64,000 nucleotides of DNA from Sphingobacteriales bacterium (GTDB lineage Bacteria; Bacteroidota; Bacteroidia; Chitinophagales; Chitinophagaceae), in assembly GCA_012270485.1 (NCBI GenBank), contig JAAXIF010000019.1, positions 1-64,000 of the forward strand, in the 5' to 3' direction. The translations under genes were made by a program, and so were the position numbers. Positions 1 to 64,000 of this stretch are shown in pieces. The notes beneath the pieces are model-generated. The model did not search any database, was not told the origin of the DNA, and saw nothing but the letters and a program-made list of their open reading frames with translations. Within the stretch, counting starts at the first letter, position 1, and every line of letters starts with the position of its first letter.

Positions 1-320
1 TAATCATCCCTTTTTTTATGACATCTATTAAATATTTAGTCGGACAATAGTGATATTTTTTATCTTCACACTACTGCCTGAGCCTTCAACTTCTTTTTCA
101 AATAAATACGCTGTAGGTGTTTTAAATACGCTTGGACCTAAGCGCCATTCGTTTAAATATTTGCTATATTAATAACTTTATTTAACAATATCAATATCTA
201 CTTGATACCATAGCATGGCAGTAAATTAAAACAGATCTATAATTAAGGGGCAAAATCCAAATATCAACAAATTGAGTATGTTGTTTGTTACAATCATAGA
301 AACAACGTAAAAGAAAGAAT

Positions 321-710
321 ATGAAAAAAAGAAAATCATCAATCATTTTCATCCTTACAATCATGACTGGTATGATCTCTTGTTCCCCTAAAATTGTGGG
401 TACATGGACGATCAATAAGTTTGAAAATGGAACGCCTTCAGAGCAAGGATATTCTTTGAGTAATATCGGCACGATCACTTTTCACAAAAACGGCTCCGGT
501 GAAAAGAATATCAATTACAGTGTATTAGGAACTAGTCATGTAGATATGTTTCCTTTTAAGTGGACAGCTGCAGATGCTGCCATCACTATTGCGGGCGACA
601 GTACTGAGTTTTCCAAAACATGGATCATCATTTCGAATAAAAGAAATTACCAGCAATGGAAATCTACGAGTGGCAATAAGGTACAGGCATTGGAGTTGAG
701 AAAAAATTAG
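321..710 (+). CDS. small lipoprotein, lipocalin-like hypothetical
   Basis: ORF with N-terminal signal and lipobox-like GMISCS; short beta-rich body (KIVGTWTINKFENG). Confidence 0.6.
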   Translation: MKKRKSSIIFILTIMTGMISCSPKIVGTWTINKFENGTPSEQGYSLSNIGTITFHKNGSGEKNINYSVLGTSHVDMFPFKWTAADAAITIAGDSTEFSKTWIIISNKRNYQQWKSTSGNKVQALELRKN

Positions 711-759
711 ACCTAAAAAAAGCGATCAAAATTGATTGCTTTTTTTAGGTCTAATTTTA
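704..759. terminator. long bidirectional terminator hairpin between convergent genes
   Basis: AAAATTAGACCTAAAAAAAGCGATCAA / TTGATTGCTTTTTTTAGGTCTAATTTT: 27-bp stem with one G-U pair and a 2-nt loop. Confidence 0.85.
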
Positions 760-762
760 TAA

Positions 763-2064
763 TTATCTTAAATCACTTGTATTCACTCTGCTAGGTGTAT
801 CCTTCCCACTCACAATACCTTTTGAACTCAAAGCAATGGCACGAATAATGCGTGTCATATTATCAATATCAATCGTACTGAATTCATCACTGGCTTTATG
901 GTAATAGGGATCTACATCAATTTTAGTAGTAGAAATGGTATGTGCCGGAACACCAAGTCTTGCCAATGTAGCATTATCTGAACGATAAAACAGTTGTTGT
1001 GTTGGATATGGATCAGGATAAAAAGTAAAGTCCGTTCCTTCCAAATTGCTTTGCAGAATTTTACCCATATCGGTTTTCTCATACCCTGTAATAAAAGCTG
1101 AATTCTTACCCCACTTACTTTCAGAACCGATCATTTCAATATTGAACATCGCCATCACTTGCTCCGGATTAAATTGACGTGAAAAATAAGTAGAGCCATA
1201 CCCACCAACTTCTTCTGCAGTGAATGCAACAAAGATCAAAGTGCGTTCATTGTTATTGATGGCTTTGAAATATTGTGCCAGTACCATCATAGCGGTAGTA
1301 CCCGCGGCATCGTCATTGGCACCATTAAAAATAGAATCAGTTTGCACATTTCCATTTCTATCCTTACCCATGATCCCTAAATGATCATAGTGCCCTGAGA
1401 AAATCACATATTCATTCTTCTTGCTCTTACCGGGTAATACCCCCACAACATTGGCTGCCGGAAGTTCGGTAATCTCATGTTTACTTTCAATGGCATAGGT
1501 TTTAGGATCACTGGTAGTAAACAAAAAAATCAGATTATAATCAGTCTTAAAGAGTGCACTCTTCATCCGAGTGAGACCCTGCATTGAACCTTTGTAACTT
1601 GTATCCAATAACACAAAATAATTCTTGTTAGCAGACATTAACTTTCTTATTTCCGTGCCCAGATTAGCTCCTTTACCGATGGTCACTTTCTCATATCCAG
1701 ATTTTTCTGTCACTTTAATTTCCGGCTGACAAGTGAATACAATTACATCTTTGCTATCAACACTTACTCCATCTACACTTGCTGTTACACTTATAAACTT
1801 TGGGCGTATCATTAAGAACTGTTGCAAATAAGAACCACTATTATTCCAAGTTTGCAGTCCGGTTTTCTTAAACTCATCAGCAATAAATGCTGCAGCTTTA
1901 TCAATTCCCTTGGTAAAAGTTCTGCGACCTTCCATTTCATCAGAAGACAGTATCTTTTCAATTCTGGCCATTTCTTTTTCGGTAATCAAATCTTCAATCT
2001 TCTGCGCAAAACTGTTCAGTGACAGTATAAGAAACGCAACGAGGAGTAGGTCGTTTTTTTTCAT
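763..2064 (-). CDS. M28 family metallopeptidase (secreted)
   Basis: GHYDHLG, NGANDDAAGT, FVAFTAEEVGGYGS motifs; signal peptide from MKKNDLLLVAFL; the longer ORF start at 2094 lies in repeat sequence. Confidence 0.88.
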   Translation of the reverse strand: MKKNDLLLVAFLILSLNSFAQKIEDLITEKEMARIEKILSSDEMEGRRTFTKGIDKAAAFIADEFKKTGLQTWNNSGSYLQQFLMIRPKFISVTASVDGVSVDSKDVIVFTCQPEIKVTEKSGYEKVTIGKGANLGTEIRKLMSANKNYFVLLDTSYKGSMQGLTRMKSALFKTDYNLIFLFTTSDPKTYAIESKHEITELPAANVVGVLPGKSKKNEYVIFSGHYDHLGIMGKDRNGNVQTDSIFNGANDDAAGTTAMMVLAQYFKAINNNERTLIFVAFTAEEVGGYGSTYFSRQFNPEQVMAMFNIEMIGSESKWGKNSAFITGYEKTDMGKILQSNLEGTDFTFYPDPYPTQQLFYRSDNATLARLGVPAHTISTTKIDVDPYYHKASDEFSTIDIDNMTRIIRAIALSSKGIVSGKDTPSRVNTSDLR

Positions 2065-2080
2065 GGGGCTAATAGTAAAT

Positions 2081-2179
2081 AGACCATAGTCCATGGTCCG
2101 TGGTTAGAAAGATATATCTAATAATTATTGTGAAAAGCTAAAACACTACCATCCATGGACTATGGGCCATGGACTATCA
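2081..2179. repeat. short-word inverted repeat, family A (copy A1)
   Basis: agaccatagtccatggtccgtggtt ... atccatggactatgggccatggactatc. Confidence 0.8.
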
Positions 2180-2185
2180 ACCTCT

Positions 2186-2917
2186 TTACAGACTCATCAT
2201 CTCCTTAAACTTCACTGTCTGTCTGCGGCTTACTTCGATTTTTTCGCCGCCCTTGAGGTCTACAAGGAGACCACCATTGAAGTAAGGCTCAATTTTTTCG
2301 ATCCAACGTAGGTTGATGATATGTTTGCGATTGGCACGGAAAAACATCCTGTCATCCAAACGTTCTTCTAATGCATTGAGTGATTTTAAGATCAGCGGTT
2401 TATTGGTACCGAAGAATACTTTAGCATAATTGCCTACACTTTCAAATAAACGGATCTCTCCAAGCTTTACAAACCAGCAACGTTCTCCATCTTTTACAAA
2501 AACCTGGTCCTGTTCAGTGAGCGGACCTCTGTTGATACCATTTAATCCGGCAGATTCTTTAAAAATTTCTGCTTGTAATTTTTGAATGGCGTCGGCCAAA
2601 CGTTTGGGTTCAATAGGTTTCAGCAGATAATCCAATGCATTCACTTCAAATGCTTTGATGGCATATTCGTCATAGGCAGTGGTAAAGATCACTTTGGGTG
2701 CTTTTTCTACTTCTGCCAACAGATCAAAACCTGTTTTACCGGGCATCTGAATATCTAGGAAAATCAGATCCGGATTGAGGGATTCGATTTTTTCAATTCC
2801 ATCATCCACATTCGCAGCTTCTTCAATTACCTCTATATCGGAATGATCCTGCAATAACTTTTTTAACTCATTACGTGCAAGTCTTTCATCATCAATAATG
2901 ATCGCTTTGATAGCCAT
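2186..2917 (-). CDS. LytTR family response regulator
   Basis: Receiver domain (DDERLARNEL, LIFLDIQMPGKTGFDLL) plus LytTR DNA-binding domain. Confidence 0.93.
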   Translation of the reverse strand: MAIKAIIIDDERLARNELKKLLQDHSDIEVIEEAANVDDGIEKIESLNPDLIFLDIQMPGKTGFDLLAEVEKAPKVIFTTAYDEYAIKAFEVNALDYLLKPIEPKRLADAIQKLQAEIFKESAGLNGINRGPLTEQDQVFVKDGERCWFVKLGEIRLFESVGNYAKVFFGTNKPLILKSLNALEERLDDRMFFRANRKHIINLRWIEKIEPYFNGGLLVDLKGGEKIEVSRRQTVKFKEMMSL

Positions 2918-2937
2918 AGATCGGTTATTATATAGAA

Positions 2938-4002
2938 TTAAGAATAAACAGGTTGAACAGGCATTTTCACCACCGCTTCTACCATATTGTTTCCAATATC
3001 CCTGATCTCAAAGTTAGCTTTTCCGCCGAATAATAACTTCAGACGGTTTCGGGTACTGTTGATACCAAATCCATCTGAATTGGTGGTACTATTCAGCTGA
3101 CCGGTATTTTGAATGATCAGTTCATGATGGTTGTCTCTGTAATCGGAAATCACTTTAATCAATCCACCATCTTTTTGCTTTCCGATACCATGTTTAATGG
3201 CATTCTCCACCAATGTCTGTAACATCATAGGAGGTACCGGCTGATCCAAGGTATCTTCATCAATTTCATACTCCACATGCAATCTGTCCTCAAAACGAAT
3301 ATGTTCCAAGGCCAGATAATCTTTTACAATATTCAATTCCTTTTCAAAGGGAACGGTTTCTAATTTTTCCGCCTGCATACTGCTACGCAGAATATTACTC
3401 AATTCAGTAATCGCTGTACGGGCACGATTCGGATTCTCATCCACCAAGGCACGAATACTGTTCAATGCATTGAAAATAAAATGGGGATTGATATGCGACT
3501 TGATGGTTTTGAGTTCCAGCTCTTTTACCAGACTCTCCAGTTTCACTTTTTGTATTTCACTCTTCGTACCCAATTCCACATAATGCCAAATGTAATAAAT
3601 TGACACCCAAACCAATATCATGGGTGAATCAAAAATGAGGTTGGACAGGAATCTTTTCGCTACCGAAGCTTTGATAGCCGGATCATAATATCGCAGCCAT
3701 TCTACCACCGCACTGTTCGATAAACTATATAATACAATAATGCATAAAATGGTAATGGTCAATAACCACCATTTATTGGAATCGATGGGTGGACGAAGCT
3801 CCATTCTGATTACCAACTCACGCAATAAATGGGTAAATACCATACCGGTAAGGATGGTCACTACCAAACGATAATAAAATATCTCATTAATAGAGCCCTG
3901 ACGATCTCTGAAGACGAAGGCAAAGAAAACCATGGTCAATCCATAGAACAACCAACCCCCTAACTGGCACCACCAATACAAAGTAGATTTACTAGTCTTC
4001 AT
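2938..4002 (-). CDS. LytS/YehU-type sensor histidine kinase
   Basis: His_kinase motif KSHINPHFIFNALNSIRAL, HATPase VENAIKHGIG; likely start MKTSKSTLYWW. Confidence 0.9.
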   Translation of the reverse strand: MKTSKSTLYWWCQLGGWLFYGLTMVFFAFVFRDRQGSINEIFYYRLVVTILTGMVFTHLLRELVIRMELRPPIDSNKWWLLTITILCIIVLYSLSNSAVVEWLRYYDPAIKASVAKRFLSNLIFDSPMILVWVSIYYIWHYVELGTKSEIQKVKLESLVKELELKTIKSHINPHFIFNALNSIRALVDENPNRARTAITELSNILRSSMQAEKLETVPFEKELNIVKDYLALEHIRFEDRLHVEYEIDEDTLDQPVPPMMLQTLVENAIKHGIGKQKDGGLIKVISDYRDNHHELIIQNTGQLNSTTNSDGFGINSTRNRLKLLFGGKANFEIRDIGNNMVEAVVKMPVQPVYS

Positions 4003-4193
4003 GTGAGAACAAATATAGCGGGAAAGCCTTGCCCACTGATCCCCAAATTTGATTAAAGGCAAAAAGCACAGTTGTTTGGCGTAAATTAATGTTCCCCGCC
4101 GACGAACCTTCTGTTTTGTCAACTGTTCCTTTATGTATTATTGGCATATTGCTTAACACGAAAAGCCTATTTTTACATTTCAAACCCTTCCGC

Positions 4194-6125
4194 ATGGAGA
4201 TTAAACCGGGACAGTTACTCAGTAGGATCAATAACCCCGATGACCTCAAAACCCTTACCAGAGAACAATTACATCAGATTTGTGATGAATTGAGACAATA
4301 TATTATCGATGTGGTAAGCGTACATGGCGGACATTTCGCTGCCAGTTTAGGTGTGGTAGAATTGAGCGTTGCCCTTCATTATGTGTACAATACACCTTAC
4401 GATCAATTGGTATGGGATGTAGGACATCAGGCTTATGGACATAAGATCCTGACCGGCAGACGTGATCAATTTGTCTCTAACCGTAAATACAAAGGCTTGA
4501 GCGGTTTCCCAAAACGCTCTGAAAGTCAATATGATACGTTTGGCGTAGGACACTCTTCCACCTCAATTTCTGCGGCTTTGGGTATGGCCATGGCAGCTAA
4601 ATACAAAGGGGAGAACCGTAAATCCATCGCTGTTATTGGCGACGGATCCATGACAGCCGGTATGGCTTTCGAGGCTATGAACCATGCAGGGGTTGCTGAC
4701 AGTGATGTTTTGATCATTTTGAACGATAACTGTATGAGCATCGACCCGAATGTGGGTGCGCTTAAAGAATATTTGACAGATATCAGTACCTCTCCTACCT
4801 ATAATAAAGTAAGGGATGAGGTTTGGAACTTGCTTGGTAAACTACCCGTTGGTAAAAACCTGAGCCGTGATCTGGCATCGAAGATTGAAGCAGGAGTAAA
4901 AGGTGTGGTGAGTAAGAGCAGTAACCTGTTTGAAGCATTGAAGATTCGATATTTTGGTCCGATTGATGGACATAATATCACCAAACTGGTAGATACTTTA
5001 AAAGACCTGAGAGAAATCCCCGGTCCGAAATTATTGCACATCATTACCACCAAAGGAAAGGGATATGCGCTGGCTGAAAAAGACCAAACCAAATGGCATG
5101 CGCCGGGTTTGTTTGATAAAGTAACCGGTGAGATCTACAAGAAAAAAATCGACGTTCCGCAACCACCTAAATACCAGGATGTATTTGGACATACCATGAT
5201 TGAACTGGCGGAGATGAATGAAAAAGTGATGGGTGTTACGCCGGCCATGCCGAGTGGATCTTCACTCAAATTCATGATGGAAAAAATGCCACACCGTGCA
5301 TTCGATGTGGGCATTTGTGAGCAACATGCAGTAACTCTAAGCGCCGGCTTGGCTACACAGGGTATGCGTGTGTTCTGCAATATCTACTCCTCTTTCATGC
5401 AAAGAGCTTATGATCAGGTAGTGCATGATGTAGCCATACAAAAATTACCGGTAGTGATGTGTCTGGATAGAGCCGGATTGGTAGGTGAAGATGGTCCAAC
5501 ACACCACGGATGTTATGATATTCCTTACATGCGTTGTATTCCCAATCTGATTGTGAGTGCTCCGATGAATGAACAGGAATTACGCAACTTGATGTATACT
5601 GCGCAATTAGAGACGACTGTATATCCTTTTGTGATCCGTTATCCACGTGGAGAAGGTGTGATGCCGGAATGGAGAACTGCTTTTGAAGAAATACATATCG
5701 GAAAAGGAAGAAAAATAAAAGATGGAAAAGAAGTTGCCATTTTAAGCTTTGGACATCCGGGTAATTTCGCAACGGCTGCTATCAGAGAATTGAGAACAGA
5801 AGGAATAGATCCTGCGCATTATGACCTGCGTTTTGTAAAACCGATTGATGAAGATTTGTTACATGAAGCTTTCAGCAAGTATAGCAAAATTGTAACCGTA
5901 GAAGATGGAACTGTAGTAGGAGGTTTCGGTTCAGCAATATTGGAATTCATGAACCAGCATGGCTATAAAGCTGATGTAAAAATATTGGGTATTCCGGACA
6001 GACTGGTAGAGCATGGTACGCCAAAAGAACTCCATAGAGAATGTGCGTATGATGCACAAGGCATTGCAGATGCAGTTCGCGAATTGATGCGTGAGACTGT
6101 GACTGCTACAGTATTGTTAGGATAA
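4194..6125 (+). CDS. dxs: 1-deoxy-D-xylulose-5-phosphate synthase
   Basis: DVGHQAYGHKILTGR, GDGSMTAGMAFEAMNHAG, DRAGLVGEDGPTHHG; start MEIKPGQLLSRIN. Confidence 0.96.
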   Translation: MEIKPGQLLSRINNPDDLKTLTREQLHQICDELRQYIIDVVSVHGGHFAASLGVVELSVALHYVYNTPYDQLVWDVGHQAYGHKILTGRRDQFVSNRKYKGLSGFPKRSESQYDTFGVGHSSTSISAALGMAMAAKYKGENRKSIAVIGDGSMTAGMAFEAMNHAGVADSDVLIILNDNCMSIDPNVGALKEYLTDISTSPTYNKVRDEVWNLLGKLPVGKNLSRDLASKIEAGVKGVVSKSSNLFEALKIRYFGPIDGHNITKLVDTLKDLREIPGPKLLHIITTKGKGYALAEKDQTKWHAPGLFDKVTGEIYKKKIDVPQPPKYQDVFGHTMIELAEMNEKVMGVTPAMPSGSSLKFMMEKMPHRAFDVGICEQHAVTLSAGLATQGMRVFCNIYSSFMQRAYDQVVHDVAIQKLPVVMCLDRAGLVGEDGPTHHGCYDIPYMRCIPNLIVSAPMNEQELRNLMYTAQLETTVYPFVIRYPRGEGVMPEWRTAFEEIHIGKGRKIKDGKEVAILSFGHPGNFATAAIRELRTEGIDPAHYDLRFVKPIDEDLLHEAFSKYSKIVTVEDGTVVGGFGSAILEFMNQHGYKADVKILGIPDRLVEHGTPKELHRECAYDAQGIADAVRELMRETVTATVLLG

Positions 6126-6143
6126 TTTAATTTCTTAGGATTG

Positions 6144-6195
6144 AATCTGTGAATCTGTGGCTAAATAAAAAGCCACAGATTCACAGATTTTTTTT
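6144..6195. terminator. family C hairpin acting as dxs terminator
   Basis: aatctgtgaatctgtggct / agccacagattcacagatt perfect 19-bp stem, 8-nt loop, followed by a T tract. Confidence 0.85.
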
Positions 6196-6256
6196 GAGTG
6201 CTATGTTATTTAATGAGCATTCAAAACATATTATGCAATAGTAAATCATCCTAGTT

Positions 6257-7039
6257 TTAATATTCCCAAAACTCCTTTATAACAATACCTCTTTCCTGTG
6301 CTACTTTTTCTAATCCTTCACACAACAAATATTTATGGTAGAATCCGGTAAGTACCACTATTCTTTTGCCTTTAAATTCATTACAATAGTTGAGAATATT
6401 TTCTATCATTTGCTTGTTTCGAAATATCCAAAACTCACCATTTTGCTTCCAAAATTCCCTATATCTACTTAGTTGATCATTTCTATAACACATGATGAGT
6501 GTTTTGTTATAGTTCAGGTCCTGCCGAAGCTTAATGACGGACATAGAGGTTTTATTATTGAGATCATAAAGCGTTTCGTTTGCAAGTACATTCAAAATAT
6601 TATTGACCTGTAAGAATTCTTGAAAGATAGCGTTCGATATACTGTCCAATAATCCATTACTAAATAAACTATCTCTTACACTAAAAAAAATTTGTTCTTT
6701 TTTGAAAGTCTGATTTTAGCTATAAAATTGATTTCTACCTTCAAAATCAAAGGGTCTGACTATTACTGAATACTCTTTTAAATATCGCTTAACTGCTACT
6801 TGCTCATTTTCATTGGACTGGATTAAAAAATTCCCTTTTTTGTCCATGTTAGCACTATCATACTCCATTAAAATGATATCAGGTCTAATTTTCTGAAGCT
6901 CTTTGTACAACGTATTGCTATTTACGTTGTCTGTTGGATAGTGCTGGGTTCCTATAATGGTTAAATAGGTCTGAGACTGTATCTGGTTGCGAAGGAATAG
7001 ACCTGTAACCAACACCAGAATGTATAAGTATTTAGACAT
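6257..7039 (-). pseudogene. exported TraB/ChaN-like hypothetical interrupted by one in-frame TAA
   Basis: ORFs 6716..7039 and 6257..6649 share a frame; the frame is open between them (NQTFKKEQIFFSVRDSLFSNGLL) except TAA at 6716-6718. Confidence 0.65.
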
Positions 7040-7228
7040 AAGAGTATCAATTGAAAGCTTCTCAGATATATTGATCTTTCAAATTCACTTTGTTGTAATC
7101 AAATGATCATTCACGTGTTATGAAATAATAAATTTAAATATTATTTATTAGACATGTGCAAGTATTTTATTAGATAAAAATAAATACGTCTCGGTTTCTG
7201 TAGAGAATAACAAACTGGTTGGAAATAC

Positions 7229-7274
7229 AATCTGTGAATCTGTGGCTTTATTTTTTGCCACAGATTCACAGATT
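7229..7274. terminator. family C hairpin at 3' end of scpA
   Basis: aatctgtgaatctgtggc / gccacagattcacagatt perfect 18-bp stem. Confidence 0.8.
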
Positions 7275-7276
7275 TT

Positions 7277-8107
7277 TTATTCTGCAGCGGGTGTAGGATC
7301 GTCAGTAAATGTGTTGGTGAAATCTTCGTCAGTAAGACCTTCTTCTTTTAATTCCTCTTCTCGCTTATCATTCCACTCAACAATGAAATTATTCTTTCCT
7401 TCTGCTACCAGCAGCTTCATGAATTTTTGTTGTGTCAATTCCAGGATAGACAAGAATAGGAAGATGGCATGTATACGATCACTACATACTTCAAACACTT
7501 TTTCAAAAGCCACCGTTTTTTCTTTTGCTACGAAGTCGAGCATATAATCACGGCTTCCTTCCATGGTATAGTTGTAGCGCACAACCGTATGTACCGGTTT
7601 ATTCTGGCGATCATGTACCCGCTGCATCACTTTTTCAAAAGCTTTCATCAGCTTGAACATCGTGATGTTCTGTATCTCGGTTCCTTCAGAAGCATCTTCA
7701 CCAATTTCAATCAGCTCTTTTTGCAGGTTACCACGCTTCACCATCAACATACGCATCGCTTCCATTTCTGCCATTTGAACAGCAGCTTCTTTGAAGCGTT
7801 TGTACTCCAGAATTTTATCGATCAATTCCTGACGCGGATCAATTTCATTTCCTTGCGCATCTATTTCCTTACGTGGTAATAACAATCGTGCTTTGATACG
7901 CATCAGCGTAGATACAAATAGAATAAACTCACTACTGAGTTCAATATTCAATTTCTCTCCCTGATGTATAAAATCCAGAAAATCTTGGATGATCTTAGTA
8001 ATGGGAATATTATAGATATCCAGTTCATCCCGCTCAATAAAAAACAAAAGCAGGTCGAACGGACCTTCAAACTGGTCTAACTTGATTTGATAATTCACTG
8101 TATTCAC
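7277..8107 (-). CDS. scpA: segregation and condensation protein A
   Basis: YQIKLDQFEGPFDLLLFFIERDELDIYNIPI N-terminus typical of ScpA. Confidence 0.94.
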   Translation of the reverse strand: MNTVNYQIKLDQFEGPFDLLLFFIERDELDIYNIPITKIIQDFLDFIHQGEKLNIELSSEFILFVSTLMRIKARLLLPRKEIDAQGNEIDPRQELIDKILEYKRFKEAAVQMAEMEAMRMLMVKRGNLQKELIEIGEDASEGTEIQNITMFKLMKAFEKVMQRVHDRQNKPVHTVVRYNYTMEGSRDYMLDFVAKEKTVAFEKVFEVCSDRIHAIFLFLSILELTQQKFMKLLVAEGKNNFIVEWNDKREEELKEEGLTDEDFTNTFTDDPTPAAE

Positions 8108-8196
8108 AACTCAATACTTTAGCTGCAAAGAAAACCCCTTCAAGTCTTATTTCGACCGGAAGGGGGTAATATTTATCCACTTAGTTGAGGGCGAAT

Positions 8197-8285
8197 AGGG
8201 TATAGCGTATAGGTTATGGCTTATAGTTATGGAAATATATCAACCTTTGTTATTTCCATTTGCTATGATCCATAAGCTATTACCC
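8197..8285. repeat. short-word inverted repeat, family K
   Basis: gggtatagcgtataggttatggcttatagttatggaaat ... atttccatttgctatgatccataagctattaccc. Confidence 0.6.
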
Positions 8286-8286
8286 A

Positions 8287-8718
8287 CTACACTTTCTTCA
8301 ACGAATCCCTGATCTCTGCCAACAACTTCTCTGATTCTGTTGGACCAGCGGGGGCTGCGGCTTCGGCCGGACCTTTCATTCTATTGATGGCTTTTATGAC
8401 CAAAAAGACGGCAAATGCTACAATAATGAAATCTAACAGATTGGTAATGAATGCTCCATATTTCACAGACACTTCTGCAGAAGCTTCTGTTACAATAGCA
8501 CCCGTAGCATCTTTGACCTCGGCTACTGCCTCTTTCAAGACCCATACCTTGTCATTGAAATCTACCCCGCCGGTCAGCATACCAATCAAAGGCATCACGA
8601 TGCCATCAACAAAAGAGGTAACAATCTTTCCGAATGAAGCGCCCATAACAAAGGCAACGGCAATATCTACCAGATTGCCCCGCATGGCAAAGTCTTTAAA
8701 TTCTTTCAGCATTCCCAT
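8287..8718 (-). CDS. mscL: large-conductance mechanosensitive channel
   Basis: FKDFAMRGNLVDIAVAFVMGASFGKIVTSFVDGIVMPLIG. Confidence 0.95.
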   Translation of the reverse strand: MGMLKEFKDFAMRGNLVDIAVAFVMGASFGKIVTSFVDGIVMPLIGMLTGGVDFNDKVWVLKEAVAEVKDATGAIVTEASAEVSVKYGAFITNLLDFIIVAFAVFLVIKAINRMKGPAEAAAPAGPTESEKLLAEIRDSLKKV

Positions 8719-8775
8719 GGTTGTGTTGGTTTGGTGAATAGTGAAAATACCTAAAATGAATGAAAAACGGAAGGG

Positions 8776-9516
8776 CTATTTCTTCAATCCCGGATACTGC
8801 ATCTTTAGACTGGTGAGTAAACGATGCAACGCCTCTGCCATGATATATTCTTTGTACCAGTTTTGATCGGCAGGCGTAATGATCCAAGGAATTTTATTAC
8901 AGTGATTAAAACAGTCTTCATACATCCGCATATATTCTTTCCAGAGTTTGGCCTCTTCAAAATCTTTTTCGTTGTACTTCCATTGTTTTTGCGGATCATG
9001 GATTCTTTCAGTAAGTCTTTGCTTTTGCTCTTCAGGTGAAATATGCAGGTAGAATTTCAGGATATGTGTGTGATTATGTTTGTTCAACAACCATTCAAAA
9101 TCATTGATCGCACGCATTCTCTCTTTGGCTTGCTGATCTGTACACCATTTATGTACGCGAGTAATCAGTATGTCTTCATAATGTGACCGATTGAATATTT
9201 GTATCATGCCCTTAGCCGGGGCATGTTGGTGAATACGCCACAAAAAATCATGTGACAACTCCAATGCAGTAGGTGCTTTGAAAGATGTTACCTGCACACC
9301 TTGTGGATTCATATTGCCAAATACATTTCTAATGGCCCCATCTTTCCCACTGGCATCCATCCCCTGAATAATGATCAGCACTGAATGTTTTCCTTCTGCA
9401 AACAAAAGGTTTTGTAACTCATCCAGTTCTTCCACCAGTTTAGCTGTTTTTGTTTTGACCTTTTCTTTATTCAGGTTCTTGGGGGCTCGGGTATTGATTT
9501 TACTTAGCTGGATCAT
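8776..9516 (-). CDS. polyphosphate kinase 2 family protein
   Basis: IIQGMDASGKDGAIRNVFGNMNPQGVQVTSFKAPT, FNRSHYEDILITRVH. Confidence 0.93.
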   Translation of the reverse strand: MIQLSKINTRAPKNLNKEKVKTKTAKLVEELDELQNLLFAEGKHSVLIIIQGMDASGKDGAIRNVFGNMNPQGVQVTSFKAPTALELSHDFLWRIHQHAPAKGMIQIFNRSHYEDILITRVHKWCTDQQAKERMRAINDFEWLLNKHNHTHILKFYLHISPEEQKQRLTERIHDPQKQWKYNEKDFEEAKLWKEYMRMYEDCFNHCNKIPWIITPADQNWYKEYIMAEALHRLLTSLKMQYPGLKK

Positions 9517-9634
9517 AGAGAAGTTTTATCTCTTAAAGTTAAATTTTTTAACCCGTGAAAGGAAAGAAAAGAATATTCGGCCAGAACATGGTCAATTAAT
9601 CGGTGCAATCCCTCACCTTTACAAAAACAATACC

Positions 9635-10510
9635 TTGAGAGAACGGATCATTAACTGGGGCATCTTTTTAGTGCTATCCATTATTTGGGGTAGTTCTTTT
9701 ATCCTGATGAAAGAAGGGATGCATGTTTTAACACCTTATCAAGTAGCATCTATCCGCATACTCAGTGCAGGACTCATCCTTACACCTTTTGCAGTAAAAG
9801 CACTCAAACAAATACCGCAACGAAAATGGTTTCTCGTGATCTTATCCGGATTATTGGGTAATTTTTTTCCGGCATATTTATTCTGTATCGCCGAAACACA
9901 AATCGACAGTTCTTTAGCAGGCATTTTGAACGCACTCACCCCTTTGTTTACCATATTGGTAGGTATTTCATTCTTTCAATTAAAAGCAAATAGCACCAAA
10001 ATTGCCGGTGTCATTATTGGGTTTATTGGATTATGCTTATTGATGTTTGCCGGTAAAGAAGTAAGCTTTCAAAACATCTCTTATGCCGGACTCGTATTAT
10101 TAGCTACACTTTGTTATGGTATCAATGTAAACATGGTAGGCAGACATATGAAAGAAGTAGGCTCATTGAATATTGCTTCACTGGCCTTTGTTTTTCTGAT
10201 CATTCCATCTGCCATTATTTTATACTATACCGGATATACAGCAATGCGTTTGTCTGAACCTGCTGTTATCAAAGCCACAGGTGCTTCTTTTATTTTGGGT
10301 GTACTGGGAACCGCTTTTGCTTCCATCATTTTCTATATGCTCGTAAAAAGAGCAGGTACATTGTTTGCGTCCATGGTCACCTATGGAATTCCCTTTGTTG
10401 CAGTATTCTGGGGATTGTTAGACGGAGAACAAATCACTTTACTTCAAGTTGGATGCTTGGGGATTATTCTTTGTGGGGTGTACCTGGTAAATAAAAAAGA
10501 AAAAGCTTGA
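9635..10510 (+). CDS. EamA/DMT family transporter (start uncertain, TTG or upstream)
   Basis: FLVLSIIWGSSFILMKEG and about 10 TM segments; the ORF-track start at 9371 overlaps the opposite-strand PPK2 gene. Confidence 0.85.
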   Translation: MRERIINWGIFLVLSIIWGSSFILMKEGMHVLTPYQVASIRILSAGLILTPFAVKALKQIPQRKWFLVILSGLLGNFFPAYLFCIAETQIDSSLAGILNALTPLFTILVGISFFQLKANSTKIAGVIIGFIGLCLLMFAGKEVSFQNISYAGLVLLATLCYGINVNMVGRHMKEVGSLNIASLAFVFLIIPSAIILYYTGYTAMRLSEPAVIKATGASFILGVLGTAFASIIFYMLVKRAGTLFASMVTYGIPFVAVFWGLLDGEQITLLQVGCLGIILCGVYLVNKKEKA

Positions 10511-10513
10511 TTA

Positions 10514-10577
10514 TGATCTGTGATTTTTTGATTTTAGAAAAATAAATCAAGAAATCACAGATCAAAAAATCAAAGAT
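10514..10577. repeat. short-word inverted repeat, family F
   Basis: atgatctgtgattttttgatttt ... aaatcaagaaatcacagatcaaaaaatcaaagatt. Confidence 0.75.
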
Positions 10578-11140
10578 TAGACCGCCATCACTTCTTTTTC
10601 TTTCGCGGCTAAATGTTTATCTACGAGTGTGATGAATTTATCGGTGATATCCTGAATACTTTTTTCAGCATCTTTTGCAGCGTCTTCACTCAAACCGTCT
10701 TTTTGTAATTTCTTCACCTGCTCAATGGCATCGCGACGGATATTTCTGATCGCTACTTTTGAATGTTCACCCTCACCTGCAGCTTTTTTTACCAACTCTC
10801 TTCTTCTTTCCTCTGTTAGCGGCGGGAGGTATAAACGTAATTGAACACCATCATTTTGAGGAGTGATGCCAATATTCGCAGCCATGATGGCCCTTTCAAT
10901 AGCAGCCAGCATGTTCTTTTCCCAAGGCTGAATACTAATGGTACGAACATCCAGCACGCTGATATTTGCTACCTGATTGATAGGCGTTGGTGAGCCATAA
11001 TAATCTACCATAATACCGTCCAACATGGTTGGATTGGCTTTTCCAGCCCTGATCTTCGTAAGCTCTGTTTCCAGGTGGCCAATCGCCTTGGTCATACTTT
11101 CTTCCGCATCGGCCAATATTAAATCCAAATCTTCTGACAT
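10577..11140 (-). CDS. frr: ribosome recycling factor
   Basis: LETELTKIRAGKANPTMLDGIMVDYYGSPTPINQVANIS; start MSEDLDLILADAEESM, upstream ORF part is repeat. Confidence 0.96.
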   Translation of the reverse strand: MSEDLDLILADAEESMTKAIGHLETELTKIRAGKANPTMLDGIMVDYYGSPTPINQVANISVLDVRTISIQPWEKNMLAAIERAIMAANIGITPQNDGVQLRLYLPPLTEERRRELVKKAAGEGEHSKVAIRNIRRDAIEQVKKLQKDGLSEDAAKDAEKSIQDITDKFITLVDKHLAAKEKEVMAV

Positions 11141-11171
11141 ATGATGATTTTGTGGGAGCAAATATAGTGAA

Positions 11172-11270
11172 TAGTCCATAGTCCATGGTCCATGGTAAAT
11201 TGTTTGATTCATACCCTACTTAGTTGACATTTTCTTCCCATGGACTATGGACCATCGACTATTGACTATC
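11172..11270. repeat. short-word inverted repeat, family A (copy A2)
   Basis: atagtccatagtccatggtccatgg ... ccatggactatggaccatcgactattgactatc between divergent frr and transketolase genes. Confidence 0.8.
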
Positions 11271-11305
11271 TCTATTCCCTATCTTCGCACCCACAAAACA
11301 AGCAT

Positions 11306-12148
11306 ATGGCAAGTATTCAGGAATTGAAAGCTGCGGCCTCACAGATCAGGCGCGATATCGTTAGAATGGTTCATGGGGTTCAAAGCGGACATCCGGGTGG
11401 TTCTCTAGGTTGTACCGACTTCCTAACCGCCCTGTTTTTTCATACCATGAAACATGACCGTCAGTTTAAGATGGATGGTGTGGGTGAAGATCTGTTCTTC
11501 CTTTCTAACGGACATATTTCTCCTGTTTACTACTCTGTTCTTTCTCGTTCAGGTTATTTCGACAAAAAAGAACTGGCCAGCTTCCGTAAACTGAATACAC
11601 GTTTACAAGGTCACCCTACTACACATGAAGATTTACCCGGTGTAAGAATAGCCAGCGGATCATTGGGTCAGGGTATGAGTGTGGCCATTGGTGCAGCACT
11701 GACTAAGAAATTCAACAACGACCCCCACCTTATTTTCTCTTTACATGGTGATGGTGAATTACAGGAAGGACAAATATGGGAAGCAGTGATGTTTGCTGCA
11801 CATAATAAGGTAGATAACCTGATTGCGACTGTAGACTGGAACGGACAACAGATTGATGGTCCAACCAGCAAAGTTTTATCACTCGATAATCTGCACGATA
11901 AATTCAAAGCCTTTAACTGGACAGTTCTGGATATGAACGGAAATGATATGGAAGATGTGGTAGCTGTGCTGGATAAAGCAAAGTCTATGACCGGACAAGG
12001 TAAACCCATCTCTATTCTAATGAAGACAGAAATGGGCAAAGGTGTTGACTTCATGGAAGGCAGCCATGAATGGCATGGTATTGCTCCTAGTGATGAGCAA
12101 TTAGCCAAAGCATTGGGACAATTAGAGGAAACTTTGGGGGATTATTAG
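11306..12148 (+). CDS. transketolase N-terminal subunit (TPP-binding half)
   Basis: SGHPGGSLGCTDFLTALFF, GHGELQEGQ-like GDGELQEGQIWEA; ends after TPP domain. Confidence 0.92.
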   Translation: MASIQELKAAASQIRRDIVRMVHGVQSGHPGGSLGCTDFLTALFFHTMKHDRQFKMDGVGEDLFFLSNGHISPVYYSVLSRSGYFDKKELASFRKLNTRLQGHPTTHEDLPGVRIASGSLGQGMSVAIGAALTKKFNNDPHLIFSLHGDGELQEGQIWEAVMFAAHNKVDNLIATVDWNGQQIDGPTSKVLSLDNLHDKFKAFNWTVLDMNGNDMEDVVAVLDKAKSMTGQGKPISILMKTEMGKGVDFMEGSHEWHGIAPSDEQLAKALGQLEETLGDY

Positions 12149-12186
12149 GAGAAGTCAGAAGTAAAAATTCAAAATACTTTTATTGC

Positions 12187-12211
12187 AGCCGCTTAGAAAA
12201 ACTAAGCGGCT
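12187..12211. terminator. hairpin terminator AGCCGCTTAG/CTAAGCGGCT
   Basis: 10-bp perfect stem, A5 loop, followed by ctttt. Confidence 0.75.
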
Positions 12212-12291
12212 CTTTTGTGTCATCCCTCGGTGCAACTCAGTGGTTTTTACCACAGAGGTAAAGGAGTATGGCACAGAGTTATACAGAGGGT

Positions 12292-13497
12292 TTATTTGAG
12301 TGCGAGTTCTTGACGGCTGGCTTTTCGAGAAGGGATCCATGCGGCAAGGAAACCGATGGTGGTTACAGTTAGGAGTACCAAAAGATAATCAGCAGGTATC
12401 AGTTTAACAGGATATGCTTTTACAATAAAAGTATCACCTGCCAATTTAATGAGTTCAAATTTAATTTGTATCCAACAGATAATTGTGGCAAGCAACATAC
12501 CCAACGCAGCTCCAAATCCGGCAAGTAATAATCCTTCTGATAAAAAGATAGCTTGAATGCGTTTTTGTGAGGCACCCATGGCTTGCAATACTGCAATATC
12601 TTTTTGTTTTTCCAATACTAACATCGTTAATGCTCCAATCATATTAAATGCAGCCACTACCAGTATCAAAGAAAGAATAGCATAGATCACCCATTTCTCC
12701 AATTGCATCACTGCATATAAACTCTTGTTTTGCTCATACCTTGTTTGCACCAAATACCGCTCTCCTAAAATCGATTGTAATTGTTCTTTGATCTTATCTG
12801 CATCACCGGCTACTTTTAACTCGGCAGCACTGTATTCATCTGCTTCCATATTGAGCATATAACGGAAGAAAGCGAGATTGGTAAAAGCATATTTGTTATC
12901 GAATTCTTGCTGTACTTGAAATGTGCCACTGGCTGTAATATTGTTGACACTGAGTCCATCCAAGGAATTAAAACTGGCTTTCCTGTTAGGTGTATACAAC
13001 GTGAGTGGATAAATACCTCGCTCCACATCTGCCCCAATCGCATTTTCTATTCCATAGCCTAATACAATAGACGGTGTTTCCAATGTTCCCAATGCAAACT
13101 TTCCTCGCTTGATATGATCAGTAATTTTATTGGTAGCTACATATTGTTCATCCACCCCTTTTACCAATACAATAGACTGATAAGGACCATTCACCAACAA
13201 TGCTTTTTCTTCTGCTACCAAACTAAATACAGCGACTCCGGGTGTTGACTTAATTTTTTGTTGTTGCTGCGTGTTGAGTGTAATGATTTTCCCTTTTGTC
13301 GGAGCAATCCGAATATCCGTATAAAAATCTGTGTACAGTCCCTTAACCAATTCTTCAAACCCATTGAATACACTGAGTATGATAATAAGTGCTGCACAAC
13401 CCACCGTAATAGCCGTTACGCTGATCCATGCAATGACATTGATGGCATTGGTAGATTTTTTCGATCTAAAATAGCGCCAGGCAAAGAGAAGGTTCAC
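12292..13497 (-). CDS. FtsX/LolC-E type ABC transporter permease
   Basis: N-terminal FAWRYFRSKKSTNAINVIAWISV, C-terminal LEKQKDIAVLQAMGAS. Confidence 0.88.
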   Translation of the reverse strand: MNLLFAWRYFRSKKSTNAINVIAWISVTAITVGCAALIIILSVFNGFEELVKGLYTDFYTDIRIAPTKGKIITLNTQQQQKIKSTPGVAVFSLVAEEKALLVNGPYQSIVLVKGVDEQYVATNKITDHIKRGKFALGTLETPSIVLGYGIENAIGADVERGIYPLTLYTPNRKASFNSLDGLSVNNITASGTFQVQQEFDNKYAFTNLAFFRYMLNMEADEYSAAELKVAGDADKIKEQLQSILGERYLVQTRYEQNKSLYAVMQLEKWVIYAILSLILVVAAFNMIGALTMLVLEKQKDIAVLQAMGASQKRIQAIFLSEGLLLAGFGAALGMLLATIICWIQIKFELIKLAGDTFIVKAYPVKLIPADYLLVLLTVTTIGFLAAWIPSRKASRQELALK

Positions 13498-13506
13498 GGG
13501 ATGGGT

Positions 13507-13613
13507 GTGAATGGTGAATTGTCAATTATGAATTTATATTTGTGAATTGTCAATTGTGAATTGTGAATGATAAATCATCTCTGGTATTCACCATTCACAA
13601 TTGACGATTCACA
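13507..13613. repeat. short-word inverted repeat, family B (copy B1)
   Basis: gtgaatggtgaattgtcaattatgaatt...gtgaattgtcaattgtgaattgtgaatga ... attcaccattcacaattgacgattcac. Confidence 0.8.
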
Positions 13614-13988
13614 TTACTCATTTCCCTCCCCCTTCTTCTCCTCATTAATATTCTTAAATATCTCTTCCATTTTGAACACATAATCCAACGTGTCATCGAG
13701 ATAAAAATGAAGAACGGGTATTCGGCGGAGTTGGTGTTTCATTTTATCAGCCAATTCTTTCTTGATCTCCCATGCACGACCTTCTATCGTCTTCATGGTG
13801 GCTTTTGCATCTTTTACCTGGAACAGACTGAGATAAATTCTGGCTTCCAACAGATCGGGAGTAACTTTAACAGAGGAAATAGATACCATTCCTCCATCGA
13901 GCATGGAAAGATTCAGTCTCCTGAAAATATCATTCATTTCCTCTTGAATGGCTCCTGCTACCTGACGCTGACGTTTTCCTTCTTCCAT
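13614..13988 (-). CDS. rbfA: ribosome-binding factor A
   Basis: RQRQVAGAIQEEMNDIFRR, VSSVKVTPDLLEARIYLS-like, RIPVLHFYLDDTLDY. Confidence 0.92.
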   Translation of the reverse strand: MEEGKRQRQVAGAIQEEMNDIFRRLNLSMLDGGMVSISSVKVTPDLLEARIYLSLFQVKDAKATMKTIEGRAWEIKKELADKMKHQLRRIPVLHFYLDDTLDYVFKMEEIFKNINEEKKGEGNE

Positions 13989-14052
13989 GTTGAACTGTTT
14001 GATTGGCTGTAAAATTACTTACTTTGCTGTGTTTTACCGATTTTATCCTGAT

Positions 14053-15873
14053 ATGAAGCGTTTTTCAAGAATACTTTTTTACCTGAGGAGTCAGAAGCAG
14101 AACATCGTACTGTATTTGATTTTTACCCTATTCTCCATCCTTTTTTCATTGGTTTCATTGGCTATGTTGGCCCCTTTTCTACAATTGCTTTTCAATAAAT
14201 CAGCATTGATCAATGTTGAGCCAGCATTTGCTTTGACTGCCAACGGCGTGTTAAATTATCTAAAATACTTCATCAGCAAGCTCATTACCGAAAACGGGGA
14301 AGTGTATGCTTTAGGAGCTATTTGCGGACTTATCATCGTTTCCGTATTCTTTAAGAATGTTTTTACCTATCTCGCATTTAGAGTTTTAGCTCCCATGCGT
14401 AACCATGTAATGACCAAGTTGCGCGCCGACCTTTACAGCAAGATATTAGATCTTCCGATCGGATACTTTACAGAACAAAAAAAAGGCGATATCATCAGTC
14501 GCATGAGTAATGACGCCAATGAAGTAGAATGGAGTGTAATGGGTACACTCGAAGCATTGATTCGCGACCCACTCAACATCATCATCATTCTTGTTTTTCT
14601 AGTGATGTTGAGTCCGGCATTGTCTTTATTCTTATTAGTATTATTACCTCTCACAGGTTTTATCATCGGAAGATTGAGTCGATCATTGAAAAAACAGTCT
14701 ACCTCCTCTCAGGAAAAATTAGGCACGTTGATGTCAATACTTGATGAAACACTTGGCGGATTACGTGTGATCAAAGCATTCAATGCCGAGAAAATATTAC
14801 ACAACAAATTCATCACCAATAACAATACACTGAATCAGATCCGTAATAAGATGAATTTCCGGAAAGACCTGGCTTCACCTTTGTCTGAGTTTTTGGGTGT
14901 GCTGGTATTGTCTTGTATTCTTTGGTTTGGTGGTAAATTGGTATTGGATGGACAATTCGGATTAGAACCGGAAAGTTTCATCACTTATATTGTTTTCTTC
15001 ACCCAAATCATCAATCCGGCGAAATCATTGTCCGGCTCATTTTACAGTGCCCAGCGTGGTAGTGCTGCCATACAGCGAATTGAGGAAATTTTGAAAGCAC
15101 CTGTCACCGTTACCGATCAACCCAATGCCAAAACCCTCACTGAATTCAATACCAGTATTGAATTTAAAAATGTTTCTTTCTCTTATGAAGATGTGACCAT
15201 CTTAAAAAATATCAACCTAAAGATTGAAAAAGGGAAAACCATTGCCTTGGTTGGATCATCCGGTGCGGGTAAAAGTACCCTCGCAGATCTCATTCCTCGT
15301 TTTCATGATGTATCAAGTGGTGAGATTTTAATTGATGGCGTAAACATCAAAGCATACACACTACATTCCATTAGAAGTCAGATGGGTATTGTAACACAAG
15401 AGCCCATACTATTCAATGATACCATTGCCAATAATATTGCATTGGGTATCGATCATGCTGATCAAAGACAGATTGAGCAGGCTGCAAAAGTTGCCAATGC
15501 CTATGATTTTATTCAGCGAAAAGAAGAAGGCTTTGATACCAATATTGGTGATCGTGGTACCAAACTCAGTGGTGGTGAGCGTCAGCGTGTAACCATTGCA
15601 CGTGCCGTATTAAAAAATCCACCGATTTTGATTTTAGATGAAGCCACTTCATCATTAGATACAGAAAGTGAAAGACTGGTACAAGACGCCATCAATAATA
15701 TGATGCAACAAAGAACCTCTATAGTCATTGCCCACCGTCTCTCCACCATCCGTAATGCCGATGAGATCATCGTTCTCCAAAAAGGAGAAATAGCAGAAAG
15801 AGGTACACATGATGAATTACTGTTGATGGGAGGAATTTATAAGAAATTAGTAGAGATGCAGGAAGTTAGATAA
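14053..15873 (+). CDS. ABC transporter, fused permease/ATPase (MsbA-like exporter)
   Basis: Walker A GSSGAGKSTL, LSGGERQRVTIARA, ILDEATSSLD. Confidence 0.93.
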   Translation: MKRFSRILFYLRSQKQNIVLYLIFTLFSILFSLVSLAMLAPFLQLLFNKSALINVEPAFALTANGVLNYLKYFISKLITENGEVYALGAICGLIIVSVFFKNVFTYLAFRVLAPMRNHVMTKLRADLYSKILDLPIGYFTEQKKGDIISRMSNDANEVEWSVMGTLEALIRDPLNIIIILVFLVMLSPALSLFLLVLLPLTGFIIGRLSRSLKKQSTSSQEKLGTLMSILDETLGGLRVIKAFNAEKILHNKFITNNNTLNQIRNKMNFRKDLASPLSEFLGVLVLSCILWFGGKLVLDGQFGLEPESFITYIVFFTQIINPAKSLSGSFYSAQRGSAAIQRIEEILKAPVTVTDQPNAKTLTEFNTSIEFKNVSFSYEDVTILKNINLKIEKGKTIALVGSSGAGKSTLADLIPRFHDVSSGEILIDGVNIKAYTLHSIRSQMGIVTQEPILFNDTIANNIALGIDHADQRQIEQAAKVANAYDFIQRKEEGFDTNIGDRGTKLSGGERQRVTIARAVLKNPPILILDEATSSLDTESERLVQDAINNMMQQRTSIVIAHRLSTIRNADEIIVLQKGEIAERGTHDELLLMGGIYKKLVEMQEVR

Positions 15874-15994
15874 CCCCCCGGCCCCCTGAAGAGTGAGTTT
15901 TGAAACCTCATAAAAATTAGAGCCGCTTAGAAAACTAAGCGGCTCTAATTTTTTGTACCCATCATAACTCCCCCTTCAGGGGGTCGGGGGGTTG
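15872..15994. repeat. GC-rich inverted repeat pair (family L) enclosing a terminator
   Basis: aaccccccggccccctgaag ... ctcccccttcagggggtcggggggtt around the hairpin at 15913-15952. Confidence 0.75.
15913..15952. terminator. bidirectional terminator hairpin
   Basis: AAAATTAGAGCCGCTTAG / CTAAGCGGCTCTAATTTT perfect 18-bp stem, AAAA loop. Confidence 0.88.
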
Positions 15995-15995
15995 G

Positions 15996-16937
15996 TTATT
16001 CAGCACTAGGCTTCACCAAACCCAGCTTTGCTTCCAGACTTAAGGTTGCATGCGGCACCGCACGTAAGCGGGCTTTATCGATCAACTTACCGGTTACACG
16101 GCAGATACCGTAGGTTTTGTTTTCGATACGCATCAATGCTTTCTCTAAATGATCAATATAAGTAATCTGACGGCTAGCCATTTGGCTGAGCTGCTCTCTT
16201 TCCATACTCATACTGCCATCTTCCATGGTCATATAACGAGCATCGTCATTATCACCACCCATTTCATCTTTACGGGTAATCAGACCTTGGAGATAAGTCA
16301 GCTCTTTTTTAGCTGCCTCCAGTTTTTTATTGATTAAATCTCGGAATTCATTCAGATCCGCATCACTGTATTTAACTAATGTTTCGTTGCTTCTCACAGT
16401 TTCTACTCTTTTTTCTAATGGTGTATATCCGGGCTGATAAGGGACGCTGCTTTTGGTACTAGTCTTAGGAACTTTTACCTCTTTCAGCGGCTCTGGTGCT
16501 CTACGCACTGGTTTCACAGGCGGAGCTGGTGGCCCTTTTGGTTCTGGTTTCTTCATCGGTGGTAATGGCGTAGATACAGGCTTAGCAGCCGGTGCAGGAG
16601 CCGGAGCTTTTGCAACAGGCTTAGCCGGTACAGCAGCTTTCTTAACAGGAACTGGTGCCGGTTTAGGAGCTGGTTTAGCTGCAGGTTTAGCTACTTTCAC
16701 AGGTGCTTTAGCAGCCGGCTTAGGAGCAGCCTTTTTTGCAGGTGCTGGTTTTACTGCTGCTTTCTTAGCAGGAGCCGCTTTTTTAGCTGCCGGTTTAGGT
16801 GCTGGCTTAGCTGCTTTTTTAGGAGCAGGTTTAGCAGCAGCCTTTTTAGGAGCTGGTTTTGAAGCTGTTTTCTTGGCTGGTGCCGCCTTTGCAGCCGGTT
16901 TTTTCGCTGCCTTAGGGGCTGGTTTTTTAGTAGCCAT
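15996..16937 (-). CDS. TraR/DksA-type protein with long Ala/Lys/Pro-rich (histone H1-like) N-terminal tail
   Basis: N-terminal MATKKPAPKAAKKPAAKAAPAKKTASKPAPKK repeats; C-terminal YGICRVTGKLIDKARLRAVPHATLSLEAK. Confidence 0.88.
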   Translation of the reverse strand: MATKKPAPKAAKKPAAKAAPAKKTASKPAPKKAAAKPAPKKAAKPAPKPAAKKAAPAKKAAVKPAPAKKAAPKPAAKAPVKVAKPAAKPAPKPAPVPVKKAAVPAKPVAKAPAPAPAAKPVSTPLPPMKKPEPKGPPAPPVKPVRRAPEPLKEVKVPKTSTKSSVPYQPGYTPLEKRVETVRSNETLVKYSDADLNEFRDLINKKLEAAKKELTYLQGLITRKDEMGGDNDDARYMTMEDGSMSMEREQLSQMASRQITYIDHLEKALMRIENKTYGICRVTGKLIDKARLRAVPHATLSLEAKLGLVKPSAE

Positions 16938-16943
16938 ACGCTT

Positions 16944-19900
16944 TTATCCTTTTTTGTTTACTACCACTTTCAACAGGGTATCATTGACTTCGATCTCAGT
17001 ACCATCCGATAATTCAGGTACCCATTCAATGATATCTGCTAAAATTTCGCGGCAAATATAATCGTTATACTTAACAATAGACTCCTTAAGGCCTTCAGCC
17101 TCAAGAACGGTCACGAATATACGGTCTGTGAGTTCAAAACCGCTTTCTTTCCGAATATTTTGTATCCGATTGACGAATTCACGGGCATCTCCCTCCTGTT
17201 TTAGCTCCTCAGTGAGGGTAATATCCAGGGCTACGGTCAAACTACCCTTGCCTGCCACACTCCATCCCGGAATATCTTCTGCGGCGATCTCCACCTCAGA
17301 TAATAAAATGGTAATCGTCTCGCCATCCAAATTCAAGTCTATTTGACCCGCTTTCTCAATCGTAGCGATCTCATGCTGACCGAATCCGGTGATCAATGCA
17401 CCTGCTGCTTTCATTTTTGCACCTAGTTTAGTACCCAGTGCTTTGAAATTAGGCTTGATCTTTTTCTTGATAATCCCTTCTGTATCGGTGATGTATTCCA
17501 TCTCCTTAACATTTACCTCGGCCTTGATCAGGTCTTCGATCAATTCCAACTGATGTTTCATATTGGGATCGAGTACCGGTATCAACACTTTCTGTAAAGG
17601 CTGTCTAACCTTGATGTTTACTTTTTTACGTAGTGATAATACCAACGAACATACATCCTGCGCCAATTGCATTCGCTCTTCCAATACTTCATCAATCGCT
17701 GATTCATTAGCCACAGGGAAATCTGCATGGTGAACAGATCTAACATCAAATCTATTCGTTACAGCATTCAGATTTCTGAACACCGCATCACTAAAGAACG
17801 GAGAAATAGGCGCCATCAATCTTACAATCGTCTCCAAACACGCATATAAAGTTTGGTAAGCACTGATTTTATCGGTTTCATAATCACCTTTCCAAAAACG
17901 ACGACGACACAAACGCACATACCAGTTACTCAAATGCTCATCCACAAATTCTTCAATAGCTCTTCCCGCGATCGTTGGCTCATAATCATCCATTGCTGCG
18001 GTTACTTTTTTCACCAAACTATTGAGTGAAGAAAGAATCCAACGATCAATCTCAGGTCTATCTGCCAATGCAATTGGCGTTTCTTTGAATGCAAATCCAT
18101 CTACATTTGCATATAGCACAAAGAACTGATAGGTATTGTATAAAGTACCAAAGAATTTACGCTGCACTTCCTGAATACCTGCTAAATCGAATTTCAAATT
18201 ATCCCAAGGTGATGCATTCGTGATCAAATACCACCGTGTTGCATCAGCACCATATTTTTCAATGGTTTCAAACGGATTCACCACATTACCCAAACGCTTA
18301 CTCATTTTGTTTCCGTTCTTATCCAATACCAATCCATTACTCACAACGGTTTTGTAAGCCACACTATCAAATAGCATCACACCAATGGCATGTAACGTAT
18401 AGAACCATCCACGCGTTTGGTCAACACCTTCTGCAATAAAGTCTGCAGGGAATGATTGTCCTTTATCTACTAATTCCTTGTTTTCAAAAGGATAATGCCA
18501 TTGTGCATAGGGCATGGCACCACTATCAAACCACACGTCGATCAGATCGGGTACCCTATGCATAGGTTTTCCTGAAGGACTCACCAATACGATCTCATCC
18601 ACATAAGGTTTATGCAGATCGAGAATGCCTTCATGCAAATAGTTCTTGTTGACATCACCACCCAATACTTCATTAGCTTTGCGAATACCTTCATTCAGTT
18701 CTTCGATGGAACCGATACAAACTTCTTCACTACCATCTTCTGTACGCCAAACAGGCAAAGGCGTTCCCCAATAGCGACTGCGACTCAAGTTCCAGTCTAC
18801 CATGTTTTCCAGCCAATTACCAAAACGTCCTTCACCGGTACTTTTCGGTTTCCAGTTGATGGTTTTATTCAATTCCACCATTCTGTCTTTCACCGCAGTA
18901 GTCTTGATGAACCAAGCATCTAAAGGATAATAAAGAATCGGTTTATCTGTTCTCCAACAATGCGGATAACTGTGTTCGTATTTTTCAACTTTGAAAGCAC
19001 GATTCTCTTTTTTCAGTTTTACGCAGATGTCTACGTTTACATCTACATAGTCTTTCTCATCTTTATAATTCTTCACATAGCGACCACTAAACTCTCCCAA
19101 TCCGTCCACAAATTTTCCTTCTCTATCCACCATGGTTAGGATACCGATATTGTATTTCTGTCCAACCTTATAATCATCTGCACCAAATGCAGGAGCCGTG
19201 TGCACGATACCGGTACCGTCTTCAGTCGTTACAAAATCACCACACAATACACGGAAAGGTTTTGCACCCGGTGTAATTTCTTCAACTACTGATGTTGAGT
19301 TGGCTTCGTAAGGAAGCAATTGTTCATAAGTGGCATCTTCAATAACAGATCCTTTGAACTCAGTGATGATTTTCCAAGGCAATAATTTTACTTCTGCATG
19401 GTATCCGGCAAAATCACCATTCTCACCTTCCGGCTTGAAATACTTACCCAGCAAGGCTTTTGCAAGCACCACGAATACAGGCAGGTGTGTATATGGATTG
19501 AAAGTTTGTACCAGTACATAATCAATATTCGGTCCAACTGTCAATCCTAAATTTGAAGGCAATGTCCATGGAGTGGTTGTCCATGCCATGAAAAATACTT
19601 CATCATTCGAAGTTGAAAATTCATTATTCGATATTGCTTCGAAAAGAAATTCAGTTTTCGAACTACGTATGGCTTTAAACATCGCCACTGCACTTGTATC
19701 CTTTACATCCTTATAAGTTCCGGGCTGATTCAACTCATGCGAACTCAATCCGGTTCCAGCCGCCGGTGAGTAAGGTTGAATGGATACACTTTCATACAAG
19801 TATCCTTTTTTGTACAACTCACTCAATATCCACCACAGCGATTCAATGTATTTGTTATCGAAAGTGATATAGGGATCATTCAGATCTACCCAGTATCCCA

Positions 19901-20318
19901 TTTTGGTAGTTATATCATCCCAAATGTCTTTGTAACGCATCACTGCCTCACGACATTTCTGATTGTAATCCTCCACAGAAATTTTCTTACCGATATCTTC
20001 TTTGGTAATACCCAATTCTTTCTCAACACCCAATTCCACCGGCAATCCATGGGTATCCCATCCGCCTTTACGCTTCACCTGAAAACCTTGCATGGTTTTA
20101 TAGCGACACACCATATCTTTTAACGTACGGGAAATGACATGGTGAATACCGGGCATACCGTTGGCACTGGGCGGACCCTCATAAAACACAAAAGGTGTTT
20201 TGCCTTCTCTCAGCGCAACACTTTGTTCAAAAGCCTGTCCATCCTTCCATTTGGCCAGTATCTCTTTTTCGATAGCAGGCAGGTTCAATCCTGAAAATTC
20301 AGCGTATTTAGCACTCAT
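16944..20318 (-). CDS. ileS: isoleucyl-tRNA synthetase
   Basis: YEGPPSANGMPGIHHVISRTLKD, WTTTPWTLPSN, DKNGNKMSKRLGN. Confidence 0.97.
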   Translation of the reverse strand: MSAKYAEFSGLNLPAIEKEILAKWKDGQAFEQSVALREGKTPFVFYEGPPSANGMPGIHHVISRTLKDMVCRYKTMQGFQVKRKGGWDTHGLPVELGVEKELGITKEDIGKKISVEDYNQKCREAVMRYKDIWDDITTKMGYWVDLNDPYITFDNKYIESLWWILSELYKKGYLYESVSIQPYSPAAGTGLSSHELNQPGTYKDVKDTSAVAMFKAIRSSKTEFLFEAISNNEFSTSNDEVFFMAWTTTPWTLPSNLGLTVGPNIDYVLVQTFNPYTHLPVFVVLAKALLGKYFKPEGENGDFAGYHAEVKLLPWKIITEFKGSVIEDATYEQLLPYEANSTSVVEEITPGAKPFRVLCGDFVTTEDGTGIVHTAPAFGADDYKVGQKYNIGILTMVDREGKFVDGLGEFSGRYVKNYKDEKDYVDVNVDICVKLKKENRAFKVEKYEHSYPHCWRTDKPILYYPLDAWFIKTTAVKDRMVELNKTINWKPKSTGEGRFGNWLENMVDWNLSRSRYWGTPLPVWRTEDGSEEVCIGSIEELNEGIRKANEVLGGDVNKNYLHEGILDLHKPYVDEIVLVSPSGKPMHRVPDLIDVWFDSGAMPYAQWHYPFENKELVDKGQSFPADFIAEGVDQTRGWFYTLHAIGVMLFDSVAYKTVVSNGLVLDKNGNKMSKRLGNVVNPFETIEKYGADATRWYLITNASPWDNLKFDLAGIQEVQRKFFGTLYNTYQFFVLYANVDGFAFKETPIALADRPEIDRWILSSLNSLVKKVTAAMDDYEPTIAGRAIEEFVDEHLSNWYVRLCRRRFWKGDYETDKISAYQTLYACLETIVRLMAPISPFFSDAVFRNLNAVTNRFDVRSVHHADFPVANESAIDEVLEERMQLAQDVCSLVLSLRKKVNIKVRQPLQKVLIPVLDPNMKHQLELIEDLIKAEVNVKEMEYITDTEGIIKKKIKPNFKALGTKLGAKMKAAGALITGFGQHEIATIEKAGQIDLNLDGETITILLSEVEIAAEDIPGWSVAGKGSLTVALDITLTEELKQEGDAREFVNRIQNIRKESGFELTDRIFVTVLEAEGLKESIVKYNDYICREILADIIEWVPELSDGTEIEVNDTLLKVVVNKKG
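19602..19663. repeat. possible repeat-derived in-frame insert in ileS (family J)
   Basis: atcattcgaagttgaaaattcattattcgatattgcttcgaaaagaaattcagttttcgaa: iterated TTCGA words. Confidence 0.4.
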
Positions 20319-20415
20319 AGTCTTTCGGTCAGCTTGAAAATTACCTGTAATCCTTTAACAGGCAGGTTTTAAAGGCTGCGAAGGTATGAAATGTGGGGGA
20401 GGAAAAGGGAGGGGG

Positions 20416-20557
20416 AAAAGTCAAAAGTCAAAAGTCAAAAGATGATTACTGGCGTAAAAAATACCTAATAAAATGATTATCAATAAGTTAAAAGAATAGA
20501 TATCGTACGAATTCTTTCCCCTTTCACTTTTGATTTTTCACTTTTGACTTTTGAATT
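20416..20557. repeat. short-word inverted repeat, family E
   Basis: aaaagtcaaaagtcaaaagtcaaaag ... cttttgatttttcacttttgacttttgaatt. Confidence 0.7.
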
Positions 20558-21101
20558 CATTACTCCTCATTCTCTTATACACCCGAATCGCGCTCATGAG
20601 CAGCAGTACAAATAAGATCAGCCCAACCAGCCCCCATACAAAACTGAGGCTTTGTTTCACCACGACGAGCATGACTATGGAGATGAGGAAAATAGTGGCT
20701 ACTTCATTCCAAATACGGAGTTGATTAGAAGAATATCGATAAATGCCTGCAATCTCCTGCTTAAAAATACGATGCAGAGAAAAATGATAGACATACAAAA
20801 ACAAAACAAAAATGAGTTTCACCAATAGCCATCTTCCGGATACATCAAACACAACTTTATCCCAATTTCCATGAAATAAAACTGACAATCCAAAGATCAA
20901 AGTAAGAATAGCCGAAGGCCAAGTGATACCATACCATAAGCGTTTCATCATGATGGAAAACTGCTCACGCAACACTTTACATTCCATTTCATTTTTATTC
21001 CCCGCCTCTGTTGCATAAATAAACAGTCTAGGCATATAAAACAACCCCGCAAACCAGGTAACGATGAAGATGATGTGTAGTGATTTGAGGTATTCGTACA
21101 T
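20538..21101 (-). CDS. hemJ: CopD/HemJ family protoporphyrinogen oxidase
   Basis: LKSLHIIFIVTWFAGLFYMPRLFIYATEA, characteristic HemJ N-terminus; downstream of hemH. Confidence 0.8.
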   Translation of the reverse strand: MYEYLKSLHIIFIVTWFAGLFYMPRLFIYATEAGNKNEMECKVLREQFSIMMKRLWYGITWPSAILTLIFGLSVLFHGNWDKVVFDVSGRWLLVKLIFVLFLYVYHFSLHRIFKQEIAGIYRYSSNQLRIWNEVATIFLISIVMLVVVKQSLSFVWGLVGLILFVLLLMSAIRVYKRMRSNEFKSQK

Positions 21102-21173
21102 GGGGGGTGATGGGTTATAGGTTATGGCAAATAGTAGTAAACTTTATTAATAATCGAAAAGCTACGAAGTAAG

Positions 21174-21215
21174 GTCGATAGTCCATAGACCATGGTCCAT
21201 CGACTATGGACTATT
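21174..21215. repeat. family A (copy A3) between hemH and hemJ
   Basis: gtcgatagtccatagaccatggtccatcgactatggactatta. Confidence 0.8.
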
Positions 21216-22272
21216 ACGCCAAAATCATCTCCTCCTTTCCACTCCGAATCTCTTCCATCCATTTTTCAATGGTGCTGATCCAGGCGGGGTGGACGTTGAG
21301 ACATGGAATTAGTGTAAAAGATTCTCCACCTGCATGCAAGAAGGTTTCTTTTCCTTCCTCTCCTATTTCTTCAATGGTTTCCAGACAGTCACTGATGAAT
21401 GCCGGACAAGCTACCAATAATTTCTTGATCCCCTCTCCCGGCATGGCTTCCAAACGCTTATCTGTAAAGGGTTGTAGCCAACCACTGCCTAATCTTGATT
21501 GGAAGGAAAGACTATATTTCTCTTTAGGGATACCCAATTTCTCTGCTACTAATTTAGTGGTCACTACCAATTGATGGCGATAACATTCTTTATGTGCCGG
21601 AGAAGCTACTTCACAGCAGTTCTCTACTTTCAAACAATGACAACCTGTGGTATCACTCTTGCGAATATGTCTTTGTGGTACTCCATGATAGCTGAATAAA
21701 ATATGGTCATACTCCTTTTCTATATAGGGTTTGATGGATTCAGCCAATGCACTGATATAGGCTTCATCATCATAAAACGGTTTGATGACGCTCAGTTTGA
21801 AACGATAACCAAATTCCTGGTGTTGTTCTTTTGCATATTCAACAGCAGTTTCATAACTGCTCATCGCATAATGTGGATACAAAGGCAACAAAACCACTTC
21901 TTCCAAAGAAGGATGTTCTTTCAATAAAGCATCATAGGCTTCTTTAGGAGATGGCGTTCCATATCGCATAGCCATCTCAATAGGCTCTTCAATATCCTGT
22001 TGTAACGCCTCTTTTAATTGTTTGGTGAGAACGATTAATGGGGAACCTTCATCGGTCCAAATACTTCTGTAAGCTTCTGCAGATTTGGGCGCACGAAACG
22101 GAACGATGATACCACGCACCAATAAAGCTCTAACAATGTAGGGGATATCGATTACACGACCATCCATTAAAAACTGATTCAGGTATCTTCTGACATCTTT
22201 TACTTCTGTTGAATCAGGTGAGCCCAAATTCATTAATAAGAGTGCACGTTTCGCATTCGTTGCCATAATCAC
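21214..22272 (-). CDS. hemH: ferrochelatase
   Basis: LLMNLGSPDSTEVKDVRRYLNQFLMD, LFSYHGVPQRH, LSFQSRLGSGWLQP. Confidence 0.96.
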   Translation of the reverse strand: MIMATNAKRALLLMNLGSPDSTEVKDVRRYLNQFLMDGRVIDIPYIVRALLVRGIIVPFRAPKSAEAYRSIWTDEGSPLIVLTKQLKEALQQDIEEPIEMAMRYGTPSPKEAYDALLKEHPSLEEVVLLPLYPHYAMSSYETAVEYAKEQHQEFGYRFKLSVIKPFYDDEAYISALAESIKPYIEKEYDHILFSYHGVPQRHIRKSDTTGCHCLKVENCCEVASPAHKECYRHQLVVTTKLVAEKLGIPKEKYSLSFQSRLGSGWLQPFTDKRLEAMPGEGIKKLLVACPAFISDCLETIEEIGEEGKETFLHAGGESFTLIPCLNVHPAWISTIEKWMEEIRSGKEEMILA

Positions 22273-22509
22273 ATTTGAGTTTGCAAAGTTAGACTAACAA
22301 ATCGCTTAGTTAAAAGTTCTAAGGAATTTGTTTGCAGAAAAGAACGAAACAAAAACAGAAAGGGTTTGCTCTCAGCAGCTAAAATGACCGCTTATCAGAA
22401 ATCTGACAGAGAAATGACAATGTAATGACGTTTGTCATGTTTTAAAAGAAACCATGCGGGATACCTTTGCGTACTTATTTGAGCGAGACCTAAAGGATCG
22501 TGGCAGTTT

Positions 22510-23718
22510 ATGGAGACAGGACAATTTTTCATAGCAGGAATCAACTACAAAAAGACCGATGCGGCCGTTCGTGGTAATTATGCCATTAATCCTGAACAAT
22601 ATGCTATCATTTTACAACATGCGAAAGCCAAGGGCGTAAAAGAATTATTTGTACTCAGCACATGTAATCGTACCGAGATTTATAGTATTGCTCCGGATGC
22701 TGAAACACTGGTTGATCTTTTATGCAGTGTTACTTTAGGCAGTAAAGCAGATTTTGTTCAACGTTGCTATATCAAACAAGACGAAGAAGCTTTACAACAT
22801 ATTTTTTCGGTAGGTGCCGGATTGGATTCCCAAATTCTGGGTGATTATGAGATCGTGGGTCAGATGAAACTGGCAGTAAAGTTTGCAAAAGAAAAGGGGG
22901 TGATCGGTTCTTTTATGGAACGCTTGTTCAATACCGTATTACAATCTTCCAAGCAAATCAAAAACGAAACTGCATTAAGTGGTGGTACCATCTCTGTTTC
23001 ATTTGCTGCCATACAATTTATCCGCCAGCAGTTAGTAGATAGCAGCGATAAGAAGATAGTACTACTAGGTACCGGAAAAATTGGACGTAATACTTGCAAG
23101 AATCTGGTTGATTACTTAGATACTAAAAATATCACCCTCATCAACAGAACCGCGGAGAAAGCGAATGAGCTTGCAGCAAGTATGCAATTACAAAGCGCTG
23201 ACTGGAATGAGTTGGAACAGGAGATCAATAGTGCTGATATCATTATCGTTGCCACCAATGCTGAACAGCCGGTAGTTACCACCCAAAATTTACAGGTGGG
23301 CAATAAAAAAATCCTGATCGATCTTTCTATTCCACATAATATTGATCCATCATTGGCACAACAGGAAAATGTAGTACTGGCCAATGTGGATGATCTGTCA
23401 AAGATCAATGACCAAACCTTACAGAAAAGAAAGGCTGAAGTACCCAAGGCCATGAATATCATTCGTCAACACATGAATGAGTTTATGATTTGGAACCACC
23501 AGCGCCGCCATGTTCCTATTTTGAAAGCGGTAAAGCAAAAATTACATGATATGCATTCCTGTGGATTGTTTTTAACTTCACGGAGAGCATCAGAAGATAT
23601 CAATACAGAAGCCATTCAGAAAGTGGTGAACAATGTAGCCGTTAAGATGCGTAACAGACATCAGCCCGGTTGTTATTACATTGAAGCCATCAACGACTTC
23701 ATGACGAGCAGTCATTAA
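22510..23718 (+). CDS. hemA: glutamyl-tRNA reductase
   Basis: FVLSTCNRTEIY, GAGLDSQILGDYEIVGQMK, LGTGKIGRNTCKNL. Confidence 0.95.
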   Translation: METGQFFIAGINYKKTDAAVRGNYAINPEQYAIILQHAKAKGVKELFVLSTCNRTEIYSIAPDAETLVDLLCSVTLGSKADFVQRCYIKQDEEALQHIFSVGAGLDSQILGDYEIVGQMKLAVKFAKEKGVIGSFMERLFNTVLQSSKQIKNETALSGGTISVSFAAIQFIRQQLVDSSDKKIVLLGTGKIGRNTCKNLVDYLDTKNITLINRTAEKANELAASMQLQSADWNELEQEINSADIIIVATNAEQPVVTTQNLQVGNKKILIDLSIPHNIDPSLAQQENVVLANVDDLSKINDQTLQKRKAEVPKAMNIIRQHMNEFMIWNHQRRHVPILKAVKQKLHDMHSCGLFLTSRRASEDINTEAIQKVVNNVAVKMRNRHQPGCYYIEAINDFMTSSH

Positions 23719-23726
23719 ACCAAGAT

Positions 23727-24692
23727 ATGACCAAGGTAGTACGAATAGGAACACGCGACAGTCAGCTCGCCGTGTGGCAAGCCACATGGGTGCAAGAGCT
23801 CCTGAAAGAAAAAGGAGTAGCTACTGAGCTCGTGTATATTAAAAGTGAAGGAGATATTGATCTCGTAACACCACTCTATGAAATCGGTGTACAGGGCATC
23901 TTCACTAAAACACTGGATGCAGCCTTGCTCAGTAACAAAATTGATATTGCCGTTCACTCCATGAAAGATGTGCCCACGCAACTGGCCAAAGGCATACAAG
24001 AAGCAGCAGTATTAAAACGTGCATCATACAAAGATATTCTTGTTTATAAAGAAGATCATATACCAGAAGCTTTGGGTTATGTGAATGGTGAATGGCGAAC
24101 AGACCATGGACCATGGACCATGGACTATGGTCTATTTGCCACCAGCAGCGTTCGCCGCAAAGCACAATGGCTCAATCGTTATCCCGATCATCAGTTTGAT
24201 AATCTACGGGGTAATGTGAATACCCGTTTGCGTAAACTGGAAGAAAGCCATTGGCAGGGCGCCATCTTTGCTGCCGCCGGATTGGAAAGGATCGATCTTC
24301 GTCCGGAAAAAGCAATTGATCTTGACTGGATGCTACCCGCCCCTGCACAAGGTGCTGTGATGGTAGTGTGCAGAGAAGGAGAGACAGAGATCTTCAATAG
24401 TTGTCAACAATTACATCATCATGAAACCGCCATCTGCGCACATGCGGAAAGAAATTTCTTACGTCAACTGATGGGTGGTTGTGCTACTCCTATTTCGGCA
24501 CTGGCTCAGATAGAGGGAGATACTTTATTCTTTAAGGGCAACGTGGTATCACTGGATGGCAGTCAGAAAGTTGACATAAGTACAACTGTCTCTGTTTCAG
24601 TTGGGGCTGCAATTGGCACAGAAGCCGGACAAGAAATTCTGGCCATGGGTGCTGAAGAAATCATCCAAGAAATTAGAAATGCAGGAAAGTAA
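23727..24692 (+). CDS. hemC: hydroxymethylbilane synthase with repeat-derived in-frame insert
   Basis: VRIGTRDSQLAVWQATWV, DIAVHSMKDVPTQL, TSSVRRKAQWL, GGCATPISALA. Confidence 0.95.
   Translation: MTKVVRIGTRDSQLAVWQATWVQELLKEKGVATELVYIKSEGDIDLVTPLYEIGVQGIFTKTLDAALLSNKIDIAVHSMKDVPTQLAKGIQEAAVLKRASYKDILVYKEDHIPEALGYVNGEWRTDHGPWTMDYGLFATSSVRRKAQWLNRYPDHQFDNLRGNVNTRLRKLEESHWQGAIFAAAGLERIDLRPEKAIDLDWMLPAPAQGAVMVVCREGETEIFNSCQQLHHHETAICAHAERNFLRQLMGGCATPISALAQIEGDTLFFKGNVVSLDGSQKVDISTTVSVSVGAAIGTEAGQEILAMGAEEIIQEIRNAGK
24081..24134 (+). repeat. family B-like plus family A repeat (copy A4) inside hemC coding sequence
   Basis: gtgaatggtgaatggcgaacagaccatggaccatggaccatggactatggtcta, translated in frame VNGEWRTDHGPWTMDYGL. 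Confidence 0.85.
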
Positions 24693-25410
24693 AAAGAAAA
24701 TATTATCTACCAGACCTGTAAAAGAAACACTGATACAGGAAGCCGCTGAACAAAACATTCAGTTGGATATCATTCCCTTGATCGATACTGAACCGGTACT
24801 GGACATTGATACGCAACAGGAGATTGCACAGATTGCTTTACAATATGCTACGGTTGTTTTTACGAGCATGAACGCTGTGGAAAGTGTGATCACCATGCTC
24901 GATCAACAAGTGCCTGAATGGAATATTTACTGCATGGGCAATACCACACAAGAACTGATTCGTAACCATTTTGGAGAACAGGCTATTCGTGGTACCGGCA
25001 ATAACGCATCAGAATTAGCTGAAAATATTTTAACGGACAATGATGAATTGGATGAAGTGTTTTTCTTCTGCGGAGACCAGCGAAGAGATGAATTACCGGC
25101 AAAACTTACAGAAGCCGGTGTTCAGGTAGAAGAAATAGTGGTGTATAAGACCATTCCATTGTATCAAAAAATAGACACTGTTTACGACGGTATTCTGTTC
25201 TTTAGTCCAAGTGCTGTCCAAAGTTTTTTTCATACAAACAAAGCCGCTACTGCAACTGTATTCTTTGCTATAGGAAGTACGACGGAAGCAGCGATCAAAA
25301 AATATACAAACAATTCAATCATCACAGCTCACTCACCGGGGAAAGAAGAACTGGTGAGGAAAGCAATTCATTACTTCGCGAATGGTGAATTGTCAATTGT
25401 GAATTCATAA
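24679..25410 (+). CDS. hemD: uroporphyrinogen-III synthase
   Basis: Position after hem[41 protein letters not shown]; overlaps hemC 3' end. Confidence 0.85.
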
Positions 25411-25440
25411 AAATTGATCATTCCCCATTCACCATTCACA
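25379..25440. repeat. family B (copy B2) spanning hemD stop and hemD-hemE gap
   Basis: cgaatggtgaattgtcaattgtgaattcataaaaattgatcattccccattcaccattcaca. Confidence 0.8.
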
Positions 25441-25448
25441 AAAAAATT

Positions 25449-26477
25449 ATGCTAAAAAACGACCTACTCCTCCGAACCCTTCGCGGTGAGCCAACTGAAA
25501 GAACACCTGTATGGATGATGCGTCAGGCCGGACGATACCTTCCTGAGTATATGGTATTGCGTGAGAAATACGGCTTCTTTGAGCGTTGTCAAACCCCTGA
25601 ACTGGCTTGTGAGATCACATTACAGCCAATAGATATTGTGGGTGTAGATGCTGCTATTTTATTTTCAGATATTCTGGTAGTACCACAAGCCATGGGACTG
25701 GAAGTGCAATTGATCGAAAGCAAAGGTCCTGTTCTGCCTGATCCTATCAAAACCCATAAAGACATGTCGCGCGTTCGTGTACCGGATGTTCATGAAACAT
25801 TGGGATATGTGATGGATGCCATCAAACTCATCAAACAAGAACTGAATGGAAGAGTACCATTGATTGGTTTTGCAGGTGCTCCTTGGACTTTACTCTGCTA
25901 TATGGTACAAGGTAAAGGATCTAAAACCTTTGATGAAGCAAAGGCTTTCTGTTATACACAACCTGAACTGGCACATCAGTTATTACAAATGATCACAGAT
26001 ACCACCATTGCCTACTTGAAAGCACAAGTAAAAGCAGGTGCCGACACCGTTCAAATCTTCGATAGCTGGGGTGGATTATTGAGTCCTCATGATTTTGAGA
26101 ACCTGTCATTACAATACATGCGTCAGATCGTGGCTGCATTAAAAGATGAAGTACCCACCATTGTTTTTGCAAAAGGTGCGTGGCATAGTTTGGATAGTAT
26201 GGCTGCCACAGGTGCACATGGTTTGGGAATCGATTGGTGCATCAAGCCGGAACTGGCTCGTCAGTTTGCAGGTAACAATGTAACACTCCAGGGAAACTTT
26301 GATCCCGCTAAATTGTTATCACCTATTCCTGTGATCCAAAAAGAAGTGAAAGAAATGTTGCGTGCATTTGGTCCGGGCAGACATATCGCCAATCTCGGAC
26401 ATGGTATCTTACCTAATGTTCCGGTTGATCATGCAAGAGCATTTGTGGATGCTGTGAAAGAATTTCGTCACTCGTGA
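25449..26477 (+). CDS. hemE: uroporphyrinogen decarboxylase
   Basis: [45 protein letters not shown]. Confidence 0.97.
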
Positions 26478-26540
26478 ATTGTGAATAGTGAATTGTCAAT
26501 TGGAGAAACGTATTCACAATTGACAATTCACCATTCACGT
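26473..26540. repeat. family B (copy B3), hemE-hemF junction
   Basis: cgtgaattgtgaatagtgaattgtcaattggagaaacgtattcacaattgacaattcaccattcac. Confidence 0.85.
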
Positions 26541-26556
26541 AATATAAAACAACCTC

Positions 26557-27465
26557 ATGATAAAAGACCAATGGATCTCCTTTATTCATCAGTTGCAAGA
26601 TGATATTTGTGCTGCACTGGAGAAGGCAGATGGAAAAGCTACCTTTCAGGAAGACAAATGGGATCGCGCTGAGGGTGGTGGTGGTCGTACGCGTGTAATT
26701 AGTAATGGTGCTGTATTAGAGAAGGGTGGCGTGAATACTTCTGTGGTATTTGGTCCGGTTACGGATATGATGCGCTCACAATTAAAGATCAATGGACATA
26801 GTTGGTTTGCATGTGGATTGAGTTTGGTGATCCATCCTGATAATCCATTTGTACCTACTGTACATTGCAACTATCGCATGTTTGAATTATATGACGAGCA
26901 AGGAGAAGTGATGGACAGGTGGTTTGGTGGAGGCACCGATCTTACACCTTATTATTTGTTTGAAGAAGATGCCATTCACTTTCATCAGACGTATAAAAAT
27001 GCCTGCGATCAATTTGACTCTTCATTTTATCCTAGATTCAAAACAGAATGTGACGAGTATTTTGTGAACTGGCATCGTAATAAAGAAAGAAGAGGCATTG
27101 GTGGCATTTTTTATGATTACCAGCGCCCGGATGAAACTAAAGATGTACAATTCTGGATGGCATTTGCAAAATCTTGTGGTTATGCATTCATAGATAGTTA
27201 TATTCCTATTGTAGAGAAAAGAAAAGAAAATGAGTTTACACCGGAAAACAAATATTGGCAGGAAATACGCAGAGGAAGATATACTGAATTTAATCTGGTA
27301 CACGATCGTGGAACTATCTTTGGACTCAAAACAAATGGCAGAATTGAAAGCATTTTGATGAGTCTACCGCCAACGGTAAGATTTGATTATAATCATCAAC
27401 CGGCTGAAGGCTCAAAGGAATGGGAATTGTGGCAGGCTTGCTTGCATCCGAAGGAATGGATATAA
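26557..27465 (+). CDS. hemF: oxygen-dependent coproporphyrinogen III oxidase
   Basis: WDRAEGGGGRTRVI, HCNYRMFE, WFGGGTDLTPYY, RRGIGGIFYDYQ. Confidence 0.97.
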   Translation: MIKDQWISFIHQLQDDICAALEKADGKATFQEDKWDRAEGGGGRTRVISNGAVLEKGGVNTSVVFGPVTDMMRSQLKINGHSWFACGLSLVIHPDNPFVPTVHCNYRMFELYDEQGEVMDRWFGGGTDLTPYYLFEEDAIHFHQTYKNACDQFDSSFYPRFKTECDEYFVNWHRNKERRGIGGIFYDYQRPDETKDVQFWMAFAKSCGYAFIDSYIPIVEKRKENEFTPENKYWQEIRRGRYTEFNLVHDRGTIFGLKTNGRIESILMSLPPTVRFDYNHQPAEGSKEWELWQACLHPKEWI

Positions 27466-27469
27466 GTGT

Positions 27470-27497
27470 GATTCTTTGATCTTTGATTTTTTGATTT
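27470..27497. repeat. family F left arm flanking four-helix-bundle gene
   Basis: gattctttgatctttgattttttgattt; inverted partner at 27901-27935. Confidence 0.75.
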
Positions 27498-27551
27498 GTT
27501 TCATAACAAACGCTCCGTATCGTTCGTGGTGACCTTGCATAACTTTGCAAG

Positions 27552-27902
27552 ATGAACCGGAAAACTTTACAAGACAGAACAAAACAGTTCAATATTAATA
27601 TTGTATTATTTTGTAAATGTCTGCCAAAAACACCTGCTGGTTTTGAGATTGCGAAACAATTGATCCGTTCTTCAGGATCGGTAGGAGCAAATTATCGTGC
27701 AACCAGTAGATCAAAATCACAAGCTGATTTTGCACATAAACTAAAAATTGTTCTGGAAGAAATCGACGAGTCACATTATTGGTTAGAAATTATTAAAGCA
27801 ACAAAACTTAGTACCAATAGTATCATAGATCAATTAATAGCAGTCATTTTCACTGCCGCGAATAAACCGTTTGATTTAAAAATCAAGCAGACCAAACAAT
27901 AA
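27552..27902 (+). CDS. four helix bundle protein (23S rRNA intervening-sequence/S23 family)
   Basis: KTPAGFEIAKQLIRSSGSVGANYRATSRSKSQADFAHKLKIVLEEIDESHYWLE. Confidence 0.9.
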   Translation: MNRKTLQDRTKQFNINIVLFCKCLPKTPAGFEIAKQLIRSSGSVGANYRATSRSKSQADFAHKLKIVLEEIDESHYWLEIIKATKLSTNSIIDQLIAVIFTAANKPFDLKIKQTKQ

Positions 27903-27935
27903 ATCAAGAAATCAAAGATCCAAAAATCAAAGATT
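27901..27935. repeat. family F right arm; also the 5' leader of hemB
   Basis: aaatcaagaaatcaaagatccaaaaatcaaagatt; 19/20 match to reverse complement of left arm over its first 20 nt. Confidence 0.75.
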
Positions 27936-27936
27936 C

Positions 27937-28914
27937 ATGTACCTCCAAAGACGCAACCGCATTCTCCGCCAATCACCTGCTATTCGTGCAATGGTGGCTG
28001 AGACCATATTAAAACCTGCTGATTTTATTGCTCCTTTATTTATTGATGAGGGAGAAAATGTGAAGACTGAAATTGCTTCTATGCCTGGGTATTACAGGAT
28101 GTCCTTAGATCTTACGGTGAAAGAGGTGAAAGTATTGTGGGAGATGGATATTCGCTGTGTACTACTTTTTATTAAGTGTAAAGACGAATTAAAAGACAAT
28201 ACCGGTAAAGAAGCATGGAATAAAAATGGATTGATGCAGCGAAGCATTAAAGCCATCAAAGATGCAGTACCAGAAATGGTGGTAATGACAGATGTTGCCT
28301 TAGATCCCTTTTCATCTTACGGACATGATGGTATCGTGAAAGATGATGAGATTATAAATGATGAGACAGTTGAAGCATTGGTAAAAATGAGTGTTAGTCA
28401 CGCAGAAGCAGGTTGCGATTTTGTGGCACCCAGTGATATGATGGATGGAAGAATTGGCGCCATCAGAAATGGTTTGGAAGAAAGTGGATTCACGAAAGTG
28501 GGTATTATGAGTTACAGTGCGAAATATGCATCCTGTTTTTATGGTCCATTCAGAGACGCCCTAGATAGTGCTCCTGGATTTGGTGATAAAAAAACCTATC
28601 AGATGGATTTCGCTAACCGAACCGAAGCCATTAGAGAAACGTTGATGGATGTGGAAGAGGGTGCAGATATTGTGATGGTAAAACCTGCTATGGCATATTT
28701 AGATATCATTCGCGAAGTGAAGAATGCAGTGGAGATTCCGGTGAGTGCTTATCAGGTAAGCGGCGAATATGCAATGATCAAAGCGGCTTCTAAAATGGGT
28801 TGGTTGAATGAAGAAAAAGCGATCATTGAGAGCCTGACTTCAATCAAACGTGCAGGTGCTGATATGATAGCCACCTATTTTGCGAAAGATGCAATCAGAC
28901 TGATTAATCAATGA
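27937..28914 (+). CDS. hemB: delta-aminolevulinic acid dehydratase
   Basis: SYGHDGIVKDD, MSYSAKYASCFYGPFRDA, MVKPAMAYLDI. Confidence 0.96.
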   Translation: MYLQRRNRILRQSPAIRAMVAETILKPADFIAPLFIDEGENVKTEIASMPGYYRMSLDLTVKEVKVLWEMDIRCVLLFIKCKDELKDNTGKEAWNKNGLMQRSIKAIKDAVPEMVVMTDVALDPFSSYGHDGIVKDDEIINDETVEALVKMSVSHAEAGCDFVAPSDMMDGRIGAIRNGLEESGFTKVGIMSYSAKYASCFYGPFRDALDSAPGFGDKKTYQMDFANRTEAIRETLMDVEEGADIVMVKPAMAYLDIIREVKNAVEIPVSAYQVSGEYAMIKAASKMGWLNEEKAIIESLTSIKRAGADMIATYFAKDAIRLINQ

Positions 28915-28918
28915 TTAG

Positions 28919-28981
28919 TTGCCACTGAACACACAGAGAAGCACTGAAAGATTCTGTGCATTTCTGTGCATTCAGTGGCAA
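28919..28981. repeat. family D (copy D1), hemB-hemL junction
   Basis: ttgccactgaacacacagagaagcactgaaagattctgtgcatttctgtgcattcagtggca. Confidence 0.75.
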
Positions 28982-29003
28982 TATATTAACAATAAATATA
29001 ACT

Positions 29004-30290
29004 ATGTACAATAAAAGTATCTCTCTCTTCCAACGCGCACAACAATCGATCCCGGGTGGTGTAAATTCTCCTGTACGTGCTTTTAAAAGTGTCGGCGGAA
29101 CGCCCATCTTTATTGAAAAAGCTAAAGGTGCTTATCTCTATGATGCTGATGGTAATCGTTACATTGATTATATCGCTTCATGGGGACCTATGATTTTAGG
29201 ACATGCATACGAGCCAGTGGTGAAAGCCATTCAGGAAAAAGCGGTATTGTCTACCTCATACGGCGCACCCACGGAACTAGAAATTGACATGGCAGAACTC
29301 ATCAAAAGCATGGCACCCAATGTCGACCTGATCAGAATGGTGAGCAGTGGAACGGAAGCTTGTATGAGTGCTTTACGATTGGCAAGAGGATATACCGGTA
29401 GAAATAAATTCATCAAATTCGAAGGCTGCTATCATGGACATGCTGATGCTTTTCTTGTAAAAGCAGGTAGCGGATTGGCCACTTTTGATATTCAGACTGT
29501 CCCGGGAATCACCGGTGGAGTATCTACTGATACGCTCACATGTGCTTACAATGATCTTACTGCAGTCAAAAATTTAGTCTCTATTCATAAAAATGAAATA
29601 GCCGCTATTATTGTTGAACCTGTTGCCGGAAACATGGGTTGTATCTTACCTGCACCGGGATTTCTTGAAGGTATCAGAACCATTTGTGATGAAGAAGGCA
29701 TTGTATTCATTTTCGATGAAGTCATGACAGGTTTCCGTTTAGCACAAGGCGGTGCACAACAAGTATTGAATGTAGATGCAGATCTTATCACTTATGGAAA
29801 AGTGATCGGTGCCGGAATGCCGGTAGGTGCTTTTGGTGGTAAACGTGTTATCATGGAAAAAATCGCACCACTAGGAAATGTATACCAAGCCGGAACTTTA
29901 AGTGGTAATCCTATTGCTATGATCGCGGGTTATACTTTATTGAGTGAGCTAAAAAATAATCCTTCTCTCTATCAAGAACTGAATGACAAGACAGCTTATC
30001 TACACGAGGGTCTGAACAAAGTGCTTATTGAAAGTGGAACACCTTTTGTCATCAACAGATTTGGATCAATGATCAGTGTGCATTTTAGCGAAAAGCCCGT
30101 TACTGATTTTGCATCTGCGTCCGCTGCCAATAATGCATTGTTCAACAAATACTTTCATGCTATGCTGAAAAAAGGTATCTACTTACCTCCTTCTGCTTTT
30201 GAAAGTTGGTTCCTCAACAACGCTCTTACAAACGAAGACCTTGACGCCACCATACAAGCCACAAAAGAAAGTCTCTCAGAAATATTGTAA
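29004..30290 (+). CDS. hemL: glutamate-1-semialdehyde 2,1-aminomutase
   Basis: [52 protein letters not shown]. Confidence 0.97.
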
Positions 30291-30294
30291 ACCA

Positions 30295-30325
30295 AAAAGG
30301 GTTCCGATATAATCGGAACCCTTTT
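30295..30325. terminator. bidirectional terminator between hemL and ruvB
   Basis: AAAAGGGTTCCGAT / ATCGGAACCCTTTT perfect 14-bp stem, 3-nt loop. Confidence 0.88.
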
Positions 30326-30358
30326 CAGTGTATCTCAGTGGCCTCTGTGGCAATCACA

Positions 30359-31393
30359 TTACCTAAATAACTCAGACTGATTCCCCATTGAAGGGCGATC
30401 CTTTCCCAAGTGTTGGTATGCTTTTAATGTGACCTCTCTTCCCCGTGGTGTACGTTGTAAAAAACCTTCCTGTATCAAGAATGGTTCATACACTTCTTCC
30501 AAAGTACCTGCTTCTTCTCCCACAGCTGTTGCTATGGTAGTAAGTCCAACAGGCCCACCTTTAAACTTATCAATGATGGCTGACAGGATACGATTATCCA
30601 TTTCATCCAATCCATGTTCATCCACATTCAATGCCTTTAATGCATGTTGTGTGATGCCTAAATCAATTTTACTATCATTTAATACTTGTGCAAAATCTCG
30701 TACGCGACGTAATAAACCATTAGCGATACGAGGTGTACCCCTACTTCTTCTTGCAATTTCAAAAGCTGCATCCGGAAGAATACCTGTATTTAAAATTGCA
30801 GCACTTCTTTCAATGATCTTCTTTAAAGTGTCAGCATGGTAATACTCTAATCTTGATTTGATCCCGAAACGTGATAACAATGGTGCGGTCAATAAACCAC
30901 TGCGGGTGGTAGCCCCCACCAATGTAAACGGATTCAAATTTATTTGCACACTCCTAGCATTAGGACCGGAATCAATCATAATATCAATTCTGAAATCCTC
31001 CATCGCTGCATATAAATATTCTTCCACCACTGTACTCAACCGATGGATCTCATCAATAAATAATACATCATTTGGTTGCAGGTTGGTGAGTAATCCTGCC
31101 AGATCACCCGGTTTCTCAATCACCGGTCCCGAAGTTTCTTTGATATTTACCCCTAATTCATTCGCAACAATTCTGCTGAGTGTGGTTTTACCCAATCCAG
31201 GCGGACCATGAAACAAAATATGATCCAACGCTTCGCCCCTCAGCTTAGCGGCTTTGATAAAAATGATGAGATTTTCAATCAATTGTGGCTGTCCGGAAAA
31301 ATCACTAATCTCAGCCGGACGAATAGCATTCTCAAACTCCTTCTCAGCAGCACTCAGGTTCATCGGGTCTCTGTTCAAGTTTGGGTTAGACAT
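30359..31393 (-). CDS. ruvB: Holliday junction branch migration helicase RuvB
   Basis: [65 protein letters not shown]. Confidence 0.97.
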
Positions 31394-31454
31394 GGAGTAA
31401 AGGTAGTAAATTGTGGGAAGAGAATTTGCCCCTGTAAAGGGTTAGGAGTTGAGA

Positions 31455-31533
31455 GTTGACGGTTGTTAGTTGACAGTTGACAGGAAAACCAGTCTTTCTT
31501 ATTTCTGTCAACTGTCAACTAACAACCGTCAAC
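31455..31533. repeat. short-word inverted repeat, family H
   Basis: gttgacggttgttagttgacagttgacag / ctgtcaactgtcaactaacaaccgtcaac: perfect 29-bp stem, 21-nt loop. Confidence 0.9.
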
Positions 31534-31563
31534 CCTCACTTAATTAGTTTTTAAAAATACCTC

Positions 31564-32214
31564 ATGCAAGCAAAAACAGCACTCCTCCTCGGCGCTAGTG
31601 GATTAACCGGACAACACTTATTGGATTTGTTATTGAATGATCCATTGTATGCTCAAATAACCATCTACGTTCGCAAGCCGGTACATATCAGTCATCCTAA
31701 ATTGGTACAGCAAATTATTGATTTTGAGCAACTGGATAGTTCGGTAGATGCTACTGATGTTTTTTGTTGTTTAGGTACTACCATTAAAAAAGCAGGATCA
31801 CAAGATGCATTCAAACAAGTGGATCTGATCTATCCACAAAAAATTGCTGCACTACAATTGGCTGCGGGCTCGCAAAAATTTTTAGTGATCAGCGCTGTGG
31901 GTGCTGATGCAAATTCTTCTATTTTTTATAGCAGAACCAAAGGACAACTAGAAGCATCATTAACAGCACTCGGATATCCATGTGTTTGCATTTTCAGACC
32001 TTCTTTTATCATGGGTGATAGAGCAGAAAGAAGGGTAGGAGAAAAGATTGGTGTTTTCATAGCTCAATTGATAAGTCCTCTTTTGATTGGACCGCTCAAA
32101 AAATACAAACCCGTTTCCGCATTGGCATTAGCAAAGTCTATGCAAGATTCAGCCCATCATTCTCTTAATGGAACTCATATTATCTCCTCAGATAAAATAA
32201 AATCATTTGAGTAA
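31564..32214 (+). CDS. NAD(P)-binding Rossmann-fold oxidoreductase
   Basis: ALLLGASGLTGQHLLDLLL; FCCLGTTIKKAGSQDAFKQVD. Confidence 0.87.
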   Translation: MQAKTALLLGASGLTGQHLLDLLLNDPLYAQITIYVRKPVHISHPKLVQQIIDFEQLDSSVDATDVFCCLGTTIKKAGSQDAFKQVDLIYPQKIAALQLAAGSQKFLVISAVGADANSSIFYSRTKGQLEASLTALGYPCVCIFRPSFIMGDRAERRVGEKIGVFIAQLISPLLIGPLKKYKPVSALALAKSMQDSAHHSLNGTHIISSDKIKSFE

Positions 32215-32218
32215 TATT

Positions 32219-32302
32219 TCTGTGTTCGTCTGTGTTCTCTGTGGCATTTTATTGCCACTGTCCACAGGACTCCTTTGGAGAAGGCACTGAAATACACAGA
32301 AA
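32219..32302. repeat. family D (copy D2) with embedded family M palindrome
   Basis: ctgtgttcgtctgtgttctctgtggcattttattgccactgtccacaggactcctttggagaaggcactgaaatacacagaa. Confidence 0.75.
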
Positions 32303-32305
32303 ATA

Positions 32306-32956
32306 TTATTTGTAGAAAGTACTCTTTAAAATGATGTCCGGATCAGGACAGTTGGATAAATATTGTTGACGTTCACTGTACTTACAAACACCAGGATAAT
32401 CTCCGATTTTCCCTTCCATATCTTTGATCAGTTGAAAATGCAGATGTGGTGGCCAATGGCCGTTTTCATGAGGTTCCCCGAAATGAGCAAACGCTTCTCC
32501 TTTATGGATTGCTTTTCCTTCATACAATTCATCCAAATCATGAAAAGATAGATGTCCATATAAAGTATGTAGCACCTCTCCTTCCCATTCATGTTGTAAA
32601 ATGATCACTGCACCGTAATCACCATAAGTTTCATGAAAACCAAAACTGTGTACTACACCATTTAACGGTGCAAATACCGGTGTTCCTGCATGTCCCCAGA
32701 TATCTGTTCCCAAATGCAAACGACGTGGTTCTTCTGCATCATCAAATACTCGGCTCCTGCTGTACACTGTTCTATGTTCATCATATCCTCCAATTGCATA
32801 ACGTGCACCGGAATCCATTAAACACTGGTCAATATAAGCAGAGAACAGATCAATATCATTAACCAAAGCTTCTGTAACGGCTTCATTATTGGCAGTCAAA
32901 TCCAATGGCAGTAATTGATCTACTCCTATTTCAAATGGAACTATGGGATGAAACAT
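32306..32956 (-). CDS. M23 family peptidase
   Basis: RRLHLGTDIWGHAGTPVFAPLNGVVHSF, WPPHLHFQ. Confidence 0.88.
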   Translation of the reverse strand: MFHPIVPFEIGVDQLLPLDLTANNEAVTEALVNDIDLFSAYIDQCLMDSGARYAIGGYDEHRTVYSRSRVFDDAEEPRRLHLGTDIWGHAGTPVFAPLNGVVHSFGFHETYGDYGAVIILQHEWEGEVLHTLYGHLSFHDLDELYEGKAIHKGEAFAHFGEPHENGHWPPHLHFQLIKDMEGKIGDYPGVCKYSERQQYLSNCPDPDIILKSTFYK

Positions 32957-33003
32957 GAATGAATGTGTTTTTACAAAGTTTCATGGAATTACTTGTAAAA
33001 AAA

Positions 33004-33049
33004 AATCTGTGAATCTGTGGCAAAAAATTAAGCCGCAGATTCACAGATT
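33004..33049. repeat. family C hairpin (third copy)
   Basis: aatctgtgaatctgtggc ... gccgcagattcacagatt. Confidence 0.8.
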
Positions 33050-33065
33050 AGAGAAAATTAATGAT

Positions 33066-36000
33066 TTAATTCTTCAACTTCTTCAAAATCTCCTCAATAG
33101 CACGATCCAATTGTGGGTCACGACCATTGATGCGATCTTCGAAATTCATAGGGATCTTGATATCAGGCTCCACACCTGTGATCTCTAAATCTTTTCCGTC
33201 TAAACTATAACATCCCCAGCTTGGTAAACGAACAAAAGAGCCATCGACCAATCCTGTTCCACTGGTGAAGATGATCCAACGATAGGTCGGCATCCCAATA
33301 ATGGTTCCCAACTTCAATGCTTTAAAACCTTGTGCGGTCATTTCCGCATCACTCAGCGATTGCTCATTGATCAATAATACTATGGGTTTATCAGCCGGAG
33401 CAAAATTCGATTGTGGAGTGAGTTTTCCTTCGCGGTATTTCCACTGTAAATAAGCACGCTGACTTAAAAATTTCAACACTTCATCGTGTACATTGCCTCC
33501 GGTATTATAACGTAGATCCAATATCAAGGCATCTTTCTGATAAAAATCCTGAGTCATATCGATCAGGAATTTTTCCAGTTCTCCACCTCCCATATCTTTC
33601 ATATTGTGATAAGCAATACGTTTCTTACTCTTTTCATCTACCCTTTTCTGATTGTTATCACTCCACTCTTCCGATAAATTTGAAAATAAGGATGCTTGTG
33701 GATGTATTTTCGTTGTTACCATCTGACCATTCCTATTGAATGTCAAACTGATCTCACCATCTAAAGACGGCTTACTAAAATAGTAGCTCCTATCCATCGA
33801 AGGATCAATCGTTTCATCATTTACTTTTACCAATTCATCACCGGGTAATACATCTATCGTTGCTTTATCAGCATTACTTCTTGAAGCGACGTGTTTTACT
33901 TTATAAGGGTTATTGTTTTCAAAGATGATCCCCGTTTCCATTGTTCGGTTGGATAGTTGAACATTTTCTTCATCACCAAAAGAGTTAAATCCTAAGTGAG
34001 ATGAATTCAGTTCTCCCAACATATCTGCCAATAAAGTGCGCAGATCACCCCTTGTATTCACATGTGAAATAAAAGTTTCATAGCGTTTGCGTGTAGCCAG
34101 CCAGTCTATTCCATGAAATTTTTCGTCATAAAAATTCTCCTGTAAATGAGCCCAAGCTTCTTTGAACATTTGCGTAAACTCACCTGAGAGGTTTCGTCTA
34201 AACGTGTAGACAATATTAACAGGATCCACTTTATTGCCATCCAGGTTCAACTTATAAATCGTTCCATTGATCAACACCATAGCTTTATCACCTCCCTCAG
34301 CATAATCAACACTAAATGCATCCGCACCATTGATCTTTTCAGTCTTAGGAGCTTCAAAAGGCTCTAACACTGTTTTCCATAGAGCCGCTCTTCCTTCATC
34401 GTGATTGCTCACATAAAGAATAGTGGTCTTGTCACCTTTTTGTAGCACATTTAACAGAAACTGCGATCCGAAATTAGGTGCAACCTGTTCCAATCTTTCC
34501 ATTATATCGATCATATCGATCTTAATAGGCGCCGGTTCTTTTTTGGAAGTATCTTTCTTTTCTGTTTTGAACAATGCTTCATATTTATCACTGCGATAGG
34601 GTGCATCGATCTTTTCCAATGGCATTCGATAGATGCGCGGATTTTGCATTCCGAATGGATAAGATGGTTTTGTTCTGGCAGAAATAAAATAAATATGCTT
34701 CCCATCAGGGCCCCATACCGGACCTGCTTCCGTTACGCCGGTATTGGTAAGATTCATTGTTTTATTTTCTTTGATATTGTGAACAAACACATCCTGTTCA
34801 AAATTCCTTACCGCTGTAAATAAAACATATTCATCATTGGGTGAAAATCCGGGATCTGAATTTTGGAAAGCCCAGATTTCATCCTTCACGATGGTTTTAT
34901 TTCCCCATGACTTCAAATCCAATAATCTCACTTCATCACGACCACTGAGATATACCATTTTCGTTCTGGCTTTATTTAAAACACCTGAACGATTGTTTCT
35001 CGTTTCATTAGTAATAGGCTTTACCGAAGCACTACCATCTGCAGCAACTGTAAACCAATTCAACCATCCGTCTACTGTTTGATTGAAGAGCAATGTTTTA
35101 TTATCACTCATCCATTTTACTTCTTTTGCTCTTTCTGTGTTTCCTTTATTGATTTGCTGAACAAATTTTCCATCTACATCGCTCACAAAAATTTCTCCTC
35201 GAGAGGTGAATGCAATTTTTTTACCATCCGGAGATACATCCAAATTGGTAATATTACCTCGAACATTATAATCTTTATCAGCAGGTAATACATAATTACG
35301 AACCAGGTTGATGTTCAACTTCTCAGTTTTTTTAGCACTAACATCATACATCCATAACTGATAGTCTTTTTCAAATACAATCTTGTTACCGTTGGCATTT
35401 ACAATAGGTGTTTTAATGGAGGTATTGAATCTTGTCAACGCTGTCTTCTTTCCGCTCTCTATACTGTATAAATTGTATTCGCCATTTGCCTCATCAGAAA
35501 CAAAATATATTTTTCCTGTACGATCAATGGTGGTACCAAAATCCTTCCCTTCCCAATCGGTATGTTTCTTATACTGCTTCGTAGCTGGGTTATATGACTG
35601 AATATCAGGATTGAATGGACCTTTATAACGCTTCCGTGTTAATTGATTAGAACTTTCCCAGGTATCATTAAAATAAATATCACCCGATGGATGTTCTGCA
35701 ATACCATGATCCAACAAATAAAAATGATCCCCAAACAAACGTTCCGCTGTTCCTCCGGTTAGAGCAACTGTAAAAGCAGATTGTTGCCCCATACGATTGG
35801 AAGTGAAATAGATCTTTTTACTATCCCAACTCCAATTGTTTACTTCATCGGTGGCACTGTGATAAGTTAGTCTTTTAATTTCACCACCTGATAATGGCAT
35901 CACATACACATCTGCATTACCCAATTGTCGGCTGCTGAATGCCACCCATTTACCATCCGGAGAAATGCGTGGACTGGTTTCATGCCCTTGCATGGCCGTT

Positions 36001-36176
36001 AAACGTGTGGCTTGCCCGTCTTTAACAGAGGCTTTCCATAGATCGCCCTCAAAAGCAAATACCACGGTCTCGCCATCCGGACTTAAGGCCGGATTCGATA
36101 AAAAATATGCTTGTCCGCCCTGAGCTATTACTGTAAGCGACAAACATGTCATGAAAAATGAAAGAATGAATTTCAT
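33066..36176 (-). CDS. S41 family peptidase with WD40-like (PD40) N-terminus (tricorn-like)
   Basis: SPDGETVVFAFEGDLW, repeated PDG blades; C-terminal DLRYNTGGNVHDEVL, NEQSLSDAEM. Confidence 0.92.
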   Translation of the reverse strand: MKFILSFFMTCLSLTVIAQGGQAYFLSNPALSPDGETVVFAFEGDLWKASVKDGQATRLTAMQGHETSPRISPDGKWVAFSSRQLGNADVYVMPLSGGEIKRLTYHSATDEVNNWSWDSKKIYFTSNRMGQQSAFTVALTGGTAERLFGDHFYLLDHGIAEHPSGDIYFNDTWESSNQLTRKRYKGPFNPDIQSYNPATKQYKKHTDWEGKDFGTTIDRTGKIYFVSDEANGEYNLYSIESGKKTALTRFNTSIKTPIVNANGNKIVFEKDYQLWMYDVSAKKTEKLNINLVRNYVLPADKDYNVRGNITNLDVSPDGKKIAFTSRGEIFVSDVDGKFVQQINKGNTERAKEVKWMSDNKTLLFNQTVDGWLNWFTVAADGSASVKPITNETRNNRSGVLNKARTKMVYLSGRDEVRLLDLKSWGNKTIVKDEIWAFQNSDPGFSPNDEYVLFTAVRNFEQDVFVHNIKENKTMNLTNTGVTEAGPVWGPDGKHIYFISARTKPSYPFGMQNPRIYRMPLEKIDAPYRSDKYEALFKTEKKDTSKKEPAPIKIDMIDIMERLEQVAPNFGSQFLLNVLQKGDKTTILYVSNHDEGRAALWKTVLEPFEAPKTEKINGADAFSVDYAEGGDKAMVLINGTIYKLNLDGNKVDPVNIVYTFRRNLSGEFTQMFKEAWAHLQENFYDEKFHGIDWLATRKRYETFISHVNTRGDLRTLLADMLGELNSSHLGFNSFGDEENVQLSNRTMETGIIFENNNPYKVKHVASRSNADKATIDVLPGDELVKVNDETIDPSMDRSYYFSKPSLDGEISLTFNRNGQMVTTKIHPQASLFSNLSEEWSDNNQKRVDEKSKKRIAYHNMKDMGGGELEKFLIDMTQDFYQKDALILDLRYNTGGNVHDEVLKFLSQRAYLQWKYREGKLTPQSNFAPADKPIVLLINEQSLSDAEMTAQGFKALKLGTIIGMPTYRWIIFTSGTGLVDGSFVRLPSWGCYSLDGKDLEITGVEPDIKIPMNFEDRINGRDPQLDRAIEEILKKLKN

Positions 36177-36319
36177 TGGAAAATAATTTTGGATAGGTAA
36201 GATAAACATAAGAACACCTATTTTGGTAAGAGTTGGGAAGAATGGTTGTATTTAATGAGGACCTATTTTAATACATGAAATCATTAGCTTATTTTCATAT
36301 ATAATCAAATAAATACAAT

Positions 36320-36796
36320 ATGCGGCATTTCTATGCATTGATAATCCTATTAATCACACACCTAAGTGTAAATGCACAATGTGATAGTTCACTGAATGGT
36401 TCTTGGAAAATAGTAGCATTCTCGACTGGTGATGTCAATTTTAATTATATATCCGGCTTGACATTTATTTCCCGGGATTTTGGTGCATCCTACCCTGACA
36501 GCGCTTTCAAAAACAAACTGATAGCATCATTGAAAGATGCTTTCAAAGAACATAGCTACAAATTTGATAGTAATGGACAATTTCAGTCACAGCTAGCAAA
36601 AGATCAAATCGAAACGGGTATATATTGTTATATAAAAGAAACGGGAGAATTAAAGCTAACTTATAAAAATGCTCTTGGAAATAGCATTACTACAGATGCA
36701 AAAGCAGTTTTTAATAAAGGATTACTTGTCATCCGTGTACCCAAGGCGAATAAGCAGGGAGTATATGAGTATTCTTATGAAAGAAAAGTAGAGTAA
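36320..36796 (+). CDS. secreted hypothetical, lipocalin-like
   Basis: signal peptide; NGSWKIVAFSTGDV; extended beta-rich ORF. Confidence 0.6.
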   Translation: MRHFYALIILLITHLSVNAQCDSSLNGSWKIVAFSTGDVNFNYISGLTFISRDFGASYPDSAFKNKLIASLKDAFKEHSYKFDSNGQFQSQLAKDQIETGIYCYIKETGELKLTYKNALGNSITTDAKAVFNKGLLVIRVPKANKQGVYEYSYERKVE

Positions 36797-36818
36797 AAGT
36801 GTAACCCAATGATCCAAT

Positions 36819-37739
36819 CTAATACTTCTCATACCAATCAAACTGCTCATGCACAATCTTCGACTTCTCTTTTTTAATATATTTTAATAATTCCGCAGCT
36901 ACGGGTGCATGTTTTTTCCCTTTTAACCAGATCAAACTCCAAGTGGTCTTAATGGGCAAACCGGGTATTGGTATGATCTGTAGTTCCTGATTACGTAATT
37001 CATTTCGAATACCAATCAAAGGCATGATCGAGAACCCTAAACCTGCCAACACCGCCTGCTTTACTGCTTCATTGGAAGTCAATTCCATTTTTTTGGCAAC
37101 TTTGATTCTTTTCCGTTGAATAAAACCTTCCATGGTTTGTCGCGTACCCGATCCTTGTTCCCTGAAGATTAAGGGCAATTGGTTGAAGATATCTTTTGCT
37201 TGTACATTTTTAATTTTTTGTCCGGTCTTTCCAATGAGGAAAAGTTTGTTTTGTAACAGATCTATTTTTTCTACCGATAGTTTTTCGGGAAGAATAGAGA
37301 CCAGTGCAAAGTCTACTTCATTGTTCTGTAAACTTTGTACAACAGTGCTTTTATTGGTTACATCCATTTCTAGTGTTACTCCTTGATTTTCGCGCATAAA
37401 GGAAGAAAGGAAATAAGGCATTACATATTTACCTGTGGATACTACGGATATTTTAAGTCGACCTGTGAGTTGGCCTTGATAAGCGTGCATTTTACTTTGA
37501 ATAGCCATCACCTGATCCATGATCTCCTGCGCAGAAACAGCAATTTCTTTACCAAAATCTGTGATATACAGGGTTCGACCGATCATTTCTGTCAATGGTA
37601 AATCAAATTGTCGTTGAAAATTTTTTAATTGAATAGATACTGCAGGTTGTGTAAGAAATAATTCTTCCGCAGCTTTTGAAACACTTTTGTTTTTAACGAC
37701 TGATAGAAATATTTCCAGTTGATTCAAAGTATAGTTCAT
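36819..37739 (-). CDS. LysR family regulator (CbbR/CmpR-like)
   Basis: LEIFLSVVKNKSVSKAAEELFLTQPAVSIQLKNFQRQFDLPLTEMIGR. Confidence 0.9.
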   Translation of the reverse strand: MNYTLNQLEIFLSVVKNKSVSKAAEELFLTQPAVSIQLKNFQRQFDLPLTEMIGRTLYITDFGKEIAVSAQEIMDQVMAIQSKMHAYQGQLTGRLKISVVSTGKYVMPYFLSSFMRENQGVTLEMDVTNKSTVVQSLQNNEVDFALVSILPEKLSVEKIDLLQNKLFLIGKTGQKIKNVQAKDIFNQLPLIFREQGSGTRQTMEGFIQRKRIKVAKKMELTSNEAVKQAVLAGLGFSIMPLIGIRNELRNQELQIIPIPGLPIKTTWSLIWLKGKKHAPVAAELLKYIKKEKSKIVHEQFDWYEKY

Positions 37740-37748
37740 AAATTTTAT

Positions 37749-37763
37749 TTATGATTTACATAA
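37749..37763. promoter_or_regulatory. candidate LysR operator
   Basis: TTATG-ATTTA-CATAA dyad in the divergent intergenic region; TTATGATTT repeated at 37781-37789. Confidence 0.4.
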
Positions 37764-37821
37764 TAAAGATATATAAATACTTATGATTTCTTTCATTCAA
37801 CTTTGCGGTCAAATTAAATGT

Positions 37822-38151
37822 ATGGAAACGAACACTCTAACAACAGCACAAACTTCCAGATCACAACATCCTATTCGTAGTATTAATCTGATTGATGGCA
37901 TATTCACACCAGAAGAAGCCAAAGAGGTACTAACCAACTTGTACAATAGCAAGATCAACTTCCATAATATGAAGAATTTCAGCCATCAGGAGCGTTATGG
38001 TAGCCCGCACAATGCTTCTATGGCTCGTATTCAATCGCTTCGCATCAGCCTACAAAAAGTATTGGACGCAATCAGAGAAGCCGAAAAGAGTAATCAGATG
38101 ATCAAGATCAATTCTGCCGTTGAGTTGGGTTTTATAGGTGAGTTACAATAA
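37822..38151 (+). CDS. small conserved-looking hypothetical next to SbtA-like transporter
   Basis: ORF METNTLTTAQTSRSQHPIRSINLIDGIFTPEEAKEVL. Confidence 0.65.
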   Translation: METNTLTTAQTSRSQHPIRSINLIDGIFTPEEAKEVLTNLYNSKINFHNMKNFSHQERYGSPHNASMARIQSLRISLQKVLDAIREAEKSNQMIKINSAVELGFIGELQ

Positions 38152-38203
38152 GTGATCGCGGTTACCTGTATCTCTTTTTATTCATCTATCCCTGAAACTA
38201 TTC

Positions 38204-39160
38204 ATGAACTTTAATCTTTTACTGGAAAACCTCACAAACCCTGCTCTTTTATTTTTTGTGCTTGGCATTGTAGCAGTACTGCTGAAAAGCGATCTGGAAA
38301 TTCCACCAAATTCTTCCAAATTCATTTCACTGTACTTGCTCTTTGCCATTGGGTTCAGAGGTGGACAAGAACTCTCACATGAAGTGCTCACCCAAGAGAT
38401 ACTTTGGTTGATGTTATCGGGGATAGTTATTTCACTCATCATTCCATTGTATACCTTCTTTATCCTAAAAAAGAAGTTCAACGTATTAGACGCCGGTGCT
38501 ATTGCGGCAGCTTATGGTTCAGTAAGTGCGGTCACTTTTGTAACAGCTACTTCTTATTTGGAACAACAACAGCTGCATTTACACGGATACATGGTTGCCG
38601 TTATGGCTTTAATGGAATCACCGGCTATTATCGTCGGACTTTTACTGATTTCGTTTTTCTCTGCCACCGAATCAAGTGAGTTCTCTAAAAGATCTGTTGC
38701 TAAACATGCTATCACCAATGGCAGTGTATTACTGATTTTAGGAAGTCTGGTCATCGGTTATCTCGCCAACAATAAACAGGCAGAAGATATCAAACCCTTT
38801 ACCAATGATTTGTTCAAAGGTTTTCTTGCCATCTTTTTATTGGACATGGGTATTACGAGCGGAAGAAAACTAAAATCACTATTCGGATTTGGCTGGTTTC
38901 CTTTTGCTTTTGCGATCTGTGTCCCCTTATTCAATGGAATTGCAGTGGCATGGTTGAGTCAGTTTGTGACGGCTGATGTATCGAACCGATTTGTATTGGC
39001 CATTCTTGCAGCCAGTGCTTCCTATATTGCAGTACCTGCTGCCATGAAGATAGCAGTACCACAAGCCAATCCCGGACTCTTCCTACCCATGACGCTAGCC
39101 GTTACCTTCCCGATCAATATTACAGTGGGAATGCCTTTGTATTACTGTGTGATCGTATAA
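38204..39160 (+). CDS. sodium-dependent bicarbonate transport family permease (SbtA-like)
   Basis: LTNPALLFFVLGIVAVLLKSDLEIPPNSSKFISLYLLFAIGFRGGQEL. Confidence 0.88.
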   Translation: MNFNLLLENLTNPALLFFVLGIVAVLLKSDLEIPPNSSKFISLYLLFAIGFRGGQELSHEVLTQEILWLMLSGIVISLIIPLYTFFILKKKFNVLDAGAIAAAYGSVSAVTFVTATSYLEQQQLHLHGYMVAVMALMESPAIIVGLLLISFFSATESSEFSKRSVAKHAITNGSVLLILGSLVIGYLANNKQAEDIKPFTNDLFKGFLAIFLLDMGITSGRKLKSLFGFGWFPFAFAICVPLFNGIAVAWLSQFVTADVSNRFVLAILAASASYIAVPAAMKIAVPQANPGLFLPMTLAVTFPINITVGMPLYYCVIV

Positions 39161-39163
39161 AAA

Positions 39164-39231
39164 ATTCTGTGTCTTTCTGTGCCCTCAGTGGCAATAAATA
39201 ATGCCACTGAGGACACAGAAAAGCACAGAAA
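39164..39231. repeat. family D (copy D3)
   Basis: ttctgtgtctttctgtgccctcagtggcaataaataatgccactgaggacacagaaaagcacagaa. Confidence 0.85.
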
Positions 39232-42048
39232 TTATATAACTACATTGATCATTTTACCTTTTACGAAGATGAGTTTCTTCAAAGGTTTTCCTTCCATCCA
39301 TTTTTGTACCAGCTCATTGGCAAGTACGATTTCTTTTACCTGCTCTTCAGTAGCATCTAATGCAATGGAAATATTGGTACGTGTTTTACCATTGATACTG
39401 ATGGGATATTCTTTGCTTGTCTCTGTAACATATGATGCATTAAATACCGGGAAAGATGCATCTAACACTGAACCTTCATTACCCAATTGCTTCCAAAGCT
39501 CCGCAGCAATATGTGGTGCATAGGGAGTTAACAGAATCAATACATCCTGAAGGATTTGTTTTTTATGACAGTTCAGATCACTCAATTCATTCACACAGAT
39601 CATAAAGCTACTCACAGCGGTATTAAAACTATAACGCTCCGTATCATCATCGATTTTTTTGATGGTGCGATGTAATACTTTTAACTCTCCAGCAGTCGGT
39701 TGTTCATCTGTCCATATCTTCCCTTTATTCTCATCAAAAAATAAACGCCACAATTTTTTCAGGAACCGATGCACACCTTCAATCCCTTTGGTATCCCAGG
39801 GTTTACTTTGATCTACCGGACCTAAGAACATTTCATACATGCGGAAAGTATCTGCTCCAAATTTCTCCACCAAGGTATCAGGGTTCACGGTGTTGAATTT
39901 GGATTTGGACATTTTTTCTACTTCAACTCCGCAGATGTATTTACCCTCTTCCAAAATAAATTCGGCATTGGCATATTCGCCATTGCGCCATTTCTTGAAA
40001 GCTTCAATATCCAATTCTACTCCATCCACAATGTTCACATCTACATGTAACTCATCTACCTCTACTCCTTGCTTTAGACTTGAGGAAATAAATGTCTGTG
40101 TCCCCTTTTTTCTATACACAAATCGACTACTCCCCTGTATCATCCCCTGATTCAACAATTTCCTAAACGGTTCATCAAAACCAATATAACCTAAGTCATA
40201 TAAGGCTTTGGTCCACATACGACTGTATAATAAATGTCCTACTGCATGTTCTGTACCGCCGATATATAGATCTACCTGATTCCAATAATCACTTACTTTC
40301 TTCTCACAAAATGTTTGTTCATTATTGGGATCCATATAACGCAAGAAATACCAACTACTGCCAGCATAACCGGGCATGGTATTGGTTTCGCGTACCGCAG
40401 GCTTTCCTTTATACGTTGTGTTTTTCCAATCATTCAAATTGGCCAGTGGGCCTTCTCCATCCGGACCGGGACCATAACTTTCTACATCAGGCAATAAGAG
40501 TGGCAATTCTTTTTCATCCAAAGGATAGGCAATACCATCCTGCCATACAATTGGGAATGGCTCACCCCAATAACGCTGGCGACTAAAGGCAGCATCACGC
40601 ATTTTATAATTCACTTTGCGTTTGCCGATACCCATTTCTTCCAGTTTGGTAATCACTACTTCAATGGCATCACGCATTTTCGTACCATTCAAGAATCCGC
40701 TATTACTCAGTACGGCATCTTTGGTAGCGTTAGCATCTGTTCCATCAAATGCATCCCCAATAATATTGGTAATAGGAATATTGAAATGCTTGGCGAATTT
40801 GAAATCTCTTTCATCACCACAAGGAACGGCCATGATGGCTCCGGTTCCATAACCTGCAAGCACATATTCTGAGATCCATACCGGAATTTCTCTTCCATCA
40901 AATGGGTTGATGGCATAAGCTCCCGTAAAACATCCCGTAATTTTTTTCTCCGCCTGACGCTCTCGATCACTCCTACTTTTTACATACGTGATATAAGCAT
41001 CCACTGCTTCTTTCTGCTCAGCCGTCGTAATTTTTTCAATCAACTCATGCTCCGGTGCAACTACCATAAAATCTACGCCGAAAATGGTATCAGGGCGGGT
41101 AGTGTAAACAAGAAGCTCCAAGCTGCTAGCTTCAGGCTGCAAGCTTGATTGTTCTTGCTTGTAGCCTGCAGCCTGCAGCTTGAAGCTGATCTCAGCTCCC
41201 GAAGATTTACCGATCCAATTCGTTTGCATTTCTTTCATGGCTTCGCTGAACTCGATGGTATCGAGTCCGCTGAGCAAACGATCTGCATATTCTGTGATAC
41301 GCAAATACCATTGACGTAGTTTCTTTTTGACAACAGGATGTCCACCACGCTCACTCACGCCATTCACTACTTCATCATTAGCCAATACGGTTCCCAAAGC
41401 TTCACACCAGTTCACTTCACCATAACCACAGAAAGCAAGACGATAATCCATCAAAATATCTTGCTGTTCTTTTTCAGAAAAAGCTTTCCATGCTGCTGCA
41501 GTGAATTGAAGAGTGGGATTACCCGGACAAACATGTTTGATATTTCCTTCCTGTTCAAAAGATTTAATGAGTTCCTGAATCGATACTGCTTTTTGCTGAT
41601 TACGATCGTAGAAGCTATTAAACAATTGAAGGAAAATCCATTGGGTCCATTGATAGTAATCAGCATCACAAGTACGCACTTCACGATCCCAGTCATAGCT
41701 GAATCCGATATTGTCGAGTTGTTTTCTGAAATTATCAATATTCTGAGCAGTACTTTTTGCCGGATGTACACCATGCTCCAAAGCGTATTGCTCAGCCGGT
41801 AATCCAAACGCATCATAACCCATGGGATGCAATACATTAAATCCCTTTAATCTTTTGAAACGACTCACAATATCAGAAGCGATATAACCCAATGGGTGGC
41901 CAACGTGTAAGCCTGCTCCACTTGGATACGGGAACATATCCAGCACATAATATTTAGGCTTGGTGCTGTTATTGCTTACCTGATAGGCTTTGGTATCCGT
42001 CCATTCTTTCTGCCATTTCTTTTCAATATCCCTGAAATTGTATTCCAT
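39232..42048 (-). CDS. leuS: leucyl-tRNA synthetase with repeat-derived in-frame insert
   Basis: MFPYPSGAGLHVGHPLGYIASD, VYTTRPDTIFGVDFMVVAPEH, MSKSKFNTVNPD. Confidence 0.97.
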   Translation of the reverse strand: MEYNFRDIEKKWQKEWTDTKAYQVSNNSTKPKYYVLDMFPYPSGAGLHVGHPLGYIASDIVSRFKRLKGFNVLHPMGYDAFGLPAEQYALEHGVHPAKSTAQNIDNFRKQLDNIGFSYDWDREVRTCDADYYQWTQWIFLQLFNSFYDRNQQKAVSIQELIKSFEQEGNIKHVCPGNPTLQFTAAAWKAFSEKEQQDILMDYRLAFCGYGEVNWCEALGTVLANDEVVNGVSERGGHPVVKKKLRQWYLRITEYADRLLSGLDTIEFSEAMKEMQTNWIGKSSGAEISFKLQAAGYKQEQSSLQPEASSLELLVYTTRPDTIFGVDFMVVAPEHELIEKITTAEQKEAVDAYITYVKSRSDRERQAEKKITGCFTGAYAINPFDGREIPVWISEYVLAGYGTGAIMAVPCGDERDFKFAKHFNIPITNIIGDAFDGTDANATKDAVLSNSGFLNGTKMRDAIEVVITKLEEMGIGKRKVNYKMRDAAFSRQRYWGEPFPIVWQDGIAYPLDEKELPLLLPDVESYGPGPDGEGPLANLNDWKNTTYKGKPAVRETNTMPGYAGSSWYFLRYMDPNNEQTFCEKKVSDYWNQVDLYIGGTEHAVGHLLYSRMWTKALYDLGYIGFDEPFRKLLNQGMIQGSSRFVYRKKGTQTFISSSLKQGVEVDELHVDVNIVDGVELDIEAFKKWRNGEYANAEFILEEGKYICGVEVEKMSKSKFNTVNPDTLVEKFGADTFRMYEMFLGPVDQSKPWDTKGIEGVHRFLKKLWRLFFDENKGKIWTDEQPTAGELKVLHRTIKKIDDDTERYSFNTAVSSFMICVNELSDLNCHKKQILQDVLILLTPYAPHIAAELWKQLGNEGSVLDASFPVFNASYVTETSKEYPISINGKTRTNISIALDATEEQVKEIVLANELVQKWMEGKPLKKLIFVKGKMINVVI
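41113..41188 (-). repeat. short-word repeat, family I, inside leuS coding sequence
   Basis: gaagctccaagctgctagcttcaggctgcaagcttgattgttcttgcttgtagcctgcagcctgcagcttgaagct; related copy at 60884-60910. Confidence 0.8.
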
Positions 42049-42088
42049 AAGTTATGCGTGTACTTATAATTTTTATGCTGTTTGATCG

Positions 42089-42163
42089 TTATTGAAGTGT
42101 CAGCAAAGCATGTGTAGGACCGGAGATTCGGGCACATGCAACGGCTGCCGGCAATCCTAACAT
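42089..42163 (-). CDS. candidate small upstream ORF / leader peptide of leuS
   Basis: MLGLPAAVACARISGPTHALLTLQ* just upstream of leuS, Leu-rich. Confidence 0.25.
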   Translation of the reverse strand: MLGLPAAVACARISGPTHALLTLQ

Positions 42164-42319
42164 ATATTTAACCCAAATACGTTGAGATTGCTCTATTTTC
42201 AATGGCAAATTGATCGTTAGAGTGGTTGCAAATGTAAGTCTTTAGGCGTCAAAACCCTACATTTGTGACCTCTTCCCTGCCCGTCTCCTGTGAGGAGAAG
42301 GGGGTAAAAAATGTAAAGT

Positions 42320-43195
42320 ATGGTAGATAGTGCAAAATCTTCTTTAAAGCGTAGTAAACCGAATTATATCTACACCATTGTGGGTGTGGCTTTGGTATTG
42401 TTAATCATGGGTATTATGGGCTGGTTTTTCCTAAATATCAATTCGGTAGGTAGTGCTTTTAAGGAAGATATTCGTATCAGTGCCTATTTACGGACATTGA
42501 ATAAGGATACCATTGGGCAGATTCAGCAGCATATTGCTTCGCGCCCTTATACCAAAACGGTGACTTATGTAGATAAGAAAATGGCACAAGAGATCTGGAA
42601 TCGTGAGAACAATGAAGATTGGGCGAAGATCTTGGATGTAAATCCATTACCCGAGAGCATCGATTTTTATGCAAAAGCAGACTATGTCAATAAAGATAGC
42701 CTGAATAAAATATCGACAGAACTATTGGGCAAGTACGGAGATCAGATCACGGATATTCAGTACCCCCAAACATTGGTAGGTAATTTGAATGAGCGTGCAG
42801 CGAAGATTGGTTTGATATTTTTAGTGATAGCGATCATTCTCTGTATCATCGTAATCATCAGTATTGATAATACCATCCGTTTGGCGATGTTCAGTAACCG
42901 ATTCCTGATCAAGACCATGCAGATGGTAGGTGCTACCAGAGGATTCATTGCTCGTCCTTTGAATATCAGGGCGGTAGTGAACGGACTGATCAGTTCCGGT
43001 ATTGCCATTATTTTATTATTTAGCATCATCAGTTGGGCAGAGAGTCAGTTCCCACAGTTGAAAGCCATCCGTGATTGGAAATTGACTTTTATACTCTTTG
43101 GAGGCTTGATTATATTGGGTGTCGGCATTTCAGTTTATTCAACCCATCGAAGTGTATTGAAATATTTAAAAATGAAATTGGATGATCTTTATTAG
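42320..43195 (+). CDS. ftsX: cell division protein FtsX-like permease
   Basis: ABC permease; SAFKEDIRISAYLR, ISIDNTIRLAMFSNRFLIKTMQMVGATRGFI. Confidence 0.9.
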   Translation: MVDSAKSSLKRSKPNYIYTIVGVALVLLIMGIMGWFFLNINSVGSAFKEDIRISAYLRTLNKDTIGQIQQHIASRPYTKTVTYVDKKMAQEIWNRENNEDWAKILDVNPLPESIDFYAKADYVNKDSLNKISTELLGKYGDQITDIQYPQTLVGNLNERAAKIGLIFLVIAIILCIIVIISIDNTIRLAMFSNRFLIKTMQMVGATRGFIARPLNIRAVVNGLISSGIAIILLFSIISWAESQFPQLKAIRDWKLTFILFGGLIILGVGISVYSTHRSVLKYLKMKLDDLY

Positions 43196-43257
43196 TGAAT
43201 TGTGAATGGTGAATTGTCAATTATAACTATATTGACAATTCACCATTCACAATTGAG
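43195..43257. repeat. family B (copy B4)
   Basis: aattgtgaatggtgaattgtcaat / attgacaattcaccattcacaatt perfect 24-bp stem, 9-nt loop. Confidence 0.9.
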
Positions 43258-43290
43258 AACCTACTATCACAACTCACAAAAACCTCTCCC

Positions 43291-43527
43291 ATGACCGAAA
43301 CAAAAAATACTATGAGTCCGCTTTTTACGAAAGAGAATTATAAGTGGATGATTATTGGCGCTATTATTATTGCGTTGGGCTTCTTTTTAATGAGTGGCGG
43401 CAAAAGCAGTGATCCGAATGTATTTGATTATAAAGAAGTATACGGCACCACCCGCATCACCATTGCACCCATCCTGATCGTGATCGGTTTGGCGATTGAG
43501 ATCTTTGCGATTTTTAAGAAGAAGTGA
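43291..43527 (+). CDS. DUF3098 domain-containing membrane protein
   Basis: LFTKENYKWMIIGAIIIALGFFLMSGGKSSDPNVF. Confidence 0.88.
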   Translation: MTETKNTMSPLFTKENYKWMIIGAIIIALGFFLMSGGKSSDPNVFDYKEVYGTTRITIAPILIVIGLAIEIFAIFKKK

Positions 43528-43531
43528 TTAC

Positions 43532-43594
43532 AGTCCATGGTCCATAGTCCATGGTCAATAGAATCTATAACCCATGGACTATGGACCATGGACT
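43532..43594. repeat. family A (copy A5)
   Basis: agtccatggtccatagtccatgg / ccatggactatggaccatggact perfect 23-bp stem, 17-nt loop. Confidence 0.92.
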
Positions 43595-43609
43595 ACCAAC
43601 TCTAGCCCC

Positions 43610-44407
43610 ATGAGTATTTTCGACGCTATCATCATTGCCATTGTGGAAGGACTGACTGAATTTTTACCGGTATCTTCTACCGGACATATGATCATTGCCA
43701 GTTCTTTTTTGGGTATTGCCAAAGACGATTTTACTAAATTATTTGAAGTGGCTATTCAGTTAGGGGCTATACTTTCTGTGGTGGTATTGTATCGCAAAAA
43801 ATTCTTCCCTCTGAACCGATTGAATTTTTATCTCAAGTTATTGGTAGCAGTAATCCCCGCACTCGGATTGGGTGCTATCTTTTCCGATAAAATTGATGCA
43901 TTACTGGAAAGTCCACTTACAGTAGCCATCACCATGTTGGCAGGTGGAATTGTTCTTTTGTTTATCGACAAATTATTTCAGCAGCCTATAATTGAAAAAG
44001 AAGAAGAGGTAAGTTTTTTTCGCGCTCTACTGATTGGCTTCTGGCAATGTGTAGCGATGATTCCGGGTGTAAGCAGAAGTGCGGCTAGTATTATTGGCGG
44101 TATGCAACAAAAGCTGACCAGAAATCTGGCTGCAGAATTTTCTTTTTTCCTTGCCGTACCAACGATGGCTGCCGCAACCGGTTACAAACTACTCAAAGCA
44201 TGGAAAGAAACCCCCGAAATGCTAACCAATACCGATAATGTAATTGCCCTAGCTGTAGGTAATGTGGTCGCGTTTATTGTTGCCATGTTAGCCATCAAAT
44301 TTTTTATCGGCTTTCTGCAAAAACATGGCTTCCGTTTATTTGGCTGGTACCGTGTTATTGGAGGAACAATTTTGCTGGTACTGGTATTGACTGGATACTT
44401 GAAGTAA
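43610..44407 (+). CDS. uppP: undecaprenyl-diphosphatase
   Basis: [39 protein letters not shown]. Confidence 0.95.
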
Positions 44408-44409
44408 TT

Positions 44410-44493
44410 TCGGATGTCGGATTTGATCTTAAATCTGTGATCAAAAGTCGAAAATCGAATATTCTACATCAGAAATCAGACATCCGACATCAG
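44410..44493. repeat. short-word inverted repeat, family G
   Basis: tcggatgtcggatttgatc...aaatctgtgatcaaaagtcgaaaatcg ... cagaaatcagacatccgacatcagacatc. Confidence 0.7.
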
Positions 44494-44497
44494 ACAT

Positions 44498-45064
44498 CTA
44501 AAATTTTCTCTTCACTCTCTCCGGATTTTTATTCAAGAAATCTTCCCAGCCTTTTAAGGGCTTTCCTGATTTGATAAGGGGTGATGCTGATTGATAGTGG
44601 TGACAAAGTGCTACGGCGAGGGCATCCGTTGCATCAAAGTATTGCGGTTTGTCTTCGATCTGTAAAATCCGTTGTAACATTTTCCATACCTGATCTTTAT
44701 CAGCGTTACCATTACCGGTGATGGATTGTTTTACTTTTTTAGGTGAATATTCTGTTACAGTCAATCCCGCCTGCATAGCAGCAGCTATGGCTACACCCTG
44801 AGCCCTTCCTAGTTTGAGCATACTTTGTACATTCTTTCCGAAAAAAGGGGCTTCTATGGCAAAAGTGGAAGGTTTATATAGCTTCACCAGTTCACATACC
44901 CGAGTATGTATCATTTCAAGACGGGCATAGATATCTTTTTCCTTGGTGAGTTTGAGCACATCCATCAACAGTACCTGGGGTTGCCCTTTATGGATACGCA
45001 ATAAAGCATATCCCATTAATTGCGTACCCGGATCAATACCGAGGATGATCTCGTCTTTGGCCAT
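44498..45064 (-). CDS. ruvC: Holliday junction resolvase RuvC
   Basis: ILGIDPGTQLMGYALL, FAIEAPFFGKNVQSMLKLGRAQGVAIAAA. Confidence 0.95.
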   Translation of the reverse strand: MAKDEIILGIDPGTQLMGYALLRIHKGQPQVLLMDVLKLTKEKDIYARLEMIHTRVCELVKLYKPSTFAIEAPFFGKNVQSMLKLGRAQGVAIAAAMQAGLTVTEYSPKKVKQSITGNGNADKDQVWKMLQRILQIEDKPQYFDATDALAVALCHHYQSASPLIKSGKPLKGWEDFLNKNPERVKRKF

Positions 45065-45221
45065 GGGATGAAAATAGTTAAAAGTGTCCATTGGACTCCT
45101 TTTGACAAAGGTAAAAGGTCAAAGTCAGAAACAAATATAGTGGGTGAATCAGTTTTTACTGTTTTATGTACCGCTTTTCACCTTTCACTTTTCACCTTTC
45201 ACTTCTTTCCCTTTCTTTGTA

Positions 45222-46238
45222 ATGAGCAAACAATCAGCACTGAATAAGCAACTAAAGATACTTCTCAATTATTTCCTTGGACCGATATTGTTTATCTGGT
45301 TAAGCTTTTCTATTTATCAACAGGTTAGTGATCAAAAAAACCTAGAAGAATCATGGATGATGATTCGATCTTCTTTTTCAGGTCCACGCTCGCTAAAACT
45401 TTTGACCGTTTTTATCCTGGTATTCATCAACTATGCCCTTGAAGCAGCTAAGTGGAGAATGATACAAGCATCGATACAGAAAGTATCATTCTGGAAAGCT
45501 TTCAAAGCGGTATTATCAGGTCATGCCGTTGCCTTTAATTCTATTAATCGAATAGGTGATACAGCAGGACGAGTATTATTTCTTGATGAAGGGAATCGAC
45601 TAAAAGGTATTGCACTTTCTTTTGTAGGAAGTATGAGCCTAATCATTGTTCATTTAGTCTTTGGGCTGTTAGGCATGATATACATGCGTTTTAATATTCT
45701 AGATGCAACACATCATGTAGAAGGATTGTCGATATTCTGGATGAACGGATTGATGAGTTTGCTAACCGTAGGATTATCCATATTTGTTTTGTTATTCTTC
45801 CGGTTATCATGGCTCATTCGATTACTCGAGAAAATGCCCTTTGTTGCGAAGTATCGTTTTGTAGTGGAGAATATGGAATCGTTACAATGGCAATTCTTAA
45901 CAAAAGTTTTATTCTTTTCTGCGGTTAGATACGTTTTAATTGTGTTGCAATATGTATTATTATTTGAAGTGTTTGATGTGAAACTAGATTTTTTCGACTC
46001 GGCTGCCTTAGTAATGGTTATGTTTTTGGTATTAACAATTGTTCCAAGCATTACGCTGGCAGAACTGGGGCTAAGGGGAAATATCAGTATTCAATTATTT
46101 GGAATGCTTAGTATGAATACATTAGGCATCGTTGCAACGGCAGCAGGTATCTGGATAATGAATCTGATCATTCCAGCTATCATTGGAGGTTTTTTCTTAC
46201 TGGGTGTAAGATTTTTTAATCGTACAATTAAAGAGTAG
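45222..46238 (+). CDS. lysylphosphatidylglycerol synthase TM-domain (UPF0104-like) family protein
   Basis: SGHAVAFNSINRIGDTAGR, multiple TM segments, PSITLAELGLRG; upstream ORF extension is family E repeat. Confidence 0.75.
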   Translation: MSKQSALNKQLKILLNYFLGPILFIWLSFSIYQQVSDQKNLEESWMMIRSSFSGPRSLKLLTVFILVFINYALEAAKWRMIQASIQKVSFWKAFKAVLSGHAVAFNSINRIGDTAGRVLFLDEGNRLKGIALSFVGSMSLIIVHLVFGLLGMIYMRFNILDATHHVEGLSIFWMNGLMSLLTVGLSIFVLLFFRLSWLIRLLEKMPFVAKYRFVVENMESLQWQFLTKVLFFSAVRYVLIVLQYVLLFEVFDVKLDFFDSAALVMVMFLVLTIVPSITLAELGLRGNISIQLFGMLSMNTLGIVATAAGIWIMNLIIPAIIGGFFLLGVRFFNRTIKE

Positions 46239-46240
46239 AT

Positions 46241-47035
46241 ATGAAGAAGTTTTTATTGATGGCTAGCTGGTTATTTGCATTTCAGCCAATTTCAGCTGGT
46301 GATGAATTTTGCGGCATTAGAAACAGGGCATTTGAAGAAGGAGAAAGTATTTCTTATAATGTATTCTATTCTGTGATCGGATTGTATGTAAATGCAGGAA
46401 CTGCTAATTTCTCAGTATCGTTGAATAGGATGAATAACCGAACAGCCTATCATATCGTAGGCAAAGGAAGCTCCAATCCGAGTTATGATTGGATCTTTAA
46501 AGTTCGTGATAGGTATGAAAGCTATATTGATACTGCGAATCTTCAACCTTTGAAATTCATTCGGAATATAGAAGAGGGTGATTTTAAAAAATTTGAGAAC
46601 ATCACTTTTAACCAAGAGAATAACACAGCAGTAACCACTGATGGTGTTTTCAAAGTTCCGGGTTGTATACAGGATGTCTTGAGTTCCATCTATTATGCCA
46701 GAAATATTGATTTTAGTAAATACAAACCGGAAGAGAAAATACCTTTCTCTATGTTTCTGGATAATGAAGTATATAATCTATACATCAAATACCTAGGTAA
46801 GGAAACCATCAAAACCAAATACGGAAAATTCAGGGCTATTAAATTCAAACCACTATTGGTAAAAGGAACATTGTTTGAAGGAGGAGAAAAAATGACAGTG
46901 TGGGTAAGTGATGACCCCAATCATATTCCTTTAAGAATTGAAAGTCCGATTGTAGTGGGAAGTGTGAAAGTAGATATGATGCAATACAGAAATCTACGAT
47001 ATCCTTTGAGCTCTATGATTAGCTTCAACCGTTAA
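46241..47035 (+). CDS. DUF3108 domain-containing protein
   Basis: FEEGESISYNVFYSVIGLYVNAGTANF, YESYIDTANLQPLKFIRNIEEG. Confidence 0.85.
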   Translation: MKKFLLMASWLFAFQPISAGDEFCGIRNRAFEEGESISYNVFYSVIGLYVNAGTANFSVSLNRMNNRTAYHIVGKGSSNPSYDWIFKVRDRYESYIDTANLQPLKFIRNIEEGDFKKFENITFNQENNTAVTTDGVFKVPGCIQDVLSSIYYARNIDFSKYKPEEKIPFSMFLDNEVYNLYIKYLGKETIKTKYGKFRAIKFKPLLVKGTLFEGGEKMTVWVSDDPNHIPLRIESPIVVGSVKVDMMQYRNLRYPLSSMISFNR

Positions 47036-47405
47036 TCGCAATAGAGTTTTCTGTAGCACGATAGTGCATCGGACGCGTATTCACATTTTGATGCAACTGC
47101 GATCTTTTGTAGAGTATGCGACAAATCACAACCACAAATAAGGTTGCTAGTCCGATACCGGCTGCCAGTCCCCATCCAAAAGAATTGTAATTCTGCTTGC
47201 CAATGTAAGCCCCAAAAACAATAGTGGCTGCAGAGATAACTCCAGAAACAGCTGCGATAACTGCATTGCCATCACGATTGGATATCTCGATTCTGGCATG
47301 GCAGGTATCGCAGTTGATAGCGGAAAAATTGTTGAGCAAAATAAATTGCCTGAAAGATATCCGACTCCCGCAGCTCGGACATCCTACTACTTGGTTTTTG
47401 GACAT
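47025..47405 (-). CDS. zinc-ribbon membrane hypothetical
   Basis: GCPSCGSRISFRQ, INCDTCHARIEI plus TM segments. Confidence 0.65.
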   Translation of the reverse strand: MSKNQVVGCPSCGSRISFRQFILLNNFSAINCDTCHARIEISNRDGNAVIAAVSGVISAATIVFGAYIGKQNYNSFGWGLAAGIGLATLFVVVICRILYKRSQLHQNVNTRPMHYRATENSIAING

Positions 47406-47558
47406 TGGATTTTAAAATTGCTTGTTAAAGCTAGGATTCAAGTGTAAACTTAATATGAAACAATTAGAATAAGTGTCTGGAAAACACCGATTTTATGCCG
47501 TTTTTTCACGGGGATTTTTTGTCGAAAAAATCAGGCGTTTTACTACAAACCATAAAAA

Positions 47559-48428
47559 TTACAAGGTACTGAGGGAAAAGGTTTCAGCTACACGAACCCC
47601 TTTTTCTGTAAGCTGTAAAGTGCAGCATTCATTCTGATAATCGTGTTCGAAATATAATATGTAGTTGTTTTCCACTGCCTCCTGTAGAAAATTCTTTTTC
47701 TCGTGTAGTGTTGTTAAAGGGAACATGTCATACGCCATCACATAAGGAATGGGCAAATGAGCTGCTGAAGGCAAGAGATCAGCCATATATACAAGGGTAT
47801 GTCCTTTGTATTGGATCTGCGGTAACATCATTTTTTCCGTATGACCGTTCACAAATCGTACCGAAAAATGATTAAAAAGATCGACACTGTGCAAACGACC
47901 ATCTTCTTGAAAACCGGTGACCGGACTTTCCACCAAGCGTAATTGTCCGCTTTCTTGTATGGGTAAAATATTCTCTTTAAGAAAAGAAGCTTTTTCTCGA
48001 TCATTGGGTTTTACTGCCCAGTTCCAATGGCGTTCATTACTCCAATAAACGGCATTTTTAAATGCCGGAACCAGCCGATCTCCCTCTCGAACAATACTAC
48101 CACCGCAATGATCAAAGTGAAGATGGGTAAGAAAAACATCGGTGATATCATCTCTATGAAAACCGTAATGTGCCAGTGATTTGTCTAATGTATCATCACC
48201 ATGTAGGTAATAATGACCAAAGAATTTGGCATCTTGTTTATCACCCATTCCATTATCGATCAATATCAGTTTATTGCCATCTTCAACCAATAAACATCGC
48301 ATCGCCCAGGAACACATATTATTTTCGTCTGCTGGATTCAATTTATTCCACATGCTTTTAGGCACAACACCAAACATCGCACCTCCATCCAATTTAAAAT
48401 TGCCGCTATTGATCGAATACAATTCCAT
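47559..48428 (-). CDS. MBL-fold metallohydrolase
   Basis: DVFLTHLHFDHCGG. Confidence 0.92.
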   Translation of the reverse strand: MELYSINSGNFKLDGGAMFGVVPKSMWNKLNPADENNMCSWAMRCLLVEDGNKLILIDNGMGDKQDAKFFGHYYLHGDDTLDKSLAHYGFHRDDITDVFLTHLHFDHCGGSIVREGDRLVPAFKNAVYWSNERHWNWAVKPNDREKASFLKENILPIQESGQLRLVESPVTGFQEDGRLHSVDLFNHFSVRFVNGHTEKMMLPQIQYKGHTLVYMADLLPSAAHLPIPYVMAYDMFPLTTLHEKKNFLQEAVENNYILYFEHDYQNECCTLQLTEKGVRVAETFSLSTL

Positions 48429-48431
48429 AGA

Positions 48432-49751
48432 TCAGTTTACTTTTCCTTGTTTATGTTTTGTAGCTGAGGCAAAGGTGAGTAATATCAATCCAATCACAAA
48501 GAAAACAACCAACGCCAATACCGAATTACGTTGTGAACCGGTGTATTCATTGATATATCCGAAACTAAACATACCAATCACAATAGCTATCTTCTCTGTT
48601 ACATCATAAAAACTAAAGAAAGAAGTTGTGTCTTTTGTCTCAGGCATCAGTTTCGCATACGTACTTCTGCTGAGCGATTGAATACCCCCCATTACAAAAC
48701 CTACCAACACAGCTAAAGCATAGAACTCATTCACGCCGTCACGAGGTAGTAAATAGCCGATGATACAAAGTATGATCCACAAAGAAACTGTTACCATCAG
48801 TGCACGGAAATTCCCCAATTTATCTGAAAGTTTAGCAATGGTATAAGCCCCGGGTATCGCTACTAACTGAATAATTAATATCGCAATAATGAGATTCTGC
48901 GTAGGAATATTCAATTCACTTTTACCATATAAAGTTGCAGCAAGCATCACCGTTTGAACACCCATATTGTAAAAGAAAAATGCTGCGAGATAACGCTTCA
49001 AGACCGGAAGATGTGTCAGTTGCTTCCATACTTTATTGAGTTCTTTATAACCATGCGTAAAAACACTTCCTTTTGCAGAGGGTTGTCCGGCAGGCGAACT
49101 TTGGGGTAGACGGCTCAATGCCAATTGTCCAAATCCCCACCACCAAATACCTACAAGTAAAAAAGAGATTTGTGAAGCTTTGCCCGTAGTAATACCAAAT
49201 GTATCGGGCATCAATACAAATACAAAGCAGATGATCTGCAAAATCACACTACCCGTATATCCCATTGCAAAACCTTTCGCACTCACTTTATCCTGGTCTG
49301 CAGGTGCTGCGATCTCGGGAAGAAATGAATTATAAAAAACCAAACTACTCCAATAACCGATACAGGCAATAATCATACATATCAATCCATAGGCAAGATT
49401 GCTGCTGTCATAAAAGAATAATGCACTACAAGCAATACTTCCCAGTGTACAGAAAAAGAACAAAAACTTTTTCTTGTTCCCTTTGAAGTCAGCAATCGAT
49501 GACAACATGGGCGACATTATGGCTACAATGATAAAGGCAACGCCTAATGCATAATTGTACAGCGAGGTATTGACAAACTCTCTGCCAAATAAGCGAACGG
49601 TATCATTAGAAGTAGCATCATTGCCGTCGCCGGTAACAGCTTCAAAATAAGCAGGAAAAATAGTTGAAGTGATCACCAGATTATATACACTATTTGCCCA
49701 GTCATACATGGCCCAGCCATTAATGACTCTTTTGGATGCAGTTGTTTGCAT
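48432..49751 (-). CDS. MFS transporter, UMF1/Atg22-like
   Basis: INGWAMYDWANSVYNLVITSTIFPAYF; start MQTTASKR, upstream ORF is repeats. Confidence 0.9.
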   Translation of the reverse strand: MQTTASKRVINGWAMYDWANSVYNLVITSTIFPAYFEAVTGDGNDATSNDTVRLFGREFVNTSLYNYALGVAFIIVAIMSPMLSSIADFKGNKKKFLFFFCTLGSIACSALFFYDSSNLAYGLICMIIACIGYWSSLVFYNSFLPEIAAPADQDKVSAKGFAMGYTGSVILQIICFVFVLMPDTFGITTGKASQISFLLVGIWWWGFGQLALSRLPQSSPAGQPSAKGSVFTHGYKELNKVWKQLTHLPVLKRYLAAFFFYNMGVQTVMLAATLYGKSELNIPTQNLIIAILIIQLVAIPGAYTIAKLSDKLGNFRALMVTVSLWIILCIIGYLLPRDGVNEFYALAVLVGFVMGGIQSLSRSTYAKLMPETKDTTSFFSFYDVTEKIAIVIGMFSFGYINEYTGSQRNSVLALVVFFVIGLILLTFASATKHKQGKVN

Positions 49752-49805
49752 GTGGAGGGTTTTGGTTCTTAAAGATAAGGGGAAAGTGATAGAGAAAGTT
49801 CTCTG

Positions 49806-49913
49806 CCATGGGCTATGGACTATCGACCATGGACCATAGCTAATAGTCCATAGTCCATGGTAGGAAATATGCTTTTCACCTTTGAACTTTCTCCAAAGGA
49901 GCCCTATGGACAC
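49806..49913. repeat. composite repeat: family A (A6) plus families E and M
   Basis: ccatgggctatggactatcgaccatggaccatagctaatagtccatagtccatgg...cttttcacctttgaactttctccaaaggagccctatggacac. Confidence 0.8.
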
Positions 49914-49925
49914 TTTTCACTTGTT

Positions 49926-50315
49926 TTACAAAGCAGCAAGTATCTTCTCCTGCACTCGTTTGAGCTGTTCGGGTGATAATTTTAATTTTTCGCGTGTGAA
50001 ATTGAGATCATCTGCGGTATTGATGGGAATGAGATGTACATGTGCATGTGGCACTTCCAGGCCTACCACACTCATGCCACAACGATTACATGGGAATGCT
50101 TTTTCAATAGCTTTCGCAATGGGTTTTGCAAAGAGTAATATTTCAGATAAATAATGTTCATCTAAATCAAAGAAACGATCGGTTTCCTGTTTAGGAACAA
50201 CGAGTACATGACCTTCTGCTAATGGAAAAATATCCAGAAAGGCAAAAAAGTGTTCGTTTTCAGCAATTTTGTATGAAGGAATCTCTCCTGCAATGATCTT
50301 TGAGAAAATAGTCAT
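49926..50315 (-). CDS. HIT family protein
   Basis: IIAGEIPSYKIAENEHFFAFLDIFPLAEGHVLVVPK, HAHVHLIPI. Confidence 0.94.
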   Translation of the reverse strand: MTIFSKIIAGEIPSYKIAENEHFFAFLDIFPLAEGHVLVVPKQETDRFFDLDEHYLSEILLFAKPIAKAIEKAFPCNRCGMSVVGLEVPHAHVHLIPINTADDLNFTREKLKLSPEQLKRVQEKILAAL

Positions 50316-50334
50316 AGAAAAGAGGTTACTTGAA

Positions 50335-50376
50335 AAGCATGTTGAAATGAAAAAGATGCATCATTTCAACATGCTT
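50335..50376. terminator. terminator hairpin downstream of greA
   Basis: AAGCATGTTGAAATGA / TCATTTCAACATGCTT perfect 16-bp stem. Confidence 0.75.
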
Positions 50377-50384
50377 ACATGTGA

Positions 50385-50861
50385 TTAGACGGTAATGTCT
50401 TCAATTTTGAATTTGATAATCCCGGTGGGTGCTTGTACTTCTGCCACTTCACCCCTTGCTTTACCCATCAACCCTTTACCAATGGGTGAGCCTGCTGAGA
50501 TCTTTCCTGCTTTCAGATCTGCTTCTTTTTCACCAACAATTTGATAAGTCACTGTTTTTTTTGTGGCCAAATTGGTGATGGTTACCTTGGTTAGGATGGT
50601 TACTTTGCTCGTATCAATATCACTGGTATCAATAATCTTGGCATTGGCAATCGCACCTTCTAACTGTTTGATTTTGGCTTCCAGCATACCTTGTGCTTCC
50701 TTGGCAGCATCATATTCTGCATTCTCCTTTAAATCACCTTTCTCACGGGCTTCTGCAATGGCTCTCGAGGCAGCAGGACGATCCACTGATTTCATTTTCT
50801 GCAGCTCTTCACGCATTTTGTCAAATGTCTCCTTGGTAACATACATAGTACTCTCGCTCAT
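50385..50861 (-). CDS. greA: transcription elongation factor GreA
   Basis: AEAREKGDLKENAEYDAAKEAQGMLEAKI; start MSESTMYVTKETF. Confidence 0.95.
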   Translation of the reverse strand: MSESTMYVTKETFDKMREELQKMKSVDRPAASRAIAEAREKGDLKENAEYDAAKEAQGMLEAKIKQLEGAIANAKIIDTSDIDTSKVTILTKVTITNLATKKTVTYQIVGEKEADLKAGKISAGSPIGKGLMGKARGEVAEVQAPTGIIKFKIEDITV

Positions 50862-51079
50862 ACACTTTCGTTTAAAAAGGGTAAAAAAAATACAACGCCA
50901 CATTTGATTGCAGCGTTGCACAGATATTCAAAAGTAAAAAATTCTTCAGAATCAACGATTCTTTTATGTGTTTTTATTAAAGATCAAAAAAGAAGGCATT
51001 TTCCTCAAAGTACACCCCTAACTATCTGTATATCAAAATGATATATAATTTCTAGGGCCATAAAAGCATACGAGACAAT

Positions 51080-52015
51080 TTAATTACCTATACCTAATTT
51101 ATCCAATACCACTTTTGCCATCCGGTAAAACGCTTCATGACTATATCCGGCAATATGGGGAGTAACAATCACATTAGTCTGTGATAGCAACCAATCCAAA
51201 TCAGCTTTTTCTACTGGTGTAAACGTTTCGAGTTTTTCATTTTCTAACACATCTAGTCCTGCAGCTTTTATATGATTACTTTGTAATGCTTTGATTAGCG
51301 CTTTTGTGTCAGTCACTTTTCCTCTGCAGGTAGTTAAAAAGTAGGGTTGTTTTTGAAAATTGCTAAAGAATGATTCGTTTGCATAGTGAAAAGTTTCCTC
51401 TGTTAATGGCAGATGAAGACTCACTACATCAGCATATCGTTGTATCTGCTCAAGAGAAGCTTCTTTGATATAACCGTTACCGAAACCAGATTTATACTTA
51501 TCCAATGCCAAAATGGTAACATCAAAAGCCGAAAGTAGTTTTGCAAATGCTTGTCCGGTATTACCAAACCCGATAATACCAACGGTTTTACCTGTTAGCT
51601 CATCACCTCTATTCGCATCACGTATCCATTGCCCGCCTGCTACCTCACGACTACTGCTATTGATCTTATTCATAAGATTCAATAACATCCCTAATGCATG
51701 TTCAGCGACTGCATTACGGTTTCCTTCCGGACTACTTTCACAACGAATACCTTTTTTAGTAGCATAAGCAACATCTATTAATTCCATCCCACTTCCTAAT
51801 CTGCCAATCCATTGAAGAGAAGTTGCAGCATCAATGATTTGTTTGTCTATTTTCAATCTAGTGGTTACTATTAATCCAGCCGCATCTACTATCGTTTCTT
51901 TGAGTTCATCATAACTGATCAAAGGTTCATATACACAGTAATAGCCTGCCTTTTCAAGTCTTTCTAACAGGTAAGGATGTGCTCCTGCAGTAATAATAAC
52001 TTTTGAACCCGACAT
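51080..52015 (-). CDS. D-isomer-specific 2-hydroxyacid dehydrogenase family protein
   Basis: [45 protein letters not shown]. Confidence 0.9.
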
Positions 52016-52037
52016 ATATTTGTTCTATTTATGACTA

Positions 52038-52793
52038 TTACTTCATTTTATAAGTGAGCGCTGCAAAATCTGCCACAGATAGTTGTTCTGCACGTTTTGT
52101 GAAAATTGCTTCTTGTAAGGTTTCCGTATCGAACATGCCTTTTAAAGGGTTTCTCAACATTTTTCTTCTTTGATTGAATGCCGCTTTGACCAATACAAAA
52201 AAACTACGCTCAGATTTCATCGGTTCAAAAGCAGTTCTTCTTTTCAGTTTAATCACACCACTCATGACCTTGGGTGGGGGATTGAATGATTCAGGAGGTA
52301 CATCAAACAAGTATTCAACCTCATAAAATGCTTGTATCAATACACTCAAAATACCATAGTCTTTAGTTCCTGACGCTGAAACTACTCTCTCTGCCACTTC
52401 TTTCTGAAACATACCGATCATGACCGGAACTTTTTCTTTCCATTCCAGTATACGAAACAATATCTGCGAGGAAATATTGTAAGGAAAATTTCCCACCACT
52501 GTAAACTGATCCGTAAAAGGCACTGAAATATCCAGAATACTCTGATGAATGATTTTTCCTTGAATAGCCGGGAATGTTTTTTCGAGGTATACTACTTTTT
52601 CGTCATCCAACTCTACCGCTTTAAAATCAATATCCGGAATCTTCAATAAGTACTTAGTAAGTGCACCACCACCCGGTCCTACTTCTACTAATTGAGAAAA
52701 AGTATCCTGCTGCAAGGAAGCAACAATACGCTCACACACAGACTCATCTTTCAGAAAATGCTGTCCAAGTGATTTTTTGAGGGTGTATTCCAT
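52038..52793 (-). CDS. rsmA: 16S rRNA dimethyladenosine transferase
   Basis: KKSLGQHFLKDESVCERIV, VGPGGGALTKYLL, VVGNFPYNISSQILF. Confidence 0.95.
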   Translation of the reverse strand: MEYTLKKSLGQHFLKDESVCERIVASLQQDTFSQLVEVGPGGGALTKYLLKIPDIDFKAVELDDEKVVYLEKTFPAIQGKIIHQSILDISVPFTDQFTVVGNFPYNISSQILFRILEWKEKVPVMIGMFQKEVAERVVSASGTKDYGILSVLIQAFYEVEYLFDVPPESFNPPPKVMSGVIKLKRRTAFEPMKSERSFFVLVKAAFNQRRKMLRNPLKGMFDTETLQEAIFTKRAEQLSVADFAALTYKMK

Positions 52794-52821
52794 TAGAGCA
52801 AAGGTAGGCAGTATCTTGGCT

Positions 52822-52886
52822 GATAGTCCATAGTTCATGGCACATAGTTGATCATCTATACACTATGGTCCATGGACTATGGACTA
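52822..52886. repeat. family A (copy A7) between divergent rsmA and pdxA
   Basis: gatagtccatagttcatggcacatagttgatcatctatacactatggtccatggactatggact. Confidence 0.82.
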
Positions 52887-52918
52887 AAGTCGTATTTTTA
52901 TACCCTAAAGCTATACTG

Positions 52919-54010
52919 ATGAGTAATGAAATGCAAAAGCCGGTGATTGGTTTCTCATGTGGGGATTTGAATGGGATTGGAATTGAATTGATACTGAAGA
53001 CACTGGGAGACCATCGTCTATTGGATTTCTGCACCCCGGTGGTATTTGCCAGTAATAAAAGCATCAACTTCTATCGAAAAAGCTTACCGGAAATTAATTT
53101 CAACTATGCCAGTGGAAGAGATTTTAGCAGACTCAATCCTAAACAAGTCAATATTTATAATTGCTGGGAAGAGGAAGTGGCTATAACACCGGGTCAGTTA
53201 AACGATACCGGCGGGAAATATGGTCTTCTGTCGTTGAAAGAAGCTGCACAAGCTTTAAAGGACGGTCATATTCATGGGTTGGTTACCGCCCCTATCCATA
53301 AAAAAAATATTCAATCGGCTGATTTTCATCATACAGGTCATACGCCTTTTTTGAAAGAATTATTCGGTGTGAATGATGTACTGATGTTTATGGTAGCTGA
53401 TAATATGCGTATCGGTTTATTGACAGAACATGTTACCGTATCTGATGTCGCTAAACATATTACCAAGGAGAATATTATCAGTAAATTGAAAATCATGCAC
53501 GCCAGTCTGCAAAAGGATTTTGGTATTGATAAACCCAAGATTGCTGTGTTAGGATTGAATCCACATGCAGGTGACGAAGGATTGATTGGCAGTGAAGAAG
53601 AAAATATCATTAAACCCGCGATCAAAGAAGCCAAGCACCAGATGATGGTTTTTGGTCCTTACAGTGCTGATGCTTTCTTTGCACGAGGTCAGCATGAAAG
53701 ATTTGACGCGGTTCTTGCCATGTACCACGACCAAGGATTGATTCCATTCAAATCACTGGCCATTGGGGAAGGCGTTAACTATACTGCCGGATTGAATGCC
53801 GTTAGAACCAGCCCGGATCATGGAACTGCATTTGATATTGCCGGAAAAGGAAAAGCAGATCACAGTTCATTTTTGGCTGCTACATTTACTTGTATTGAGA
53901 TCATTCGTATGAGACTTGGTTTTACTGAAATGAGACAAAATCCGCTTCGAAAAATGAGCGCAAGAATGTTTGCCAATGCGGTGGATGAGCGTATCGAAGA
54001 AACCGAATAA
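52919..54010 (+). CDS. pdxA: 4-hydroxythreonine-4-phosphate dehydrogenase
   Basis: VIGFSCGDLNGIGIELILKTL, LGLNPHAGDEGLIGSEE, HDQGLIPFKSL. Confidence 0.95.
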   Translation: MSNEMQKPVIGFSCGDLNGIGIELILKTLGDHRLLDFCTPVVFASNKSINFYRKSLPEINFNYASGRDFSRLNPKQVNIYNCWEEEVAITPGQLNDTGGKYGLLSLKEAAQALKDGHIHGLVTAPIHKKNIQSADFHHTGHTPFLKELFGVNDVLMFMVADNMRIGLLTEHVTVSDVAKHITKENIISKLKIMHASLQKDFGIDKPKIAVLGLNPHAGDEGLIGSEEENIIKPAIKEAKHQMMVFGPYSADAFFARGQHERFDAVLAMYHDQGLIPFKSLAIGEGVNYTAGLNAVRTSPDHGTAFDIAGKGKADHSSFLAATFTCIEIIRMRLGFTEMRQNPLRKMSARMFANAVDERIEETE

Positions 54011-54013
54011 TAC

Positions 54014-54883
54014 ATGTACGAATTATCCAATGACCATGTAAGTATTGTGATCAGCTCCAAGGGAGCAGAATTACAAAGTATTTATAGAAAAGATACAGGT
54101 ATCGAATACCTGTGGTCTGGAAATCCTGCATTTTGGGGGAAGAAAAGTCCGGTACTATTTCCCATTGTTGGCGGACTAAAAAACAATCGCTATACATTTA
54201 AAGGAAAAGAGTATGCAATGGGTAGACATGGTTTTGCCAGAGACCGGGTTTTTACCATGAGTAAACAAACTGATGATGCGATAACTTTTTCATTGAAATC
54301 AGATGATGAGACAAAAGCTATCTATCCTTTCGATTTTATTTTCTCGATCAACTATCAATTGATCGCCCATCAGGTGAAAGTAAGTTATCAGATAGAAAAT
54401 ATTGGAGATGAAGAACTGTATTGCTCGGTGGGTGCTCATCCTGCGTTTGCTGTTCCATTGCTTGCTGATACTTCTTTTGAGGATTACTACTTACAATTTG
54501 AACAGAAAGAGACGGCGCCTATTTGGCCATTGTCTGATGAAGGTCTATTACTAAGTACCCCAACCGATTTTTTTCTACAAGAAGACACCATTGCACTGCG
54601 TAAGTCTTTATTTTATGGCGATGCATTGGTTTTTAAATCACTACAATCCAATAGCATTTCAATTCTTTCAGATAAACACCCACATGGAATTAAAGTTTCC
54701 TACGCAAATTTTCCTTTCATGGGTATCTGGAGTACTAAGGATGCAGATTTTGTTTGTATTGAACCCTGGTGTGGTATAGCGGATGCAGTTACGACCAATG
54801 GTGATCTTACAACAAAAGAAGGTATTCATCCAATCGCTCCCAAAACAATGATGAATAGAAGTTGGGCGATCGAGGTATTTTAA
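54014..54883 (+). CDS. aldose 1-epimerase family protein
   Basis: GAELQSIYRKDTGIEYLWSGNPAFWGKKSPVLFPIVGGL. Confidence 0.9.
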   Translation: MYELSNDHVSIVISSKGAELQSIYRKDTGIEYLWSGNPAFWGKKSPVLFPIVGGLKNNRYTFKGKEYAMGRHGFARDRVFTMSKQTDDAITFSLKSDDETKAIYPFDFIFSINYQLIAHQVKVSYQIENIGDEELYCSVGAHPAFAVPLLADTSFEDYYLQFEQKETAPIWPLSDEGLLLSTPTDFFLQEDTIALRKSLFYGDALVFKSLQSNSISILSDKHPHGIKVSYANFPFMGIWSTKDADFVCIEPWCGIADAVTTNGDLTTKEGIHPIAPKTMMNRSWAIEVF

Positions 54884-55579
54884 TTATTTAAAAATAGTAT
54901 CCGCAATTCCTTTATTGATGATATAGTTGGTATACACAATCTCAACCCTTCCTTTTTTATTTTTTAATTTTTGTTCCTCTGTGAGTGGTTTTTCATTGTC
55001 GTCGAATTCCAATGTGAGTCCTTTAGGCAGTTTATAATTTTTAGTATTGAAGCTAAAAGTCACTTTATCCGGCAACCCAAAATTTGAAAATTTACCATAG
55101 GTCATTTCAATTTCATAAGTGCCATTTTCTTTGGTAGTGGTTACTGCCTTTCTGACCAAGAGATTGGCTTCATCAATGTACATAGTTGTTAATACAACAT
55201 CACTATTTTCATTTACGGGAAGCATCTTTACAACTTTTGTTTTGGTCCCCGCTACCACGGCTTCTCCGGCTGCTAGCGCAACAAATTCATCAGTCGTAAC
55301 AATTGAACTCATATTTACAGAGACTCCTCCTTTAGGTAACAGTGAAATACCCCCGTCTTTTCGCAAACGAAACTTATTAGGTTTTTTAAAATAAATTTTC
55401 ACTTTCCCTACCGGTGCTTTGATAAAAGCCACATCTGTTTTCATTTTGCCATCTGCTTCATAATCATTTACCTGATCAAGCTTTGCTTTTACTTTCATCA
55501 CAAGTGGGGTCATATCCTGAGCAGAGGAAGTGAAGGTTGAAAAATGAAAAGTGAAAAGGAGTATGATAAAAGTTCGCAT
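54884..55579 (-). CDS. LolA-like outer membrane lipoprotein carrier family protein
   Basis: MKVKAKLDQVNDYEADGKMKTDVAF; signal peptide MRTFIILLFTFHFSTFTSSAQD. Confidence 0.78.
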   Translation of the reverse strand: MRTFIILLFTFHFSTFTSSAQDMTPLVMKVKAKLDQVNDYEADGKMKTDVAFIKAPVGKVKIYFKKPNKFRLRKDGGISLLPKGGVSVNMSSIVTTDEFVALAAGEAVVAGTKTKVVKMLPVNENSDVVLTTMYIDEANLLVRKAVTTTKENGTYEIEMTYGKFSNFGLPDKVTFSFNTKNYKLPKGLTLEFDDNEKPLTEEQKLKNKKGRVEIVYTNYIINKGIADTIFK

Positions 55580-55589
55580 AGACTTATTT

Positions 55590-56465
55590 TTAACTTAAAA
55601 CATCTTTTTTCTTGAATACGACAATGGCTGCAGCTACAAATAAAATGATGTGAATCAATAGTACAATTGAGGAGTTAATGATTCTTTCCGGATATTGGAT
55701 ACTACCTACAATGGCTTCATTGGCATCTGTTACTTGAATATCAAAAAATTCTTTCCAGCCGATCATATGTGTGGTGAACAGATATGGTTTCACCAGATTA
55801 AATATCGGAATATTCATGGTACTAAGTATGGTAAAAAAGATGATCACACTCATAGTAGCCACAATAGGACCAATCGAATTTTCGGCAAATACGGATAAGA
55901 AAAAACCCAGTGCTGCTACTGTTGTCATAGCCAATGCTGCAAATCCGAATGCACCGATATAACGCCAGAATACATCATTCTCTTTTAATAATACCACATA
56001 ACTGCTCTTCATTAAAAACATATCATCCGTTCCAAATACCCACATGCTTACAAATAAAGCTAGGAATGCCAGCCATACCAATAAAAGAAGTGTGTAAATA
56101 GTAGATGCAATAAATTTAGCCAGCATGAATTGGGTTCTACTATATGGCTTGGATAACAAAACACGCAAAGTTCCCATATTGGCTTCACCTGATATCATAT
56201 CGGCAGCGATCAATGCAATCAACAGAGGCACATGCACTAATAATAATTGCAACATCACATAACATACCAAGTATCCATTCAATATGTTGCCTTCAATTTG
56301 AAGTGTAGATCCAAGATCATTGAGCATGAAGTCCACATAAGTCTTTCCATCTACTTTCAGTCCAAACTGAATCATCACAATCAATGCAGTAATAGCTGCA
56401 AATGCAATATATGTGCGTGGTCTTTTAAAAATTTTATAAAGCTCTATATTAATGAGTGTTCGCAT
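55590..56465 (-). CDS. ABC transporter permease (ABC-2 type)
   Basis: NIELYKIFKRPRTYIAF; DMISGEANMGTLRVLLSKPYSR. Confidence 0.88.
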   Translation of the reverse strand: MRTLINIELYKIFKRPRTYIAFAAITALIVMIQFGLKVDGKTYVDFMLNDLGSTLQIEGNILNGYLVCYVMLQLLLVHVPLLIALIAADMISGEANMGTLRVLLSKPYSRTQFMLAKFIASTIYTLLLLVWLAFLALFVSMWVFGTDDMFLMKSSYVVLLKENDVFWRYIGAFGFAALAMTTVAALGFFLSVFAENSIGPIVATMSVIIFFTILSTMNIPIFNLVKPYLFTTHMIGWKEFFDIQVTDANEAIVGSIQYPERIINSSIVLLIHIILFVAAAIVVFKKKDVLS

Positions 56466-57375
56466 ATTGACCGGAAGTTACCTGTAAGAAAAAGTCTTCT
56501 AATGAATGTCTGGGTTGTAAGGATAAAACGGGAATATCTAGCGCTACCAAATCTCGATGCAAATTCGGGATATGATCACGATGAAGCTTAATTAAAATTG
56601 TACTTGCCCTTCTTGGCTGAAGTGCTTGTTTCCAATTGCTTTGTACTAGTTTATTAAATGCTGATTCGTTATCTAATGTTTCCAATTCGATCAAGGTTTG
56701 AGCAGGATCAAATAATTCTGCAGCAGAACCTTCTACGAGTTTTTTCCCTTTATCAATAATCAATACCCTTGTAGCAATTTGTTCTATTTCATTCAATAGG
56801 TGTGATGAAACAAGAATGGTTTTATTCAAATCTTTACTCAAGTGTCTGATCAGATTTCTGATATCAGCAATCCCTTGTGGGTCTAGTCCATTTGTAGGTT
56901 CATCAAGAATGATCAATTTAGGGTTATGTATCAATGCTACTGCAATTCCCAATCTTTGTTTCATCCCCTGAGAGAAGGTCTTCACGATATCTTTTGCCCT
57001 GGATGCCAGACCTACCATTTCTAGCTGTTGCATCAACTGTAGATGTGTAGGTTTCAACCCACTTAATCGGGCAAACAGTTGAAGGTTATCAATGGCACTG
57101 AGGTATTTATAAACATCCGGCTTCTCGATCACTGCCCCTACTTGTCGAAGAATTTCGGTTCGATATGAATTCAAAGAGAGACCAAATAAATCGATAGATC
57201 CGGCGGTAGGTTCTATCAGTGTTAGCAACATTCGGATGGTTGTACTTTTCCCGGCACCATTTTGACCCAAAAATCCATAAACATCCCCTTCTCGAACTGA
57301 AAAGGAAAGATCATTAACTGCTGTGAGGTTCTTAAAAGACTTGGTAAGACCTTTTACCTGTATAATTTCCTGCAT
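56449..57375 (-). CDS. ABC transporter ATP-binding protein
   Basis: GFLGQNGAGKSTTIRMLLTLIEPT, FSQGMKQRLGIAVALIHNPKLIILDEPTNGLDP. Confidence 0.94.
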   Translation of the reverse strand: MQEIIQVKGLTKSFKNLTAVNDLSFSVREGDVYGFLGQNGAGKSTTIRMLLTLIEPTAGSIDLFGLSLNSYRTEILRQVGAVIEKPDVYKYLSAIDNLQLFARLSGLKPTHLQLMQQLEMVGLASRAKDIVKTFSQGMKQRLGIAVALIHNPKLIILDEPTNGLDPQGIADIRNLIRHLSKDLNKTILVSSHLLNEIEQIATRVLIIDKGKKLVEGSAAELFDPAQTLIELETLDNESAFNKLVQSNWKQALQPRRASTILIKLHRDHIPNLHRDLVALDIPVLSLQPRHSLEDFFLQVTSGQYANTH

Positions 57376-57416
57376 TTCCATGAATAACATCGAAGGTACG
57401 GAGTAAGTTCATAGAA

Positions 57417-57474
57417 GGTGAAAAGTGTCCATAGGACTCCTTTGGAGAAATGTGAAAAATGAAAGAAAAATGCT
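57417..57474. repeat. composite repeat: families E and M
   Basis: ggtgaaaagtgtccataggactcctttggagaaatgtgaaaaatgaaag. Confidence 0.75.
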
Positions 57475-57766
57475 ATTCTTTTCCCACTTGAAGGTATTGC
57501 TGCAATGCCTGAACGTAGGCTTCAAAAGCCTCAATACCTTTAGGCGTTATTTTACAGGTGGTTTGAGGGTAATTATCTTTGAATTGCTTGGTCACCTCGA
57601 TATAACCTGCTTCTTTTAGTTTTTGTACTTGTACACTAAGATTTCCGGCAGTTGCATTGGTCTTCTCACGGATAAAGGTAAATTCAGCTTCTTTCACGCC
57701 AATGAGCAGGCTCACGACTGCCAGCCGTAACTGAGAATGTAATATGGGATCGAGCTCTTTAAACAT
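57473..57766 (-). CDS. winged-helix transcriptional regulator (HTH_34-like)
   Basis: DPILHSQLRLAVVSLLIGVKEAEFTFIREKTNATAGNLSVQVQKLKEAGYIEV. Confidence 0.88.
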   Translation of the reverse strand: MFKELDPILHSQLRLAVVSLLIGVKEAEFTFIREKTNATAGNLSVQVQKLKEAGYIEVTKQFKDNYPQTTCKITPKGIEAFEAYVQALQQYLQVGKE

Positions 57767-58445
57767 TCGCTTGCTGTTGGGCTAGATATTTTCTTCTTAA
57801 AATGACTCCCGGGATAAACCAGCAAATCAATGCAGCAGCTCCTCCTAATAAAAAGTCATATTCAGTAATGGTAAAACAAGACCAAATGAATAAACCATAG
57901 GTAATCAATGCCCCATATAACATGGGTTTAAATTTTTTTACCATGCCGGTTACCAATGTTGGAAGTGCATAAATGAGTATAAATAAAGAGTAGATACTAG
58001 GTGTAAATGTATTTATAGGCTCATCGTGCTTTGTATTATCCAGGTAATGTTTGGTCAGTTGCCATCCTTCCAGTTGAATGAATTTATCTGTAACATCAGG
58101 AACGATCATTTGGTAGGCATTCAAACCAAAAATTGTAATACCGAATACAAGCCAAATAGCGTTCAAAGCATCGTCCTCATACTTTTTTACTTTATTCGAT
58201 TTCTTTTCTTGAATGGAAATAATAATTTGAGGAATAATGGCTCCTAATACCAGTAACCAAATATCAAAACCAATATAGAAATCATAGGTACGCTGAAAAT
58301 ACGTCACCACAGATGCAATGGTAACAACTGTTCCCCACAACAGAGAACCAATACCGGTTTCATGATAGCTGCCTTTGGCCTTTTGGATCATATTCGTGAT
58401 CAGGTCAAGACTCTCCTGTTCGGTCATTTTTTTATCGTCTGCCAT
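57759..58445 (-). CDS. membrane hypothetical, paralogue 1
   Basis: N-terminal QESLDLITNMIQKAKGS...LLWGTVV and TM segments. Confidence 0.75.
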   Translation of the reverse strand: MADDKKMTEQESLDLITNMIQKAKGSYHETGIGSLLWGTVVTIASVVTYFQRTYDFYIGFDIWLLVLGAIIPQIIISIQEKKSNKVKKYEDDALNAIWLVFGITIFGLNAYQMIVPDVTDKFIQLEGWQLTKHYLDNTKHDEPINTFTPSIYSLFILIYALPTLVTGMVKKFKPMLYGALITYGLFIWSCFTITEYDFLLGGAAALICWFIPGVILRRKYLAQQQANV

Positions 58446-58448
58446 GGA

Positions 58449-59060
58449 TTAATTCTTTTTGGTGTTGTATCGGATGCGTAATAAATGTCCGGGTATGATA
58501 TAACTGATCAAAATAGCCAGTGCTCCCATGAGTAACTGACCCGCGAAATTAAACTTTATGGAAACAGCGGCGATAATAAAATTCAAAATTCCACCGATTA
58601 CTAAAGGCTTGAAGCGTATAAGTCTACCACTTACAAAGGTTCCGATTGCATACATCAGGATATAATAAGTAAATGCAGTATTCCATGCTTCAGAAGTTAC
58701 ATTGATGAACACCATTACAAAAAAGGAAATACCAATAGCAATCCACAGATAACCCAATGCCTCTTCAATATAAGTAACTGACTTTTGTTTCTTGGCTTTT
58801 CTTGAACTGTATATACCTGAAATGATCCCTCCAATAGGCATTGCCCACCAAACAAAACTATGATAGGGGTATTTAAAATAAATCATTAAAACATATTCAA
58901 CGATACAACAAATAAACACCAACCATCCCCAAAATAGCAGGTAGAAACTATCTACTGCTACCGAATCCTTTGTTTTTCGGATCATGGTTTGGATCAGTTG
59001 TAAACTCTCTTCCGGAGAGAACGACTTTTCCTGATCATTTTGGTAATCAATGTTTGACAT
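58449..59060 (-). CDS. membrane hypothetical, paralogue 2
   Basis: N-terminal EESLQLIQTMIRKTKDS...LFWGWLV and TM segments. Confidence 0.75.
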   Translation of the reverse strand: MSNIDYQNDQEKSFSPEESLQLIQTMIRKTKDSVAVDSFYLLFWGWLVFICCIVEYVLMIYFKYPYHSFVWWAMPIGGIISGIYSSRKAKKQKSVTYIEEALGYLWIAIGISFFVMVFINVTSEAWNTAFTYYILMYAIGTFVSGRLIRFKPLVIGGILNFIIAAVSIKFNFAGQLLMGALAILISYIIPGHLLRIRYNTKKN

Positions 59061-59724
59061 AAGTATTGTTTTTGGGTCTCGTGTATTTTCTTAGGAATAC
59101 CGTAATAAAGATACTACCGATAACAGAAGGGAGTAGCCATAATATCCATTGCATATCAATCTGCACATTCACCACCAAGAATGCTGTATAGGAAGCAATC
59201 ATGGCTCCCATCATTCTTACGATATGATTGTACATCCAAGATTGTTTAACAGTTACATTCCCAGTCAACAATCTGATATCTAAAAGAACATAGCTCATAC
59301 ATATTAATCCGAATACACCTGGCACAATACTGAATGTGTTTCCGTGCAATAGACCTTTGACCGACTGGATCAATAAAAAAAAAGCAAATGAAAAACCAAA
59401 TAGAGTGATCAAATAATCGATGGGTGAAAAACTTTGTTCTTGCTGTTTAGATTTTCTTTTCAATAGTACAATTTGATAACCACTTAAGATCATATACAGT
59501 GTAAAACCACCTACCGCAAAAAGGAAAAGACTTTCATGTCCGGGAACCCAGCTTAAGATCAATGCACTGAATGATGCAATGAACATTCCCCAGAAAAATA
59601 TTTTTCCTGATAATAAATGAGGTTTAGACCCTTTTTTTACTGATGCGGCGATAGTGCCGGCAATTAATCCGGTACTACCTCCCAAAATATGGAGTATCAA
59701 TAAAGGGGTGAATAGCTGCTCCAT
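59047..59724 (-). CDS. membrane hypothetical (DUF2306-like)
   Basis: LLILHILGGSTGLIAGTIAASVKKGSKPHLLSGKIFFWGM. Confidence 0.65.
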   Translation of the reverse strand: MEQLFTPLLILHILGGSTGLIAGTIAASVKKGSKPHLLSGKIFFWGMFIASFSALILSWVPGHESLFLFAVGGFTLYMILSGYQIVLLKRKSKQQEQSFSPIDYLITLFGFSFAFFLLIQSVKGLLHGNTFSIVPGVFGLICMSYVLLDIRLLTGNVTVKQSWMYNHIVRMMGAMIASYTAFLVVNVQIDMQWILWLLPSVIGSIFITVFLRKYTRPKNNTYVKH

Positions 59725-59775
59725 TTTTTAAAGTTATTGGATCACCATTTTGTTTTGTGTGTATTCGTCAGAAAT

Positions 59776-60402
59776 TTACTGACATGCAGCTAACAATTTA
59801 GTTGCCTGATCCTTTCCCCATATAGGATGAAAAGCAGAAGCTGGCTTATAAGTATCATACAGCTCCAAAGATTTTTCTACCAATTTCTTAGCTACTGCTT
59901 TACCACCGCCAAAAGCTGTGGGTACATTGATCATGTATTGGGCTTCGACCAGATAAATTCTAGGATTGTTGGCGTCAGCTTTCTTTGCATCTTCAATAGC
60001 TTGCGCTGCGATAGCTCCATAGGTTTGGTAACGTGTCATACCATCTACCGTTAATTGCTGGATCGCAATCATCTGACGCATACAATACGTATCTGCATTT
60101 CTTTCCAATACTTCTGCTTTACTTAACAGGTCTTTACTTTTTTCTGCTACTTTATCTTTATCAGCTTTTGGATTCATCCAACCCGTTAGATGATTGGCAT
60201 AAGCTGCATAATAATAAGGTAGCCACTTGTCTTTCTCAGCATCAGCAATACGCTCAAAAAATGCTGAAGCCGCAGCCATATCTTCTGCTGTCTTAGCTGC
60301 ACTAAATTGTTCCAATCCCTTTTGCATACCGGCTTCATACCTTGTTTGCGCAGTAAGATGTCCGGTAATGAACATGGATAAAATGATGATGATTTGTTTC
60401 AT
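59776..60402 (-). CDS. secreted TPR-like hypothetical
   Basis: signal peptide, helical repeats KWLPYYYAAYANHLTGWM. Confidence 0.7.
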   Translation of the reverse strand: MKQIIIILSMFITGHLTAQTRYEAGMQKGLEQFSAAKTAEDMAAASAFFERIADAEKDKWLPYYYAAYANHLTGWMNPKADKDKVAEKSKDLLSKAEVLERNADTYCMRQMIAIQQLTVDGMTRYQTYGAIAAQAIEDAKKADANNPRIYLVEAQYMINVPTAFGGGKAVAKKLVEKSLELYDTYKPASAFHPIWGKDQATKLLAACQ

Positions 60403-60412
60403 GGTTTAAAGT

Positions 60413-60482
60413 TTGATTTCTTGATTTATGATTTTTTATCCGAAAGACTCCTGCGGAGATTTTATTTTTGACTTTTGACTTT
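60413..60482. repeat. composite repeat F-M-E, copy 1
   Basis: tttgatttcttgatttatgattttttatccgaaagactcctgcggagattttatttttgacttttgac. Confidence 0.8.
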
Positions 60483-60764
60483 TCACTTTTGACTTCTTTC
60501 CTCTTGCTCCTTCAACTTCTCATACTCTTCCGCAGCCGTTAAAAATTTGGTGCCATGATAAGCATGAAAATATTGGAAAGCCAATCCAACACCCCATCCT
60601 AACATCACCCAGATGGGCCAGAAGTATGAGTCGATTCCTGATGTAAAAAACCAGACTCCTATTAAAAAAGCATTTACCATCAGATAGCTGAATAGACTCC
60701 ATTTGAATCCGGCTCTGGCTTTTGCCATCTGCCAAAGTTGCTCATCGCGTTGTTCGTTGTTCAT
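60483..60764 (-). CDS. 2TM domain-containing protein
   Basis: LWQMAKARAGFKWSLFSYLMVNAFLIGVWFFTSG, HAYHGTKF. Confidence 0.85.
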   Translation of the reverse strand: MNNEQRDEQLWQMAKARAGFKWSLFSYLMVNAFLIGVWFFTSGIDSYFWPIWVMLGWGVGLAFQYFHAYHGTKFLTAAEEYEKLKEQEERSQK

Positions 60765-60773
60765 TTTATTAAG

Positions 60774-60880
60774 TTTGATTTTTAGATTTTTTGATTTCTT
60801 GATCTTTGATTTATGATTTCTTGTCCGAAGGACTCCTTCGGAGATCTTTTTGACTTTTCAATTTTGACTTTTCACTTTTT
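60774..60880. repeat. composite repeat F-M-E, copy 2
   Basis: tttgatttttagattttttgatttcttgatctttgatttatgatttcttgtccgaaggactccttcggagatctttttgacttttcaattttgacttttcac. Confidence 0.8.
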
Positions 60881-60883
60881 TTG

Positions 60884-60910
60884 TGGTCTGTAGCTTGAAA
60901 CTTGTAGCCT
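60884..60910. repeat. partial family I copy
   Basis: tctgtagcttgaaacttgtagcctata; same words as the leuS insert. Confidence 0.55.
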
Positions 60911-63116
60911 ATAAATTATTATTTATTGCATCCTGCCTTCTATCCACTCCCCAACTCAGAAATACACCTAAGAAGAAGAACTGTGGAGCAGGGGGTGTGA
61001 TGGCTTCTTTTCTTTGTCCGTTGTTTGAATAGTTATAACCGAATATTTGTTTGCTATTTAATACGTTGGTAACCGAACCCACAAATACCGCATATGCTTT
61101 TCCTAAGGAAGTGAGGTAATTGAAACTGAAACCCAAATTGTGATAATCGATCGTTTTACCCTGATCTGCTATGGTATACTGAGCTCCGCTCTGAACCAAG
61201 TTGTAGTAAGGGCGACCGGTAGCATAAGAATACGTGAAGTTGAATCCTGTATTGATCTTGCTGATAAAACGTTTCATCACAAATGATGCTGTATGATTGG
61301 CTGCGAATGTGGGTTGTAATTGTTTGGGATAATTGAGAAAATCACGTTTGGTATCGAGATAAGAATAACTGACCCAGTAATCCAATCCTTTGATTGTTTT
61401 TTTATCTCTCCAAAATAATTCAACCCCTTTGGCATCACCGGCTCCGGCATTATTCAACACTGGATGTGTTTTTACCAATTCATCATATTTTTTATAAAAT
61501 GCTTCTACACGAAAAGTTTGTAAAGCTGTATTTTTGATGTAGTTAGCAATAAAGTGAGTGGCTTTCGCATAACCAAAATTTGTAGTAGTATAGAGAAAAT
61601 TATTTTCGGGCTTTTGATAGAACTCACCATAAGCAATACTCATTTGTGCTCCTTTTCCTGTTTTATAGGCAAGTGATAAACGAGGAGCGATATTGGCTTT
61701 ATTTATCAAAGAAGAATGTTCAAATCGTACCCCTACTTTGGCTGCCAGATCATTGGTAATATACAGATCGGCTTCTGTAAACAATGCTTTGAAATGATCA
61801 GGTAATGTTGCTTTTTGATTGTTGAATGTACTGCTGTTATAGAAATACATGTATTCACCTCCTGTTCTCAATACACTAATACCACTCAATCGTTTATCAA
61901 ACACTGCTTTGATTTGTGAAAGATCTGAACGTGTTTTGATGGTAAAGTTGTTATTATCAATCCAGGGTTGTCCTGTGGTAATTTTTTGGTTTTGCTGATT
62001 TTGAATCTGTTGTTCAATATCATTATAATCAGTGCTGTAACCCAATCCCAGATTCATTTTCCAGCCATTTCCTAAATTCTCTCTCCAACTTAAATTATTA
62101 TATACATTGATATTGTTGAGACCGAAAGCGTTCTTTAAATTAGGTTCATCAATATTTGCTCTACGCAAACCCAAATCACTAGCTCCAAAAGTTCCATAGT
62201 ATTTGATCATACCACCATTTTTGGTTTTCATCCGGAAGTTGAGATCAGCGGTATGAAACTCCGGCATACGGAAATAATCGGGTTTTTGTTTTACGATGCT
62301 GAAGTAAGGAAGCAGGTTGGTATAACCATAGTTACCACCCCAAGAAGATTTTTTATTTTTTGCTACTTTCTGTAAACCTGCACCCAGAAAAACTGATGAG
62401 ATAGAAGCAGATACTTCTGAACGATCAGGGATATCAATACTTTCCATGATCAATGCCGAAGACAATGCTTGTCCATATAAAGCTGAATAGCCCCCGGTAC
62501 TAAATACGGTTCCTTTGAACAAAGCCGGTGCAAAACGTCCGCGTGATGCAATATCAGGTACGCTCGCAAAAAATGGATTGTTTACTAAAGTCCCATCAAT
62601 AAATTGTTTGGCTTCATAACCGGCACCGCCGCGTACAAATAATCCTTCCTGTTCTCCTACTTGTTGTGCACCGGGTAGTGTTTTTACAACTGCAGAAATA
62701 TCTGCATTCGCCCCACCTGTGGTATATACATCTAAAGAACTTAAAACTGTGGCTGCTCTTTTCTTATCACCTGCTTCAAAACTTCCCGCCGTAACAGTTA
62801 CAGCTTTTAATTCGCTGATTTCTTCTTTCAAAAGAAAATCAATACGAATAGGAAGAGAATCGATGTTTACTTCTTGCTCTACTGTTTTATTGCCGATGCT
62901 ACTGGCAACAATGAATTGTTTGCCCTTCTCATAGGTTTTAAAAGAAAAGCTTCCGGTAGAATCTGAAACCGTTCCATCATAAGAACCTTTGACAACAATA
63001 TTGGCTCCCGCTAGAATACGACCTTTTTGATCTTTCACAGAACCTGTCACCTTAATCTGTGCCTGAACCCCGCTGATCAACAGTGTTACGATCAAACTTA
63101 TTATCCATTTTTTCAT
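60909..63116 (-). CDS. TonB-dependent receptor with carboxypeptidase-regulatory-like N-terminal domain
   Basis: IKVTGSVKDQKGRILAGANIVVKGSYDGTVSDSTGSFSF; plug domain LPGAQQVGEQEGLFVRGG. Confidence 0.93.
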   Translation of the reverse strand: MKKWIISLIVTLLISGVQAQIKVTGSVKDQKGRILAGANIVVKGSYDGTVSDSTGSFSFKTYEKGKQFIVASSIGNKTVEQEVNIDSLPIRIDFLLKEEISELKAVTVTAGSFEAGDKKRAATVLSSLDVYTTGGANADISAVVKTLPGAQQVGEQEGLFVRGGAGYEAKQFIDGTLVNNPFFASVPDIASRGRFAPALFKGTVFSTGGYSALYGQALSSALIMESIDIPDRSEVSASISSVFLGAGLQKVAKNKKSSWGGNYGYTNLLPYFSIVKQKPDYFRMPEFHTADLNFRMKTKNGGMIKYYGTFGASDLGLRRANIDEPNLKNAFGLNNINVYNNLSWRENLGNGWKMNLGLGYSTDYNDIEQQIQNQQNQKITTGQPWIDNNNFTIKTRSDLSQIKAVFDKRLSGISVLRTGGEYMYFYNSSTFNNQKATLPDHFKALFTEADLYITNDLAAKVGVRFEHSSLINKANIAPRLSLAYKTGKGAQMSIAYGEFYQKPENNFLYTTTNFGYAKATHFIANYIKNTALQTFRVEAFYKKYDELVKTHPVLNNAGAGDAKGVELFWRDKKTIKGLDYWVSYSYLDTKRDFLNYPKQLQPTFAANHTASFVMKRFISKINTGFNFTYSYATGRPYYNLVQSGAQYTIADQGKTIDYHNLGFSFNYLTSLGKAYAVFVGSVTNVLNSKQIFGYNYSNNGQRKEAITPPAPQFFFLGVFLSWGVDRRQDAINNNL

Positions 63117-63238
63117 TACTCAGTTGTTTTGATAGGACAAACATAGAATAGTTTATTTTATAAACCAAATTATAAAAAGAACTTTTTTATCAAAAAAATA
63201 ATGGATTGATAATCAATGCTTTTAGTATGATTAACAGA

Positions 63239-63562
63239 TCAGAGATGCTCTAAAGCCCATTTTTGAATGGCTGAAAAAACCGGTTTTAGGTTCTTACCCA
63301 TAGGGGTCAATGTATATTCCACGGTCGGAGGAACCGTCGCGTAAGCAGTTCGCTGTATAATACCATTTGCTTCCAATGCTTTTAACTCTTTCACCAACAT
63401 GCGGGTATTGATACCTGCTATGGATCTTTCTAGTTCCTTGAATCTTTTTGTACCATCCATGAGAGAATAAAGTATAGCAAATGCCCATTTCCCTCCAATC
63501 AGTTCCAGTGTAGTTCTTACAGGACAAACATTTAATTTCTTAACATTTTTTTTCGTTGCCAT
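63239..63562 (-). CDS. HxlR family transcriptional regulator
   Basis: CPVRTTLELIGGKWAFAILYSLMDGTKRFKELERSIAGINTRMLVKELKALEANGII. Confidence 0.92.
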   Translation of the reverse strand: MATKKNVKKLNVCPVRTTLELIGGKWAFAILYSLMDGTKRFKELERSIAGINTRMLVKELKALEANGIIQRTAYATVPPTVEYTLTPMGKNLKPVFSAIQKWALEHL

Positions 63563-63619
63563 AATCTCTTGTTTTTCAGTTATGCTTTACTTCGTGTTAG
63601 TACTGTACACTGGTGTAAC

Positions 63620-63638
63620 TACTTTCAAATGTAAAGTA
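63620..63638. promoter_or_regulatory. candidate HxlR operator
   Basis: TACTTT-caaatgt-AAAGTA dyad in the divergent hxlR/pirin gap. Confidence 0.35.
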
Positions 63639-63694
63639 ATAGGATCATATTTGTTATTCAGATAAAAACATTGATCCAATTTAATCATTAGACT

Positions 63695-64000
63695 ATGGCA
63701 CAGCTTATCAAAAAAGTGATACAGAACACACAACTCAATTTTACGAATGACTTTCCCGGATTACGCGGTGTGAATATCATGGCCAAGGATTTTGCCATTG
63801 AACCTTTTCTTGTATTCACAGAGTTTACAATGGATCAACCGGTATTTGGTCCTCACCCACATGCGGGTATTTCAGTCATGACTTATCTGTTGCCCGATAG
63901 CAAAGGAAGCTTTATCAATCGTGACAGTAATGGTGATTTCAGTACCATTGAACCCGGAGGTCTACATATTACCCAAGCAGGGAGTGGCATTCATCATGAT
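63695..64000 (+). CDS. pirin family protein (5' part, truncated by window end)
   Basis: MAQLIKKVIQNTQLNFTNDFPGLRGVNIMAKDF...FGPHPHAGISVMTYLLPD...GGLHITQAGSGIHHD, open to window end; absent from the ORF track. Confidence 0.9.
   Translation, partial: MAQLIKKVIQNTQLNFTNDFPGLRGVNIMAKDFAIEPFLVFTEFTMDQPVFGPHPHAGISVMTYLLPDSKGSFINRDSNGDFSTIEPGGLHITQAGSGIHHD

Follow-up and report, generated by a model that had tools for sequence, protein, structure and literature searches.

The window, i.e. the whole stretch of 64,000 nucleotides of Chitinophagaceae DNA analysed here, carries on its forward strand the hemC gene for hydroxymethylbilane synthase (23727-24692, 321 aa). The predicted protein matches the HemC family over both domains (Pfam PF01379 with 225.6 bits, PF03900 with 49.8 bits) and reaches 281 bits against TIGR00212, for which the cut-off is 164; its AlphaFold model is matched best in the PDB by 1ypn (TM 0.92, normalised by target) and also matches 1pda, the fold neighbours being porphobilinogen deaminases. 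Inside the gene, an in-frame heptamer array is situated at 24081-24135 on the forward strand (its period-7 score is 26, which codon shuffling places at p=0.002), the codons at 24081-24134 encoding residues 119-136, VNGEWRTDHGPWTMDYGL. It forms a single unbroken run in phase, GTGAATG GTGAATG GCGAACA GACCATG GACCATG GACCATG GACTATG GTCTAT. A preliminary description had placed a repeat at exactly this position and in this frame, with which our sequence agrees, and had read it as a unit of a family A preceded by family B-like words; both kinds of words are indeed present, but as parts of one continuous array with a period of seven. From D103 to the conserved ATSSVRR, the loop of the window's HemC measures about 36 residues compared to 17-23 in many other Bacteroidota HemC proteins. 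Residues 119-136 presumably belong to a surface loop of domain 2, judging from the general HemC fold; the mean pLDDT of the model is 70 for residues 121-130 and above 90 for most of the protein. The CCATGGA-type part of the array (24101-24134, forward strand) constitutes the core of a hairpin predicted for the RNA of 24075-24145 (-30.9 kcal/mol, z=-4.8 against 200 dinucleotide shuffles), and a search for known structured RNAs gave no Rfam family at gathering score anywhere in the window.

In this Sediminibacterium-like genome, the intergenic hairpins formed by seven-base repeats number in the hundreds. The motif CCATGGACYATGGTC, with at most two mismatches, has 33 matches in the window where 0.11 would be expected, and CCATGGACCATGG has 54 in the genome, against 0 for the reversed control. 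A scan of 864 kb of the source genome, made up of the window and a further 800 kb and based on simple ORF calls, yielded 128 arrays at lag 7, some of which include N runs (124 with N excluded), versus 4-11 at lags 5, 6 and 8-13. In these arrays, words of seven bases follow one another in tandem, and two such runs often face each other as inverted arms; most of the arrays are situated between genes (1.25 per kb in intergenic against 0.024 per kb in coding sequence). With a tandem seven-base unit in many dispersed copies they belong to the class of heptanucleotide tandem repeats, and 45 different words are the commonest ones of the scanned arrays. Spacers between tandem (1.43 per kb), convergent (1.28 per kb) and divergent genes (0.80 per kb) contain them alike, which rules out a terminator between convergent genes as their sole role. 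The earlier statement that a mainly intergenic repeat is located in frame in an essential enzyme, directly before the conserved TSSVRR, is borne out. Among viral contigs, CCATGGACCATGGACCATGG is present in one only (L346, IMGVR_UViG_3300044591_001746, positions 343-362), and this contig may be host DNA.

Further arrays of the window could be compared with their orthologous sites in the genomes G093, G104 and G123. CCATGGA-type inverted heptamer arrays are found between divergent genes at 11164-11269 and upstream of the ORF 43574-44407 at 43533-43593, CCATGGA-type arrays at the predicted N-terminus of the ORF 48432-49913 (49805-49861), and CCATGGA-type words between divergent genes at 52826-52886, a site at which G123 has no array. 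For several ORFs (11240-12148, 43574-44407, 48432-49913, and 52865-54010), the predicted start is located within a heptamer array or directly ahead of one, with N-termini such as MDYG... and MVHGLW...; their true starts may be situated further in, and the predicted N-termini are suspect. Between genes, heptamer hairpins lie at 13507-13622, where G093 possesses a hairpin of other words between flanks of 96-99% identity, at 26465-26538, with word differences in G093 and G104, and at 31434-31538, with word differences in G123 and G093. The intergenic CCATGGA/ACTATGG hairpin at 21174-21214 corresponds in G093 and G104 to period-8 AATTTGAA/ATTTGGAA arrays, not to heptamers, and a heptamer hairpin at 25380-25439, which provides the C-terminal codons and the stop of hemD, consists of other words in both of these genomes. 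Outright gain or loss also happens: the heptamer array at 44441-44498 is absent from G123, with 76 nt between the flanks in the window versus 3 nt there. The sites of the window arrays are still occupied in 13 of 21 cases in G123, 7 of 8 in G093, and 5 of 6 in G104. Words differ at 5 of 21 sites (G123), 4 of 8 (G093), and 3 of the 5 occupied ones (G104), some of the differences from G123 being variants within the CCATGGA vocabulary, e.g., at 2071 and 11164. Stems are retained with different words at orthologous intergenic sites. Judged from these alignments, words at orthologous sites diverge among close relatives while the site often remains occupied.

For the hemC site itself, 169 distinct HemC proteins of Chitinophagaceae were compared (many of the genomes are drafts, and the loop alignments are uncertain). 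The relatives, where named, comprise Sediminibacterium, Lacibacter, Ferruginibacter, and other Chitinophagaceae; they were found in a genome collection by one peptide pattern taken from the loop itself, a choice that may favour close carriers. In the genus search, 93 of 147 genomes, many of them small (about 1.2-2.5 Mb), gave no HemC match, possibly owing to a loss of haem synthesis. The shortest loop has 15 aa and the longest 59; most lengths cluster in a peak at 17-23, and a second, broad group begins at 27. Loops of at least 27 residues occur in 80 of the 169 proteins, and about half of the set is without a long loop. In the long loops, the match is 0.389 for lag 7 and 0.351 for lag 14; the other lags tested give 0.23-0.28, and the remainder of the gene gives 0.24-0.28. 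Heptamer arrays were detected (p<0.01) in 46 of the 169 loops, but in only 2 of 668 control windows from the same genes. In 33 of the 80 long loops, there is no array even at p<0.05, such that loop length alone does not require the repeat.

Across Chitinophagaceae, the hemC loops use about 20 different words, among them GTGAATG/CATTCAC, CCATGGA, GTCGAAA, TTCGAAA, AATTCAA, GTTGACA, and CGACTCA. Words of the GTGAATG/CATTCAC type are found in the loops of G104, G079, and G064. The array of G104 reads GTGAATG GTGAATG GTCAATG GACCATG GACCATT CACCATA GGCCATG GACTATT; its words stand midway from the GTGAATG/CACCATT type to the window array, the change looks gradual, and the wider spread of the GTGAATG type suggests its direction. 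On a HemC tree built without the loop, parsimony requires at least 21 changes in array presence and at least 22 changes of the word among carriers, where loops without a strong array were scored as absent and words were compared strictly. Other sequences are also found in this loop: an unrelated, dispersed repeat that is not heptameric, GTCATCCCGAGCGCAGCCGAG, is situated in the hemC loops of G010 and G065 (L003 and L122), the genomes of which contain 28 and 29 matches to it, and the loops of the HemC proteins L036 and L185 end in SPLGDGG and NPPLGDRG, respectively, which in L036 is encoded by a palindrome, CCCCTTTAGGGG, that may represent a third class of repeat in the loop.

The preliminary description had assumed the simple insertion of a family A unit into hemC. 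This does not hold, since orthologues with 92-94% identity keep the loop length and the register but are composed of different mixtures of words, and a single recent insertion is thereby ruled out. Close homologues with another sequence of similar length had been named beforehand as what would speak against the proposal; they do sink simple insertion, yet their sequences are mostly heptamer arrays themselves. The comparison thus points to an old or recurrent occupation of the hemC loop, followed by word turnover.

Other conserved enzymes carry such arrays as well. On the reverse strand of the window, leuS (39232-42048; leucine--tRNA ligase, 938 aa; TIGR00396, 973 bits) contains in frame a heptamer array with inverted arms (41113-41187), and the corresponding array of G123 is shorter by exactly 21 nt, i.e., three heptamers or seven codons, with the frame kept. 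Elsewhere in the source genome, argS (L221) and the linker of a fused E1 alpha-beta dehydrogenase (L208) contain CCATGGA arrays that keep the frame, and a further in-frame array is found in argH; an array in mnmE scored weakly (11.4) and is not counted. The argS and E1 loops of relatives possess other words or no clear array, with a length difference of 31 versus 38 codons in argS. As far as sequence comparison goes, in-frame occupancy by repeat words of the host genome is hence recurrent in the hemC loop and likewise affects other essential enzymes.

Concerning the distribution of words, a survey of 12 genomes found two successive GTCGAAA in G371 and G457 only, two successive TTCGAAA in G422 only, GTCATCCCGAGCGCAGCCGAG in G010 and G065 only, and CCATGGACCATGGAC in G000 and G123 only; GTGAATGGTGAATGGTC is commonest in G197, the hemC of which has GTGAATG words. 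Most of the hemC words tested recur elsewhere in the carrier's own genome. The exception is G217, where hemC is the single place with a long CTACTCA array; this excludes a universal agreement between the hemC word and the words of the genome, and it counts against the reading that we prefer. Within genomes, 8-mers are shared more than expected between hemC and E1 (p=0.00015), hemC and argS (p=0.00025), and argS and E1 (p=0.00145) in a permutation test that leaves part of the phylogenetic signal in place, and p remains low after the three closest relatives are dropped.

The hemC segment is probably a site at which a heptamer hairpin is resident. The arrays are probably selfish or near-neutral hairpins for which permissive protein loops have room and whose words are renewed from the current repeat vocabulary of the genome; their near-neutrality or selfishness at the protein level is what we infer. 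New words would arise by slippage inside arrays and spread by conversion or insertion between sites, and in coding sequence the survivors would be those versions that are free of stops and keep the frame in tolerant loops. As 7 and 3 have no common factor, a pure array of heptamers gives the same cyclic peptide whichever frame of a strand is read; a stop therefore closes every frame of that strand or none. All six frames of CCATGGA are open (PWTMDHG, reverse SMVHGPW), which makes this word easy to tolerate. In GTGAATG, read forward, TGA appears in every frame after three words, and the hemC arms interrupt this word with GTCAATG or GCGAACA. Possibly, though this is put forward tentatively, genome-wide exchange keeps rewriting the hairpins both between genes and in essential proteins, such that enzymes without any relationship change their loops together, following the current vocabulary of the species; if true, non-coding repeats would here drive protein loops into concerted evolution.

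A palindromic element moved by a transposase (a MITE or REP-like element), which inserts separately at each site and by new insertions displaces old ones, would agree with the presence or absence of the array at 44441-44498, with the difference in the whole hairpin at 13507 between flanks of 96-99% identity, and with the copy sets specific to genomes. We nevertheless consider it rather unlikely, as constant termini were not seen and the differences within hemC are patchwork and in register. At the absent site 44441-44498, a target-site duplication is not clear, and a search by the HxH motif only for a REP-type (Y1) transposase, covering 800 kb or roughly one fifth of the genome together with stretches from relatives, gave no convincing candidate. 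Evolution purely in situ, with slippage expanding words loop by loop, template switching rendering the arms complementary, and no exchange between sites, fits the length differences of exactly 21 nt in leuS and argS and the series of words within hemC. As the only process it is improbable: a genome uses the same words at many sites that are not linked, while its relatives lack them, and the words of hemC, argS, and E1 correlate within genomes, which argues for more than independent change at each locus.

The array might also be functional, either as an mRNA hairpin that tunes translation or decay of hemC or through a role of the loop in the protein, with selection retaining the hairpin regardless of its words. 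The stable fold predicted for the window copy and the intergenic stems retained despite different words are consistent with such a role, as is the folding z (from plain base shuffles), which falls below -2 for 20 of the 80 long loops but for only 2 of 80 control segments. Equally, 60 of the 80 long loops exhibit no strong fold by the same shuffles, roughly every second HemC of the set is without the long loop, and intergenic arrays occur in every gene-orientation context; we give function little probability. Ordinary drift of a low-complexity loop, or chance, is by far the least credible: proteins commonly have loops that vary, and no repeat is present in some of the long HemC loops, but the excess of motif matches in the window (33 against 0.11), the contrast of the loops with the control windows (46 of 169 against 2 of 668), and the specificity of the signal for lag 7 refute a chance origin of the window copy. 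The findings carry with them a warning, namely that loop residues and some predicted N-termini in these proteins may reflect repeat biology rather than selection on the protein.

To our knowledge, in-frame palindromic repeats in housekeeping genes concern mainly Rickettsia and Wolbachia. The Chitinophagaceae constitute another bacterial family with comparable in-frame repeats, here with a very simple seven-base unit, and the hemC site, comparable over more than 150 HemC sequences, renders the entry and rewriting of repeats inside proteins directly testable. Our literature search, which covered few subscription papers, returned neither in-frame heptamer arrays in proteins of Bacteroidota nor the combination of features seen here, which is weak evidence for novelty.

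The cyanobacterial STRR are heptanucleotide tandem repeats. Such repeats are also described for Beggiatoaceae, Cyanobacteria, and some Bacteroidetes (TAACTGA; PMC4679880), and for Xanthomonas and Nostoc (PMC4692102). The arrays studied here resemble them in their seven-base tandem units, their many copies, their mostly intergenic position, and their lineage-specific words; they differ in that the units are often paired as inverted arms, in that dozens of words coexist in one genome, and in their in-frame position inside conserved enzymes across a bacterial family.

The organization inside genes is closest in behaviour to that of the Rickettsia palindromic elements (RPE), although size, sequence, and host are different. 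In the literature citing Ogata et al. 2000 and 2002 (PMC6649704, PMC10969869, PMC3767692), RPEs are palindromes that are found between genes as well as in frame in unrelated genes, that are reported not to abolish enzyme activity, and whose sites are possible insertion hotspots; they form families of about 100-150 bp with a recognisable peptide, and related elements (WPEs) exist in Wolbachia. Equally to RPEs, the arrays of hemC, argS, E1, leuS, and argH are situated in frame in unrelated genes. In contrast to RPEs, the unit is a 7-bp word, the coding arrays are shorter (about 20-75 nt), no constant element sequence exists, many words are interchangeable and turn over in register, and the hosts are Chitinophagaceae. 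Switching of words at a fixed stem is shared with the P6b stem of the Nostoc trnL intron, where seven-base repeats switch repeatedly between two classes of words while the structure stays similar (PMC4476775). That stem belongs to an intron RNA at one locus, whereas the arrays described here occupy protein-coding loops and many intergenic sites and use far more than two words. The hemC system thus works like RPEs and like the Nostoc trnL P6b stem, and belongs to neither.

Follow-up and report, generated by a model that had tools for sequence, protein, structure and literature searches.

Why should a small gene of the S23/23S rRNA IVP family stand between hemF and hemB, in an operon for haem synthesis, bracketed by inverted repeats? 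This question is raised by a stretch of 64,000 nucleotides (the window) from the genome of a Sphingobacteriales bacterium (G000). An earlier note on this DNA had described an S23/IVP-like gene that splits the two host genes, and a unit carrying such a gene indeed fills the whole interval between them. The features of the locus are as follows.

26557-27465, plus strand: hemF, the host gene left of the insertion.
27466-27936, plus strand: the whole unit read as an insertion, beginning directly behind the hemF stop and ending directly ahead of the hemB start (gap comparison; RNA fold).
27469-27500, plus strand: left (5') heptad arm with the words TTTGATC/TTTGATT (inverted pair with 27898-27929; heptad array detected at 27472-27500).
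27534-27551, plus strand: hairpin CTTGCA-taactt-TGCAAG directly before the ATG, small and probably incidental (sequence; without enrichment in the family).
27552-27902, plus strand: four-helix-bundle gene of the S23/23S rRNA IVP family, 116 aa (TIGR02436, PF05635 and fold matches).
27898-27929, plus strand: right (3') arm, the reverse complement of the left arm, overlapping the stop codon of the 27552-27902 gene (inverted-pair alignment).
27937-28914, plus strand: hemB, the host gene right of the insertion.

Profile searches place the product of the 27552-27902 gene in the family, with 71.3 bits against TIGR02436 (cut-off 24, E 6.7e-20) and 54 bits against PF05635 (cut-off 33.8, E 2.2e-14). 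A model built from 25 relatives predicts a clean four-helix bundle (pLDDT 88), for which the best solved structure is 2rld (TM 0.78-0.85) and which 2gsc also matches (TM 0.74-0.82); these entries are BT_0352 of Bacteroides thetaiotaomicron and XCC0516 of Xanthomonas campestris, respectively. Avd of diversity-generating retroelements, which has the same fold, was a weaker match to the model (4dwl, TM about 0.78-0.85, E 0.06-0.1; also 8ub7). A search of the genome for reverse transcriptase (PF00078) gave no match, which argues against a function of this kind, and a mechanism based on such a retroelement or on another resident reverse transcriptase was rejected. Proteins of the S23/IVP family are under purifying selection (pN/pS 0.12-0.41), and the unit is without a recognisable nuclease gene.

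The inverted arms that had been claimed for this gene were confirmed, as was the position of the right arm at the stop codon. The two arms are 88% complementary over 32 nt, with a second register (27479-27495/27918-27934) reaching 94% over 17 nt, and their inverted-flank score of 44 far exceeds the 99th percentile of 25 obtained for 600 positions drawn at random from the window (dinucleotide shuffle, p=0.005). In the RNA fold of the interval from the hemF stop to the hemB start, the arms form a long terminal stem (z -5.1), and the S23 open reading frame lies in its loop, as in the intervening sequences (IVS) of 23S rRNA. The small hairpin at the ATG is present as described, but it is not a family trait: similar hairpins were found in 8 of 138 members versus 3 of 138 shuffled sequences, and a role as a conserved regulatory part was discarded.

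The two host genes are uninterrupted in related genomes. Three genomes of the same genus keep hemF (G010, G031 and G033), and in all of them hemF and hemB are adjacent with no S23/IVP gene between, the gaps being 8 and 14 nt in G031 and G033 and about 134 nt in G010. The earlier note had proposed this comparison as a check on mobility, and the S23/IVP gene proved not to be conserved at the locus. Occurrence of the family within the genus is sporadic: ten of its genes lie at different sites in the genome of the window, but most genus members have none. Judging from these sequence comparisons, the unit at 27466-27936 is an insertion into hemF-hemB. The 134-nt gap of G010 (L041) contains a different, unrelated long palindrome (cgtcatcctgagcgagcgcagcgagtcgaagga...), implying that the junction has received two kinds of palindromic insert. 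In addition, hemC contains an AGTCCAT-type palindrome (24094-24141 of the window) that is translated in the frame of the gene (WRTDHGPWTMDYGL) and resembles an insertion which the coding sequence has tolerated. Hairpins of another word family, in which a period of 7 is not clear, occur at 28919-28981 and 39162-39233 (CACAGAAA / TTTCTGTG ... CAGTGGCAA).

Further evidence of movement comes from sister units on Nostoc plasmids, where filled and empty alleles were detected at three sites of close plasmids and at a fourth site in a more distant pair (85% identity). Of the four sites, one lies between two small open reading frames and one after the second of these frames; another separates a TraM-domain gene from its neighbour, and one lies between nrdB and nrdA. 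At the site of the TraM-domain gene, a related plasmid has a gene-less hairpin with similar words, and a systematic comparison of plasmid segments revealed more gene-less hairpin insertions, including one hairpin nested in another. In strain N6, a gene-less hairpin of 182 nt interrupts the four-helix-bundle gene of a unit whose word it shares, and this insertion is exact, with no base duplicated or lost. With the 182-nt copy as query, 43 cyanobacterial plasmid records showed 98 places with related sequence, 28 of which contain most of the copy; the annotated contexts vary, several being unrelated. Target duplication, examined in these Nostoc relatives rather than at the window locus, amounted at the other sites to 0-5 nt or was replaced by small target replacements, unlike the fixed-length duplication that marks insertion sequences and MITEs. 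Some insertions replaced 8-40 nt of target and others none, suggesting that the insertion chemistry is not uniform. At two sites filled in different Nostoc plasmids, the genes are identical at 365 of 366 and 362 of 363 positions (99.7%), whereas in the flanks, taken outwards from the gene over 300 nt, identity is mostly 77-97% (92-99% in one right flank); the units are thus either younger than the divergence of the plasmids or were exchanged as units. Units and their gene-less versions are presence/absence differences at otherwise similar sites, and the empty sites bear out the proposal that protein and arms form a mobile unit.

If the arms belong to the element, they should accompany other members of the family, and flanks without arms had been named as the observation that would count against it. 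All ten family genes of the window's genome have inverted arms (dinucleotide shuffle, p<=0.005 for nine and p=0.015 for the tenth), and the words differ gene by gene: GTTGACA, GAGCTGT, CTAGGTG/GTACCTA, AGTCCAT, AAAAGTC, GTGAAAG, AAATAAG, TTTGATC/T (the window unit), GAATAAT and ACAAGGA. Close inverted heptamer arms were also present at 8 of 8 family genes on cyanobacterial plasmids (scores 42-63). A cross-phylum sample was obtained by scanning species-level genomes with the family motif, blind to flanks, which gave 80 named loci, 79 of them testable. Arms were detected at 54 of the 79 at p<=0.005 and at 64 at p<=0.05, so that about a third of these family members are without arms at the stricter level, and the median score was 37 in inverted versus 19 in direct orientation. 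According to the record titles, these loci include Bacteroidota, alpha-, beta- and gammaproteobacteria, Planctomycetota, Chloroflexota, Acidobacteriota, Bacillota, Verrucomicrobiota, Fibrobacterota, Patescibacteria, Poribacteria and one methanophagal archaeon. Scores of at least 30 were reached by 70% of real loci, compared with none of 136 offset controls, in which the windows were shifted along the same loci, and 2.75% of swapped-flank controls. Chance or AT-rich low complexity as the source of the arms is ruled out by the shuffles, the random positions and these two kinds of control. Approached from the repeats, 8 of 14 inverted heptad pairs 250-900 nt apart enclose a four-helix-bundle gene; among the remaining six, two arise artefactually from adjacent elements, and the polarity of at least two is wrong. 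The S23/IVP gene family and heptad arms therefore go together in many phyla. None of ten sampled loci checked for an rRNA location (L094, L096, L108, L119, L128, L131, L140, L150, L154 and L165) lies inside rRNA, and the protein of one family member (L001) had no match among 50,697 phage records.

The arms obey common rules. Among 111 significant loci, arm self-match was 0.678 at lag 7 and 0.666 at lag 14, compared with about 0.25-0.36 at other lags; this tandem period of 7, also detected in the left arm of the window unit, is that of the repeats of STRR type. Phase-aligned words of 80 loci share the 5'-arm core AG(T/G)NNNN (AGKNNNN), with four freer positions after AGK (log-likelihood 237.6 vs 205.3 +/- 5.5 for letter-shuffled words, about six standard deviations), to which TTTGATC/T of the window unit is a poor fit. 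The 5' arm is the G-richer strand (G>C) in 100 of 109 loci (p 1.4e-20). Word and protein also co-vary, though modestly (Mantel r 0.235, p 0.001, null sd 0.03): word similarity rises from 0.18 below 25% protein identity to 0.41 at 60-80%, and AGGAT-type words are common to one Chitinophaga and two betaproteobacterial proteins that are 65-68% identical. Different words occur at some proteins that are 60-77% identical, indicating that words change faster than the protein.

Words of gene-bearing units also occur without the gene. The earlier note had listed solo hairpins of the window unit's word in two regions; the first contains a true hairpin, while the arrays of the second run in one orientation only.

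10511-10567, strand not assigned: gene-less solo hairpin with the word and polarity of the window unit.
60412-60437, plus strand: single-orientation array of the window unit's word, not a hairpin.
60773-60820, plus strand: another array of this word in one orientation, likewise not a hairpin.

Another solo hairpin with this word is located in L203. Across 464 kb of the window's genome, 122 heptad arrays were found versus 1 in shuffled sequence, whereas 240 kb of relatives gave 6, which equals the shuffled background (the family gene is absent or weak in these relatives, G061 being unsearched for it). AGTCCAT, the word of the gene-bearing unit L004, had 55 array hits in the 464 kb, forming 23 convergent and 0 divergent pairs, and no AGTCCAT array was found in the 240 kb of relatives. 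Together with the hairpin at 10511-10567, these 55 hits represent dispersed repeats that share sequence with gene flanks, as in REP/RAYT systems. A rule that gene presence brings many solo repeats fails across the order, and solo-array abundance is not a simple function of gene number: G045 (6 genes) had no solo array in 120 kb and G038 (5 matches) none in 80 kb. Solo hairpins of the window's genome that share a word have different loops, and hence are not all plain copies of one element; those of L198, L199 and L202 enclose unrelated loops, at least two of which (L199) hold an inner hairpin of their own.

Several other repeats were observed. Gene-less heptad hairpins of the window lie at 11161-11271, 13505-13615, 20406-20562, 26463-26541, 31437-31538, 41113-41191, 43186-43260, 43528-43602 and 49802-49863; their words include AGTCCAT, GTGAATT, AAAGTCA, GTTGACA and AGCTGCA, mostly with the same inward polarity. 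In L184 (11560-12300, contig C101 of G000), the N-terminus of a RimM-like gene is apparently encoded by an AGTCCAT-family array (MNYCHGPWTISYGL...). A 52-nt inverted pair based on an 8-nt word (AATCTGTG) at 6144-6195 and 7223-7274 of the window, 1027 nt apart, encloses two small minus-strand open reading frames (6257-6649 and 6716-7039) and is possibly another arm-and-cargo unit of different period. A palindrome with 59-nt arms that are 81% complementary (15872-15993, AACCCCCCGGCCCCCTGAAG...) is of yet another kind.

The unit at 27466-27936 is probably best explained by integration of a small mobile hairpin element, an S23/IVP gene between inverted arrays of a seven-base word, which would move in the following way. 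The S23/IVP protein may form a ring that reads the heptad array on single-stranded DNA or on an RNA hairpin, with roughly one protomer per heptad, a ratio whose basis is confined to arm length (median 32 nt, five heptads being 35 nt) and the five chains per crystal entry of relatives. The ring would bring hairpin and target together, and host replication or repair, rather than a nuclease or reverse transcriptase encoded by the element, would copy the unit in without regular target duplication. Gene-less hairpins of the same word would be moved in trans, and within host operons the unit would sit in tight stop-start junctions, where it may do little harm. As far as sequence can indicate, the S23/IVP protein is likely to be the factor that binds the words and mobilises them in trans. 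That words are shared, that polarity is strict and that word and protein co-vary is consistent with the RAYT/REP-like trans action suggested in the earlier note.

The main rival, which we regard as unlikely, assigns recognition and movement of the hairpins to host HUH transposases (Y1, of IS200/IS605 or RAYT type), the four-helix-bundle gene being passive cargo or a regulator. Insertion without target duplication is an outcome of IS200/IS605-type transposition, and it was seen in the clean insertions; in addition, the window's genome has two Y1 transposase genes. However, no heptad arrays lie near one of these loci (L233), and the arrays in the vicinity of the other (L232) are of common solo kinds. 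Across many phyla, it is the four-helix-bundle gene that constantly accompanies the arms; more than half of the inverted heptad pairs enclose it, and the words co-vary with its protein.

Improbable is the explanation that the arms are tandem repeats born by slippage and kept in register by palindrome correction, with the gene present because the region tolerates insertions. Arm word and copy number vary quickly, the loops of solo hairpins differ, and slippage has been proposed for heptamer repeats (reported in PMC4679880). Nevertheless, slippage gives no account of one gene family being bracketed phylum after phylum and in none of the offset controls, leaves the fixed polarity, the shared AGK core and the clean insertion of arms and interior together unexplained, and is contradicted by the empty sites, although it could still account for arm divergence after insertion.

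The chance is slightly smaller still that the unit serves its host, the arms pairing into a double-stranded RNA stem for cleavage by RNase III, which would separate or regulate the messages of hemF and hemB, and the protein acting as an RNA-binding regulator. The strong fold with its terminal stem and the position in an operon would suit such a role, and S23-coding rRNA IVS are excised by RNase III (PMC4990558). By contrast, the units are sporadic even within the genus, with hemF-hemB uninterrupted elsewhere, and the places where they are found have nothing in common (nrdA-nrdB, cas genes, plasmid genes) and include empty/filled polymorphisms. Spread between related replicons by homologous recombination only, with no transposition step, is very improbable: Nostoc plasmids look mosaic and two sites are filled in different plasmids, but the many places of the 182-nt sequence in unrelated contexts, the nested insertion and the ten units at different sites of one genome argue against it.

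With the mobile hairpin element as the preferred explanation, its nearest known counterparts are the IVS. IVS of 23S rRNA with an S23p open reading frame are found in Coxiella and Leptospira; that of Coxiella has its frame in the loop of a stem formed by 28 bp terminal inverted repeats, with tandem heptamers GACAGAT just upstream of the frame, and rRNA IVS are sporadic, mobility having been proposed since 1993 (PMC4990558). The passages considered draw no connection between the Coxiella heptamers and dispersed repeats; GACAGAT as given there reads AGATGAC, with AG present and K absent. The likeness comprises the protein family, the frame in an inverted-repeat stem loop, the heptamers (in Coxiella) and the sporadic spread. 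In contrast, the window unit is located in a protein operon rather than in 23S rRNA, the location that defines IVS, its whole arms are heptad arrays of a family-wide kind with a shared core, and gene-less relatives and empty sites outside rRNA were shown for S23/IVP units. In plan the window unit is akin to these rRNA elements; it is mobile and has copies that lack the gene.

REP/REPIN sequences and their RAYTs (PMC3116915, PMC2817692, PMC8266576) are similar in that dispersed short palindromes share sequence with gene-flanking arms and non-autonomous copies exist. They differ in that the only gene inside the window unit encodes a four-helix bundle, unrelated to the Y1/HUH tyrosine transposase of those systems, and that S23/IVP arms are arrays of a 7-nt word varying from unit to unit, in which no fixed GTAG-type tag was seen by eye. 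The heptamer repeats of other bacteria (cyanobacterial STRR; TAACTGA, PMC4679880; GGGAATC of Xanthomonas, PMC4692102) share the period of 7, the mostly intergenic position and some phyla. TAACTGA reads AGTTATC on the other strand and so fits AGKNNNN (PMC4679880), and the Xanthomonas repeats form 70-75 convergent pairs (PMC4692102). S23 is unmentioned in both papers (PMC4679880 and PMC4692102), whereas the present analysis ties such repeats to the S23/IVP family. No link between S23 and heptamers was found in the open-access literature (subscription journals and preprints lay outside this scope). Because protein, stem and Coxiella heptamers are shared but the location differs and no such link was found in that literature, we class the unit as a new form of the S23-coding intervening element, with a wide distribution; there is a real chance that S23/IVP heptad units define a class of their own.

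A broader proposal, which we hold at slightly less than even chances, is that these units represent a very widespread class of mobile DNA that had gone unrecognised. A four-helix-bundle protein that forms rings and has no known catalytic activity would read an AGKNNNN heptad code, one heptad per protomer, and spread its own gene and gene-less hairpins in trans; the cyanobacterial, Beggiatoa and Xanthomonas heptamers and the rRNA IVS would be its products. The mobile hairpin element gives two orphans a common explanation: the S23/IVP proteins, for which two crystal structures have brought no function, and the scattered seven-base repeats of cyanobacteria, Bacteroidota, Xanthomonas and Beggiatoa, for which earlier work saw no mechanism of spread. 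It extends the rRNA IVS to a general intergenic mobile element; the words would predict the binding target of each protein, and the gene-less hairpins would predict what that protein should move.
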